IMG/VR virus record: IMGVR_UViG_3300036761_000877
Span: 1 to 42,319 of that record
Origin: a virus
Direction: 5' to 3' (one strand)
DNA: 42,319 nucleotides
Shown here: positions 1 through 42,319 of the stretch, piece after piece
How positions within the stretch are numbered: position 1 is the stretch's first letter
Layout: the number at the start of each line of letters is the position of its first letter
Made by a program: the position numbers and the translations under genes
Notes under the pieces: generated by a model
What the model was told of the DNA's origin: nothing
What the model saw: only the letters and a program-made list of their open reading frames with translations
Databases searched by the model: none

Positions 1-199
1 TTCGGCTAGGACGGCACTATGGCGATTCCAGTTATTGCTGAAAGTCAAGTCGCGCAGCGGCCGCTCAGTCCGGTGTTCCAAGAGGCCGGGCAGATTACCC
101 CGGAGAACTTCGGTGGGGGTGTAGGACGGGCACTAGCGGGGGCAGGGGCCGAACTTGGGCAGGTAGTCGCGAAAGAACGAGAGAAGAAAGCCCGTGTCG
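1..199. repeat. Left copy of the 199-bp terminal redundancy
   Basis: Bases 1-199 repeat at 42121-42319 with two mismatches: 128 G against 42248 A, and 152 A against 42272 G. The repeat holds the last three codons of the gene that ends at 42129 (bases 1-9 here) and the first 60 codons of the 616-aa internal protein. Because it lies inside a late operon and splits one gene, it is best read as circular assembly overlap rather than a physical DNA end. Confidence 0.95.
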
Positions 200-1869
200 A
201 CGCGGCGGCCGCGCTGTTGTCATTCAGCAAGAAGCAAGAAGGTCTAGACGCGGAGACGCAGGCTGCCTTGAAGGCCTTATCGGCGCAGGCCGGGTCGACA
301 TTCGATCAAGACCTTCTAAAGCTCCAAGAGGGTTACGCGGACAAGGTGAAGGGCTTGCGGACGGAGAGTAGTCGGGGGCTAGCAGACTCTCTGGCAGCGA
401 CCACCTTCGAGATTCAGTCCCGGATACAGACCCAGGCCGCCACGCGTCGACTTGGGGCTCTCGCGCTGGAACAGACCGAGCAGCGCCGCAAGTCCATCGC
501 AGAAGGTTCTTTGGCGCAGGCCGAACACGACGCAGGCCGGGTTACGGGCAATGTGGAGGTGGATGCCAAGAATCTGGGGGAGACCGCTATCGTGCATTTT
601 AGGGCTGTGGAGGACTACCTCACCAGTATTGGTACCCCCAAGGAAGGTGTAGCAGCCGCGCGGGCCAAGGCCGAGGGGGCCATGGCCACAGCCGCTTTGA
701 AGGCGTACGGGTCTAACTTCTCCGCAGGAATGGCATTCTTGAGAACCAAGATTCCTGGAACAGACACTCAGATTGGATACGACCCACAGAACCCGAAGGG
801 CGAGTCGGTTCTAGACGGCGCCGAAACCGCACACTGGGAGCACGTGTTTACGGGGCACAAGAAGGAGAAGGTCGGGGCCGTACTCGGCGAGCAATTGTAC
901 CAGGAGAGTAGGAGTACCCGAGGGTTCAGTGTAGAGCGGAGACTATCGGAACTCTACAAGAGTGGGCTGTATTCACCGGATGAAATCGGCACGGCGAGAC
1001 AGCAGTACACGAGTGCGGTAAGTGAAGGTAACCGACTGCATGATATCGCTCTGGGGAACACCTATGAGTCTGCGTACAAGTTGGTCACCACGAAATACGG
1101 CGGGGACATCGAGGTAGCACTTCGCAGTGGGGATTCAACGTTTTCCCGGATGTGGTCGGCACTAGGTCCACAGCAGGGAGCACTCCGGCTCGCTGTAAAA
1201 AAGCAGGAGGCGTATGACCCAACCGAACTAGCAGGGTTAGGACACGTGATCGATCTTACGCAGACCCCCGGTTGGACTCAGAAGTTCGCCAGTTTTCAGG
1301 ATTTCATGGCGAAGATGCAGCCTTCGGTGGGCCAGAAGCATTGGCCGGCCGCGGTGAAACTGTACGAGTCGGACATAAAACGAGACACATCCCAAGATGT
1401 ATCCTACAAGTTTTTCAAAGAACTCGTAGACATGAAAGTCCGAGTACTCACAGGATGGACGCACTCGGACTTCAGCAACATTCGGAATACCTGGGACAAC
1501 GCCGAACCGTGGCAGCAATCTATCTACGTGCTAGTGTCAACTCAGGCGGAACAGGCGTGGATCTCTCGGGCACAGGCGAGGAAAGAGACAGCTGGGAAAG
1601 TGAGCGACGCGAGCTGGGCCTCCGACACGGTTAATGAGATCATCAAACAGGCGGAAACGACCCAGAAACTCGAAAAGAAGAAACGAGCGAGAGATCGCAC
1701 ACCAGCCGGGTATCTTGAGGTGGGCCCGGTTCCAAGTAGCGCCTTGGAGGTGGAGGCTAAACGTCGGCTAAGTACAGCACTTCCGTCGCCGAAGTCACAG
1801 GCTGAGTATGACGCGCTTCCAGCGGGAGCCTCGTATATACACCCGAGCGGTCAGATCCGCAGAAAGTGA
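19..1869 (+). CDS. Internal virion / ejection protein (T7 gp15-like by position)
   Basis: The product is a 616-aa soluble, mostly helical protein rich in Ala, Lys, Glu and Gln. It has no signal peptide, membrane segment or recognisable catalytic motif. It lies between the short Ala-rich internal protein (41644-42129, which wraps into bases 1-9) and the 1931-aa protein. In podoviruses this is where the proteins that are packed in the capsid and injected as a DNA-translocation channel are encoded. The start follows the previous stop by nine bases, with a weak AGGAC ribosome site. The function is inferred from position, size and composition, not from a family motif. A second partial copy of its 5' end at 42139 differs by two amino acids (R37Q, E45G). 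Confidence 0.6.
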   Translation: MAIPVIAESQVAQRPLSPVFQEAGQITPENFGGGVGRALAGAGAELGQVVAKEREKKARVDAAAALLSFSKKQEGLDAETQAALKALSAQAGSTFDQDLLKLQEGYADKVKGLRTESSRGLADSLAATTFEIQSRIQTQAATRRLGALALEQTEQRRKSIAEGSLAQAEHDAGRVTGNVEVDAKNLGETAIVHFRAVEDYLTSIGTPKEGVAAARAKAEGAMATAALKAYGSNFSAGMAFLRTKIPGTDTQIGYDPQNPKGESVLDGAETAHWEHVFTGHKKEKVGAVLGEQLYQESRSTRGFSVERRLSELYKSGLYSPDEIGTARQQYTSAVSEGNRLHDIALGNTYESAYKLVTTKYGGDIEVALRSGDSTFSRMWSALGPQQGALRLAVKKQEAYDPTELAGLGHVIDLTQTPGWTQKFASFQDFMAKMQPSVGQKHWPAAVKLYESDIKRDTSQDVSYKFFKELVDMKVRVLTGWTHSDFSNIRNTWDNAEPWQQSIYVLVSTQAEQAWISRAQARKETAGKVSDASWASDTVNEIIKQAETTQKLEKKKRARDRTPAGYLEVGPVPSSALEVEAKRRLSTALPSPKSQAEYDALPAGASYIHPSGQIRRK

Positions 1870-1877
1870 AATAGACG

Positions 1878-4800
1878 ATGGCCGAGAACGAGACCTGGGG
1901 AGCAAACGATCCGGTGGTGCCGAACCCTGAAGAACCGGCGTGGGGAGCCACGGACCCGGTTGTAACGTATGAAGACCGTGTGAAGGCGGTGGCCACAGAA
2001 GTCGCCGGAGAACTCGAGCCGGCGTTCAAGAATGATCTACGAGAGTCCTTCACAAATACCGCGGAGACCCTCCGGACACAAGCCGCATCAGGGGTGTTCT
2101 CACTCCGCATTCAAAATAAGTTGGACGCACAGCAAGAGGACCGGTACCAGGTTTTCGCGGCGGAGAACGCCTCAGTGCCTCCGGCACAGTTAGCAAAGGC
2201 GAGGCAACTGGCGATTGTGAAGCCGCAGTACGATATCGGGTACATTCTGAAAAACCTTCCGCAAATAGAGGCGGAGGTACGCGCCGAGAATATCCCGTGG
2301 GGGCTGGTGGCCGGGGAGCACCCTACTCTGGCGAAGTACCTACAGGACCCTTCAACGATCTCCCAGACACTCCAGGACACGGCCTCTCTTACCGGTATCC
2401 ACAAGGCGGTTGGTGGTAACGTCATGGTGATGGGGCCGGACGGGGCGCCGATACAGAAGTTCCAGCTCCCCGGGTGGTTGATGGCCGCTAAAGATTCCGT
2501 GGTCAACAATATGGCGGGACTGTACGCCCAGTACGGAAAGTACTTCTACAGCGCGGTTTACGCCAGTCTCAAAAAATCCGATGATCCGTCAAAAGAACTG
2601 AAACGACTCCTCCCTGACATGGTCGTCGACGAGTTCCAGAAATGGATGCCGGAAGAGGAACAGAAGGCCCATGTCGAGTACTGGGCCAGACTGGCGGCAA
2701 AGTACAGCTCGGAAGCTACGCACTCCAAGGACTACCGTGGGTTTTTCGACAGCGACGCCGCGACATTCGCGGAGAAGGTGGGACGAACGGCCGAGTGGGG
2801 CGCGGAGATGATCTCGCAACAAGCCGGGATCTTAACTGTCATGGCCGGTGGGTACGTAGCATTGGGGATGAAGGGCGTTCTGCTGTTTAACTCGGCGTAC
2901 TCGGCGATGGATATCTTCCCTCGTGCGCTTGAAGCGACTGGAGAACCCGGAAAAGCTATAGCAGTGACGGCCGCGGGCGCACCCCTGATGGGCCGGCTCA
3001 TGAGCTGGAGTCCATCCGCGCGCGCTATCGGGGTGAATACGGAGTCTCTAGTACGCGAGCATGTGTCCCGTACGCTGGCGACCGCACTGGAGACCAGAGC
3101 GTACCCACTAATGGCCCGTAGTATCGTCCTCAAGGGTGGGTGGGACGTGGCGACCGGGCAGCTCGTTGTGGGACTTCAATCGGCTACGTCGGCGAGCATC
3201 GACCAACTGGCGCTTGGGTGGGGAGGTAAGCCCACGGATGCATCGGCTGTGAGGGAAGCATTCCGGGACGGCCTCACGAATATCGACATGATGCCTTTGT
3301 CGCTCATGGGGACCGCTCGTACGCTAGTTGCGGATGTAGGCCGGTCCTACAGAGCTCGAAGTATGGCGAAGTCGATTTCGGAGCTAAAGGAGCACCTAGA
3401 GTCCGCGAAGCTCCCAATAGACGACGTAGAGTTACATGAACAGCAGGTGAAGGAGATCGCGGCACGAACGGATACGCCGGCGTTTTACATACCTCTGGAG
3501 CGGTTCAATGAGGTGTTGGTCGCAGCGAAGTTGGACCCAAGAGAAATCGCGGCGCAGATAATCGGAGATCGCGGCATAGGATACGACCGGGCAGGTTCCG
3601 AAGGGGCTGTGAATCTGTCGGTCCCGATAGAGAAAATGAGGCAAGTCTTCGCGTCTGAACATCTCGGAGACTTGGCGATCAATGAAGGGCGCCTGGACCG
3701 CGACGTTCTTTCGAGGAAAGAGGCCCAGACTGCGGCCGGTGACTTCGCGGCGGTTTTTGAGGCGAACAGAAAAGCGGATCCTTCGAAACTCACGGGGGGC
3801 GACCGACGAATATACGAGTCGGTTATGTCTGTAGGAAAGAAGACCCCCGAAGAAACCGCACAGGTCTACGGGGTGATGAAGGCGGTGCAGAGTCGTCACC
3901 CCGAGTTTACAGTGCAGGAGATCCATGATGCTCTGTGGGGCCCGGCTGGGATCTACAGTCCATTGGAGGCTCGGGTCTCCGCTCGCAAGGTGTCCCCAGA
4001 GTCCGTGACGTTCACACACGATGCCGCCCCGCTTCGTATGAAGGTGGAAATCGACTCCAAGGAAGGTGAGTACCCGAACTCAGCGGTTGTCATCGGGTAC
4101 GATATCCAAGTCCCGGCTGGGAGCAAACCAGGAGAGTACTCTAGGCTCCAGGAGACGTTACGGGGGAAGGGGTTCTCCACAGAGGTCTATCTGAGCGCGC
4201 TGGAGCATGCCAAGTCCGAAGGGCTAAACTGGGTCTCGGATAAGCTCCGCACACCAGAGACCGAGAAGATGTACGCGCGGTTGACGGCGCTTGGGGTCAA
4301 GGTGAATGTGATCCCAGATAAGGCCGCGGAACTGATGCCCGTGGAAGGAGAGGCCCCGGCGACTCGGTATCAGATTACCTCGGAGGCTCTGAAAGCTACG
4401 GACTTTGCCGCGATACGTAGAGGTCTTGCGGAAAAGTGGGGGGTCCCCGTTCGCCCGGAGGCGGTAGCAAAGACGGAGACTTGGGTCTCGGATGCGACAC
4501 GAAAGACGGAGGCGGACCTCGGGGTAGACACGACGGCGGAGTGGGCGAAGGCGTTTAGTGACCCCAAACAGCAGGCAGAGTACACCGCGGCGCTCAAAGC
4601 CGCGCGTGAGGCTCTACAGGCCCGCGTAACACATGCCGTGACGAAGAAGTTCGACCGGAGCATCAAGAAGAAACTCGAGGAGCCCGATCTAGAGTTGCCC
4701 CTAAAGCAAATGGTGCTAGAGGACGCACAGTCCTTGGCGCAAGCAGCCATGGACGCGGCTCATAACGAGAAAACTCTAGCGCCGATGTTGTCGAGACTTC

Positions 4801-7673
4801 GCCGGCTGGGTGCCCAGATTGACCCACTACGAAAGGCTCGGTCTGTAGCGACAGAAAAGATGTGGACGGAGTTTGCGGAGAAGATTATCGAGACCCGAAC
4901 TCTCCGAGATATCCGCCCGAGCGACTTCGTGAAGGCCGGGAAGCAGGCCGGGGAGCGCGCGCTCAAATCGTTTAGCGAGGGGGACATCGGCCGGGCTTTT
5001 GATGCCACAGAACAACAGATCCTTAACTACCATACGTATACGGCGGCTCGGCGGGCGGAGCTTCTTGTTGGATCGATGCACACGAAACTTGTAGTGAAGG
5101 CAGAATCCGATGGGGTCCGCTCCGCGCTAGGCAAAGCCGACCCGGTATACCGGCAGTTTCATGACGAGGTCCTCGGAGCTCTTGGTATCGGGGAGACCAA
5201 GGGAGCTCCGGAGACTCTAGACTTGTTTCTAGACCGAGTGGATGCGAATGTGCAGGCCGAACAATCCGCATCTGGACTAGACGGTGGTTGGGACCCCGTG
5301 GTCGTACGGGCGTTACTGTCGGGTACCAAGACGTGGAAAGATCTGAGGATCGATGAGGCCAAACAAGTTTTCCGGGCGATAACAAACATTCAGCACATCG
5401 CGGCTGCACGGACAAACGAATTGAACGCCCTTCGAGGCGCAGACCGAGCCGCACTCCTAGCCGACTCGGAGGCGTATCTCTCGCACCAAACGGAGCACCC
5501 AACATACCAGGACATTACCCAGGCCCCCGTAGAAGTTCTCAAGGCTGTGAAAGAAGGCACGGTGGGTGTCTTCGGGTGGGCCGGGGCGTATCTGAACGCC
5601 CCAAGAGTGATACTCGGGTTCTTGGGCAAACAGACCCAGGAGAAGCTGTATGGTGGGTTCATGGACGCGAGACTCCAGGAACAGCGCCTATTGGAGTCCG
5701 TCTATATTCCATGGAAGGAAACCCAAACGAAGTGGGAGAAGGACCCGGAGTTTTACAAACCTCTGCCAGGGTTAGAAATGAAACTCGGTATGGAGGGTAT
5801 GATTGGGCCGATATCCAAGCACCATCTTATACAGATCGTCAAATGGATAGGGTCGGAGTCGGGGCGTAAGAAAGCTCTAAAGGGCTTGAACGTGCCGATT
5901 GACGCTGTTTTACAGGCGGCGGGAGAGCATCTCCGACCCGACGAGCTTGACAGTATCCAAGCTGAGCACAAACTCTTCGACGAGAAACTGTTCCCCATTA
6001 AGGCGGAGGCGTGGGAGCGTCGGAAGGGGCTCCCTCTGGAGAAGATCGCCCCATTGGGGTACGATATTACCTTCGCGGATGGCCGGACGATCCACTACGA
6101 CGGCGGCTATTACCCAGTACACTGGGACCGTCGACCGGGTATCGAGAAGCAGACCCGGCCCGTGGATCCGAGCCAGCAGCCGACGATGTATCCCTCCGTA
6201 CCCAGCGGGTCGTTCAAGGAGCGAACGGAGTTCGTAGGTACCCCCGACTTCAACTGGGACGCGATTCCTTCACATCTCTTGGCCGACATCCACAGCGTGG
6301 CTTTCGGAGACTTCGTGCAGGAAGCCAACCGGGTCCTGCTTCATCCCAGGATGCTTCGAAACATTCGGATGTACCTCGGAGAGGACTACGCGAACTGGCC
6401 CCGAGCTTGGCTCGAACGGGTGGCCCTGGAGTCGACGGGTTCGATGCCGGAGCACCTGGAGGGTCTAGGGCGGGCGGGGCGCTACGCCCGAAGCGCGCTC
6501 ACGGTAGGCGCCCTGGGGTTCAACCTCCCGCTCCTAGCCGGAGACTTGGTACACCCAATGGCTACGGCCATGATGCGTGACGGCCTAGCCATGTCGGTCA
6601 CGCACGCGGCGCCGGCGATGCTGAAAATAACAAGAGGAGCAGCCGCAGGACTCATGACGGGGGTTGACCCGGTGCACGCGGAAATACTCACGAAGTCTGA
6701 AGTAGTACGTCTCCGCGAGGATACCCTCCCTCAGAACATGCAGCGCTGGTACCACGGGACGTACCAAAAGGGCGCGGAACCCGGGTTCCTGGCTACGGCC
6801 GAACAGGTCCGAGACGCCGTGAGCAACACGGCTTTCTGGCATCTAAGGCAGTCCGACCGTCTGGTAACCGACATGATTTGGGAGGCTAAGTACCGTAGTA
6901 CACTGGACAAAACAGGTAATGAGATCTCGGCGAGAAGAGCGGCGGACGAGCAGGTCTTGGCGGCGATGCCCGACTACAACGTGATGGCCGCCCCGTCGAT
7001 TCTAGCCGAGAAAAACAACGCAATTGCGGCTACCTGCTTAGTTTTCCACTCCTACTGGAGTAAACTGCTGGAGATGACGAACGAGCAGCGGCACTTGAAG
7101 GTCCTACAAGAGGCCCCAGGTTCGTTGTCCAAGTCGGTGCAGGCCGCGATGTGGGCTGGACGGACAATGGCCATGCTTACGTTCGCCGTGGTGGGGGGCG
7201 ACTTCATGCAGGGTCAGGGGAAGCAGGAAGACGAGGACTGGCAGACTTGGCTCGTTCGTAAGGAGCTCGCGGCCCCGGCCAAATTGTTCCCCTACGCGTC
7301 GCAGTTGACCCAGCCCTTCACGGATGCGCTCGTGCGAGGGGACGCACGGCCCCGAGATATCATGATGTCTAACCCGTACTTCGCCCCAATCGAGAAAACG
7401 ATGTCGGCGGTCACGGGTCTGTTGAACGCCCGTAAGCCAGACGAGGACAAGATTTTTGGCCTAATTGGAGCTGGACTCATGATGGCCCGGCTTCCGTCTA
7501 CGTCGGTGACGCGTGCGGCCGCGTACAATTACCACGTAATCTCAGGAGAAGAAACGCCCAAAGGAATTCTGGACTACCTTGGTCGGACGAGTTACGGGAA
7601 GAAAGCGGGGCGTTCGGCGAGATTTGGTGCCAGTACGCCTTTCACAGTCGTTGACGATCTAATGGAGGAGTGA
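1878..7673 (+). CDS. Giant internal virion protein (T7 gp16-like / large polyvalent protein), 1931 aa
   Basis: This is the largest gene. It starts eight bases after the 616-aa protein and is probably co-ejected with it. Residues about 313-370 are rich in Gly, Ala and hydrophobic residues and could insert into membrane. Around residues 753-815 there is a stretch that looks like the C-terminal half of a GNAT acetyltransferase: an RGKGFSTEVYLSALEHAK helix followed by a YARLTALGVKV strand. Long charged helical segments follow (about 860-1080). The last third has short hydrophobic segments near residues 1530-1590 and 1730. No lysozyme or transglycosylase signature was found by eye, although gp16-type proteins often carry one. 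In phages such proteins line the ejection channel across the envelope and sometimes carry enzyme modules. The assignment rests on size, order and podovirus context; the GNAT-like segment is inference. Confidence 0.6.
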   Translation: MAENETWGANDPVVPNPEEPAWGATDPVVTYEDRVKAVATEVAGELEPAFKNDLRESFTNTAETLRTQAASGVFSLRIQNKLDAQQEDRYQVFAAENASVPPAQLAKARQLAIVKPQYDIGYILKNLPQIEAEVRAENIPWGLVAGEHPTLAKYLQDPSTISQTLQDTASLTGIHKAVGGNVMVMGPDGAPIQKFQLPGWLMAAKDSVVNNMAGLYAQYGKYFYSAVYASLKKSDDPSKELKRLLPDMVVDEFQKWMPEEEQKAHVEYWARLAAKYSSEATHSKDYRGFFDSDAATFAEKVGRTAEWGAEMISQQAGILTVMAGGYVALGMKGVLLFNSAYSAMDIFPRALEATGEPGKAIAVTAAGAPLMGRLMSWSPSARAIGVNTESLVREHVSRTLATALETRAYPLMARSIVLKGGWDVATGQLVVGLQSATSASIDQLALGWGGKPTDASAVREAFRDGLTNIDMMPLSLMGTARTLVADVGRSYRARSMAKSISELKEHLESAKLPIDDVELHEQQVKEIAARTDTPAFYIPLERFNEVLVAAKLDPREIAAQIIGDRGIGYDRAGSEGAVNLSVPIEKMRQVFASEHLGDLAINEGRLDRDVLSRKEAQTAAGDFAAVFEANRKADPSKLTGGDRRIYESVMSVGKKTPEETAQVYGVMKAVQSRHPEFTVQEIHDALWGPAGIYSPLEARVSARKVSPESVTFTHDAAPLRMKVEIDSKEGEYPNSAVVIGYDIQVPAGSKPGEYSRLQETLRGKGFSTEVYLSALEHAKSEGLNWVSDKLRTPETEKMYARLTALGVKVNVIPDKAAELMPVEGEAPATRYQITSEALKATDFAAIRRGLAEKWGVPVRPEAVAKTETWVSDATRKTEADLGVDTTAEWAKAFSDPKQQAEYTAALKAAREALQARVTHAVTKKFDRSIKKKLEEPDLELPLKQMVLEDAQSLAQAAMDAAHNEKTLAPMLSRLRRLGAQIDPLRKARSVATEKMWTEFAEKIIETRTLRDIRPSDFVKAGKQAGERALKSFSEGDIGRAFDATEQQILNYHTYTAARRAELLVGSMHTKLVVKAESDGVRSALGKADPVYRQFHDEVLGALGIGETKGAPETLDLFLDRVDANVQAEQSASGLDGGWDPVVVRALLSGTKTWKDLRIDEAKQVFRAITNIQHIAAARTNELNALRGADRAALLADSEAYLSHQTEHPTYQDITQAPVEVLKAVKEGTVGVFGWAGAYLNAPRVILGFLGKQTQEKLYGGFMDARLQEQRLLESVYIPWKETQTKWEKDPEFYKPLPGLEMKLGMEGMIGPISKHHLIQIVKWIGSESGRKKALKGLNVPIDAVLQAAGEHLRPDELDSIQAEHKLFDEKLFPIKAEAWERRKGLPLEKIAPLGYDITFADGRTIHYDGGYYPVHWDRRPGIEKQTRPVDPSQQPTMYPSVPSGSFKERTEFVGTPDFNWDAIPSHLLADIHSVAFGDFVQEANRVLLHPRMLRNIRMYLGEDYANWPRAWLERVALESTGSMPEHLEGLGRAGRYARSALTVGALGFNLPLLAGDLVHPMATAMMRDGLAMSVTHAAPAMLKITRGAAAGLMTGVDPVHAEILTKSEVVRLREDTLPQNMQRWYHGTYQKGAEPGFLATAEQVRDAVSNTAFWHLRQSDRLVTDMIWEAKYRSTLDKTGNEISARRAADEQVLAAMPDYNVMAAPSILAEKNNAIAATCLVFHSYWSKLLEMTNEQRHLKVLQEAPGSLSKSVQAAMWAGRTMAMLTFAVVGGDFMQGQGKQEDEDWQTWLVRKELAAPAKLFPYASQLTQPFTDALVRGDARPRDIMMSNPYFAPIEKTMSAVTGLLNARKPDEDKIFGLIGAGLMMARLPSTSVTRAAAYNYHVISGEETPKGILDYLGRTSYGKKAGRSARFGASTPFTVVDDLMEE

Positions 7674-7676
7674 CTC

Positions 7677-10043
7677 ATGAAGGTATGGTTCTCGATTCTG
7701 TTGTTGGTGTGGCTTGAGCCGGCACGGGCCACAGTAACTACTACGGCCAGCACGGTGATCTACGTCTGTAACGGGTCTACCGCCACGTTCGCCGTACCTT
7801 TCAGGTTCACCACGGCTTCAGATCTAGTAGTAGCGAAGATATATGTCTCCCCAGAGACCGTCACGACGTTGACCTACGGAACACACTACACGGTTTCCGG
7901 GGGCAATCCGACCGGGTCCATAACCACGACTCCAGCTGGGTTGTGCTACGCCCCATTCAGGATTCGTATACAGCGAACAGCGGCGACCACACAGACTACC
8001 TCGTTTTCCACCCAGGGCGCGTTCAGCCCAAAGGTACACGAGGCCGCGCTCGATAAACTCGCCATGGTCGACCAACAAATCGTCCGGGATTTGGCCTCCG
8101 CGGTGGCCACCGAGATCTTTGATGTCGCCGCTCTACAGGCCGCGGATGCGGCTACACTGGCCTCTACGCTCAACGCGGTAGCAGGCCTAAACGGCTCGGG
8201 GCACGCTGTGACCTCCACCTCAAGTGTCTTGGCCTACGGGTCAACTACGCCCCGAACATTGGCGGCACGGATGAACGAGGTCGTGAACATCTATGACTAC
8301 GGCGCGACCTGTACGTACAACCCGGTTACAGGGGTGGGCCCGAGTGACCGCGTAGCGATTCAAGCGGCTTTGATAGCCGCGGAGGGTCGCTCTTTGTATA
8401 TCCCAGCGAACCCCGGAGGGGCCTGTTGTATGGTCGAGAAGTCGCTTCGAGTCCCCTCCAACATCAAGATTTACGGCGATGGACCTGGGTCGTGTATAGC
8501 TGCCACCCGGTACGGCTGGTACGTACGAGATGAGGCCGGAATAGGGTGTCAAGATCAACAGAACTACGGGGTTCTGACTGTTCTGTGCAAGACAAATGTT
8601 GAGATCACTGGTCTGCGGCTCTACGGGGCGAAAGAGACTACCGATATAGACTTCGAGCACTCCCCGCTGCTCATTGACTCCCAAGGTTCCACCAATCTTC
8701 GTGTTCACCATAATACCTTGGAGCACACGCACTACTCCGTATTGTGGGGCGCTGACAATGTAAATTTCATGTTTCATAACAACTACATTTATGACGCGGC
8801 GTACGTCGAGCAGAGCGATTTGATGGGCAATACAGGCGGGGGGGTTGTGCAGGTCGTAGGCGAACATAGTACCTTCACAGACAATACTTTCTGGAAGGTA
8901 GGCTATGGTATTTCCGCTACATCGGAATACGCGCTTATAACTGGGAACCAATTCTATGACTACCAAGGCTTTGGTGTGTTTATTGGGGACGCGCTAAAAG
9001 TCAGGGAGGGACTGGTAGCGAATAATATCTTCGAGACAACCCCGTTATTGGTTCCTGTAGGCGGAAGGATTTCGATCCCCACGGCGATCTTCGTGGCGAA
9101 CGCATCGGACCCTTGGCACCACTTAGCCTCGTATAAAAACACGATAACAATCGCGAACAATAAGATCCGCTACACCGTAGATAATGTCCTAACGGGGTTC
9201 TGGGGGATTTCTGTGAACGGAGTGGACGCGCTTGTCCGCGGAAACTCGGTTGAGATCGACGTTAAAACCGACCTCAGTGCCGGAGCGTCGAACAATTTTG
9301 TCGGGTATCGATGGACCCAAGCAGATGTCGCTCCGTTCATTCAGTCCGAGGGGAACCTGTTTCACGCCTACACAACCAATACGGCCCCGAATTTTGCTAC
9401 GGCTTTAGGCGTCGTAGCCTTTTCCTGGGACGGCTCCCCCGCTTTGACGGGTGGGGGTGCCACGATTTGGTCTATGAATAACGTCATACGCGGAGTGCCG
9501 GCGACATCCACGGCGATTTCCGAGGGATATGGCGGGCCGGGGCAGAGCCCTTTGAAGGCCTACCATTTCAATGACTACGTAGAAACTGGGGCCGTATTGA
9601 TCGGGTCGCAGTCCTTGCCCGACCGAGACGCCCCGATTGGTGCCTGCTACAATTCGGCAGTTCACGCGGTAGACTGGCAGTCCTGCGGTATCACGCATGG
9701 AAACGTGGGGTTCGACAGCATCACCTACTCAGGGACGCTCACCGCGACAAACGGGGTGGTCGTATTGCCGGTCGGGGTGTACTTCAACGCGGCTGCGGGT
9801 GTGTTCTTCAGATACCAGGAGAACGGAGTACCGAAAACTGAGTTCCAAAATGGGGTCATCTACTCCCAAAAGATGTGTATGGGAGTAGGCACCGGATGGG
9901 GATGGGGCGGGCCATGTTGGTCTTACGGGTCGGGTGCTCCATCAGCAGCAGACGGTGAAGGTTCGGTGTATTCTAGAACAGACACGGGGACGATTTACGT
10001 GCGCCACTTAGGCGCATGGTCTCTAGTTACCGCGGTTCCTTGA
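7677..10043 (+). CDS. Tailspike: T7-fibre-type N-terminus plus beta-helix, with signal peptide
   Basis: The 788-aa product begins with a typical Sec signal: MK, a hydrophobic core FSILLLVWL, and likely cleavage after EPARA at about residue 18. Residues about 22-150 match the T7-type fibre attachment domain (GSTATFAVPFRF, then IRIQR, then VHEAALDKLAMVDQQI). Residues about 205-560 look like a right-handed beta-helix of the pectate-lyase/depolymerase type, opening with YDYGATC and DRVAIQAAL, with many Asn- and Gly-rich turns. The last 110 residues resemble a fibre tip (GAPSAADGEGSVYSRTDTG). Cysteines are frequent. The start is supported by GGAGTGACTC before ATG, three bases after the upstream stop. 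It probably binds or cleaves a surface polysaccharide; the catalytic residues cannot be named from sequence alone. The signal peptide ahead of a tail-attachment domain is unusual. Confidence 0.8.
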   Translation: MKVWFSILLLVWLEPARATVTTTASTVIYVCNGSTATFAVPFRFTTASDLVVAKIYVSPETVTTLTYGTHYTVSGGNPTGSITTTPAGLCYAPFRIRIQRTAATTQTTSFSTQGAFSPKVHEAALDKLAMVDQQIVRDLASAVATEIFDVAALQAADAATLASTLNAVAGLNGSGHAVTSTSSVLAYGSTTPRTLAARMNEVVNIYDYGATCTYNPVTGVGPSDRVAIQAALIAAEGRSLYIPANPGGACCMVEKSLRVPSNIKIYGDGPGSCIAATRYGWYVRDEAGIGCQDQQNYGVLTVLCKTNVEITGLRLYGAKETTDIDFEHSPLLIDSQGSTNLRVHHNTLEHTHYSVLWGADNVNFMFHNNYIYDAAYVEQSDLMGNTGGGVVQVVGEHSTFTDNTFWKVGYGISATSEYALITGNQFYDYQGFGVFIGDALKVREGLVANNIFETTPLLVPVGGRISIPTAIFVANASDPWHHLASYKNTITIANNKIRYTVDNVLTGFWGISVNGVDALVRGNSVEIDVKTDLSAGASNNFVGYRWTQADVAPFIQSEGNLFHAYTTNTAPNFATALGVVAFSWDGSPALTGGGATIWSMNNVIRGVPATSTAISEGYGGPGQSPLKAYHFNDYVETGAVLIGSQSLPDRDAPIGACYNSAVHAVDWQSCGITHGNVGFDSITYSGTLTATNGVVVLPVGVYFNAAAGVFFRYQENGVPKTEFQNGVIYSQKMCMGVGTGWGWGGPCWSYGSGAPSAADGEGSVYSRTDTGTIYVRHLGAWSLVTAVP

Positions 10044-10053
10044 GGAGGATGTC

Positions 10054-11784
10054 TTGCGGAAATTCCTGAAGCCGTTCTTGGTTGCACTCGCGCTGTTCCC
10101 TCTGGCTACCCTCGGGCAAGCGGTAGGCTCGGGCCACATCGATATCAGTCTCAGTGACACGGCGGATACCTTCACAGCCACCGCTCCTAGCGGGACCGCG
10201 GGCGTCTCGCTGTCTCACAACGGCGCTCGGCTGGACGTCGGAGAGGGCGCCTCGGACTACTTCTCCAGCGACGGCACCACCATCACCACCCCAGGAGCTT
10301 TCGCGGCTACGGGCGGGATTACTGGGGCGGTTACTGGGAATGCCGCTACCGCTACGGCGCTGGCGGCGGACCCCACGGACTGTTCTTCAGGCGAGTACGC
10401 CACGACCATCGCGGCAAGCGGTAACCTCACCTGTGCCACCCTCTCCGGGGCCCTGGCCGGAAACGCGTCTACCGCGACGGCGCTGGCGGCGAACCCTACG
10501 GATTGCGGCGCGGGCGAGTACGCCACAACCATCGCGGCGAGCGGTAACCTCACATGCGCCACCCTCTCGGGAGCCCTGGCGGGTAATGCCAGCACCGCGA
10601 CGGCGCTGGCGGCGAACCCTACGGATTGCGGCGCGGGCGAGTACGCCACAACCATCGCGGCGAGCGGTAACCTCACGTGCGCCACCCTCTCGGGAGCCCT
10701 GGCGGGCAATGCCAGCACCGCTACGGCGCTGGCGGCGGACCCAACAGATTGCAGCGCGGGCGCGTACGCCACGACCATCGCGGCTAGCGGTAATCTCACC
10801 TGCGCTACGGTGGCTGTAGGAGAGGTCACCGGCGCCGCGCCGCTTGCAACTCCCACGTTCACCACGTCGGCCACGGTCCAAGGCTCCGCCTCTGTGAACG
10901 GGGTCACCTCCACGGCGCTGGCTACCCCCGTAAACTCGGCGTTCTCTCAGACGGATACGGGCGGCACCCTGCTCGACTCGACTACGTACTACTACCGAGT
11001 CGTGGCTACCACAGCCGCGGGCGGGGTAACCTTGCCGAGTACCGAGACCAGTCGAGCCACCAGTGGAAGTGGAGGTAACGCGCACACCGTGGTGACCAAC
11101 TGGGCCGCGGTTACCGGCGCCTACTCCTACAAGGTGTACTGCCGAGCGACCAGCGCGGAGCAACTATGTGCCACGATCGCGGCTCCTACACTGACCTGGA
11201 CGGATACAGGGGCCGTGTCCCCCTCGGGAGCCCTGCCGACTCTGAACACCACCGGGCGACTATCCGCGCCGTACTTGGTTATAGACGCCCCGGCGACGAC
11301 CTCTCCGTTTTCCGTCAAGATTAACGGTACCGCCAAATTGTCCATGGATACTGGGGGCGGCATCCTTACCGGAAGTACGGTCACCATAGGAAATGGCGTA
11401 CTCGAAGCAAATACGGCGACCCAGTTACTCCTTCGAGGAAACACCGCCGCCACCGGGGGCAGTGTGGCGATCACGAACGGCACCACCGTGACCAGCGGTA
11501 TGATCGCCACCTTCTCTCCAGACAGTAATGTGACCCCAGTTTTCGGCGTCTACTTCGACGGCTCAATACGGCTTAAGATCGTGCCTGCTCTAGCCACCTG
11601 CGCGGCCGGCATCGAAGGACTTATAACCCGGCAGAAAGGCCTCGTCTCCGGGGTCCGTACCACGCTTTGTATGTGTACCAGTGATGGTGGCGGCACACCG
11701 GCGTACGCCTGGAAGAACGTTACGGCGCTGTTCCCCAATGAAGCCGCGTCGATTGGCGACTCCACCACCTGCCCGACGCCATAA
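10054..11784 (+). CDS. Repeat-rich tail fibre / adhesin with signal peptide
   Basis: The 576-aa product starts at TTG with a strong GAGGAGG site ten bases after the tailspike stop. Residues 1-23 form a signal peptide (MRKFLK, hydrophobic core, cleavage near LGQA). Residues about 100-252 are four copies of a 41-aa repeat built on a TDC..GEYATTIAASGNLTC pattern, with two cysteines each. A fibronectin-III-like segment follows at about 270-390 (TYYYRVVATTAAGG, then YSYKVYC), then beta-rich sequence. A compact cysteine-containing tip domain ends the protein (C516, C539, C541, C573; TPAYAWKNV, NEAAS, STTCP). This tip is shared with the protein at 15513-15839. Its place after the tailspike and before the lysis genes, and its repeats, point to a receptor-binding fibre. 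Export is inferred from the signal peptide. Confidence 0.75.
   Translation: MRKFLKPFLVALALFPLATLGQAVGSGHIDISLSDTADTFTATAPSGTAGVSLSHNGARLDVGEGASDYFSSDGTTITTPGAFAATGGITGAVTGNAATATALAADPTDCSSGEYATTIAASGNLTCATLSGALAGNASTATALAANPTDCGAGEYATTIAASGNLTCATLSGALAGNASTATALAANPTDCGAGEYATTIAASGNLTCATLSGALAGNASTATALAADPTDCSAGAYATTIAASGNLTCATVAVGEVTGAAPLATPTFTTSATVQGSASVNGVTSTALATPVNSAFSQTDTGGTLLDSTTYYYRVVATTAAGGVTLPSTETSRATSGSGGNAHTVVTNWAAVTGAYSYKVYCRATSAEQLCATIAAPTLTWTDTGAVSPSGALPTLNTTGRLSAPYLVIDAPATTSPFSVKINGTAKLSMDTGGGILTGSTVTIGNGVLEANTATQLLLRGNTAATGGSVAITNGTTVTSGMIATFSPDSNVTPVFGVYFDGSIRLKIVPALATCAAGIEGLITRQKGLVSGVRTTLCMCTSDGGGTPAYAWKNVTALFPNEAASIGDSTTCPTP
10354..10809 (+). repeat. Tandem 123-bp repeats in the fibre gene
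   Basis: The unit beginning acggcgctggcggcg occurs at 10354, 10477, 10600 and 10723, exactly 123 bp apart, so each copy adds 41 codons in frame. Copies 2 and 3 are nearly identical at the base level and the outer copies are more diverged, as expected for recent internal duplication. The final copy is truncated where the sequence changes near 10809. Confidence 0.95.
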
Positions 11785-11794
11785 GGAGACTCCA

Positions 11795-12232
11795 ATGCTC
11801 AAAACAGTGCTCGCCGTACTGACTCTGCTCGTCGCGACCCCCAGTTACTCCGCTTGTGTCTGGTCCGCTACGACTACCTGGAGCGCCAAAGTAGTCTGCG
11901 ACTCCGGCACCGAAGCTGCCCCAACACTCATCACCGAAGGAATCTCCCTAGTGAATCTTCGGTCGTTGTCGATCTCCATGGTGGCTGATAGCGGCCAGAC
12001 GTTCACGGCGGCCCCCGCTGGGATGCTGTGGTTCTACGTCTGGGACGATGTCGCGGAGATGTGGATCCACTCCACAGACTTCGACCGTCGTGTGACGAAC
12101 GCTTCGGAGCGCACCCAGGGCTTCACCGGTTTGTCTATCATTGGGCCCCGTGGAGGCCGGGTAGCCGTCCGGCCTGTCGGTATTTCTTTGAGTAGTGGGA
12201 AGGTCACCGTCTACTTGAACGGCCAATCATGA
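11795..12232 (+). CDS. Small signal-peptide-bearing beta-rich protein, probable tail-tip accessory
   Basis: The 145-aa product starts at ATG 11795 after AAGGAGACTCCA; an upstream in-frame start would overlap the fibre gene and lacks this site. Residues 1-19 are a signal peptide (MLKTVLAVLTLLVA, cleavage near PSYS/A). The mature part begins with ACVWSA and has only one other cysteine (VVCDSG), which could pair with it. The rest is beta-rich, with WFYVWDD, GPRGGRVAVRPVG and a final VTVYLNGQS. The pattern resembles small beta-sandwich proteins often found near phage fibres, but I do not recognise a named family. It lies between the fibre and the lysin, overlapping the lysin start as ATGA. A structural or chaperone role is inference. 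Confidence 0.7.
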   Translation: MLKTVLAVLTLLVATPSYSACVWSATTTWSAKVVCDSGTEAAPTLITEGISLVNLRSLSISMVADSGQTFTAAPAGMLWFYVWDDVAEMWIHSTDFDRRVTNASERTQGFTGLSIIGPRGGRVAVRPVGISLSSGKVTVYLNGQS

Positions 12233-12597
12233 CCCCGATGTTTACCTACCGGCAGCGTTCCGGCGAGCTCCTACGTGAAGGGGTAGTGGTCGGCACGGGG
12301 TACTCCGGCCGCGAGCTTGGAAAGAACAACCCCAGTTTCCAAGGCGTCAAAAACACGGGCCCTATCCCTCGGGGCCTGTGGCATATCGTCGGCCCACCCT
12401 TCACCGGTCACGGTCCTTACGTGCTCAGACTGGTACCCGGGAACAACACCGAGACCTTCGATAGGTCCGGGTTCCTCATCCATGGGGACTCACTACAGAA
12501 ACCGGGTACGGCCTCCCAAGGGTGCATCGTCCTGCCCCGGCATGTCCGAGAGCTGGTGTGGGCCAGCGGCGGAAAGGAGCTGGAGGTGGTAGAATGA
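12229..12597 (+). CDS. Putative endolysin, L,D-transpeptidase/Tlde1-like (DUF2778) fold
   Basis: The 122-aa product has the L,D-transpeptidase-like active-site pattern: H85-G-D in FLIHGDS and S96-Q-G-C99 in GTASQGCIVLP. GPIPRGLW lies in the N-terminal half, as in Tlde1/DUF2778 proteins. Related proteins act on the peptide stems of peptidoglycan, some as cutting enzymes in type VI secretion toxins. Here it is the only cell-wall enzyme candidate visible and lies directly upstream of two membrane protein genes, so a lysin role is likely. It has no signal peptide and would need a holin to reach the wall. Its start overlaps the previous stop (ATGA) and its end overlaps the next start, so the three genes are translationally coupled. 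Which bond it cuts cannot be told from sequence. Confidence 0.7.
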   Translation: MTPMFTYRQRSGELLREGVVVGTGYSGRELGKNNPSFQGVKNTGPIPRGLWHIVGPPFTGHGPYVLRLVPGNNTETFDRSGFLIHGDSLQKPGTASQGCIVLPRHVRELVWASGGKELEVVE

Positions 12598-12878
12598 TCG
12601 GCCTAAGCCGGGCGGCGTTCATGTCAGTCTCCATGGCGCTAGCCGCAGCCACCGGAGACGTGTTCTCCATCGGACTAAGTGAGGGTCGCGTGGAACTCGT
12701 GATGTTGTTCACCACCCTGGTAGGGGGTGTGGTCGCCGCGGTCGCTTGGATTGACCGCCGTATCAAGGACCAGATCGTAGCCCACGCGAAAGACGACGCT
12801 CACCGCCATTCCATCATTCTACGAGAACTCGCCCAGATTCGAGAATGGCTGAAGTTCAACCACCCACGAAAGGACTAG
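12594..12878 (+). CDS. Small membrane protein, holin or inner-membrane spanin candidate
   Basis: The 94-aa product starts at ATG 12594, overlapping the lysin stop (ATGA); GGAGGTGG lies just upstream. A weakly hydrophobic segment (about 8-19) precedes one clear membrane helix at about 34-53 (VELVMLFTTLVGGVVAAVAW). A charged helical tail follows (DRRIKDQIVAHAKDDAH, then ILRELAQIREWL), which could form a coiled coil. One membrane helix plus a coiled tail suits either a small holin-like protein or an i-spanin. Placement between the lysin and another multi-helix membrane protein supports a lysis role. No named family is recognised. Confidence 0.6.
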   Translation: MIGLSRAAFMSVSMALAAATGDVFSIGLSEGRVELVMLFTTLVGGVVAAVAWIDRRIKDQIVAHAKDDAHRHSIILRELAQIREWLKFNHPRKD

Positions 12879-12880
12879 AA

Positions 12881-13402
12881 ATGGCCAAGACGCTAGGAGG
12901 TCTCGCGGAAGTCCTGCACCAGCGAATCCTACGAAGCTGGAGAACAACCCTCATCGGCGTGCTCATCGCGGCATGCGGCGCCGTCATCGACTACTACATC
13001 GACTCCCCCGATAAAACCGTGTCCGCCGTGGCCGGCGTACTGGGCACTCTGCTCGTACTTGTACGAGAGTCGGCCGTCAAGCACGGCATTCCTTTGGAGC
13101 CCCCAAAGGGTTTCGCGCGCGTACTCGTTCTCGTTTACCTGGCGGTAGCCAGTGCCTTGTGTCTGAGCTGCGCCACGCTTAGCGGGGCGCGCGCGTCCGC
13201 CTGTATCGAGACTGGAAAGTACGTGGTCATCGGAGGCCAGCGCTGCACTGGGCTTTGCGTAGAACTCGGCCCTGTGGTCTCCGTCCAGCTCCAGTGCACC
13301 CCGCTTATCACAGAGGGTCGGCGGGTCACAGCTCGTGGTACCAGCTTCGATGGTCTTCGGCTCAATTTGGACGCGGCGAAGAGCCTGGACCTCGTGGAAT
13401 AG
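12881..13402 (+). CDS. Holin-like membrane protein with C-terminal cysteine-rich domain
   Basis: The 173-aa product starts at ATG 12881 with AAAGGA upstream, two bases after the previous stop. Two helices at about 21-36 and 47-62 form a helical hairpin like many phage holins. A third hydrophobic segment at about 79-96 (VLVLVYLAVASALCLSC) looks like a second signal or anchor, followed by a 75-residue part with four more cysteines (C108, C122, C126, C139). The arrangement suggests a holin fused to, or overlapping in role with, an exported outer-membrane-facing domain such as an o-spanin. The LCLSC sequence is not a canonical lipobox. It is the last gene of the rightward arm. The holin role is inferred from topology and context. 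Confidence 0.55.
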   Translation: MAKTLGGLAEVLHQRILRSWRTTLIGVLIAACGAVIDYYIDSPDKTVSAVAGVLGTLLVLVRESAVKHGIPLEPPKGFARVLVLVYLAVASALCLSCATLSGARASACIETGKYVVIGGQRCTGLCVELGPVVSVQLQCTPLITEGRRVTARGTSFDGLRLNLDAAKSLDLVE

Positions 13403-13415
13403 TTTGGACCCGGAA

Positions 13416-13487
13416 CCCTGTTACCGGCAGGCGTGCTACCCGCCGGTCTCCACCCGCTCCAGGGTCAGCGGGCATAACAGGGAGACC
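13416..13487 (+). ncRNA. Candidate structured RNA / switchable stem set at the late operon end
   Basis: Several perfect complements are packed into 72 bases just after the last late gene. CCCTGTTA (13416-13423) pairs with TAACAGGG (13475-13482) and encloses CCGGC (13424-13428)/GCCGG (13442-13446) and CCCGCT (13453-13458)/AGCGGG (13467-13472), giving a possible three-way junction. GGTCTCC (13445-13451) can instead pair with GGAGACC (13481-13487), which excludes the outer stem. It could be a 3'-end stabilising structure or a processing signal. No match to a known RNA class is claimed. Confidence 0.4.
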
Positions 13488-13490
13488 CTA

Positions 13491-13517
13491 GCCCCTCCCC
13501 GGTTGCCGGGGAGGGGC
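13491..13517 (+). terminator. Strong hairpin between the convergent arms, probable terminator
   Basis: A perfect 12-bp stem, GCCCCTCCCCGG / CCGGGGAGGGGC, with a TTG loop lies 88 bases after the last rightward gene. It is followed by AGTTCTTTAT, a short U-rich tail in the rightward direction. In the leftward direction there is no U tract, so it mainly suits ending the late transcript, though so stable a stem may also slow polymerase from the other side. Confidence 0.65.
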
Positions 13518-13610
13518 AGTTCTTTATGGGGCCCGTTCCGGTGGGGCGCCCGTTTCGGTGGACGGCGCGATCCGTAGCATGGAGCTAACACACCCCGGAG
13601 TCTGGAGCAT

Positions 13611-13808
13611 TCATTTGGCCCCCGTAGGAGACTCGAACTTGAACTCCAATTGCACCGGCCGCCATTTCAGCGGGTTCAACACCCTGGAAATCGCCTCGGT
13701 ACCTACGTGGTACCACCGCGCAATAGCGCCTATCGGCACGCCAGCTTCATGAGCGGAGTATATCCGGCTGCACTCCGAGATCGTGAACTTCTTAGCTTTG
13801 CGGCTCAC
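13611..13808 (-). CDS. Small helix-turn-helix protein
   Basis: The 65-aa product starts at GTG 13808 with an excellent TAGGAGGT site. Residues about 14-45 fit a resolvase-type helix-turn-helix (EAGVPIGAIARWYHV, then EAISRVLN), in which the second helix would contact DNA. A short positively charged N-terminus precedes it. It is the last gene of the leftward operon and overlaps the helicase stop by four bases. A comparable HTH occurs at 23536-23856. It could regulate the arm switch or act as a small DNA-binding accessory; no target site is evident. Confidence 0.7.
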   Translation of the reverse strand: MSRKAKKFTISECSRIYSAHEAGVPIGAIARWYHVGTEAISRVLNPLKWRPVQLEFKFESPTGAK

Positions 13809-15178
13809 TTGGACCTCCTAGATGCGTACGTTTTAAGAGCGGTTAACAGATCTTTTTGTGTCCTAGATTTCTGCATCAGAGTACTAGCGATCACCTCGTC
13901 GATTGTGTTTTTGGCGATGATATCGTGGCAGACCACCGCCGCCTTCTGCCCCTGCCGGTGCACCCGCTGTATGAACTGCTCTCTGACCTCCAAGTCCCAT
14001 GTCTGGCCCGCGTTGATAATCGCGGCGGAGGTCCCTTGCAAGTTGAGCCCGTGGGCTACGGATTGCGGCTGAGCTAGCAAGACGGGGATGGCCCCTCGGT
14101 TCCATGCCTCCTCAATCGCGCGGAACTGCGTAGTAGAGACACCCCCGCCGATGTGTGGAGTGCTCGCCCCTAACCGTTCCTTGAGCCGCTCCAGGTCATG
14201 CGCGTACTCGTATGCTATCAGAGCCGGCTGCCCATTGAGCTCCTCCACCAGATCTTCTACGGCGTCCACCTTCGCGGAATGGATATGCGACCAGGTCTTC
14301 CCTCCGTCATGGTAAATCCCACCATTAGCGATCTGTCGGCATTTCATCGTAGCTACTCCGATGTTAACCGCCACAATGATGTCCTCGCGCACAGCAGTCA
14401 GTAATTGGGTCTCCATCTGTCGGTAGATCGCCAGGGCTTCTGGTGGAAGTTCTACCTCCACTTTGTTGTAGATCAACGGGGGGAGTTCCAGATAATCCCC
14501 CGCCTCCATTCGAAGCGACAACGGCCGGAGCTTTTCGTATATCAGTTCCTCGGACCCGCGCCGGGGGAGCCAGTCGTAGCCGACTTGGTCGAAGTAGTTC
14601 AGTCGGTAGTGTGTGATGTACGTCCCGAGGCTGTTACCCAGGTCTAGGATGTACACCTGCCCGAAAAGATCTAGCAGTCCGTTAGGCGCGAAGGAGCCTG
14701 TAAGGATATACCTACGGTTAAAATACGGGAGCAACGGCTTCAACACCTTAAACCGCTGCGTGTTCGTGTGTTTGAACTTGGTACTCTCGTCTACCGCCAG
14801 GATATCGAAGTGCCGGTCTCTAACCATCTTCGCCGCTTCCCGGCTGAACCATGCGAGACCCTCGGGGTTCACCAAGTAGACATCCGCATCCGACCTGAGT
14901 CGAGCGTTCTTCTTAGGACCGTGCAATACGGCCACCTTCAGGTCCTCGAAGTCCGCCCACTTGGCCACCTCACCAGGCCAAGTGGACTGCATCGGCCGGC
15001 GTGGCGCAATCACAAGCATGCGCCGCGCCATGCCGAGTTTACGTAGGAGCTTGAACGCCGCGAGCATGATGCTCGTCTTGCCCAGCCCGGGGTCAAGCAG
15101 TAGAGCCATACAGGACGAGGAAATAACGTGCTTGATCGCGCGCTTCTGGTATCCGTGTGGCTTGTAAGGCAGGCTCAC
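13805..15178 (-). CDS. SNF2-family DNA helicase/translocase
   Basis: The 457-aa product has superfamily 2 SNF2-type motifs. Motif Q/I is HGYQKRAI followed by DPGLGKT (29-35), motif II is D130-E-S-T, motif III-like is LTGSFAPN, and motif VI is QRVHRQGQ (404-411). I chose GTG 15178, which overlaps the stop of the VRR-NUC gene as GTGA and has AGGG upstream; a longer start reads back into that gene. Such ATP-driven dsDNA translocases are common in phage replication or recombination modules next to VRR-NUC nucleases. The pair probably acts together on branched DNA, a known association for these families. Confidence 0.9.
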   Translation of the reverse strand: MSLPYKPHGYQKRAIKHVISSSCMALLLDPGLGKTSIMLAAFKLLRKLGMARRMLVIAPRRPMQSTWPGEVAKWADFEDLKVAVLHGPKKNARLRSDADVYLVNPEGLAWFSREAAKMVRDRHFDILAVDESTKFKHTNTQRFKVLKPLLPYFNRRYILTGSFAPNGLLDLFGQVYILDLGNSLGTYITHYRLNYFDQVGYDWLPRRGSEELIYEKLRPLSLRMEAGDYLELPPLIYNKVEVELPPEALAIYRQMETQLLTAVREDIIVAVNIGVATMKCRQIANGGIYHDGGKTWSHIHSAKVDAVEDLVEELNGQPALIAYEYAHDLERLKERLGASTPHIGGGVSTTQFRAIEEAWNRGAIPVLLAQPQSVAHGLNLQGTSAAIINAGQTWDLEVREQFIQRVHRQGQKAAVVCHDIIAKNTIDEVIASTLMQKSRTQKDLLTALKTYASRRSK

Positions 15179-15501
15179 AAGTAGAACCCTAGGGCCGCGT
15201 CGACCAGGCGCTTGCCCACCTCGATGTTGTCGCACACCTCGCAAGTCACCCCCGCGGATTGCAGCTGCACGAACCTGTTTGCTTGCAAGGCAGTCAGGGG
15301 CTTACCCGGAGCCTTGAACTCCAACATGAGCACGGAGGTGGCCCCCCAGCGCTGCGCGAAGATCTCATAGTCAGGCCACCCATTCGTGCCATACCGACCC
15401 CCTTGAACCTTGCGGTAGACGCACTTCACATCGGGGTGCTCGACCAACTGTCGCTTCAGGTACTCTATTACCGCGGTCTGAATTTTCTTTTCGGGGCCCA
15501 T
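15175..15501 (-). CDS. VRR-NUC domain nuclease
   Basis: The 108-aa product is a stand-alone VRR-NUC (PD-(D/E)XK superfamily) nuclease: E4 in the first helix, YRKVQGGRYGTNGWPD with D44, then LMLEFKAPG with E61 and K63, and the trailing LTALQANRFVQLQSAGV helix with Q73. The start at ATG 15501 has AAGGA seven bases upstream; an upstream in-frame ATG (15528) lacks a site. Single-domain members of this family resolve branched DNA such as Holliday junctions. It sits upstream of and overlaps the SNF2 helicase, the usual phage pairing. All expected catalytic residues are visible. Confidence 0.92.
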   Translation of the reverse strand: MGPEKKIQTAVIEYLKRQLVEHPDVKCVYRKVQGGRYGTNGWPDYEIFAQRWGATSVLMLEFKAPGKPLTALQANRFVQLQSAGVTCEVCDNIEVGKRLVDAALGFYL

Positions 15502-15512
15502 ACTGTAGATCC

Positions 15513-15839
15513 TTATAGAGCAGGACAAGTGGTGCTAGTGCCTACGGATGCCGCTTCATTAGAGAACCCCGCGGCGACGTTCTTCCAGGCGTACACTGGC
15601 GTGCTCCTTCCGTCACTGACGTGGCTGCACACGCACTGCATGGCCCAAGTCGAGTACCTCCCCCCTTCAGTACCGACTTCACAGATGCCTACCGCGTGGT
15701 CTCTCTTCTTTAGAAACTCCGATTCCGCGCCTTTTTCTGGAAGCTCCGACCCCGCGCCCGCCCAGATTGAGACTAGTATTACTGCTAGTGTTACTATTAG
15801 GGCTCGGTTTAGCCCCCCGGTGGTCCTTAATACGGGCAT
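15513..15839 (-). CDS. Membrane-anchored fibre-tip-domain paralogue
   Basis: The 108-aa product starts at ATG 15839, inside the last codons of the nuclease gene, so it is probably coupled to it (weak GGTGG site). Residues about 11-29 (NRALIVTLAVILVSIWAG) are a signal anchor or uncleaved signal peptide. Residues 53-108 match the tip domain of the 576-aa fibre: CEVGTEG against CAAGIEG, a C-x-C pair (C69, C71), TPVYAWKNV against TPAYAWKNV, NEAAS, and STTCP near the end. In the last 29 residues 21 are identical, and 18 bases are identical at 15577-15594 and 11703-11720. The gene lies among DNA-metabolism genes, so expression is likely earlier than the fibre. I infer an exported protein that shows a fibre-tip domain in the periplasm or envelope; receptor masking is one possibility. 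Confidence 0.7.
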   Translation of the reverse strand: MPVLRTTGGLNRALIVTLAVILVSIWAGAGSELPEKGAESEFLKKRDHAVGICEVGTEGGRYSTWAMQCVCSHVSDGRSTPVYAWKNVAAGFSNEAASVGTSTTCPAL

Positions 15840-16633
15840 GGTCCACCGGCACCCTTTGCGTACGCGCACCACCGGCACTTCGGGTTGCTCTTCGGCAGGA
15901 AGGACGTGTCGTTGAGCATGGCGGCGGTCTTGTTCTCCCACACCCGCTTCTCGGCCTCAACGCCATCTCTTGCGAGGTCGCACTCCGGCCGGGAAACCAC
16001 AGGGTCCAGGTCCGAAGCGCAGTCCGTGAAGACCAGCTGTGCCGTGGCCTTCTTCAACGTGGGGAACGCGCACAGGGCCGCGAGTGTATACAGTCGGAGC
16101 TGCCCGTCGTACTTCTCATCTGCCTTGATGGCTCCGGTGTTCTTGTCCACCCCGCCCGTCTTCCAGTCGATCACCAGCGCGGAGGAGGCTGTCTTCTGGT
16201 GGTATACGTCGAGCTTCGCCCGGCACCACACGCGCGGGGAGAACCTATCCCCAAGAATACTCCAGGAGGAATCGAAGTTAAGCGCGAGTTCCACCTTGAC
16301 TCGGCGCTTGTCGGCCGCTTTACGCAGGTCCGCCGCCAACTTCAGTACTACCGGATGCTTCACCTCTGGGTGGACTACTGGGGACACCCCCAACACGTAT
16401 CGCTCCAGGCTTAGGCCGATAGCGCTCCCCCGGGCGAGAGGTGCCGCGAGATCGATAACCGACTTACAGGTGCCGCAAACCTCGGGGCGGTCGTACCCAC
16501 CCGTCAGTCGGCCCTTAAAACAGCGGGGGCATAACTTCGTAATGGCTTTGTACTTCGCGAATGCGGGGCAGGTCGCGTAATCCGATAACCTCGACGGACT
16601 CCAAGCTGTGAACTTCGTAGGTTCTGGGCGCAT
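15827..16633 (-). CDS. Cas4/RecB-like PD-(D/E)XK nuclease with Fe-S cysteines
   Basis: The 268-aa product has the RecB-type nuclease core: D142 (AKLDVY), D156-W-K158 (VIDWKTG) and Q178 (GQLRLY). C22 near the N-terminus with C253, C256 and C266 near the C-terminus gives the iron-sulfur cysteine arrangement known from AddB and Cas4. A zinc-ribbon-like insert, C35-x2-C38 ... C53-x2-C56, follows the first cysteine. The start at ATG 16633 shares one base with the polymerase stop (TGATG) and has AAGGAGAAGG upstream. It probably processes DNA ends in replication or recombination, as in many phages where this gene follows the polymerase. There is no CRISPR array here, so no adaptation role is suggested. 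Confidence 0.85.
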   Translation of the reverse strand: MRPEPTKFTAWSPSRLSDYATCPAFAKYKAITKLCPRCFKGRLTGGYDRPEVCGTCKSVIDLAAPLARGSAIGLSLERYVLGVSPVVHPEVKHPVVLKLAADLRKAADKRRVKVELALNFDSSWSILGDRFSPRVWCRAKLDVYHQKTASSALVIDWKTGGVDKNTGAIKADEKYDGQLRLYTLAALCAFPTLKKATAQLVFTDCASDLDPVVSRPECDLARDGVEAEKRVWENKTAAMLNDTSFLPKSNPKCRWCAYAKGAGGPCPY

Positions 16634-18477
16634 CAAGCCTTCTCCTTTTCTAGCTGGCCCCAAGACGGGCCGTACTTCGCATCAGTTAACATCGGGATAT
16701 CAAACTCCACAGACTCCATCGCTTCTCGTAGCCGCTCGCTCTCCGCCTTCGCCGACTGTTTGGGAACCGATAAGTTGATCTCGTCATGTACCGTGACGAG
16801 CATCCGACCAGTCTTTCGTAGAGCGTGCCAGCGGATAATCGCCTCCTTAGTGCAATCCGCCGCGGAGCCTTGAATCAGGGTGTTCAAAAGCCGGTACTCA
16901 AATGACACCAGCCGGTCGTATTTCTTCGAGTACGCCGCTGGTTCACAGAAGTATTCTCTGCCACCCCAAGTGCGTAGAGGTTTCCCGGTCTTCCCTCGGT
17001 ACTTGAGTTCTGCTTGGAGCTCCGCGACACCAGGTGCCGCGAGCTTCGCGGCCTCGCGTAACTCCTTGGCTACAGAGATCTCTACGTGCGCCATCTCCGC
17101 GAGTTTCGGGATTCCCGTTCCGTAGCAAATGGCGAAGTTAATCGCCTTGACGAGCCGCCGAGAGTACTCCGTACCACAGATATCTTTGATCCTCGCCTGC
17201 ATCAGATTGTGGTAGTCGATCCGGGGGTTGCTCAGGTAGGACTGTCTCAGTGCCCCGTCCTCGTAGTGGGCCAGTATGCGGAATTCCTGCTGGTTGTAGT
17301 CTCGATGCACGAATACTTCACCCACATCTGGGAGCAAATAATCTCGAACAAGTGGGAGCTCGGGGACTTTGAGCGCTTGGGGGTGCTCGTATCCGTCGCC
17401 CTTATCCAAAAAGTCCTTGGAGATATTTTGGAACCTTGAGCACGACAACCGCCCAGTGCGCGCACCACAGCTGTCCCCGGTATCTCGCTGGCGTTTCACC
17501 TGGTTCCACTCGGTGTAGACTAGGCCACCATTCGCCCGGGCCATTTCCAACCACGGCTTCAAGTTCAACGACAACACCGTTTGGAGCCGGCCTCTATACC
17601 CCAGCACGCGGAAAACTTCCTGGTCCGAGAACCTCTCAGCCTTCAAGTTCTTCCGAGCCATTGACTTCTGTGGCGCGCGTCTCTCCCCGCCAGCCGTCCA
17701 CGCCCACGAGGTCACAACCCCAGCGCTGTTCAGAGCTTCCGCCACCTGTGCGTCCGCGTCCAGGTTCAGCCCTGGGGCTTTGAGCCGTTCTCGTAGCCAG
17801 TTATCCGCCAGGAGACTGGCCTGTTCGTACAAGGGCACTTGGATCTCAGCCTTAGCCACATCAAACCGGATGCCGCGCCGCTCGTTGTCCAACAAGAGGG
17901 GCATAAGTTTGCGTTCCCGGTCGTACGCCGGGCCGGCTGTGCGCTTTACTAGGTGCTTGTACAGCTTCCATGCACGCACGACATCACCAACCGCGTACTT
18001 GCCCACCAACCCCCCGGGTGCCTGGCAGATGTTTGCCCCCGCGGCCTTCTCGCCCCGGATGCCCATATGGTCCGCGAGCCATGCTGCTACAGCATCGCGT
18101 TCGTCAGGCTTCAGTCCTAGAAGTCGCTCCGCACTCGGCTTCAGGGCCAGCGTGTCGGAGTTAGGGTCATGTAGAAACAGCATGTACATCGAATCGTGTA
18201 CTCGGTCCCAGCGCGGCATAGGGAGCTCGAAATGAGTCTCTGCCACATCAAGATCGAACTTCGCGTGGTGGAAAAGTAATTGGTCGTTCCCAGCCCAGAT
18301 CTTTTCGAGAAGCTCCCGTGCAGCCCCCTCGGTGCTGTTGTTCTCTGTAGGATGCCCCCACGCGTAGTATTTGGGGCGTCCACCCGGTAGTTGCACCGCT
18401 ACCCCCACAGGCTTAGGCGGATACGCCGGGCGAGCTTCGATCCCCTTGGTCTCAAAATCGAGTACGACTATACCCAT
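16633..18477 (-). CDS. Family A DNA polymerase
   Basis: The 614-aa replicative polymerase has a 3'-5' proofreading domain (VLDFETKG with D7/E9; FHHAKFDLD with D75; YAVGDVV with D165) and a complete polymerase domain. Motif A is HRDYNQQEFRI (D393), motif B is RRLVKAINFAICYG (R440, K444, F448, Y452) and motif C is VTVHDEI (H564, D565, E566). Phe rather than Tyr at the nucleotide-selection position (F448) is the E. coli Pol I-like state. No 5'-3' exonuclease domain is present. The start at ATG 18477 has only a weak GGGGT site. It lies between the SSB-like and nuclease genes. Confidence 0.97.
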   Translation of the reverse strand: MGIVVLDFETKGIEARPAYPPKPVGVAVQLPGGRPKYYAWGHPTENNSTEGAARELLEKIWAGNDQLLFHHAKFDLDVAETHFELPMPRWDRVHDSMYMLFLHDPNSDTLALKPSAERLLGLKPDERDAVAAWLADHMGIRGEKAAGANICQAPGGLVGKYAVGDVVRAWKLYKHLVKRTAGPAYDRERKLMPLLLDNERRGIRFDVAKAEIQVPLYEQASLLADNWLRERLKAPGLNLDADAQVAEALNSAGVVTSWAWTAGGERRAPQKSMARKNLKAERFSDQEVFRVLGYRGRLQTVLSLNLKPWLEMARANGGLVYTEWNQVKRQRDTGDSCGARTGRLSCSRFQNISKDFLDKGDGYEHPQALKVPELPLVRDYLLPDVGEVFVHRDYNQQEFRILAHYEDGALRQSYLSNPRIDYHNLMQARIKDICGTEYSRRLVKAINFAICYGTGIPKLAEMAHVEISVAKELREAAKLAAPGVAELQAELKYRGKTGKPLRTWGGREYFCEPAAYSKKYDRLVSFEYRLLNTLIQGSAADCTKEAIIRWHALRKTGRMLVTVHDEINLSVPKQSAKAESERLREAMESVEFDIPMLTDAKYGPSWGQLEKEKA

Positions 18478-18533
18478 TGGTTACCCCAAAGAAGGAAGCC
18501 GCGCAGCAGTCCCGTACGCGGCTCCCGGGCCAG

Positions 18534-18701
18534 TCATTTCAGATACGTATCGTGCTTCTTGCCCTTGTCCATCGCGGCGTACATGGCCGCCATTTGCGCC
18601 TTGGCTGCCCGCGCGGAAAGCGGCTTCTTCGAGTGCTTCTTCCCAGTGCCCTGGGTCACTACCACGTAGCCACCCGCTACCTTTTTGAGCGCGTAAGGCA
18701 T
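18534..18701 (-). CDS. 55-aa basic conserved-type phage protein
   Basis: This short gene starts at ATG 18701, overlapping the stop of the SSB-like gene (TGATG), and ends at 18534. The product is very basic: MPYALKKVAGGYVVVTQGTG, then KKHSKKPLS, then a helix ARAAKAQMAAMYAAM and a lysine-rich tail. The layout, an LKKVAGGY hairpin, a TGKKHSKKPLS turn and an AKAQ..A.YA helix, matches a small-protein type seen in many phages and large viruses; its function is unknown. Position between SSB-like protein and polymerase suggests a replication accessory. It is easily missed because longer antisense frames cover it. Confidence 0.75.
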   Translation of the reverse strand: MPYALKKVAGGYVVVTQGTGKKHSKKPLSARAAKAQMAAMYAAMDKGKKHDTYLK

Positions 18702-19486
18702 CAGAACTTCCGGGCCCGCGCCGACTTCGGTGGAGTCTTGGGAGCGGTATCCTCCAGTGCCGGATACGGCTGAGTGAGCTCATCCACCGCGGATACCCGT
18801 TTGGTCTTGATTACTGCGTACACGGCCGGCGACACATGCGCCCCTGCGGTGAAGGTTAGCGCGAACCCTCCACCCTTTGTCGGGGGCACGATACTGATGC
18901 GTGTCAGAACGGCGCGGAATGTGAGACCCACGTCGGCGAGCTGCGCCACATATCGCCCCCACGCCTGGAGCGAAGTTGGAGGGATGGACGCCATTTTCAC
19001 TTCAGTTGTGAGCAGGGACTCCGGGTTCGTGTCTCCCACAGCGCAAAGGATACGAACCTCGTCCTTGCAACGCTTGCCCTTGCCGGCCGAGCCGTCAGCC
19101 ATCACGGATGTACCGAACCGGTTTTGGACACACCCCGTGCACTGCTCATGTTGCCTGGAGGGGGCGGCCGCGTGTGGCACCAGGCCCGCGGAATCATCCA
19201 CACTGAACCCGTAGCAAGCGGGCGATTGGGGCTTCCCAGACACGTAGGCCCCTGGGTAGTACGCCTTTCCGTGGACGGCCTCGATGATTACAACATCGAT
19301 GGACGCCCCTACCACTTGGTCGTTGACCTTGATGGTTCCGGATTCGAACGAAATCCGGCTCGCACCTGGCTGCTTGAACTTCGCCACGTCCGCTCGGGCA
19401 TCCGCGGCCAGCTCCGCTTCATACTCCGATAACGTGATATTACTGGGCTCCGCCTTCGCCAGAGCTACGACTCCCGTTTTCGCCAT
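18701..19486 (-). CDS. Putative single-stranded DNA-binding protein
   Basis: The 261-aa product has an N-terminal beta-rich domain (SRISFESGTIKVNDQVV, then IDVVIIEAVHGKAYYPGAY). A cysteine set that may bind zinc follows (C91, C116-x2-C119, C140), with the phrase GKGKRCKDEVRILCAVG. The middle part carries an amphipathic helix (LQAWGRYVAQLADVG) and a strand VLTRISIV; the tail is Pro/Lys rich. This arrangement recurs in podovirus and siphovirus replication modules beside family A polymerase, where it is usually called an ssDNA-binding protein; I rely on that resemblance. It lies four bases after the coiled-coil gene and overlaps the 55-aa gene. Confidence 0.65.
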   Translation of the reverse strand: MAKTGVVALAKAEPSNITLSEYEAELAADARADVAKFKQPGASRISFESGTIKVNDQVVGASIDVVIIEAVHGKAYYPGAYVSGKPQSPACYGFSVDDSAGLVPHAAAPSRQHEQCTGCVQNRFGTSVMADGSAGKGKRCKDEVRILCAVGDTNPESLLTTEVKMASIPPTSLQAWGRYVAQLADVGLTFRAVLTRISIVPPTKGGGFALTFTAGAHVSPAVYAVIKTKRVSAVDELTQPYPALEDTAPKTPPKSARARKF

Positions 19487-19489
19487 TGG

Positions 19490-19882
19490 TTACCTTTTTG
19501 TGAGAGACAGATCTTCCGATTGGAACACTTCCACACCCGGTACGGTCACACCAGCCTCGTACCGTTCCAGAAACGCGGCCCTACTGATGCGCCGCTCGAA
19601 AATCTCGAACGCGCCCGTCTTCTCGACCCACTTGTAGAGCTTGCCCCAGTCAACAGGGCGAGGACTGAGCTTGACCTGCACTGCGGCTGTAGCGGTGGAC
19701 CCGCTACCCTGTTCTAGTTTCGCGGCCTTGAGCTCCGTTATGATGGCCTGCTTCACCTCAAGTTCCTGCGCCTTGAGCGCCGATATTTCGAGGTCGAACC
19801 CGCGCTCTTTCTCAATACGCTCGGCGCGCAGTTTGTAGACGAGGTCTATACGGGCCCCCAGTGTTTTTGGAAGTTTCAGCAT
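19490..19882 (-). CDS. Coiled-coil replication-module protein, unknown function
   Basis: The 130-aa product has an N-terminal coiled coil (about 8-57, ARIDLVYKLRAERIEKE, then LKAQELEVKQAI) followed by a small globular part (VDWGKLYKWVEKTGAFEIFERRIS) that ends in an ESxSL-like tail. The combination of coiled coil and W.KLY.....A...L.RR.S recurs in phage genomes next to the SSB-like protein and polymerase, which argues for a replication-complex role. The start is ATG 19882 with GGGAAGAC upstream. It follows the H1-like gene directly. Confidence 0.7.
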   Translation of the reverse strand: MLKLPKTLGARIDLVYKLRAERIEKERGFDLEISALKAQELEVKQAIITELKAAKLEQGSGSTATAAVQVKLSPRPVDWGKLYKWVEKTGAFEIFERRISRAAFLERYEAGVTVPGVEVFQSEDLSLTKR

Positions 19883-19890
19883 GTCTTCCC

Positions 19891-20220
19891 TTATGACACC
19901 GTAGAGTCAGGGGCGGCGACTGGGGAAGTCTTCGTAGCTGGAACCTTCTTGGCCGGGGACTTCTTGGCCGGGGACTTCTTGGCCGGGGACTTCTTGGCCG
20001 GGGACTTCTTGGCCGGGGACTTCTTGGCCGGGGACTTCTTGGCCGGGGACGTAGCCTCGGCGCGGGTTTTCAGAACCGCCGCGTGCCGCTTGAGCGCGTT
20101 GTGCCGAGAGATCCCCATCCGGATAATCCGGTCAAGCGCCGCCTCTACAGAACAACCCTGCCGCGCGGCCAGCTCCTCCATCGGACCACGAAGGTCGTCC
20201 TGGAGTTCGATCTTTGCCAT
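19891..20220 (-). CDS. DNA-binding protein with histone H1-like SPAKK tail
   Basis: The 109-aa product starts at ATG 20220 with AAGGAG upstream. Residues 1-52 resemble a short strand plus two helices ([17 protein letters not shown], then [20 protein letters not shown]), compatible with a ribbon-helix-helix-type DNA-binding fold. Residues 58-92 are seven perfect SPAKK repeats, then [12 protein letters not shown]-type repeats in histone H1 and sea-urchin histones bind the minor groove of AT-rich DNA, and bacterial AlgP-like proteins have comparable tails. I infer a phage nucleoid protein, helping to compact replicating or packaged DNA, or to silence host DNA. It lies between the primase side genes and the SSB-like gene. 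Confidence 0.7.
19945..20049 (-). repeat. Seven 15-bp repeats encoding SPAKK
   Basis: The plus-strand unit ttggccggggacttc (SPAKK in the gene strand) is repeated seven times without a base change in its core. Perfect identity between units means recent expansion by slippage or recombination, so copy number is likely to vary between isolates. Confidence 0.95.
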
Positions 20221-20280
20221 TTGTACACTCCTTGTTACTGGGTAGGTATTGAGCCTAGCACACGAACTTGATCGGCGCAA

Positions 20281-20538
20281 CTACCTGCGGATTCTTTTCC
20301 AGAACTCAGGTGGGTCAAACGCTAATTTCACGTCCCGAAGAAACTCCTCTTCGGGTCTCATAACCCACAGCACAGGCGGTTGATACGGCGATATCCATGC
20401 GTCCACCCACGTAATCACCTCCCCCGCGGCGTGCACCTCCGACCCCCACGTCACGACCGCTTCGTGCGGCCCAGCGTGGTTCTTTTTTCGCGTGCACCGG
20501 GGGATATCTCCAGGTTTACTACACAAACATCGGCGCAT
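20281..20538 (-). CDS. Small cysteine/histidine protein, possible zinc finger
   Basis: The 85-aa product starts at ATG 20538 with a strong AGGAGGA site. The N-terminus holds C4, C6, C15 and HAGPHEAVV, a spacing common in small phage proteins thought to bind one zinc ion. Two Trp-rich strands follow (ITWVDAWISPYQPPVLWV), then a basic end. It follows the primase-helicase gene by 12 bases and precedes the H1-like gene by 60. No function can be assigned. Confidence 0.75.
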   Translation of the reverse strand: MRRCLCSKPGDIPRCTRKKNHAGPHEAVVTWGSEVHAAGEVITWVDAWISPYQPPVLWVMRPEEEFLRDVKLAFDPPEFWKRIRR

Positions 20539-20550
20539 CGTGTCCTCCTC

Positions 20551-22611
20551 CTAATACTTTGTCACGGCTTCTGGCCCAAAAAAGGATTCAAAGTGCTCCG
20601 CGGCTAATCTGGGGCTCGCCGCCAGCCATTTCTGCGTGTCCCTTACGGCGAACAGCCGCACTACACCCGCGGATGTCCGTATCGGTTCCCCCCCGTTCAC
20701 ACGCCGGAACCCAGCTCGGGCCAACTCTCTGGAAACGCCGTTCGATGTCACCCGCTTCGCACCGTCCGGGTCATACGCCCGCAACAACATCGCGGGGGTG
20801 AACAACCCGCAGTCTGCCGCAGGCCGAGACCCTAGAGGTTTGAGACGTGTTACCGGGTCTTCCCGTAATTGGGCGCACCACATGCCTAGGTCAGATTTCC
20901 CGTCCAGCGTCATCATTACTTTGGCTCGTGTGGTAGGCGCGCGCTCTCTAGGATTGAACCCAGTTAGGTCTACTCGTAGTAGATGGTCAAACAAGGCCGA
21001 AGCACCTGGCCCCGCGTAGCTCCCTGGGGCGCCTTCCCCGTGGAGCCAGTTATGACAGGACTCGTAGAACGCCCGCGGGGCTGGGTCCCCCACTACTTCG
21101 TGCACGAAGTACCGTCTGTCCGTGTCGTCCATGAACAACGAGTCGGGATGGTTCGAAGCTAACAGGTAGTTCACATGGTCCGTCAAAACATACTGGGGCA
21201 CGTACTTATCGTTGATCTGAATGGTCTGCTGGGTAATGAGCCCTTTAAGCCAGTCCGAATCGATTCGGGCGTCTGCCCCCGAGATCTCATCTCCATACAC
21301 AAACTGCCGGTTTTTCGCCCAGCCGTTGAACCCCCCGCGGAGATCCTTATTCTTGATCTCTACGGCATTCTTACCGTAGATGCCCATCAACATATACGCG
21401 GCAAGCGTCTTTCCCGTGCCGGTAGCCCGGCTCCACAGCAGTGCGGCCACGTAGTGCTTGCTACCCGGGTACTGAATTGGGTACGCGCACCATTGCTCGA
21501 ACCACTTTAGCTGCTCTGGAGCGGAGCGGAATAGGTACTCAAGTAGCTCACACCAGGGGTCCACACACCCCCGCTCCGGCTTGCACCCCCAACCCGGCCA
21601 TAGGTTCCAACAGTTGTCTACCTCTTGCGCGCCTCCGGGCGTGTAGACCAGCTTATCTACGGACGGTCGGCACTCCCACTCCAGCCATCGGCGCGCCGTG
21701 GACTTCTTGGCCCGCTTGACCGCACCGTCCTTCGACACCACGCTCTCGATATGCTGCCAGTGCGAGTAATGATGCGCCACAAATTTCCCCGGGTCTAATC
21801 GCTGGCCTGATGCTCGTACTATCACTAGTCCTGGGTCCGTCACGTACACAACTTCCTCGTTCATCCGCCACAACGCGTCCGCCTCGTCGAGCCGCGCCGC
21901 GTCCGCTATTAGACCTGGGAGCCCGTCTACCCCCGCCCCCAAGATGTAGTCGTCGAGGCCCTGTTTCGACCCGTCCAACTTCGGAGGTAATGAGGCAACG
22001 GCGACTTTCGCGCCTCGTCCGGCAAGCTCCTTCGCCAGTTGCCTCTGCGCCCGAACCACATTCAGATTCGTAGCCGCGTCCGAGTCGTAGATAATCGTCA
22101 CCTCGCGGCCGCGCCAAACCACGAGCTCCAAACTTGGAAGGAGCGAGATCCCCCGCTTGCTGGCGCGCCACACGTCCACCCCGCCGAGTCCGATACACGG
22201 CCACCCCGCCGCCGTGGCCGCCGCCGCCTTTTTCTCGCCTTCCGTTATGAGCAGGGGCCGGCTCGGGTCCGCAAGAAGGACCTCCCAAGCGTGCTCCCCG
22301 AGAGGCGCGAAGTAGACCTCGCTCATGGACTTCGGGGGCTGTGCGTATCGCTGGGGCTTCGCAACGACGCCCGCGAAACCTGGCAGATTCTCCAGGTACC
22401 GTATCCGGTGGAACTCGGTTTGCTCCCCCTTGATGTCGAAGTAGGGGATCAGCAATGCCGGCACGGCGTGATAGCTCGCGTCCAGCTCCTTAGTCTCCTC
22501 CCCAGTCAAGGCCCGAAAACCCAGGCGCCGTGCAGTCTCGTCTGTCAGTCCCGAGGCTCGCCAGTGTTCTTGCGCGAGTTCTCGGGGGCTGGTCTTGGTG
22601 GTCTCGGGCAT
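20551..22611 (-). CDS. Toprim primase / SF3-type helicase
   Basis: The 686-aa product starts at ATG 22611 (GGAGCG upstream). The N-terminal half has a Toprim-like DUF3854 domain: LLITEGEKKAAAA with E124 and IIYDSD with D176/D178. The C-terminal half is an SF3/D5-type helicase. It has Walker A SRATGTGKT (K401), Walker B FVYGDEIS (D441, E442), motif C YLLASNHPD (N487) and arginine finger candidates in DDTDRRYF. CWNLWPGWGCKPERGC and WCELLEYLF mark the DUF5906-like start of the ATPase. It should unwind the fork and make or support primers. A separate zinc-binding primase domain is not evident, so primer synthesis is less certain than helicase activity. Confidence 0.88.
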   Translation of the reverse strand: MPETTKTSPRELAQEHWRASGLTDETARRLGFRALTGEETKELDASYHAVPALLIPYFDIKGEQTEFHRIRYLENLPGFAGVVAKPQRYAQPPKSMSEVYFAPLGEHAWEVLLADPSRPLLITEGEKKAAAATAAGWPCIGLGGVDVWRASKRGISLLPSLELVVWRGREVTIIYDSDAATNLNVVRAQRQLAKELAGRGAKVAVASLPPKLDGSKQGLDDYILGAGVDGLPGLIADAARLDEADALWRMNEEVVYVTDPGLVIVRASGQRLDPGKFVAHHYSHWQHIESVVSKDGAVKRAKKSTARRWLEWECRPSVDKLVYTPGGAQEVDNCWNLWPGWGCKPERGCVDPWCELLEYLFRSAPEQLKWFEQWCAYPIQYPGSKHYVAALLWSRATGTGKTLAAYMLMGIYGKNAVEIKNKDLRGGFNGWAKNRQFVYGDEISGADARIDSDWLKGLITQQTIQINDKYVPQYVLTDHVNYLLASNHPDSLFMDDTDRRYFVHEVVGDPAPRAFYESCHNWLHGEGAPGSYAGPGASALFDHLLRVDLTGFNPRERAPTTRAKVMMTLDGKSDLGMWCAQLREDPVTRLKPLGSRPAADCGLFTPAMLLRAYDPDGAKRVTSNGVSRELARAGFRRVNGGEPIRTSAGVVRLFAVRDTQKWLAASPRLAAEHFESFFGPEAVTKY

Positions 22612-22654
22612 TAACGCTCCGTTCCGTATCGAAGCCTGCACCCTACTCCAGTAT

Positions 22655-23035
22655 CTACAGGATTACGAGTTCGCCGCGAGGTCCGCACTTTCGGCCCTTG
22701 GATTTCCGCTGTACTGGCTCGGAACTTGCAATCTTAGGCGGGGTCGCGACCACAGCCGCTCGTGCAGCTTTTTGGCTCTTCGGCAGGCGCTCGGGGTCGA
22801 GCTGTGCGTATAGAATACCGTCGAGTTCAAAGATCACGGCGGACTGGCCGGCTACCTGTTGTCTGAAATACAGATACTTGGCTCTCGCTACCCGCTCGGC
22901 GTCTACGCTCACCTCCAGATAAGCCGCACTGCCAGGAGTCAGGCGCCACGCCGGGCCTACCCGCATGCGGTAGTTCTGACACGTGTGCGCGCAGCCATCT
23001 GGTACGTGTTCGCCTAGACCTTCACAGGCAACCAT
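22655..23035 (-). CDS. Small protein with N-terminal Cys cluster, unknown
   Basis: The 126-aa product starts at ATG 23035, 14 bases inside the previous gene, with GGAGG seven bases upstream. Residues 4-19 have C4, C15 and C19 (ACEGLGEHVPDGCAHTC), a possible metal site. A beta-rich middle follows (AAYLEVSVDAERVARAKYLYF, then AVIFELDGILYAQLD), with a basic low-complexity tail ending KGRKCGPRG. No family is recognised. It directly precedes the primase-helicase in the operon. Confidence 0.7.
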   Translation of the reverse strand: MVACEGLGEHVPDGCAHTCQNYRMRVGPAWRLTPGSAAYLEVSVDAERVARAKYLYFRQQVAGQSAVIFELDGILYAQLDPERLPKSQKAARAAVVATPPKIASSEPVQRKSKGRKCGPRGELVIL

Positions 23036-23261
23036 TGGAAAGCCTCCGCGCTCGGCTACGTAGAACCGCCAAAATGGAGCGGATGAACGCCCGGTCGGCG
23101 GAGTCGAACGCCTCATGGCGCCGGTCGGCCACCTCCTGTGCAGACTGAAGTGATACGGTCTTGCCTGTCATCTCACTGTAGTACGTGTTCGCCATGTGGA
23201 GCTCGGCCTGTCGCACCTCACAGACTTCCAGAATAGCCAGGACGACATCGGTATCTAGCAT
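23022..23261 (-). CDS. Small helical acidic protein, unknown
   Basis: The 79-aa product starts at ATG 23261, overlapping the previous stop by seven bases, with GAGG upstream. It is predicted largely helical (VVLAILEVCEVRQAELHMA, then SAQEVADRRHEAFDSADRAF), with an Arg-rich end. Nothing in it points to a function; overlaps on both sides support it as a real gene. Confidence 0.6.
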   Translation of the reverse strand: MLDTDVVLAILEVCEVRQAELHMANTYYSEMTGKTVSLQSAQEVADRRHEAFDSADRAFIRSILAVLRSRARRLSNGCL

Positions 23262-23497
23262 GCGTGCGCCTCATCGACTTCGTAGGCCATGGAGCCGTTC
23301 AGGTCGTTCCATATTTCGATCGTAGTGACTCGTACCAGCTCCTCCACAACCTGTAAGTCCCCCACGCTTCCCAGGTACTTCCATTGCCCGTTCGCGGCCT
23401 GCCCAATAACCGCCCCATCATTTCGAATCCGGGCCGTACGATTACGTAAGAGTTTCGTCAGTACCGGGTACCGGTCCTCGGCGAGTAAAGCGCCCAT
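23255..23497 (-). CDS. Small protein, unknown
   Basis: The 80-aa product starts at ATG 23497 with AAGGAAACACA upstream. The middle (ARIRNDGAVIGQAANGQWKYLG) has a beta-hairpin look, followed by a helix (DLQVVEELVRV) and an acidic end. It opens a three-gene overlapping run leading into the primase. No family is recognised. Confidence 0.65.
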   Translation of the reverse strand: MGALLAEDRYPVLTKLLRNRTARIRNDGAVIGQAANGQWKYLGSVGDLQVVEELVRVTTIEIWNDLNGSMAYEVDEAHAC

Positions 23498-23535
23498 TGT
23501 GTTTCCTTTCTGTAAAGTTGGTCAAATTTACTGCT

Positions 23536-23856
23536 CTACCGGAGACAGCCCGAGCCGGGTTGGATTACCTCCTCGACAGTCCCCCGAGGCACCTTCAGCC
23601 GGTGGGCTATGACTGAAATCGGACTGCCGCGCCCGTATAGCTCTCGAATCGCCACCACCTCCTCCGGTGACGCCAGTCGTCGAGTCCTGCGACTGGCCTT
23701 AACTACACCCAATACAGACCGCAGGACCTTCACGCTGGTACCGAACATTTCAGCAGTTACCGCCTGAGTAACCCCTTCGGCGAGCCTCTCGGCCATCCGG
23801 GTGAGTTCTTTCGGGGTGAATTCTTGCCTAGAGCCTCGATGCGCGGTGTTCTTCAT
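23536..23856 (-). CDS. Double helix-turn-helix DNA-binding protein
   Basis: The 106-aa product starts at ATG 23856 (GGGAGACCT upstream) and overlaps the previous stop by four bases. It carries two HTH-like segments: about 17-47 (LTRMAERLAEGVTQAVTAEM, then VKVLRSVL) and about 66-98 (PEEVVAIRELYGRGSPISVI, then AHRLKVPRGTVEEVI). The second resembles the HTH of the 65-aa protein at 13611-13808. Both may be regulators within the leftward arm. The double module suggests DNA binding with a longer or dyad site; the site is not identified. Confidence 0.65.
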   Translation of the reverse strand: MKNTAHRGSRQEFTPKELTRMAERLAEGVTQAVTAEMFGTSVKVLRSVLGVVKASRRTRRLASPEEVVAIRELYGRGSPISVIAHRLKVPRGTVEEVIQPGSGCLR

Positions 23857-24053
23857 AGGTCTCCCGGGAGTCCCTGCCCCAAAAGCCCGCGGATGCACTC
23901 CGGGCTCTCGGTCACTGTCAGAGTCTCACTGTTCGTCAGACACACTAGCGTGAACGGGGTACCCTCGCACCACCGCTGAAACCGCACAATGTGCTCGCTG
24001 TTAACGCTGCACTTCTGGCCTGATACGACTGCTTCTGTCAGTACAATAATCAC
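23853..24053 (-). CDS. FlbD-like small beta protein
   Basis: The 66-aa product starts at GTG 24053, overlapping the previous stop as GTGA. Its pattern (MIIVLTEAVVSGQKCSVNSE, then HIVRF, then LVCLTNSETLTVTESPE) is that of the small FlbD-like/YlzI-like beta-sheet proteins: MI.LT, then VN...I, then T.......V.E. Many phages encode such proteins with unknown roles. Family resemblance is by eye only. Confidence 0.65.
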   Translation of the reverse strand: MIIVLTEAVVSGQKCSVNSEHIVRFQRWCEGTPFTLVCLTNSETLTVTESPECIRGLLGQGLPGDL

Positions 24054-24256
24054 ACGTCACCCTTTCCTTTCTTAACGAGCCTAACTACGTACGCGTCGTG
24101 AAGTGCGTGGATCCTGGCAATGTACTCCTCTGTATCTAGACACGCATCAACGGCGGCATTGAGAAGTGCACCAAACTCCATACAAGCTTTACGAAGGATC
24201 GCGTCTCGAATGGCGATGTATTCGGCGGAGACTTCATCGACGGGGTCATTCGGCAT
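24050..24256 (-). CDS. Small helical protein, unknown
   Basis: The 68-aa product starts at ATG 24256 with AAAGGGG upstream and overlaps the preceding gene by 11 bases. It is acidic and helical (YIAIRDAILRKACMEFGALL, then DTEEYIARIHALHDAYVVRL), with a basic last few residues. Its make-up is close to that of the Ala/Tyr-rich helical family around it but less repetitive. Function unknown. Confidence 0.6.
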   Translation of the reverse strand: MPNDPVDEVSAEYIAIRDAILRKACMEFGALLNAAVDACLDTEEYIARIHALHDAYVVRLVKKGKGDV

Positions 24257-24506
24257 CGGGGCCCCTTTCGACAGCGTAAACTACGTCAGCACAACGCTGA
24301 AGGGCTAGGTCAAGCTCAGCACAAGCGCCGTAGTACCTGGCGCGAGCCCCATCGAGGTCGTCAGAAGACCCGATGCCAACCGTGTCCCACACCGTGAGAG
24401 CCGCATCGTACTCGGCGTATGCTACTTCACGTGCTCGGTACGCCGCCTCGCACGCACCATAAGCAAGAAGATGCTTGGCGCGAGTTTCTACGCCGAGATA
24501 CTCCAT
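24246..24506 (-). CDS. Ala/Tyr-rich helical repeat protein
   Basis: The 86-aa product starts at ATG 24506 with AAAGGAGTG; the site lies inside the preceding gene's last codons. It is nearly all helix with Ala and aromatic residues in a seven-residue rhythm (AYGACEAAYRAREVAYAEYD, then ARARYYGACAELDLALQ). It belongs by composition to a set of early proteins (24852, 25046, 28024, 28511, 28831) likely to form coiled coils or helical bundles. Function unknown. Confidence 0.65.
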   Translation of the reverse strand: MEYLGVETRAKHLLAYGACEAAYRAREVAYAEYDAALTVWDTVGIGSSDDLDGARARYYGACAELDLALQRCADVVYAVERGPDAE

Positions 24507-24508
24507 GC

Positions 24509-24841
24509 TCACTCCTTTCCCAGCGGATGCGGCGCGAGCATCACGGGCTGCACCTTGTATCGACAAACCGAGCAATACGTCGGGCACGGGCCGTCATACG
24601 ACCCCGTGAGATAATCCGCGCACGGCGGGGCCTCTTCCAGTACTGTGAGTTTCTCCGCAGTGGGGATAATCCGGTACACCTGGCCCAGACCAGACGGGTC
24701 CCAGCCACAGACTGACTCCCCGGAAAGCCCAGCTACCACGGAGAACCGCTTGGCCGTGGCCTCCACAGCAGCCACAAGAGACTCGCCTTCCACGACCAAA
24801 TCAGCCTTGAGGCAGGGGATGCTCAGCTTATATTTGTGCAT
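24509..24841 (-). CDS. Small Cys-containing protein, unknown
   Basis: The 110-aa product starts at ATG 24841 after AGGAGTGTCAAT. The N-terminal half looks like a small alpha/beta unit (YKLSIPCLKADLVVEGESLV, then AAVEATAKRF). The C-terminal half has C91-x3-C95-x2-C98 (GPCPTYCSVC), which may bind zinc together with an earlier C78. No family recognised. It lies between two Ala/Tyr-rich genes. Confidence 0.65.
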   Translation of the reverse strand: MHKYKLSIPCLKADLVVEGESLVAAVEATAKRFSVVAGLSGESVCGWDPSGLGQVYRIIPTAEKLTVLEEAPPCADYLTGSYDGPCPTYCSVCRYKVQPVMLAPHPLGKE

Positions 24842-24851
24842 ATTGACACTC

Positions 24852-25037
24852 CTAGACTCTGTGGGTCTTCCGGGGACCACGACGACGGAGGATAACTTCG
24901 TACTCAGTACGAGCCATGACATACTCTTCGTAGGCTACTGCGCAAGTCTTGGCGTGCTCGTGAATCACACGCTTGCCAGGGTGGGACTTGAGCCGGTGGT
25001 ACAACCTTCCGGCTCGCGACCCTCTTCCGAGGGACAC
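24852..25037 (-). CDS. Short basic helical protein, start uncertain
   Basis: The longest form (61 aa) starts at GTG 25037, eight bases after the upstream stop, with only GGGG as a ribosome site. A second GTG 22 codons in would give 39 aa. The helical core AVAYEEYVMARTEYEVILRR repeats the Ala/Tyr rhythm of its neighbours. It may be a shrunken member of that family. Confidence 0.5.
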   Translation of the reverse strand: MSLGRGSRAGRLYHRLKSHPGKRVIHEHAKTCAVAYEEYVMARTEYEVILRRRGPRKTHRV

Positions 25038-25045
25038 CGGCCCCG

Positions 25046-25372
25046 TTAGGGGTCACAGTCAGAGCACGAGGCACCTCCATCTTTGGTCTCCATGGCCTTC
25101 CGTAATCGATCCTGAGCCTCTGTCGCCGAGATTTTCGCGGCTATCACGGCGCACTTCGTTTTTTCAACCGCCTCTAGCGCGGCCATGTACAGGTCGGCAT
25201 TATATCTGTCGTTGATCGCCTCGCGGGCCGCAACGTACGTATTGTGGGCTTTTTCGGCAGCTGCATCTCGGGCCGCCAGGGCCGCCGTCAGGGTCGCGTC
25301 GCGCGCAATCAGTGCGGTCATTTGGGCCGCGTCGTACTGCGCGCGGGCCGCTTGGGCCGCGTCACTCGGCAT
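25046..25372 (-). CDS. Ala-rich helical repeat protein
   Basis: The 108-aa product starts at ATG 25372 (AAGGAGACTCCA upstream, the same leader as the gene at 11795). Nearly the whole chain is Ala-rich helix (MPSDAAQAARAQYDAAQMTA, then LAARDAAAEKAHNTY). The end is acidic with CSDC. Its opening DAAQAAR shares 23 identical bases (25343-25365) with the 149-aa gene (28366-28388), so the two share a DNA module. A coiled-coil or bundle structure is likely; function unknown. Confidence 0.65.
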   Translation of the reverse strand: MPSDAAQAARAQYDAAQMTALIARDATLTAALAARDAAAEKAHNTYVAAREAINDRYNADLYMAALEAVEKTKCAVIAAKISATEAQDRLRKAMETKDGGASCSDCDP

Positions 25373-25721
25373 TGGAGTCTCCTTTGTTATGTGCCTCTAG
25401 GACTGGTAGTGGGGCTGCGTCAGGGTGGTAGTCCCTGAGAAACTCCTCCGCTAGCTCACGCAGCGGAGCGAGTGCGGCTACGATGGCCGGGTCCTGATGC
25501 AGCTGGCACACCGCGTGGTAAATGAGCTGCAAACTCAGGTGCCTATCCAGGATCGCCCGCGTGCCTCCACAGGACAGGGGCCAGCTGGCGTAGTCCAGGT
25601 CGGCCCGTCTGAGGTCGGCCCGTCTGAGGTCGGCCCGTCTGAGGTTGGCCCGTCTGAGGTCGGCCCTTGTACCGGTTTCCGCCGCGCGCCGTAGTTCTTG
25701 CCACATTTCATCCCACGTCAT
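25362..25721 (-). CDS. Pentapeptide-repeat protein (short repeat block)
   Basis: The 119-aa product starts at ATG 25721 with AAGGAT upstream. After a helical start it has about six pentapeptides (ADLRRANLRRADLRRADLRR), coded by five 15-bp units at 25598-25672. The second half is a helical domain (IAALAPLRELAEEFLRDYH). Pentapeptide repeats fold as a right-handed quadrilateral beta-helix; long ones such as Qnr/MfpA mimic DNA and block gyrase. This one is too short for a full DNA-mimic and may only bind its neighbour. It lies next to a longer pentapeptide-repeat gene. Confidence 0.8.
   Translation of the reverse strand: MTWDEMWQELRRAAETGTRADLRRANLRRADLRRADLRRADLDYASWPLSCGGTRAILDRHLSLQLIYHAVCQLHQDPAIVAALAPLRELAEEFLRDYHPDAAPLPVLEAHNKGDSNAE
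25598..25672 (-). repeat. Five 15-bp repeats in the pentapeptide gene
   Basis: The plus-strand unit ggtcggcccgtctga occurs in tandem, with the fourth copy carrying one change (ggttgg) and the fifth degenerate. Each copy encodes one ADLRR-type pentapeptide, so the beta-helix length can grow or shrink without a frameshift. Confidence 0.9.
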
Positions 25722-25723
25722 TT

Positions 25724-26119
25724 TTATCCTTTCGTTCCCGTTACGTAGGCCCGCGTGGACTCGATTCCGTAGAGGTCCGCGTCCGTGAAGTCGGCCCCGG
25801 CAAAGTCGGCCCCACTAACGCGCGCCCAGCGTAGGAGCGCAAACTGGAAGTCCGCCCCCGTAGCAGCAGCTCCGGATAAATCTGCCTCCGAAAGGTCCGC
25901 CCAGCGGAAGTTCGCCCTGTGGAGGTCCGCTTTGTGGAACTTAACTCCGTGGAGGTTCGCCCTGCGGAAGTTAGCCCCAGTGAAATTAGCCCCAGTGAAA
26001 TCGAGCCCGTGTAGGTCTAACCCTCGGAAGTCCCTCCCAGGGAGGTACAGCGGACTTTGACGGGCCACAGACTGGGCTACAGCTATGATAAGACCATTTC
26101 TGGTTTCTGTGCGCGCCAT
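25724..26119 (-). CDS. Pentapeptide-repeat protein (beta-helix, possible DNA mimic)
   Basis: The 131-aa product starts at ATG 26119 with GGAGTAAACGA upstream. From about residue 28 to 120 nearly every fifth residue is Leu or Phe in an A(D/N)(L/F)xx pattern (GLDFTGANFTGANFRRANLH, then ADLSEADLSG, then ADFAGADFTDADLYG). This gives about 18 pentapeptides, four to five coils of a quadrilateral beta-helix. MfpA/Qnr proteins of this fold bind gyrase as DNA mimics. A phage could use it to protect or redirect host gyrase, but many such proteins have other roles. It is roughly half the usual Qnr length. Confidence 0.85.
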   Translation of the reverse strand: MARTETRNGLIIAVAQSVARQSPLYLPGRDFRGLDLHGLDFTGANFTGANFRRANLHGVKFHKADLHRANFRWADLSEADLSGAAATGADFQFALLRWARVSGADFAGADFTDADLYGIESTRAYVTGTKG

Positions 26120-26228
26120 TCGTTTACTCCGGTGGGTACAGAGCTATGATCCCCTGGACCAGCAGGACCAGGACAAGTACTACCAATACGCAGTCATCAT
26201 TCCATGGCATTCGTTTACTCCGGTGGGT
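26117..26228. repeat. 91-bp-spaced direct repeat around the mini membrane-protein genes
   Basis: cattcgtttactccggtggg plus one more t is present at 26117-26137 and 26208-26228. The following bases are also related (agagctat, ggaccagc, aggaccaa/g), so a unit of about 91 bp was duplicated. Each copy contains the end of one mini-gene plus the ribosome site and ATG of the next gene. Confidence 0.85.
26124..26210 (-). CDS. 28-aa single-helix membrane peptide
   Basis: This open frame starts at ATG 26210, with GGAGTAAACGA upstream, and stops at TAA 26124. The product is MPWNDDC followed by a hydrophobic run VLVVLVLVLLVQGIIALY and PPE. It parallels the next gene upstream (26215-26304), and the two share the 91-bp duplication. 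Its stop codon overlaps the ribosome site of the pentapeptide gene, so it may also act as a leader that couples translation. Too short for routine gene finders. Confidence 0.6.
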   Translation of the reverse strand: MPWNDDCVLVVLVLVLLVQGIIALYPPE

Positions 26229-26304
26229 GAAGAGCTATCTGGACCAGCGACCCCAGGACCAAGACCAGCGCTACTAGTATGCAAACCTCGTTTACACCCG
26301 GCAT
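26215..26304 (-). CDS. 29-aa single-helix membrane peptide
   Basis: The gene starts at ATG 26304, sharing bases with the stop of the 49-aa gene (TGATG), and ends with the same GGAGTAA as its copy. The product is MPGVNEVC, then ILVALVLVLGSLVQIAL, then HPPE. The overall plan (MP, acidic residue, Cys, helix, PPE) is identical to that of the 28-aa peptide. Tiny membrane peptides in phage early regions can inhibit host envelope enzymes or other phages, but no specific target is evident. Confidence 0.6.
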   Translation of the reverse strand: MPGVNEVCILVALVLVLGSLVQIALHPPE

Positions 26305-26453
26305 CACTGCCTCCGTAGTATTTCCAGAAACGTGTGAGGTCTCGGCCCTAGCCCGTACCACAAGCTCACCAACAAGACCCGAAACCCGTACTCCCGAACC
26401 AGTATAACCGGATGAGCCAGTACGTGACGCGTGGTGATTACGCCTATCAGCAT
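26304..26453 (-). CDS. 49-aa membrane-associated peptide
   Basis: The gene starts at ATG 26453 with AAAGGAGCGGCC; a longer in-frame start would overlap the previous gene and lacks a site. The product has a moderately hydrophobic N-terminus (MLIGVITTRHVLAHPVILV) and a second hydrophobic stretch (FRVLLVSLWYGLG), then a basic end. It probably sits at the membrane. It is the first of three small hydrophobic genes in a row. Confidence 0.5.
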   Translation of the reverse strand: MLIGVITTRHVLAHPVILVREYGFRVLLVSLWYGLGPRPHTFLEILRRQ

Positions 26454-26464
26454 GGCCGCTCCTT

Positions 26465-26974
26465 TTACAGCACCTCGATACGCTCTTCTCGAAGCCAAAA
26501 AATCGTCTCGCGGCCCGGGCCTCCAGTTGGCATGTGGCCACCCCGCCGCTCACCGTCTAGGTACAGGTCCAAGGCGTACATGGTACTGTTCGAGCCGCGC
26601 ACCATGCTGTCATACGCCTGTCTCGCTACACTCTCATTCGGGAAGTAGTACCGAATCGAGCCGTGAAGTTTGTGCTCGACCAAAATAAAGCAATCCGTAG
26701 GCTCGAACTGGGCCTCCGCCGCACGAGTCGCAGGGCCTCGGAGCTGATTATGGAGCCGCCCCTCGGGCAGCTTCTCCAGCAAGTACCGCGTGCAAGCCGG
26801 CCCCAGCGTCCACACCCACTCCTGTCGAAGCTGCCCACTCTGACCAGGATTTACCGCCCGCCCGTACAGCTCCGGTCGACTCCGCCAGTCTGCCCAGCCC
26901 CAAATCGCCTCTTTCGTGTGAATCGAGTCGGTCTTGATGACCACGTTACTTCCAACCGCTTCCACCGTTGTCAT
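26465..26974 (-). CDS. Hypothetical protein, 169 aa
   Basis: The gene starts at ATG 26974 with GAGG seven bases upstream; an upstream TTG in frame would lie at the 3' end of the tRNA. The product is mixed alpha/beta, Trp-rich near residues 25-60 (AIWGWADWRS, then QEWVWTLGPACTRYLLEKLP), with a C-terminal half ending IFWLREERIEVL. No motif recognised. It lies directly downstream of the tRNA in the same transcript. Confidence 0.65.
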   Translation of the reverse strand: MTTVEAVGSNVVIKTDSIHTKEAIWGWADWRSRPELYGRAVNPGQSGQLRQEWVWTLGPACTRYLLEKLPEGRLHNQLRGPATRAAEAQFEPTDCFILVEHKLHGSIRYYFPNESVARQAYDSMVRGSNSTMYALDLYLDGERRGGHMPTGGPGRETIFWLREERIEVL

Positions 26975-27000
26975 GTGTACCTCATACAGTTTGTGATGCA

Positions 27001-27071
27001 AGCCGGAGCCCAGAATCGAACTGGGGCCTCCCGTTTACAAGACGGGGGCTCTACCACTGAGCTACTCCGGC
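27001..27071 (-). tRNA. tRNA-Thr (anticodon TGT)
   Basis: The minus strand folds as a full cloverleaf. The acceptor GCCGGAG/CTCCGGC is 7 bp, the D arm GCTC-AGTGGTA-GAGC, and the anticodon arm CCCGT-CTTGTAA-ACGGG with anticodon TGT. The variable loop is AGGC and the T arm CCCAG-TTCGATT-CTGGG. The discriminator base is T and CCA is not encoded. G1-C72 and C2-G71 fit threonine identity. A short stem AACGG/CCGTT (27072-27087) lies just upstream and could help processing from the operon transcript. Confidence 0.95.
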
Positions 27072-27091
27072 AACGGCTTCAACCGTTACGA

Positions 27092-27376
27092 CTACCGACC
27101 TTCCTCTTGGTACCATTGCGACACGGCCCTTGCGTGCTCAGCTTCAGCCTCGTCACAGTCCTCGTTGCTGTTGTCCACGGCCTCCGCGTGGTGGTCCACC
27201 GCCGCGCGGTCTATCCGCATCTGGGTGAACGCTCGCTCGGACTCCTCCGTGGATACGGCCAGCCTCCGCTGCGCGTCCGCCAGGGCATTTTGACGCGCAA
27301 TGCGCTCAGTCAGTGCTCGGTCCACGTCGCGCGCGGCCTTCTCAACTTCTAGCACGCGCCTTGTTCGGGGGTACAT
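27092..27376 (-). CDS. Acidic coiled-coil protein, unknown
   Basis: The 94-aa product starts at ATG 27376 with GAGGGGGCG overlapping the previous gene's end. The chain is one long charged helix (VLEVEKAARDVDRALTERIA, then LADAQRRLAV, then EDCDEAEAEHARAVSQWY), likely to dimerise as a coiled coil. It shares composition but no clear sequence with the Ala/Tyr-rich family. It lies immediately upstream of the tRNA. Confidence 0.65.
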   Translation of the reverse strand: MYPRTRRVLEVEKAARDVDRALTERIARQNALADAQRRLAVSTEESERAFTQMRIDRAAVDHHAEAVDNSNEDCDEAEAEHARAVSQWYQEEGR

Positions 27377-27377
27377 G

Positions 27378-27590
27378 CTACGCCCCCTCTACGGTCGCGG
27401 TATACGTCCCGCACAGCTGAACTGGCCCCTGGTGTGTTGCCCTGACTACGCTACCAGCTGGGTACCGACCACGCAGCTGATGCGCCAAGAGCACCACCGC
27501 CGACGAAGGGCTAGTAGTGCTCACCTTGTGGATTACGCCTTGGGGGTCGTTGTCTACCTGCAATCGATACTGTACACGCTGAGAGGTCAT
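27378..27590 (-). CDS. Small protein, unknown
   Basis: The 70-aa product starts at ATG 27590, overlapping the previous stop (ATGA) with AAAGGACG upstream. It looks like a small alpha/beta domain: a strand (QRVQYRLQVDNDPQGVIHKV), a helix (SSAVVLLAHQL) and a final beta strand. No family recognised. Confidence 0.65.
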   Translation of the reverse strand: MTSQRVQYRLQVDNDPQGVIHKVSTTSPSSAVVLLAHQLRGRYPAGSVVRATHQGPVQLCGTYTATVEGA

Positions 27591-28006
27591 GTGGCGTCCT
27601 TTCGTTCATGCGTCCGACCTACTTGCAATTGCTCGGCCACCTTGACCGCGCCGTATGCCGTTCGCGCGGCCGAGACTTCCTCCCTGGCCTTTATGAACTG
27701 TAGGGCCACCGCCGCGTATGTGACGACAGCCTTACGCAGACGGTCGCGGGCATCCCTGAGTCCTGGTGGGTCCTTCGGGTTCATCTTGAGGTCCCGTGCG
27801 ACCGCCCTACGTCGGGCCTTGTCCCCGTCGACGTATATCTGGCACGCCCGGGCGGAGGTCAAAAATGGCCGCGCCCCAGCGGGCTTGTTGACCTGCCCAG
27901 CTATCGACCACAGCCGCGCTACTCGCTCGTATTGCCGGCCGTATACCATATGCGGGACTGTAGTCGTAGCCGTGGTCATGGTGAAGGTGCAGCCTTTGTA
28001 GATCAT
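27587..28006 (-). CDS. Hypothetical protein with helical C-terminus
   Basis: The 139-aa product starts at ATG 28006 with CGGAGACCACC upstream. The N-terminal half is beta-rich and Thr-rich (MIYKGCTFTMTTATTTVPHM), the middle basic, and the C-terminal third a helix with the family rhythm (FIKAREEVSAARTAYGAVKV). It may be a fusion between a small domain and an Ala/Tyr helical module. It overlaps the next gene by four bases. Confidence 0.65.
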   Translation of the reverse strand: MIYKGCTFTMTTATTTVPHMVYGRQYERVARLWSIAGQVNKPAGARPFLTSARACQIYVDGDKARRRAVARDLKMNPKDPPGLRDARDRLRKAVVTYAAVALQFIKAREEVSAARTAYGAVKVAEQLQVGRTHERKDAT

Positions 28007-28023
28007 GGTGGTCTCCGTTGAAC

Positions 28024-28473
28024 CTACAGTGTGGGGATACCGAGCGCCTCGCACGCGGCAATGTAGTTGTATGCCTCAAGAGCATTGTCGTACTCAGCGA
28101 TAACCGCGTGGTACTCCGCGGTAGCCGCACGGAAGCTTTCGAGAGCTGCATTGTGCTCGGCGACCGCCCTGTCGTAGTTGGTAGACTCCCTAGCCCTGTC
28201 AAGCTTGGTCTCGGCCCGGTCGTATTCCAGGCCAACTACGTGGCACTTATCTTGGGCCTCGTCACGATTGCATAACGCCTCATGGTACGTCTTGCGCGCC
28301 GCGTAGTATTTGTCACGGGCTACGTTTGCCGAGTCACACGCTAGGTCGTATGTGGCCTCGGCGCTGCGGGCCGCTTGGGCCGCGTCACACACCCTGTCAC
28401 GGGCCGCGTTGTACTCGGCAAGGGCTGTGTTACGAACTTCCGCTAGGTCGATGAGCTGTTTTGTCGTCATCAT
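28024..28473 (-). CDS. Long Ala/Tyr-rich helical repeat protein
   Basis: The 149-aa product starts at the ATG pair at 28473/28470 with GAGGGTC upstream. It is one continuous helix with near-heptad Ala and Tyr spacing (LAEYNAARDRVCDAAQAARS, then YDLACDSANVARDKYYAARK, then AEYHAVIAEYDNALEAYNYI). Part of it (ETKLDRARESTNYDRAVA) is identical to part of the 75-aa gene product at 28831. A separate part (DAAQAAR) is shared with the 25046 gene. It seems to be assembled from modules found singly in its neighbours. A coiled coil or a helical bundle is likely. Function unknown. Confidence 0.7.
   Translation of the reverse strand: MMTTKQLIDLAEVRNTALAEYNAARDRVCDAAQAARSAEATYDLACDSANVARDKYYAARKTYHEALCNRDEAQDKCHVVGLEYDRAETKLDRARESTNYDRAVAEHNAALESFRAATAEYHAVIAEYDNALEAYNYIAACEALGIPTL
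28166..28216 (-). repeat. 51-bp exact direct repeat, copy 1
   Basis: Bases 28166-28216 are identical to 28916-28966, 750 bp away. The repeat lies in the same reading frame in both genes and encodes ETKLDRARESTNYDRA (plus flanking residues). Identity at every base including silent positions means the copy is recent or kept alike by recombination. Confidence 0.95.
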
Positions 28474-28510
28474 GACCCTCAGTAGAGCACGCAGTGTGCC
28501 AGATTAGGGG

Positions 28511-28834
28511 CTAGGGATTGCGGGGGGTTACGTCGGTGGGCGAGGGGGTCACGGGTGCCTCTGAGTCGATCTTGAGGACCTGGGAGGCCGCGAGGGCTTC
28601 GGAGTATTCGGCGTAAGCCAGTTGGCATTTCTCGTCGTGTCTGGAGAGGTTGCGGCGCCCGGAGCGAGCCGTTTTGCGCCTCTCGAAGCAGGCCGTCATG
28701 TACTTGTCATAGGCTGTTTCGACGGCACGGCGCGCGCGTGCGAGACTCCGCTCGGCGGCCTGCGTAGCCGCTGCGTGGTCCAGAGCAGCTAGGTTCTTGG
28801 CGGCCGTGTCCTGTTCGTGTTTGTAGTGGGTCAC
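28511..28834 (-). CDS. Ala-rich basic helical protein
   Basis: The 107-aa product starts at GTG 28834, overlapping the previous stop as GTGA with CGGAGGA upstream. It has an Ala-rich helix (AALDHAAATQAAERSLARAR, then RAVETAYDKYMTACFER), a basic stretch (KTARSGRRN), a second Ala/Tyr helix (LAYAEYSEALAASQ) and a Pro/Thr tail. It belongs to the early helical family. Confidence 0.65.
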   Translation of the reverse strand: MTHYKHEQDTAAKNLAALDHAAATQAAERSLARARRAVETAYDKYMTACFERRKTARSGRRNLSRHDEKCQLAYAEYSEALAASQVLKIDSEAPVTPSPTDVTPRNP

Positions 28835-29058
28835 AAGTCCTCCGGTATAGACACGCCCGCCAGGTCCTGCGTATTGCTTGCGACGGTCGTGTTGACTTCC
28901 TTGAAGTATGCTACGGCCCTGTCGTAGTTGGTAGACTCCCTAGCCCTGTCAAGCTTGGTCTCGGCCTCTGTGTGCAACGCGCGGAGCTTCTCCAAGTTTT
29001 CCTCCGCGTTGCTGAGAATAACTGCTAACGCGATCTGGCTCGAGAGCGATACGTACAT
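28831..29058 (-). CDS. Helical protein sharing a module with the 149-aa gene
   Basis: The 75-aa product starts at ATG 29058 with TTGGAGGCCCACA. It is helical throughout (AVILSNAEENLEKLRALHTE, then the shared ETKLDRARESTNYDRAVA) and ends in a short acidic tail. The shared part is base-identical to 28166-28216. The ribosome site lies inside a potential hairpin (29061-29110). Function unknown. Confidence 0.65.
   Translation of the reverse strand: MYVSLSSQIALAVILSNAEENLEKLRALHTEAETKLDRARESTNYDRAVAYFKEVNTTVASNTQDLAGVSIPEDL
28916..28966 (-). repeat. 51-bp exact direct repeat, copy 2
   Basis: This is the partner of 28166-28216, with sequence diverging at once on both sides. The pattern fits transfer of a short coding module between two neighbouring genes rather than duplication of a whole gene. 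Confidence 0.95.
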
Positions 29059-29060
29059 TG

Positions 29061-29110
29061 TGGGCCTCCAATTCCGTGTTCATCTGAGAGTCATGCACTT
29101 CGGAGGCCCA
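29061..29110 (-). promoter_or_regulatory. Hairpin that can hide the ribosome site of the 75-aa gene
   Basis: In the leftward transcript TGGGCCTCC (29110-29102) can pair with GGAGGCCCA (29069-29061), a perfect 9-bp stem with a 32-base loop. The second strand contains the GGAGG ribosome site of the gene starting at 29058. Folding would reduce its translation unless a ribosome or ligand opens it. Regulation is inferred from the pairing only. Confidence 0.5.
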
Positions 29111-29144
29111 TCCGAACCACCGGCCGGGACTACGAGTTCGCGCA

Positions 29145-29633
29145 CTAGGTGCGGTCGGGACTACGCGGTAGTTTTATTGGGGAGCTCGCGCTTGTGCCCG
29201 GTACGTCCTCGTATTCGTTCATTGTTTCTGTCTGCGTAATTTCGGTGGCGGACTGCGTAGTTTGCGTGACACCCCGAAGGGCGTTTCTCAGGGCGCCCTT
29301 TTCAGCTTTCCTGGTCGTCATGACATCTCGGTACAGCCCACGGCGTATTTCGGGGTTGGTTTCCACAGCTTCGAGTGCGATGTCCAGCAGACCTCGGAGG
29401 ACTCTCGACAAGGGGATTGCTTTACGGTTAGTCACGAAAGCGTCAATGGCTTTGTACTCCGCGTATTTTTCACGGTACCCCAAAGCCGTAACTGAGTTCG
29501 CCCACGCCACCTCGGCGGCCAGGTCTTCGGCCGCTAATACGGCGTGCCGAGCACCAAGTTCCTGGCGGAGGGTCTCGATAATGGCCACAAGGCGCTGCTC
29601 GGATACCTCGGAGATATCAAATGTCAAGGGCAT
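29145..29633 (-). CDS. First gene of the leftward arm, unknown
   Basis: The 162-aa product starts at ATG 29633 with GAGGACCAGA; the frame stays open further upstream but those codons contain a (TG)n tract and low-complexity sequence unlike the rest. The chain is helical (ISEVSEQRLVAIIETLRQEL, then LAAEDLAAEVAWANSVTAL, then VLRGLLDIALEAVE), with a Thr/Ser-rich end. Being first after the control region, it is probably among the earliest proteins made. No family recognised. Confidence 0.65.
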   Translation of the reverse strand: MPLTFDISEVSEQRLVAIIETLRQELGARHAVLAAEDLAAEVAWANSVTALGYREKYAEYKAIDAFVTNRKAIPLSRVLRGLLDIALEAVETNPEIRRGLYRDVMTTRKAEKGALRNALRGVTQTTQSATEITQTETMNEYEDVPGTSASSPIKLPRSPDRT

Positions 29634-30239
29634 TCTGGTCCTCACGTACATGTAGGGTGGTAGGGGCAACTTGGGGCTGGCTGTGTGTGTGTGTACCGTC
29701 ACTAGTGTGAGGCAGGGTGGGGAATAGACCTCCGATTCTGGGTGGAAGTTCTTGGCACGATGGCTGCATAGATAGGGGTGGGAGATGTAGGCAGATACCT
29801 GTGCATCTGTGCTGTAAGTCCGCACGTGGGGTACGTAAAACTGGTGTAGGTCCCCAATGATTCCGGGAGTGTGCGAATAAACCAGCGCACGCTTAGTGTT
29901 TCCCTAGCAATTTCTAGTGTGTATCGCATGTTACGCGTACGCCCCCAAACTATATAGGGACTACTTATGTTCAATATCTTATTTCTTCTCTACTTCTACT
30001 ACTACTTTTAAGAATAATAAAGCGTACTCTGTAACTGGTTATACCTATTGGCTTGTTTCAACAAACAAACTGCCGTAACACGCCGTACGTGCCTGTTTAC
30101 CGGAATAGTTTCCCCCCGAGCACTCGGGCCGCGGCATTGGTGGGATAGCGGCCCACATGCGGGTGGCGGGGCGAAGTGGAACGGCCGAGAATTTAGGCCG
30201 TGCATTGCATCGTAATGCTTGGTGGTGTAGCATGTGGTC
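29634..30239. promoter_or_regulatory. Control region between the divergent arms (candidate promoters, origin)
   Basis: No convincing gene lies here. Bases about 29940-30060 are clearly AT-rich compared with the rest. Leftward, TATAAC at 30043-30038 could be a -10 element, with TTGTTT or TTGTTG 15-19 bases upstream; the spacing is not ideal. Rightward no strong promoter is seen. Other elements are a (TG)n run at 29682-29694 and small stems ACGGCC/GGCCGT (30181-30201) and GCATT/AATGC (30202-30218). AT-richness at a divergence point would also suit a replication origin. The leftward leader would be about 400 bases long. Confidence 0.45.
30053..30068. promoter_or_regulatory. Inverted repeat, candidate operator
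   Basis: TTGTTT-caac-AAACAA is a perfect 6-bp inverted repeat with a 4-base spacer. It overlaps the -35 region of the candidate leftward promoter, where a repressor or activator would act. The small HTH proteins of this genome are possible binders; that link is only a guess. Confidence 0.35.
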
Positions 30240-30656
30240 ATGACGCTGCACACCGAGCATTTCCCCTCCGAGCCAAAGTCGAAACGCGAAGGGCACTTCG
30301 AGGGGGCGGAGACTCTCAGTGTACAGTCCCGTGTGTTTGCCGTTGCAGCAAGCGCTGAGCCCCAAGCACGCAGCCCCAAGCACGCAGCCATCAAGCCCAG
30401 ATCAATGCGCCGAGTAGCGCACGACACCGAGCTCAACTCACAGTCAATCCACTACCTGTCACAGCGCGCAGAGCTAAACTCACAGTCAACATACGCAGCG
30501 CTACGTACTGCGCGCCCTGCCATGACTGGGCGTGAATCTTATTTTGGGAACCGAGGGGGTGGTACCCGGGGCTTTGGGCTGGGGGCTAAGCGCGGGGGCC
30601 CCACGCTCCAAAAATTTGCAATTCCCACACGGTTCTTAACCCAGAGTGAACTATGA
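30240..30656 (+). CDS. Possible CDS, low-complexity basic protein
   Basis: An open frame of 138 codons from ATG 30240 ends by overlapping the next gene as ATGA, the same coupling used elsewhere in this genome. Codons in its first half look like those of real genes here. The product is basic and repetitive (ELNSQS occurs twice; the DNA has a tandem 14-bp repeat ccccaagcacgcag at 30360-30387). There is no ribosome site and no family. It may instead be a structured leader or origin segment. Coding status is open. Confidence 0.35.
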   Translation: MTLHTEHFPSEPKSKREGHFEGAETLSVQSRVFAVAASAEPQARSPKHAAIKPRSMRRVAHDTELNSQSIHYLSQRAELNSQSTYAALRTARPAMTGRESYFGNRGGGTRGFGLGAKRGGPTLQKFAIPTRFLTQSEL

Positions 30657-30895
30657 CTCTACTTCAGATCGCCGAGATCGCGTACAAGGTGGAGCACAAG
30701 AGCCGAGCGCAAAGAGGCTTAGACCCTGGAACAGAGTGGGGAGACCTCCCTGAACTCTCCCAGCGTTCGATCTCGATATGGGTAACCAAGCGACAGAGGG
30801 AGCTCCTATCGCAGGGCCCGATACCAGACTTCGACAGCACCCGACTTATCGATGCGCTCATTCCGTTAGTCCCTGTGATCAAGGTAACTCGATGA
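30653..30895 (+). CDS. Small protein ahead of terminase, possible RyR-like domain
   Basis: The 80-aa product starts at ATG 30653 with a weak AGAGTGA site. The pattern LLQIAEIAYKVEHKSRAQRG, then WGDLPELSQRSISIWV, loosely resembles the small RyR-type domains seen in some phage proteins (helix, W..LPE..QRS, helix). It overlaps the small terminase gene as ATGA and opens the packaging block. Function unknown. Confidence 0.65.
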   Translation: MTLLQIAEIAYKVEHKSRAQRGLDPGTEWGDLPELSQRSISIWVTKRQRELLSQGPIPDFDSTRLIDALIPLVPVIKVTR

Positions 30896-31611
30896 GCCGG
30901 AAACTCCCCCTCCCTAGGGCGAGCCGAGCAAAGAAACCCGCGACCGGAAAGCTAGGAGATGCCCCCGTCGGATGCGTAGCTCGTTGCCAAGGGGCCGACC
31001 ACGCCCGGGGCTGTGCTACCTACGACAAACTCTTAGTGCAGGCTCGAAAAGAACCGACCAGAGACGAGCCGAGGAGGGACCCCCGAGAACGTTCCAGCAA
31101 AGCCACGGTGGAATATGTAGGGGGGCCCGGGCAGACGATTGACCCCAGACTCAATCCAGGCCCCGATATGATCCGACAGTCAAAGTTCTTGGAGACCACG
31201 CGCTCGTTCGTACTGCCGCAGTCGGTGATGCGTGCGCTAGAAGTGCTCAAAGAACAAAACTTCCGGGTCCGAAAGGAGTTGGAACAGGACCCCGCCATGT
31301 GTGGCGCCGTGAAAGAACTGGCCGGGTTCTCTCTGGAGCGATTGGTATTCATAGCTGCCGGCAAGGTTCACAAGAGTAAAGCAGCTGCTATGCTGAAGGC
31401 ATCGGCGATCCTACGCCAGGAGACCTGTGAACCGCTGGTGACGAAGACCGAGATCGACGCATCTTTGTCCCTGGCGAACATGGTGGCGGCCGCAACCGCA
31501 CAGAACACCCCGAGCATGAAAACAGCCGAGCAGGCTTTAACTCTCATGAGGGCGGAAAAGGAGGACGACCATCGGATCGCGGTGCTGAAGGGAGAATGCG
31601 AGGATGCGTAA
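30892..31611 (+). CDS. Putative terminase small subunit
   Basis: The 239-aa product starts at ATG 30892 with AAGGTAACTCG. The N-terminal 100 residues are basic and Pro-rich; the remainder is helical (FVLPQSVMRALEVLKEQNFR, then AGFSLERLVFIAAGKVHKSK, then ILRQETCEPLVTKTEIDASL). It lies just before and overlaps the large terminase by eight bases, the usual place for the DNA-recognising small subunit. No sequence motif proves this; the call is from position and helical make-up. Confidence 0.6.
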   Translation: MSRKLPLPRASRAKKPATGKLGDAPVGCVARCQGADHARGCATYDKLLVQARKEPTRDEPRRDPRERSSKATVEYVGGPGQTIDPRLNPGPDMIRQSKFLETTRSFVLPQSVMRALEVLKEQNFRVRKELEQDPAMCGAVKELAGFSLERLVFIAAGKVHKSKAAAMLKASAILRQETCEPLVTKTEIDASLSLANMVAAATAQNTPSMKTAEQALTLMRAEKEDDHRIAVLKGECEDA

Positions 31612-33241
31612 GGCGCCGCGCGCCAAGCGGACCGAACGGCCCGCCCGGTCCGTATCCTTAGTTGACTGGCAGTTGACGAATTCCCGCGCCAAAGAAGCTG
31701 CAACACCACCCGCAGTATCCCCCACCCCGGGCTCGACCGTGGCCGTAACGCCGGTCGAGTCTGAGTTTGAAGTCGCGGTGAGGAACTTGGCGCGGTGGCA
31801 GCGTGACCCCGTGGCTTTCGTACGGGAGGTCTTCGGCGCTGAGCCCGACGACTGGCAGCTCGACGCGCTTAACGCGATGGCCCGGGGAAATTTTCTTGTG
31901 TGCATGAAAGCATGCAAGGGCCCCGGGAAATCCTGTCTACTGGCGTGGGCGATATGGTGGTTCTTGCTGTGCTTCGAGTCGGCTAAGATTCTGGTGACTT
32001 CGATCACCGCGGAGAACCTACGCGACAACCTGTGGGCCGAACTGGCCATGTGGCGTGGCAAGAGCAAGCTCCTCCAAGCCGTGTTCGAGACGCAGAGCGA
32101 GAAAATCTACGCTCGGGAGGCGCCCGAGACTTGGTTCGCTGCTGCAAGAACCTGGCCAAAAGATGCGGACAAGACCAAACAGGCTACGACTCTCGCGGGG
32201 CACCACGCGAAGAACACGATGATTGTCCTGGACGAGGCGGGAGGCATCCCGGTAGGGGTCCTGGCTGCCGGGCTGGCTCACCACGCAACGCAGGGGACGG
32301 GGACCGAAGTCCACTATACCCTCATGGCCGGAAACCCCGACACGCTCGACAGCGCGCTCGGGTGGGCCTGCACCGAGGACTCGGCTAACTGGTGGGTGAA
32401 AGAGATCACCGGGGACCCCGACGACCCTCGACGGGCCAAGCGCATAGATAAGCAGTGGGCGCTGGGGCAAATCGAGAAATTCGGGCGGGACAACCCATGG
32501 ATCTTGGTTAACATCTTCGGGAAGTTCCCACCGGTGGCACATGACCGGATACTCGGGCCGGACCAGGTTCGAGCGGCGATGGAGATATCGATCCCGGACC
32601 AACTGTGGATGCGGCATCCTCGGGTAATGGGCGTGGACGTGGCGCGGTCCTTGGAGCGTAACCGGTCCGTGTTGGCACGTAGGCAGGGGCCCGTAGTGTT
32701 CCCGTTCCTGGTCTACCGGTTCGACGACTTGGAGGTACTGAGCAACCAAATCGCGTTCGAGTTCGCCCGGTGGCCCGCGAGGTTGATTGTCGTCGACATG
32801 ATGGGAGTAGGTGGCGGAGTCCTGGACCATTTACGGGCGATCGGGCTTCCCGCCGTGGGGTTCAACGGCTCACTCCCCGCAAGAGATAGTAAGTTCCAAG
32901 ATCGAAGAACTGAGACATACTGGGCGTGTAGACAGATGGTCCTTGGGCATAACAAGGTGCCCACGATTTCACTACCTAATATGCCGGAGCTGGTGGCGGA
33001 GCTCACGTGTCTGAAGTTGGAGTGGAACCGTAAAGGCCAAATACGCGTAGAGTCGAAGACCAAGGCGGAAGAACGGGGAGTCGTGAGTCCTGATATCGCG
33101 GATGCGCTTACGATGACCTTCGCGGAGCCGACCCAGGCCGAGCCCGATCGGTACACACCGGAGAGTACCCGCCGAGCATTACATGAGATTGACCAAGAAG
33201 ACCGATCGTTTCAGTCCATGGACAAGGAGATGTCCGCATGA
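31604..33241 (+). CDS. terL: Terminase large subunit
   Basis: The 545-aa packaging motor has an ATPase with Walker A KACKGPGKS (102-110), Walker B MIVLDE (206-211) and the coupling motif MAGNP. An RNase H-type nuclease domain follows, with acidic residues D345 (VMGVDVARS), D398 (LIVVDMMGVGG) and DIADALTM near residue 500. It pumps DNA into the prohead and cuts the concatemer. The start at ATG 31604 overlaps the small subunit gene. A Pro/Thr-rich N-terminal extension of about 50 residues precedes the ATPase. Confidence 0.93.
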   Translation: MRKAPRAKRTERPARSVSLVDWQLTNSRAKEAATPPAVSPTPGSTVAVTPVESEFEVAVRNLARWQRDPVAFVREVFGAEPDDWQLDALNAMARGNFLVCMKACKGPGKSCLLAWAIWWFLLCFESAKILVTSITAENLRDNLWAELAMWRGKSKLLQAVFETQSEKIYAREAPETWFAAARTWPKDADKTKQATTLAGHHAKNTMIVLDEAGGIPVGVLAAGLAHHATQGTGTEVHYTLMAGNPDTLDSALGWACTEDSANWWVKEITGDPDDPRRAKRIDKQWALGQIEKFGRDNPWILVNIFGKFPPVAHDRILGPDQVRAAMEISIPDQLWMRHPRVMGVDVARSLERNRSVLARRQGPVVFPFLVYRFDDLEVLSNQIAFEFARWPARLIVVDMMGVGGGVLDHLRAIGLPAVGFNGSLPARDSKFQDRRTETYWACRQMVLGHNKVPTISLPNMPELVAELTCLKLEWNRKGQIRVESKTKAEERGVVSPDIADALTMTFAEPTQAEPDRYTPESTRRALHEIDQEDRSFQSMDKEMSA

Positions 33242-33447
33242 TCGCAGGAACTCAAAGTTGGTTTCCGGGGAAAGTACCAGCTCAGCCGGACGCCGCGGAT
33301 GAAGCTATTCGTAATGCGAGGATCATGGAACGACGGAAGCAGACGGGGCTAGCGGGCCGGATGTCTACATTTCTCACGGGAGGCAAAGGAGACGAGCAAA
33401 ACCTGGTGCCTGACCCGACCATCAACAAGACCTTGTTGGGAGGATAG
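33238..33447 (+). CDS. Small protein between terminase and portal
   Basis: The 69-aa product overlaps the terminase stop as ATGA. It is polar, with RKQTGLAGRMSTFLTGGKG and a final NKTLLGG. Proteins with an LTG..G and a KTLLG end occur at this place in many podoviruses; their role is not known. It ends where the portal gene starts (TAG then ATG). Confidence 0.75.
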   Translation: MIAGTQSWFPGKVPAQPDAADEAIRNARIMERRKQTGLAGRMSTFLTGGKGDEQNLVPDPTINKTLLGG

Positions 33448-35172
33448 ATGCTCCAGCCAATCAAAACAGCGGAGGGTAGAGCGGCCGACGAGGCCACGCT
33501 GTTTAGACGGGTCAACCAGAGAATCGCTGGGCTGGAGAGTGAACGGTCATCGTTCATGGCGCACTGGCGCAGCCTCAATGACTACATTTTTCCGCGTCGG
33601 TTTCGGGGGTTGGTCACCGATAAGAACAAGGGGTCCATCAGGTACTCACGTATCCTGGACAACTGTGCGACCCGAGCAGCGCGGACCTTGGCCTCGGGAA
33701 AAATGGCGGGGGAGACTTCGCCGGCGCGGCCGTGGTTCCGGTACGTGGCCGGTAACCTGGAACTGATGGAGGATTACGAGGTCGCCTCATGGTGCTCTCA
33801 GGTAGAGTCAATCGTGACGGCGGCACTCGCTAAGTCGAACGCCTACGTGTGCTTCCATAAACTATGGGAGACCCAAGGTGTATTTGGGACCGCCGTTCTC
33901 TACGTAGAGGACGATGACGAGAATGACCTGTGGTGCTCCGTAGTTCCATTGGGGCAGTTCTACCTCGCTTCTGGGACACGGAAGTATATTGACACCCTGT
34001 ACTGGCAACTCAGTATGACGGTGGAACAAGTAGTAAAAGAGTTCGGGGCGGATAATATCTCGGTGTCTCTGGCCGAAGCGTGGAAGGCTGGAAGGCTAGA
34101 CGAGTGGGTGACGGTTCTCCACGTCATAGAGCCGAACACGGACCGAGTAACCGGCATGATCGACAACAAGAACATGCCGTACCGGTCGTTGTGGATGGAG
34201 ACGGCGGCAGGAGAGAACCACACCAAATTCCTCAGAGTCTCCGGATTCGAGGAGCGCCCGTTCATGGTCGCCCGGTGGGGGACCGATGGCGAGGATCTGT
34301 ACGGAACAGGTTGTCCTGGGATGGATGCTTTGGGCGATGTCAAGACTCTACAGGTGCTCGCCAAAAAACACCTGATAGGTGTCGAGACCCTGATGACACC
34401 CCCGATGAAAATACCTGCATCGGCCAAGTTATCGAGAGCGTCCGCACAACCTGGGGATATCACGCACCTAGATGAGACGGCAGTAGGGAAGTTCGAATCC
34501 GTGTTGGACATCCCCCCGGCAGCTATTGAGGCAGTAAATAACTCCATGGCGATCCATGAACGACGGATCATGGAGACATTCTACGCCACATTGTTCCTCA
34601 TGATTTCGATGGACGAGCGGACCCAGCCGTCTACAGCGCGTGAAATCAATGAGAGGCACGAGGAAAAAATGCTGCAACTGGGTCCTGTGATAGAGCAGGA
34701 CCAGACCGACGTACTCGGGCCGTTTCACAACCGAGTGGTGGGGATTCTGGCGCGAAAAGGCAAGCTTCCTCCCGTGCCTAAGAAACTTCTAGGCCAAAGA
34801 GTACAAGTTGTGAATGTTTCGATCATGGCCCAAGCACAGAAACTTCTAGGCACATCGGCGACAGAACGCGCGGTGTCCTTTGTCGGGTCGCTGGCCGCGG
34901 TCAAGAAAGAGGTCTTAGACAACTTGAACATGGACCAGATTATCCGACGGTACTGCGGGGCACTGGGGCTGTCGCCGTCGGACTTGAACCCTAAAGAGGT
35001 CGTGGAAGCTATGCGGCAGCAACGACTGTCGTCGGAACAGAACACCGCGGCGATGGAACAGTCACTGGCGGCGGTGCAGGGGGCCAAAGTTGCGAGCCAG
35101 ACCGACATGTCCGGGGACACGGCGCTGTCGAGGTTGGTTAATACTGTGGGTGGTGGGCAGGGGGAGATCTGA
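33448..35172 (+). CDS. Portal (T7-like head-to-tail connector)
   Basis: The 574-aa product has the T7-like portal layout: an opening helix with FMAHWRSLNDYIFPRR, then SRILDNCATRAARTLASGKM, ARPWFR, and VFGTAVLYVEDD. Later come PFMVARW, YGTGCPGMDALGDVKTLQVL and QPSTAREINERHEEKMLQLG. The C-terminal third contains the wing/crown helices (GPFHNRVVGILARKGKLP). Twelve copies form the ring through which DNA passes. The start has GGGAGGATAG upstream and follows the small gene without a gap. Confidence 0.93.
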   Translation: MLQPIKTAEGRAADEATLFRRVNQRIAGLESERSSFMAHWRSLNDYIFPRRFRGLVTDKNKGSIRYSRILDNCATRAARTLASGKMAGETSPARPWFRYVAGNLELMEDYEVASWCSQVESIVTAALAKSNAYVCFHKLWETQGVFGTAVLYVEDDDENDLWCSVVPLGQFYLASGTRKYIDTLYWQLSMTVEQVVKEFGADNISVSLAEAWKAGRLDEWVTVLHVIEPNTDRVTGMIDNKNMPYRSLWMETAAGENHTKFLRVSGFEERPFMVARWGTDGEDLYGTGCPGMDALGDVKTLQVLAKKHLIGVETLMTPPMKIPASAKLSRASAQPGDITHLDETAVGKFESVLDIPPAAIEAVNNSMAIHERRIMETFYATLFLMISMDERTQPSTAREINERHEEKMLQLGPVIEQDQTDVLGPFHNRVVGILARKGKLPPVPKKLLGQRVQVVNVSIMAQAQKLLGTSATERAVSFVGSLAAVKKEVLDNLNMDQIIRRYCGALGLSPSDLNPKEVVEAMRQQRLSSEQNTAAMEQSLAAVQGAKVASQTDMSGDTALSRLVNTVGGGQGEI

Positions 35173-35174
35173 GA

Positions 35175-35516
35175 ATGCCTGGCACGAACGCGCGAGAGCG
35201 GATGAAATCCCAGGAGAACCGGGAACTCCGGGACCGAGATAATAACCTAGCCTCGGTGCTGAGCAGTCCAGAAGGGCGCGCGTTCGTGTATGATCTAGTC
35301 TACAGGCGGGCGGGACTGGAGACGATAGCCCCGGAGGGTCTAGACCGGGCGGTGTATGAGGGTAGACGGTCAGTAGGAGTAACTTTGATGCTAGAATTAC
35401 AGGACGTTCACGCCGGAAAACTCCTCCAGATGTTGCAGGAAGGGATCACGGCCAACCACAAGTCCCGCACGGCTTACGCGGCGGCGCAGGATACAGATGG
35501 AGATGATGATGAGTGA
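35175..35516 (+). CDS. Bbp19-like protein
   Basis: The 113-aa product has the core of the Bbp19 family named from phage BPP-1 (NLASVLSSPEGRAFVYDLVY, then YEGRRSVGVTLMLELQ) and ends in a run of Asp/Glu. It lies between portal and scaffold, its usual position. The role is not established; a capsid-assembly accessory is likely. The start has GGGGAG upstream, two bases after the portal stop. Confidence 0.8.
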   Translation: MPGTNARERMKSQENRELRDRDNNLASVLSSPEGRAFVYDLVYRRAGLETIAPEGLDRAVYEGRRSVGVTLMLELQDVHAGKLLQMLQEGITANHKSRTAYAAAQDTDGDDDE

Positions 35517-36147
35517 GACAGCCGCAGTCCCCGCGGTGGCACAGGCAGTAGAGACCCCTACCGTCGCAGTGACACCAGGCGCAGTGACGACAGGAGCATT
35601 GGTGCCGCCCCCGGTCGCGGTAGCTGTCGCCCCCGCAGTTCCGGAGACGCTGCTTAAGGGAGAACCGGAGGCGGCGAAAGAACTGGAATTGACGTTCAAG
35701 GAAGGGTCCGAGCCGGACAAGGACCTCGTAGACCAGTTCCTGCCCATGGCTAAGGAGCTGAAACTCTCCAAGGAGGCCGCACAGAAACTCTACGACCTGT
35801 ACGTATCCGCTCAGGATAAGGTGGGCACAGCGCACACGGAGCGCGTCGTGGGATGGGCGAAAGAATCCCGGGAGGACAAGGACTTCGGAGGTGCGAACTT
35901 CGACACGAATCTTGCGGTAGCGAACAAGGCTCTGGGGCGGCTCGGGACGCCCGCATTGCGGGAGTTGTTGCAGGCAACTGGCTTGGGGAATCACCCGGAG
36001 ATTATCCGGGCGTTCTATCAGGCCGGCAAAGTCCTACCTGAAGACCGACTCCCTGGGGGGTCGAGTAAGCAGGACGGGGCGTCGGACAAAGAGGCGCAAC
36101 TTCGAGCATTATTTCCAAACAGTCCTGGTATGTTCTCCAAAACCTAG
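35509..36147 (+). CDS. Capsid assembly scaffolding protein (T7 gp9-like)
   Basis: The 212-aa product is low-complexity (Ala, Val, Pro) in its first 45 residues. A conserved-type middle follows: LTFKEGSEPDKDLVDQFLPM, then AKELKLSKEAAQKLYDLYVS. After that come WAKESREDKDFGG and PALRELLQATGLGNHPEIIR. This is the scaffold pattern of podoviruses. Scaffold organises capsid subunits and leaves before DNA entry. The exact start is uncertain: ATG codons lie in frame at 35497, 35503, 35506 and 35509; I chose 35509 with GGAG just upstream. It overlaps the previous gene by eight bases. Confidence 0.82.
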   Translation: MSETAAVPAVAQAVETPTVAVTPGAVTTGALVPPPVAVAVAPAVPETLLKGEPEAAKELELTFKEGSEPDKDLVDQFLPMAKELKLSKEAAQKLYDLYVSAQDKVGTAHTERVVGWAKESREDKDFGGANFDTNLAVANKALGRLGTPALRELLQATGLGNHPEIIRAFYQAGKVLPEDRLPGGSSKQDGASDKEAQLRALFPNSPGMFSKT

Positions 36148-36159
36148 AAAGGTACGTGC

Positions 36160-37137
36160 ATGGCTACAATCGTAGATCAAGGATATCCCAACCTGGGAAA
36201 TATCCTCACCCGGTGTGGTGCAAACGGCGAGCTTCTGCCGATGGGCGAGGTGCTGAACCAGAAGTCGGATTGGTTGCGGGACATACCCTGGGTGGAATGC
36301 AACCTGGCGACCGGACACCAGCTGTCCCTTCGTACAGGGTTGCCTTCGGCTCAGTGGAGGTCCATAAACCAGGGTGTCAGCAACACCAAGACCAATGCGG
36401 CCGTGTTCGTGGAGTCCACGGGGATGCTGGAGGACCGGGCGGAAGTCGACGTGGACGCACCGGTCAACCTGGCGGATTTCCGACTCAGTGAGGAGCGCGG
36501 GAAGATCGAGGTGATGACTCAGGCGTTTTCGTCGGCCGTGTTCTACGAGTCCATCTTCGACAACAACGACCGGATTCACGGTCTGACTCCACGCTACGGT
36601 GGGACCACCGGGTACACGTCTTCATCCTACGTGCTGAAGGGCTCGAATGGTGGAGCCAATGCGTACTCCGTGTGGCTCATCGACTGGGACATCGACAAGA
36701 CCTTCGGGATCTACCCCAAGGGCTCGATGGCCGGGTTGAAACGGCAGGACCTCGGAGAACTCGATGTCCTGGACTCAGCCGGTAAGAGGTTCCGGGCGCT
36801 CGCCACGAAGTTGCAGTGGAAGTGTGGGATCGCCGTCAAGGATTACCGCCAGAACTGCCGTATGCAATGGGACCCCGACGACGCCACGAACTTCGCTGAC
36901 ACCACGAAGGGCATGTACCTGGGACTTCAGAACATGCTGTGCACCGTCCAGAACCTCGGCCCTAATGCCCGGTTCTACATGAACAAGTACTCGTTCATGA
37001 AGTTGCTCGCCCAGCTCGCGTCGAACTCCGCAGACTTCTTGAAGTACATCGCGATGGACGGCCGGATGATCCCCTCGTTCCTCGGAGTCCCGATCCGACT
37101 CACTGAGGCTCTCGTCGCCGAGACGGCGATTTCGTAA
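36160..37137 (+). CDS. Major capsid protein
   Basis: The 325-aa product fits podovirus major capsid proteins: MATIVDQGYPNLGNILTRCG, PMGEVLNQKSDWLRDIPWVE, FYESIFDNNDRIHGLTPRYG, a GIYPKGSMAGL turn, and a C-terminal MNKYSFMKLLAQLASN, then FLGVPIRLTEAL. This is the HK97-like fold type found in BPP-1-like phages. It follows the scaffold by 12 bases with GAAAGG upstream. It should be the most abundant virion protein. Confidence 0.9.
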   Translation: MATIVDQGYPNLGNILTRCGANGELLPMGEVLNQKSDWLRDIPWVECNLATGHQLSLRTGLPSAQWRSINQGVSNTKTNAAVFVESTGMLEDRAEVDVDAPVNLADFRLSEERGKIEVMTQAFSSAVFYESIFDNNDRIHGLTPRYGGTTGYTSSSYVLKGSNGGANAYSVWLIDWDIDKTFGIYPKGSMAGLKRQDLGELDVLDSAGKRFRALATKLQWKCGIAVKDYRQNCRMQWDPDDATNFADTTKGMYLGLQNMLCTVQNLGPNARFYMNKYSFMKLLAQLASNSADFLKYIAMDGRMIPSFLGVPIRLTEALVAETAIS

Positions 37138-37151
37138 GAAAGGGAAAACAC

Positions 37152-37616
37152 ATGCTCGATGCTTCTTTGCTTCTAGACAAGACCCCAAAGGTCATAGCGG
37201 CCGCGAGTCCGGCTATCGATGTGATCTCCTCGAACGTCTCCGACCAGGTGACGGCGGTAAAGCTGTTCGAGGGTAGCACTCGGAATCCTCCGAGGTTCAT
37301 GGTGGGCATTAAGATCACAGCGGGTACGTCCCCTACCGTTCGTGCCCGGTATGTCGGGGCGGATGACGCGGCGCTCACGAGCAACGTGGTCATTCTCGCC
37401 GACTCAGGTACTCGCACGAAGGACACGGACGGTACCGCTCTGGCGTCGGGGGACTTCGTTGCCCTCGATATCCCGGTCTCCGGTCAGACCATCGCGAAGC
37501 GGTATTACGGGGCCATCTACACCCCGGGCGTAGTTGATGAGGCCCTGGAAGTGACGGCTTCGATCGTGGAGTCGGCTCAGACCCATGACGCGTACCGCAA
37601 GGCCGCCGTTCCGTAA
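37152..37616 (+). CDS. Bbp16-like capsid cement/decoration protein
   Basis: The 154-aa beta-rich product opens MLDASLLLDKTPKVIAAASP and contains FMVGIKITAGTSPTVRARYV, then GDFVALDIPV and RYYGAIYTPG. This matches the Bbp16 family named from phage BPP-1, in which the protein stabilises the capsid surface. It directly follows the capsid gene (GAAAGGGAAA upstream). Confidence 0.8.
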   Translation: MLDASLLLDKTPKVIAAASPAIDVISSNVSDQVTAVKLFEGSTRNPPRFMVGIKITAGTSPTVRARYVGADDAALTSNVVILADSGTRTKDTDGTALASGDFVALDIPVSGQTIAKRYYGAIYTPGVVDEALEVTASIVESAQTHDAYRKAAVP

Positions 37617-37630
37617 GTCAACCAACTGGG

Positions 37631-37654
37631 GCGGGCTGAGAGTCTTCGGCCCGC
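37631..37654 (+). terminator. Hairpin after the capsid genes, possible attenuator
   Basis: GCGGGCTGA can pair with TCGGCCCGC (one T-G wobble), a 9-bp stem with a 6-base loop, 15 bases after the cement-protein stop. It is followed by TTCATT, so it is a weak terminator at best. It would lower expression of the later genes relative to capsid, or protect the capsid mRNA 3' end. Confidence 0.5.
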
Positions 37655-37674
37655 TTCATTCCACAGGAGAGAAG

Positions 37675-37950
37675 ATGCAGCGATTTTATACGACGGTCAC
37701 TCGATACGTTAACGGCAAGTTGGTTGTCGCTTCTCCGGAGCACCCAGCGCTGGTAGAATTTCCGGATGAGCTGGTGGTCTCGAAGACGGACAAGAGTCTA
37801 ACGCCCGCGGAAGAGACGCCGGGAGTTCCACGAGCGGTACCCGTGGCCGGCAAGATTCAGCCTCCGCACGGGGCCCAACCGGCAAAGGCGCCCAATATGG
37901 CTACAAGAGACCATGACAAACGCGCGTCCGATGTAGACCCAGCAGCCTAA
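37675..37950 (+). CDS. Small Pro-rich virion-region protein, unknown
   Basis: The 91-aa product starts at ATG 37675 with AGGAGAGAAG upstream. The first 40 residues are a small beta unit (MQRFYTTVTRYVNGKLVVAS, then ALVEFPDELVV); the rest is disordered, rich in Pro, Ala and Lys. Its place between cement protein and adaptor suggests a minor structural role. Confidence 0.65.
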   Translation: MQRFYTTVTRYVNGKLVVASPEHPALVEFPDELVVSKTDKSLTPAEETPGVPRAVPVAGKIQPPHGAQPAKAPNMATRDHDKRASDVDPAA

Positions 37951-37959
37951 GAGGGCACC

Positions 37960-38619
37960 ATGAACGAGGTAGAGATCTGCAATATCGCGCTCGGGAATCT
38001 TGGGGTCACGGCCTACATAACGTCCTTGGACGAGGCCGTAAAAGAAGCGGAGACATGCAAGGTCTACTACAATTTCGTTCGAGAGCGCTGCTTGGCGTCG
38101 TTCCCCTGGCCCTTCGCAACACTTCGGGCGGTTCTGGCTGAACTAGCGGAGGAGCCGACTCGGGACGGATGGGCCTACATTTACGGGCTGCCCGCGGGGT
38201 GTCTCCAAGAACGGAAAATTTGGCCGGTCTTAGACAACCCAGACCTTGAGGACTTATACGGGGAGCCGGTTTCTATCACTGGCCTCCGTAATCCCAGGTC
38301 TGATCAACGGGTTCCTTTCGCGGTGGAGAAATCGAGTCTGAGCGAAGGCCGGGTTCTTCTCTGCGATTTGCCGGACCCGGTCTTGTTTTACACCGCGGAT
38401 GTAGTGGACCCAGTGTCATACCCTACGTTGTTCGTAGACGCGTTTAGCTGGTGGTTGGCGCACTCGTTAGCGCTTCCGCTGACTGGTAAGGTTTCACTGG
38501 CGGACCGGTCGTGGAAGGCTGCCATGCTAGCCATTGCGGCCGCACAGGCGGCAGCGATGAACGGCCAGCAAGAAGATGTCCCACCAGAATGTGAGCTGAT
38601 AGCCACAAGGTGGTACTAG
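37960..38619 (+). CDS. Tail adaptor (T7 gp11-like tubular protein A)
   Basis: The 219-aa product begins with the adaptor signature MNEVEICNIALGNLGV, then ITSLDEAVKEAETCKVYYNF and RERCLASFPWPFATLR. Adaptor rings of this type join the portal to the nozzle. The C-terminal half is helical (AFSWWLAHSLALPLTGK, then AAMLAIAAAQAAAMNG). It starts nine bases after the previous stop and is followed without a gap by the nozzle gene. Confidence 0.87.
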   Translation: MNEVEICNIALGNLGVTAYITSLDEAVKEAETCKVYYNFVRERCLASFPWPFATLRAVLAELAEEPTRDGWAYIYGLPAGCLQERKIWPVLDNPDLEDLYGEPVSITGLRNPRSDQRVPFAVEKSSLSEGRVLLCDLPDPVLFYTADVVDPVSYPTLFVDAFSWWLAHSLALPLTGKVSLADRSWKAAMLAIAAAQAAAMNGQQEDVPPECELIATRWY

Positions 38620-41193
38620 ATGCCTACTGTCAGGCAGCGAACCTTCGCGGGCGGGGAACTAGCCCCCACACTGCATGGTAGAGACGACCTAGCGAGGTAC
38701 TCGAATTCGCTTCGTACATGCAAGAACATGGTAGTCACACCCCACGGAGCGTTGCAGAATCGAACGGGAACGGTCTTCGTAGTAGAGACGAAGGGATCTG
38801 GAGCGGTTCGTCTAAAAGAGTTTGTGTACTCTAATAGCTCGGTTTTCCTGCTGGCCTTTAGCCACCAACATGTTCGAGTTTATCGGCTAGGAGTGCAGGT
38901 GGCGGGTTACGCAACACCGTATCTGGTGGCGGACCTTAGTCTACTGAAATTCGCACAGCGCGGGGCGGTTCTTTCGATTACTTGTACGGGGTACGAACCA
39001 CGGGACTTCACGTTATTGAACGCGTCAGGGACCCGTTGGTCGCTTACAGCCACACCTAGAGGCCCGTATTTGTCTTATCCTGTTGGTCCTGTGACGGTGT
39101 GGCTTGATAACTGGGTCGCCGCGTGGGCGACAGACGGTATCCCGAAGTTATGGAGTTTCGGAGTCACCGCAGTCTACGCGGACGGGTCCGAGTCGCTGCT
39201 GCTTGCTACGAACGAAGTACTACTCGACCGGATAGAATACTCCGCGAGTGTAAAATGGGTCTCGGTTGGTATCCCAGCTACTCGGTTTAACATCTACCTC
39301 GGCCGGGGTGGTTTGTGGGGGTTTTTGGACTCGGTAGCGGCGAAGCCGGGGACGTTTTCGTACCAGTCATATCAGGACACGACAGGGGCGCAGGATACCC
39401 AGAACAAGGTGCAGGCGGCGCCGAGTGGTGGGATTTCGGGTAATCTCGGGGTGGGGATTCTGACGCCAATAGCAGTGCAGAACGCGGTGAACCCACCCGA
39501 TTTTTCTACGACACCTCCGACAGGTGAGCGTCCGTACAAGACCGTACCGACTGCCTGGTTATCGCATAACAGGTACGAATTGGGTGATCGGGTAACCGCT
39601 GGCGGGTACACGTACGAGTGCCGAGTAGCTGGGTTCTCGGGGTTAACTGCACCAACAGTTATGGTAGGGTCTCAGACAGATGGCGCGCTGTACAGAGCGC
39701 CGAGTACTGCCTATGTTCTTGGGGATCTCATCTGTAATGATGGGTGGACCTGGATGTGCGCACAGGCGGGAACATCGAGCGCGGATTTGTACCATCCTAC
39801 AGCGAAAACGGCGACCGATGGCGGTGCGATGTGGGCGATGCACGGGTACGGTGGGCAAGTAACGTGGAAGGTGGTTCAGCTGGGAGTGGCGCCCGCGGAA
39901 TATCCCGCGGTGAACGCGTACTACGAACAACGCCGGATTTACGCAGGTGGGGTGGCATGTATCGACCAGCCAGCTGGGGCGAGTAGACTTCGCGGTTCTA
40001 GGATCGGAGCTTACAATGACTTCGATGTGAACCAGGTCGTGCAGGGTGATGATTCTCTTGACTTCTGGGCTTCTTCTAGAACGTATGAAGAGGTGCGTAG
40101 TCTACTGCCTTTAGGCAGTCTAGTTGTGTTCACAAATAGCACGGTCTGGTCGGTCAGTGCTGGGTCGGGGGCTGACGGGGCGCTCACGCCGTTCAGCATC
40201 CGTATGCGGCCGCAGTTATCGATTGGCAGTTCTTGGCTCGATCCTTTGGTAGTTGGGTCCGTGGCGTTGTTTCTACAAGACAACGGCCGCGTAGTTCATG
40301 CTTTGCAGTTCAACCCAGAGGCAGACAACTTCAAGGAGTCTGTGGTTTCAGTCTGGGCTACGCATTTACTGGAGTATCGTACGGTCATCGACTGGGCCTA
40401 CGCGAAGCAACCGTCAGGTGTAGTCTGGGCCGTAGGGAGTGATGGGGCTCTACTGGGGCTGACCTTCCTACCAGAATTCGAAGTAGCTGCATGGCACCAG
40501 CATGATACAGACGGTGTAATCGAGAATGTCTGTACGGTTCCAGAGAACGGAGAGGACACGGTCTACGTGGTAGCGCGTAGAACGGTCGGTGGGGTAGCCC
40601 GTAGGTACATTGAGAAGCTGAGTACTCGGCGTACAACACGCTTACCAACAGGAGCCGTAGATGCACGAATGTGGGTATTCTTGGACGCCTCCGTCCAGCT
40701 CGTGAGCAGTTCGAAGGTTACGGTTTTGACTGGGCTGGGGCATCTTGAGGGGAAGTCCGTAGGAGTACTGGCGGACGGTAACGTACTCACCCCCAGGATC
40801 GTAGTGTCTGGGCAGATTAGCATCATCGACGAGATGCCGGACGGCGCGAATATTATTACGGCCGGGCTTCCATTTACGTCTGTGGTAGAAACCTTAGATG
40901 CTACGTCTTCGGAAGTAGAACTGCGCACAAGAAAGAAGGCTGTTACGGAAGTAGGATTAGAAGTTCTAGATACCCGAGGAGTGGAGGTGGGCACGTCCTT
41001 AACTGGACTGCGCGCGTATAAACAACGGCAGGTGATGGATTCTTACGGCGCGGTAGCGACCTACAGCGGGCTTCTGAAAATATCCCTGGGGACGAGTTTT
41101 GACTACCCGAGCAGTATTGTTGTCCGACAGTCTGACCCACTATCACTCACTGTTCTGAGCATCTCAAGGGAGATAAACTTTGGTGCAGATTAG
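38620..41193 (+). CDS. Tail nozzle (T7 gp12-like tubular protein B)
   Basis: The 857-aa product has the nozzle opening: RQRTFAGGELAPTLHGRDDL, then YSNSLRTCKNMVVTPHGALQ and NRTGTVFV. Beta-propeller-like repeats follow, with LGVAPAEYPAVNAYYEQRRI, then YAGGV and GAYNDFDV, then LPLGSLVVFTNSTVW. Six copies form the nozzle at the end of the short tail in T7-like phages, and the receptor-binding proteins attach near it. ATG follows the adaptor TAG directly. Ends ten bases inside the next gene. Confidence 0.9.
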   Translation: MPTVRQRTFAGGELAPTLHGRDDLARYSNSLRTCKNMVVTPHGALQNRTGTVFVVETKGSGAVRLKEFVYSNSSVFLLAFSHQHVRVYRLGVQVAGYATPYLVADLSLLKFAQRGAVLSITCTGYEPRDFTLLNASGTRWSLTATPRGPYLSYPVGPVTVWLDNWVAAWATDGIPKLWSFGVTAVYADGSESLLLATNEVLLDRIEYSASVKWVSVGIPATRFNIYLGRGGLWGFLDSVAAKPGTFSYQSYQDTTGAQDTQNKVQAAPSGGISGNLGVGILTPIAVQNAVNPPDFSTTPPTGERPYKTVPTAWLSHNRYELGDRVTAGGYTYECRVAGFSGLTAPTVMVGSQTDGALYRAPSTAYVLGDLICNDGWTWMCAQAGTSSADLYHPTAKTATDGGAMWAMHGYGGQVTWKVVQLGVAPAEYPAVNAYYEQRRIYAGGVACIDQPAGASRLRGSRIGAYNDFDVNQVVQGDDSLDFWASSRTYEEVRSLLPLGSLVVFTNSTVWSVSAGSGADGALTPFSIRMRPQLSIGSSWLDPLVVGSVALFLQDNGRVVHALQFNPEADNFKESVVSVWATHLLEYRTVIDWAYAKQPSGVVWAVGSDGALLGLTFLPEFEVAAWHQHDTDGVIENVCTVPENGEDTVYVVARRTVGGVARRYIEKLSTRRTTRLPTGAVDARMWVFLDASVQLVSSSKVTVLTGLGHLEGKSVGVLADGNVLTPRIVVSGQISIIDEMPDGANIITAGLPFTSVVETLDATSSEVELRTRKKAVTEVGLEVLDTRGVEVGTSLTGLRAYKQRQVMDSYGAVATYSGLLKISLGTSFDYPSSIVVRQSDPLSLTVLSISREINFGAD

Positions 41194-41647
41194 ACGAGAA
41201 CCCGCGGGAGTCATTGATGTACCAGCAGCTGTGGCCGCGATGCGCGAGGAGGACTTGTGGGGACTGATGGCACTCGGGGAAGACCCACCCGAGGGGTTGT
41301 TGGCGGCGATTAGATTCAGCACGAAACCAGAAAAGATATTTTTCGACGGGGAACTGACGGCGATCTGGGGTGTGGTGCCGTATTGTTTACTGACAGGACA
41401 TGGTATGCCGTGGGTTCTGACTACGGCCGCCGTGAATAAGTATCCTATCGCGTTTTACAAAGAGAGTATGCGGGTGGTCTCGGAACTCCGGACTCGGTAC
41501 AGCCGGTTGTACAGTTTGATCGACTCCAGGCACACTTCCTCGTTGAAGTGGGCGGACCGGCTCGGATTCAAGGTCGAGCTACCCCAGGCGCTCGGCCCAA
41601 ATGGTATGCTGTTTTCCAGAGTTACGATGGAAGGAGCCCGACCGTGA
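41183..41647 (+). CDS. GNAT-like internal core protein (T7 gp13 position)
   Basis: The 154-aa product starts at GTG 41183 with AAGGGAG upstream (a TTG one codon earlier is also possible). The fold looks like GNAT: strand-rich middle (EKIFFDGELTAIWGVVPYCL), a helix (AFYKESMRVVSELRTRYSRL) and the typical end RHTSSLKWADRLGFKVEL. Several podoviruses have such proteins just after the nozzle. The acetyl-CoA loop (Q/RxxGxG/A) is not visible, so it may be structural. Overlaps nozzle and next gene. Confidence 0.7.
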   Translation: MQIRREPAGVIDVPAAVAAMREEDLWGLMALGEDPPEGLLAAIRFSTKPEKIFFDGELTAIWGVVPYCLLTGHGMPWVLTTAAVNKYPIAFYKESMRVVSELRTRYSRLYSLIDSRHTSSLKWADRLGFKVELPQALGPNGMLFSRVTMEGARP

Positions 41648-42129
41648 TAGCAGCTCCGATGGCGGTAGGATTGACGGCACTGGGTACCGGTGTAGGCGTC
41701 GCCGCGCAGTTATCGGCTGCTGAAGCTCAAAAGAACGTCCTGTACCAGAACGCGGAGATGGCTCGGTTAGCGGGTAAAGATGCCGTACGTAGGGGTATGC
41801 AGGCCGCAGGGCAGTCTCTAGCGGCTGGGTCCCGGGCTGTGGGGTCGGCGCGTGCGGCCGCTGCCGCGTCGGGGGCCGACGTGTATTCTGGGAGCGTGAT
41901 AGACATCCTCGGGACTACCCGGCTGATGTCGAAGCTAGACGCGGAGACCGCACAGGTAAATGCGGCCTCCGAGGCGTGGAGCCGGGGGCTCCAGGCGCAG
42001 AACTTCGCGAACGAAGCTGGTTCCGCAGGAATCAAAGGAACTTGGGGCGCGGGGAGCACGTTACTCGGCGGGGCAACAAATGTACTGAGCACAGGGTACT
42101 CAATGGGGTTGTTTCCTAAGTTCGGCTAG
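41644..42129 (+). CDS. Ala/Gly-rich internal virion protein (T7 gp14-like by position)
   Basis: The 161-aa product starts at GTG 41644 (AAGGAG upstream) inside the stop of the GNAT-like gene. An opening hydrophobic segment (VIAAPMAVGLTALGTGVGVA) is followed by a long Ala-rich helix (AQLSAAEAQKNVLYQNAEMA, then AAGQSLAAGSRAVG, then LDAETAQVNAASEAWSRGL) and a Gly-rich end. This fits the small ejection proteins that insert in the outer membrane in T7-like phages. Its last nine bases are repeated at the left end of the window. Confidence 0.65.
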   Translation: MIAAPMAVGLTALGTGVGVAAQLSAAEAQKNVLYQNAEMARLAGKDAVRRGMQAAGQSLAAGSRAVGSARAAAAASGADVYSGSVIDILGTTRLMSKLDAETAQVNAASEAWSRGLQAQNFANEAGSAGIKGTWGAGSTLLGGATNVLSTGYSMGLFPKFG

Positions 42130-42319
42130 GACGGCACTATGGCGATTCCAGTTATTGCTGAAAGTCAAGTCGCGCAGCGGCCGCTCAGTCCGGTGTTCCA
42201 AGAGGCCGGGCAGATTACCCCGGAGAACTTCGGTGGGGGTGTAGGACAGGCACTAGCGGGGGCAGGGGCCGGACTTGGGCAGGTAGTCGCGAAAGAACGA
42301 GAGAAGAAAGCCCGTGTCG
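42121..42319. repeat. Right copy of the 199-bp terminal redundancy
   Basis: Identical to 1-199 apart from A at 42248 and G at 42272. Both changes alter the protein (R37Q, E45G). It shows that the sequence closes on itself and that the source held at least two close variants, or that one end carries sequencing errors. Confidence 0.95.
42139..42319 (+). CDS. Partial second copy of the 616-aa internal protein gene
   Basis: The first 60 codons of the gene at 19-1869 are repeated and run off the window end. Relative to that copy, residue 37 is Gln instead of Arg and residue 45 is Gly instead of Glu. It is not a separate gene but the circular continuation. Confidence 0.9.
   Translation, partial: MAIPVIAESQVAQRPLSPVFQEAGQITPENFGGGVGQALAGAGAGLGQVVAKEREKKARV

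Follow-up and report, generated by a model that had tools for sequence, protein, structure and literature searches.

Why would a phage encode, among its replication genes, a short protein that ends like its own fibre? The question is raised by a 108-aa open reading frame (ORF) in the window, by which we mean the entire IMG/VR record IMGVR_UViG_3300036761_000877, 42,319 bases in length. A sequence-only reading had seen in this ORF a membrane-anchored copy of the fibre tip, which could occupy the receptor from the envelope of the infected cell and block further phages. The ORF and its surroundings in the leftward arm are as follows.

15513..15839, minus strand: 108-aa ORF with a signal peptide or signal anchor, a short linker and a C-terminal tip-like domain
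15750..15839, minus strand: its signal sequence, residues 1-30, with R5, R12, a hydrophobic stretch at 13-26 and a possible AxA cleavage site at 27-29 (hydrophobicity scan and sequence reading)
15516..15641, minus strand: its securely homologous tip part, residues 67-108 (profile match 67-106)
15827..16663, minus strand: PD-(D/E)XK (RecB/Cas4-like) exonuclease, upstream neighbour with a 13-nt overlap
15175..15501, minus strand: VRR-NUC endonuclease, downstream neighbour
13805..15244, minus strand: SNF2-type helicase, last gene of the leftward arm
13491..13517, plus strand: strong terminator-like hairpin between the two converging arms

The ORF is read from an ATG on the minus strand (15839..15513). 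It begins inside the 3' end of the exonuclease gene, and its stop codon overlaps an AAGGAT ribosome-site-like motif of the VRR-NUC gene. We regard the gene as real. It fits between its neighbours through these overlaps, and its translation is probably coupled to that of the exonuclease gene; the region yielded no promoter-like site. It also lies where the sequence-only reading had placed it, within the leftward arm, which extends from ~29 kb to 13.8 kb and includes genes for a primase, DNA polymerase A, the PD-(D/E)XK exonuclease, the VRR-NUC nuclease and the SNF2 helicase. The rightward arm holds packaging and structural genes, with a portal ~41% identical to that of phiV10-like podoviruses. 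The codon adaptation index of the 108-aa ORF (0.62) is below that of the main phage genes (0.65-0.77), and the whole 108-aa protein has no homologue in annotated phages or IMG/VR.

We then compared the slot between the exonuclease and VRR-NUC genes in relatives. AXL_3 carries a 75-aa ORF there, a homologue of which is found in PW916, whereas L003 carries another small ORF and L031 an HNH-like gene plus a 60-aa ORF with a single transmembrane segment. Since relatives hold unrelated small ORFs at this position, the slot has the appearance of an accessory-gene site. The N-terminus of the 108-aa protein showed no relation above shuffles to the slot ORFs of AXL_3, L003 or L031. As a separate observation, the HNH-like gene of L031 (L031:546-1155, with the small membrane ORF following) has an exonuclease-like C-terminus (QCKF).

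The long protein to which the short one was compared is encoded in the rightward arm, together with a small neighbour.

10054..11784, plus strand: 576-aa fibre-like protein with a signal-peptide-like N-terminus, ~41-residue repeats with Cys pairs and a tip at ~511-576
11590..11781, plus strand: tip domain of the 576-aa protein
11795..12232, plus strand: 145-aa protein with a signal-peptide-like N-terminus, a homologue of which lies directly 3' of the tip gene in L018 (36% identity over 120 residues)

The resemblance between the two C-termini is strong. BLASTP of the 108-aa C-terminus against the end of the 576-aa protein gave 26 identities in 38 positions (E=2e-14), and the local alignment score of the two tips was 139, whereas 2000 shuffles reached no more than 60. 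Over the final 29 residues of the 108-aa protein 21 are identical, exactly as had been counted from the sequence, and this is far above shuffles. The originally described 56-residue match held over the last ~40 residues and became weak upstream of them: a profile built from the other five tips aligns residues 67-106 only, while the tip model match (G000:15522-15686, E=2e-25) comes from a model that was itself built with the 108-aa copy included. Upstream of the secure part, the two proteins have in common a short motif around the first Cys (GICEVGTEG versus ATCAAGIEG), whose score is reached by 1.1% of shuffles. The short tip is also incomplete between the first and second Cys, being ~10 residues shorter before the secure part, and it has two extra residues inserted after Cys71. 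We considered whether a frameshift could explain the missing part and rejected this: frame +1 has GGGTR near the CxxC, but no profile score there. AlphaFold2 models of both tips had low confidence, with a mean pLDDT of ~55 each.

Tips resembling the one in the 576-aa protein also occur in four other records, namely in Mx8 p66 and in proteins of L005 (248 aa), L013 (877 aa) and L018 (179 aa). Across these five phages and the 108-aa copy, 11 tip columns are invariant (Cys, Cys-x-Cys, Asp, Pro, Tyr, Trp, Asn, Gly, Thr and Cys), and the 108-aa protein keeps all 11. Four of them are Cys, so the four matching cysteines noted earlier are all retained, although the stretch with the first is weakly supported. 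Proteins of the Mx8 p66 type thus share with the 108-aa protein a signal-peptide-like start and a tip with the 11 invariant residues; unlike it, they are encoded among head, tail or late genes, their tip is preceded by a shaft or larger body, and each record has just one of them. The 108-aa gene departs from this setting, lying in the leftward arm between the exonuclease and VRR-NUC genes. The window alone has two tips, and because a second copy was absent from every other record searched, the idea that related phages always carry matching pairs was not borne out. L003 and L031, which are relatives by replication genes, have no tip (L031 being a fragment), and tip scans of GTDB genomes (84,980 species) yielded no confirmed or exact match. 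Pattern matches in L006, L007, L009 and L011 were discarded as unrelated short frames, and that in L008 as a large unrelated protein.

Several neighbouring proteins were recorded in passing. Directly after the 248-aa tip protein, L005 encodes a protein of 131 aa that carries a signal peptide and ends in a diverged Cys/YAW sequence (L005:10596-10991); its N-terminal region resembles that of a 676-aa protein in L018. A signal-peptide-bearing protein beside the tip gene of L013 (L013:10248-10727) looks by eye like secreted proteins of the spore coat protein U type.

A resemblance of this kind could be a recent accident: illegitimate recombination would have placed a copy of the 3' end of a fibre gene behind an ORF for a small membrane protein in a variable slot, and the product would have little or no selected role. 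At the DNA level the final 110 bases of the two tips are about three quarters identical, and the similarity continues through the stop codon and the following GGA, as such a copying event would leave it. The poor codon usage of the ORF, its restriction to the window genome among the records searched and the small single-TM ORF in the L031 slot (not detectably homologous to the 108-aa N-terminus) are in line with the same view. The pattern of substitution points the other way. Over 34 tip codons, the two copies differ at 9 first, 5 second and 17 third positions, giving dN 0.22 and dS 1.40 (dN/dS ~0.16; bootstrap 95% range 0.04-0.44), whereas free drift of the 108-aa copy since duplication would be expected to give a dN/dS of 0.5 or more, a value reached by only 0.6% of bootstraps. 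Amino-acid differences favour family-variable positions, with 1 of 8 at conserved columns (P=0.011). The low ratio argues against simple decay of the copy, and together with the invariant residues and the tidy gene overlaps it makes a chance fusion rather unlikely in our judgement, if still a serious candidate. On the codon comparison, these values argue for a constrained protein, unless the two sequences diverged as functional fibres before the phage acquired the copy.

The next question is where the two proteins go. Export signals and cleavage were judged by eye and hydrophobicity scan only. By these means the N-terminus of the 108-aa protein is hydrophobic (mean Kyte-Doolittle value of 3.05 over 13 residues) and has the signal-peptide-like form typical of the tip family; it is possible that it acts as an uncleaved anchor, or that it is cleaved at AGA29/GS. 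Similar starts were found in the 576-aa protein (MRKFLKPFLVALALFPLATLGQA), in the 145-aa protein just downstream of it and in the tip proteins of Mx8, L005, L013 and L018. The proposal that a signal anchor replaces the fibre shaft therefore survives in part: a hydrophobic N-terminus is present and a shaft is missing, but the implied contrast with a non-exported fibre fails, since the 576-aa protein begins with such a signal too and the export signal does not set the short copy apart. Given this start, the same start in its tip relatives and its even, paired cysteines, the 576-aa protein is probably exported as well, and its status as a virion fibre is only putative. The same holds for the tip as a virion receptor-binding tip, as the "fibre" and all tip relatives look Sec-exported.

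Within the 576-aa protein, four ~41-residue repeats span residues ~105-260 with a Cys pair in each (ATALAANPTDCGAGEYATTIAASGNLTCATLSGALAGNAST), and related repeats occur in an 800-aa ORF of L004, whose likely start has the shape of a signal peptide. The two signal-peptide-bearing genes are followed immediately, close to where the rightward arm ends, by a gene for a Tlde1 / YkuD-like domain protein (12229-12597, plus strand; Pfam PF10908, E=1e-11; PHROG of unknown function). Elsewhere on the plus strand, 38620-41193 encodes a tail-tube-like protein with a possible carbohydrate-binding module, CBM_5_12, at residues 312-340, below the Pfam cut-off.

The hydrophobic N-termini might instead be virion attachment segments, in which case the 576-aa protein would be a tail fibre of the ordinary kind and the 108-aa protein either a minor component of the virion or a cytoplasmic protein. 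The 576-aa gene does come after a gene for a tailspike-like product with an N-terminus matching tail fibre/spike families, and its relatives sit among head, tail or late genes. We nevertheless hold this to be distinctly unlikely, because a basic start, a hydrophobic core and small -3/-1 residues recur in the unrelated N-termini of several neighbouring genes, and because cysteines are mostly even in number (4, 14 and 2 in the 108-aa, 576-aa and 145-aa proteins) and paired inside repeats, as in oxidised exported proteins, while the 616-aa and 1931-aa products have 0 and 1.

The anatomy of the locus can then be described with some assurance. Very probably, the 108-aa protein is exported, lacks a shaft and is a paralogue of a fibre-like protein that was itself already exported, its gene having moved into a variable slot. 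The sequence supports the earlier view that a tip-like domain is targeted to the envelope from the leftward arm. What such a protein would do is a matter of lower confidence. In a Gram-negative cell, a protein with a Sec signal but no lipobox ends up in the inner membrane or periplasm and does not reach the outer surface. The 108-aa protein has no lipobox Cys after its signal; its cysteines are residues 53, 69, 71 and 105. Judging from gene position, it would be made earlier than the 576-aa protein; it would be exported to the inner membrane or periplasm, its cysteines would pair there, and its tip would bind an envelope ligand shared with the long protein. Such a protein would most likely serve to alter the envelope of the infected cell, making it harder for phages of the same kind to adsorb or enter, an exclusion acting from inside the envelope.

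The comparison with T5 Llp, on which the receptor-blocking idea had leaned, does not carry over. Llp, a lipoprotein of the periplasm, jams FhuA allosterically, acting on its periplasmic face. Its gene adjoins the receptor-binding gene and did not arise as a copy of it; Llp and Cor each contain a disulphide (PMC9586334). The 108-aa protein is like Llp and Cor in being small, phage-encoded and sent to the cell envelope, and it too has cysteines. Unlike Llp, it lacks a lipobox, is a copy of the tip and is encoded ~3.7 kb from the fibre gene on the opposite strand; in addition, a fibre tip normally binds the outer face of its receptor, out of reach for a periplasmic protein. Lacking a lipobox and being a tip copy, the protein is unrelated to Llp and would need a different way of working, and a direct equivalent of Llp, blocking the outer-membrane receptor of the window phage, is very unlikely.

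The shared tip and shared predicted compartment also suggest an effect on assembly, with the short tip joining the 576-aa tip in mixed oligomers in the periplasm as a chaperone, cap or dominant negative and not acting on a receptor. We consider this unlikely: the genes lie in opposite arms, with different expected timing; tip oligomerisation is putative; and other phages with the long protein have no short copy.

An exclusion function for the 108-aa protein is accordingly offered as a tentative suggestion, and we are just as guarded about the joint statement that a shaft-less exported paralogue changes the envelope to give superinfection exclusion. Against the joint explanation we count the ~10 missing tip residues, the poorer codon usage, the lack of a second copy in the other phages searched and of a promoter-like site, the fact that a Sec signal alone does not carry the protein to the cell surface, and the low dN/dS, which could stem from two functional fibres before the copy was acquired. 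To block superinfection from the inner membrane or periplasm would need a receptor reachable from inside, for example pilin before assembly. AXL_3 uses a type IV pilus (PMC7504290); it is a distant relative by replication genes, and the structural genes of the window phage are of another type. That an early exported, shaft-less adhesin-tip copy occupies the phage's receptor from inside the envelope, e.g. on pilins before assembly, with exclusion matching the phage's own receptor specificity, is improbable on present grounds. We conclude that the 108-aa gene is a real accessory gene whose function is weakly supported.

Phage-encoded exported proteins that are not virion parts are familiar from lambda, where Lom is an outer-membrane protein, with lom among the tail genes, and Bor is a lipoprotein. 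To our knowledge, neither is related in sequence to the 108-aa protein. Among the titles and abstracts listed in searches of the open-access literature, none describes an exported copy of a phage's own fibre tip. If the 108-aa protein does block adsorption, it would represent exclusion built directly from the phage's own adhesin, with a specificity that tracks receptor specificity. A more useful lead than the 108-aa gene itself may lie in the wider observation that phages have a rare family of exported fibre-like proteins. This small family combines an export signal, fibre-like repeats and a cysteine tip, raising the question of why fibre-like phage proteins should be exported by Sec, and export signals in fibre-like proteins call into question whether such genes, when annotated as tail fibres, encode virion proteins.

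Follow-up and report, generated by a model that had tools for sequence, protein, structure and literature searches.

The locus considered here raises the question of whether two tandem frames for peptides of 28 and 29 residues in a phage genome are genuine genes, selected for the membrane peptides that they would encode. It lies in a record of 42,319 bases from an uncultured, podovirus-like phage; the entire record was analyzed and is referred to below as the window, and its hallmark genes encode a podovirus-type head-tail adaptor, a major head protein, two tail proteins, DNA polymerase, helicase, and primase. Elsewhere in the window, a terminase-like 545-aa protein (31604-33241, plus strand) has as its sole PHROG match phrog_5902, the function of which is unknown (1.8e-23); a protein with several near-identical repeats of ~40 residues (10054-11784, plus strand) is probably a tail fiber; and a 129-aa ORF (19891-20280, minus strand) ends in a run of SPAKK repeats, which we take to resemble a histone H1-like tail. 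The two short frames, denoted pep1 and pep2, are located in a minus-strand block of small genes that also contains a tRNA-Thr (anticodon tgt; 27001-27071, minus strand). Genes this short are usually omitted from phage annotation.

Two Adjacent Frames for Short Hydrophobic Peptides

An earlier note on this DNA had placed two adjacent frames at 26124-26304, and these were recovered at exactly those coordinates, on the minus strand, with lengths of 28-29 residues. The following features were delineated from the ORFs, Shine-Dalgarno (SD) energy, hydropathy, and codon score or, for the ribosome site, from sequence and duplex energy:

26215-26304, minus strand: pep1, gene for a putative 29-aa single-helix peptide, MPGVNEVCILVALVLVLGSLVQIALHPPE
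26124-26210, minus strand: pep2, gene for a putative 28-aa single-helix peptide, MPWNDDCVLVVLVLVLLVQGIIALYPPE
26310-26314, minus strand: GGAGG ribosome site of pep1, within the 3' end of a 49-aa ORF

Both frames start with ATG, and their translations follow the described plan, MP-acidic-C-hydrophobic-PPE. Each is also preceded by a ribosome site, as had been asserted: the GGAGG of pep1 has a duplex energy of -9.5 kcal/mol, and the GGAG of pep2, at 26218-26221, has one of -6.1 kcal/mol. The 15-residue mean hydropathy is 3.17 in pep1 and 3.29 in pep2; each peptide, shorter than 50 residues, has one helix-length stretch of strong hydrophobicity, the coding DNA of which is composed of short GTC/CTG repeats. 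The peptides are acidic and contain no K or R residues, so that their topology is unreadable from charge.

To assess these features against chance, we counted ATG/GTG frames of 18-60 aa in which the mean hydropathy over 15 residues reached 2.2 or more and the SD energy was -5 or lower. Three start sites in the 42-kb window passed this cut, namely, two alternative starts of pep1 and that of pep2; no other micro-ORF in the window thus joins strong hydrophobicity to a ribosome site. By comparison, 30 first-order Markov controls yielded a mean of 0.3 passing start sites (maximum 2), and an adjacent tandem pair of such micro-ORFs appeared in 0 of the 30. The codon scores of pep1 and pep2 (0.094 and 0.186 bits per codon, respectively) are gene-like, within the range of genes, given that 28-codon pieces of larger genes score 0.236 (SD 0.14) and wrong frames between -0.07 and -0.30. 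On the strength of these sequence features, the two frames are very likely to be translated, and it appears equally likely that their products insert in a membrane.

A Duplicated Gene Junction

The repeat with a spacing of 91 bp that the earlier note had reported corresponds to a 31-nt direct repeat, with copies 94% identical, that covers the ends and starts of successive genes:

26208-26238, minus strand: junction repeat copy A, comprising the end of pep1, the GGAG site (26218-26221), TAA, and the start of pep2
26117-26147, minus strand: junction repeat copy B, comprising the end of pep2, a GGAG site (26127-26130), TAA, and the start of the pentapeptide gene

The repeat thus constitutes a stop/ribosome-site/start gene junction that consists of the PPE codons, GGAG, TAA, four bases, and the next ATG, with CCACCGGAGTAAACGAATG closing one gene (PPE and stop) while also supplying both the ribosome site and the start of the following gene; CACCGGAGTAAACGAATG is present in both junctions. 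An 18-nt core of the junction occurs twice in the window, with no other occurrence at up to three mismatches, whereas 0.02 are expected from shuffles. Because the PPE codons contain the GGAG site, the PPE tail common to both peptides may result, at least in part, from the presence of this site. Measured from the start codon to just before the next start, the duplicated unit spans 94 nt in pep1 and 91 nt in pep2, and the peptide bodies outside the junction are far more diverged between the copies than the 31-nt junction itself.

Probable Protein-Level Selection on the Two Copies

Global alignment of pep1 with pep2 yielded a score of 66, compared with a mean of -5 for the shuffled peptide; none of 5,000 shuffles scored as high, and only 1 of 5,000 did when shuffling was confined within tail, helix, and tail, so that, judging by the alignment, the two copies are homologous. 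In the plain codon alignment, 27 of 84 columns differ (8, 7, and 12 differences at codon positions 1, 2, and 3, respectively), with 11 residue changes versus 15.5 expected under random placement of the same substitutions (P = 0.007 for reaching so low a number without a stop codon). With the helix shifted by 6 nt, 16 of 78 columns differ (5, 2, and 9 by codon position), with 6 residue changes versus 9.6 expected (P = 0.016). Random placement introduced an in-frame stop codon in 40-53% of the trials, whereas both real frames are intact. The corresponding dS/dN values are 0.51/0.25 for the plain alignment and about 0.45-0.46/0.11 for the shifted one, and, among the six frames compared in the shifted alignment, the proposed frame showed both the highest dS and the lowest dN. 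This synonymous bias is modest, coming from one pair with 16-27 differences in which hydrophobic GTN/CTN codons make third-position change cheap.

The earlier argument from duplication to a selected function is sustained in part. The duplication is real and is accompanied by protein-level constraint, but by itself it says little about function, given the other local duplications in the same gene block. Nevertheless, the two copies can be compared with each other, and this comparison, which needs no relative, speaks for selection at the protein level. Given the homology of the copies, the synonymous bias, and the gene-like codon usage, pep1 and pep2 are probably real, selected genes.

Search for Relatives

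Neither PHROGs nor Pfam contained a family matching pep1 or pep2 at E values up to 1, a weak test given the very short queries, and a tblastn search of 50,697 phage records with pep1 (E up to 10) found no relative, also a weak test because low-complexity masking was on. Among 83 loci searched by tblastn, the sole foreign match of pep1, in L058 (33% identity, E = 0.52), was poor and was not counted. A two-sequence profile run against 44,177 stop-to-stop frames of 97 loci, from which the locus representing the window itself (L081) was excluded, detected no accepted relative; the best hits, in L090 and L095 (E = 0.036), were rejected because they had been admitted via a degenerate pattern and are antisense to a coding frame. 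Four pattern searches matched 6 (L090 and L095 included), 1, 2, and 2 loci, and the other matches were frames without the plan of the peptides. The same profile found no relative in 4,387 frames of 16 loci, 6 of which were already part of the 97-locus search, and pep1 had no match in 26 whole records in a search run without a positive control.

Searches with the primase, terminase, portal, 169-aa ORF, and the pentapeptide-repeat protein PRP131 (see below) revealed no close phage relative covering the stretch. The primase query retained 80 loci of 140, the best of which (L001, 50% identity) is on a contig that stops short of the region; the terminase query yielded 3 loci (34-43%) and the portal query 10 (34-52%), whereas the 169-aa ORF (168 residues queried) yielded no locus and PRP131 none that was confirmed. 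Cultured relatives are about 40% identical in the primase, and the three examined gave no peptide match. Since no homologue was found, there is no independent conservation of pep1 or pep2 to draw on. No paper on such a tandem peptide pair was met in the literature searched, from which we do not claim that none exists.

We also surveyed the 80 primase-query loci (1.35 Mb) for strongly hydrophobic micro-ORFs of 18-45 aa that start with ATG behind a strong ribosome site. Lone single-helix micro-ORFs of this kind numbered 41, in 30 of the 80 loci, compared with 4, 2, 5, 5, and 2 in Markov controls. With the strict threshold, the 80 loci contained no adjacent pair; when it was relaxed, adjacent pairs emerged in 7 loci, 5 of them distinct (L022-L024 are near-copies), with members that, judged by eye, are not copies of each other. 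Several of these pairs overlap by 4 nt, among them those at 12807-13121 of L010, 6242-6520 of L022, and 10039-10224 of L060, all unrelated in sequence to pep1 and pep2; the profile search likewise detected no sequence relation between the micro-ORFs of related phages and the two peptides. Thus, related phages commonly encode lone or neighboring single-helix peptides, and what sets pep1 and pep2 apart is their tandem duplication; the micro-ORF count suggests a wider, poorly annotated class.

A Closely Spaced Gene Series

pep1 and pep2 occupy the middle of a minus-strand series, the other members of which are as follows, in 5' to 3' order on that strand:

26465-26974, minus strand: 169-aa ORF upstream in the same series; the ATG start was chosen, and a longer version from a TTG start at 27001 is possible
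26304-26453, minus strand: 49-aa ORF, MLIGVITTRHVLAHPVILVREYGFRVLLVSLWYGLGPRPHTFLEILRRQ, with an AAAGGAG SD site (-7.9 kcal/mol), a gap of -1 nt to pep1, and a weak codon score of 0.026
25724-26119, minus strand: PRP131, pentapeptide-repeat protein directly 3' of pep2 (PF00805, 1.9e-25), with an SD energy of -6.1 kcal/mol
25362-25721, minus strand: PRP119, the second such protein, in which the pentapeptide-repeat stretch is short (PF00805, 1.6e-08)

The gaps along the series, which runs 169-aa ORF, 49-aa ORF, pep1, pep2, PRP131, and PRP119, are 11, -1, 4, 4, and 2 nt. The stop codon of the 49-aa ORF overlaps the start of pep1 as TGATG; this ORF, absent from the earlier note, has no match in Pfam and, with its codon score of merely 0.026, is regarded as a candidate gene. 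The 169-aa ORF, with 168 residues queried, has no match in PHROGs or Pfam. PRP131 is predicted to form a beta-helix, with pLDDT of about 87-95 over residues 31-120 in a model built without an alignment; among five models (pLDDT 79.7, 62.1, 37.0, 36.6, and 29.5), the best one alone is confident. Comparison of this model with the PDB retrieved pentapeptide-repeat folds, the best being cyanobacterial and plant pentapeptide proteins. Gyrase protection was considered from the fold alone; MfpA and Qnr rank lower, with low TM-scores, and, therefore, we claim no function for PRP131.

Translational coupling requires short gaps, and overlapping gene pairs are enriched for subunits of complexes, with -4 and -1 nt being the commonest arrangements, according to one report (PMC10666635). 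A 4-nt gap with its own ribosome site differs from these commonest arrangements and fits coupling without proving it. The coupling to the pentapeptide protein proposed in the earlier note is nonetheless in line with the spacing of -1, 4, and 4 nt, which is of the kind expected, and coupling within the series appears fairly likely.

Possible Role of the Peptides and Alternative Explanations

From the computed frames, ribosome sites, homology, synonymous bias, gene-like codon usage, helix-like hydropathy, and spacing, we infer the following course of events. pep1 and pep2 would have arisen by tandem duplication of one 91-nt unit that consists of a peptide gene and its junction. Ribosomes finishing the 49-aa ORF, pep1, and pep2 would restart at the next ATG, at most 4 nt away, so that synthesis of the peptides would accompany that of the pentapeptide protein. 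Each peptide would enter the inner membrane of the host through a single V/L-rich helix, about 18-20 residues long; there, the two might associate as homo- or hetero-oligomers and bind to the bilayer or to a protein of the host membrane, changing its activity. Candidate outcomes are exclusion of a second phage and, while the host is being taken over, an altered transporter, respiratory, or proton-leak function. This reading, a duplicated pair of small, translationally coupled proteins of the inner membrane that act as modulators of the membrane or of a host protein within it, is the one we tentatively favor, while placing it somewhat below an even chance; the modulator role specifically is slightly more doubtful. 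Membrane depolarization, exclusion, and enzyme inhibition had been suggested previously; the constraint and codon usage make it likely that the peptides are selected, and they leave these roles undistinguished. Among the points that weigh against the favored reading are that no result ties the peptides to a particular target and that the best-conserved part of the locus is the junction, which might have been kept for translation alone.

The latter point is the starting point of an alternative according to which the peptides are functionless and their translation feeds ribosomes to the pentapeptide gene, the junction being what was duplicated and kept. The 94% identity of the junctions next to much more diverged bodies, the occurrence of CACCGGAGTAAACGAATG in both, the encoding of the PPE tail by the ribosome site, and the 4-nt gaps all agree with such a relay. 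However, residue changes between the copies are below expectation and hydrophobicity is kept, and one relay would serve as well as two. The RNA folding of the stretch is ordinary compared with shuffles (z = 0.62), for which reason RNA structure or attenuation at the locus was dropped, as was an Rfam RNA, the sole Rfam match being the tRNA. Start-region openness is 0.52 for pep2 and 0.50 for PRP131, compared with 0.35-0.69 for 13 reference starts, so that the pentapeptide start seems to have no need of a relay; the values for the 49-aa ORF (0.31) and pep1 (0.32) are slightly below all 13. On balance, this explanation is unlikely.

Slightly less probable still is that the peptides are toxin-like or depolarizing, of the TisB or Ibs type, and weaken the host membrane for host shut-off or as an auxiliary lysis factor. 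TisB is a cationic toxin, and a TisB-like activity is less likely for peptides devoid of K and R. The size and hydropathy fit, and an antisense RNA is conceivable in principle, as the strand opposite the junction repeat has a promoter-like match at 26123-26150; however, promoter-like matches are near chance frequency (3 found versus 1.9 expected), Rfam has no match opposite pep1/pep2 at this position, and the genes lie within a compact codirected series. YohP, a peptide of similar size, lowers the membrane potential, whereas flanking positive residues are important for membrane interaction in this class, according to the same source (PMC12719787). With respect to lysis, pep1 and pep2 have no family match in PHROGs or Pfam that would assign them as holins and are located away from the candidate lysis genes, a Tlde1/YkuD-domain gene and a weak holin-like match at 12.2-13.4 kb on the plus strand. 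The former (12229-12597, plus strand) encodes a 122-aa protein with a Tlde1 domain (9.7e-12) and a weaker YkuD match, possibly a cell-wall lysis enzyme.

A neutral origin, in which the pair is a young by-product of a fast-changing block with frequent short duplications, possibly translated and without selected function, is a little less probable again. The block does contain other local duplications, namely, a 57-nt direct repeat (28160-28216 and 28910-28966), 96% identical and common to two Ala-rich ORFs of 149 and 75 aa, and four repeats with 15-nt spacing; the lack of detected relatives and the GTC/CTG repeats that encode the helices point in the same direction. Against this account stands the fact that, with 16-27 differences between them, both frames are still open and preceded by ribosome sites, given the frequency of stop codons under random placement. 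An elaboration of the favored reading, in which an acidic hetero-oligomeric pair has the pentapeptide-repeat protein as its cytoplasmic partner, with the helices anchoring or gating the beta-helix protein and blocking a host membrane function or a second phage, is improbable. Finally, we dismiss pep1 as the C-terminal end of a 112-aa frame with a GTG start (26215-26553): the frame is open up to 26553, but its upstream part has a codon score of -0.20, like wrong frames and unlike genes (0.236) or pep1 (0.094), it overlaps the 169-aa and 49-aa ORFs, and the GGAGG site precedes the ATG at 26304.

Comparison with Known Systems

Under the favored reading of pep1 and pep2 as coupled membrane modulators, the closest comparison is with YohP-type small membrane proteins. 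The 27-aa YohP of Escherichia coli inserts via SRP with either SecYEG or YidC (PMC7549839) and, besides its effect on membrane potential, dimerizes (PMC12719787); it provides a precedent, established by experiment, for membrane activity in a peptide this small. The likeness, drawn from features alone, lies in the size class, the single hydrophobic helix, and the near absence of tails, whereas pep1 and pep2 are phage-encoded, duplicated, acidic, devoid of K and R, and part of a closely spaced series.

Other comparisons are by description. The small single-helix type also includes KdpF, CydX, MgtS, and AcrZ, which are about 29-49 aa in length and bind a larger membrane complex; no gene for such a target was identified in the window. 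The type I toxin peptides Ldr and Ibs are likewise very small, hydrophobic, and present in repeated copies; however, they are single genes with an antisense RNA, in contrast to the codirected, close-packed series of pep1 and pep2. The lone micro-ORFs of related phages share the size range of 18-45 aa, the strong ribosome site, and the strong hydropathy, but have no sequence relation to pep1 and pep2, which are tandem copies of each other. Thus, single-helix small membrane peptides are already known as a kind, and pep1 and pep2 are an orphan duplicated pair within it; two similar helices encoded side by side offer a simple case in which to test hetero-oligomeric membrane peptides of phages.
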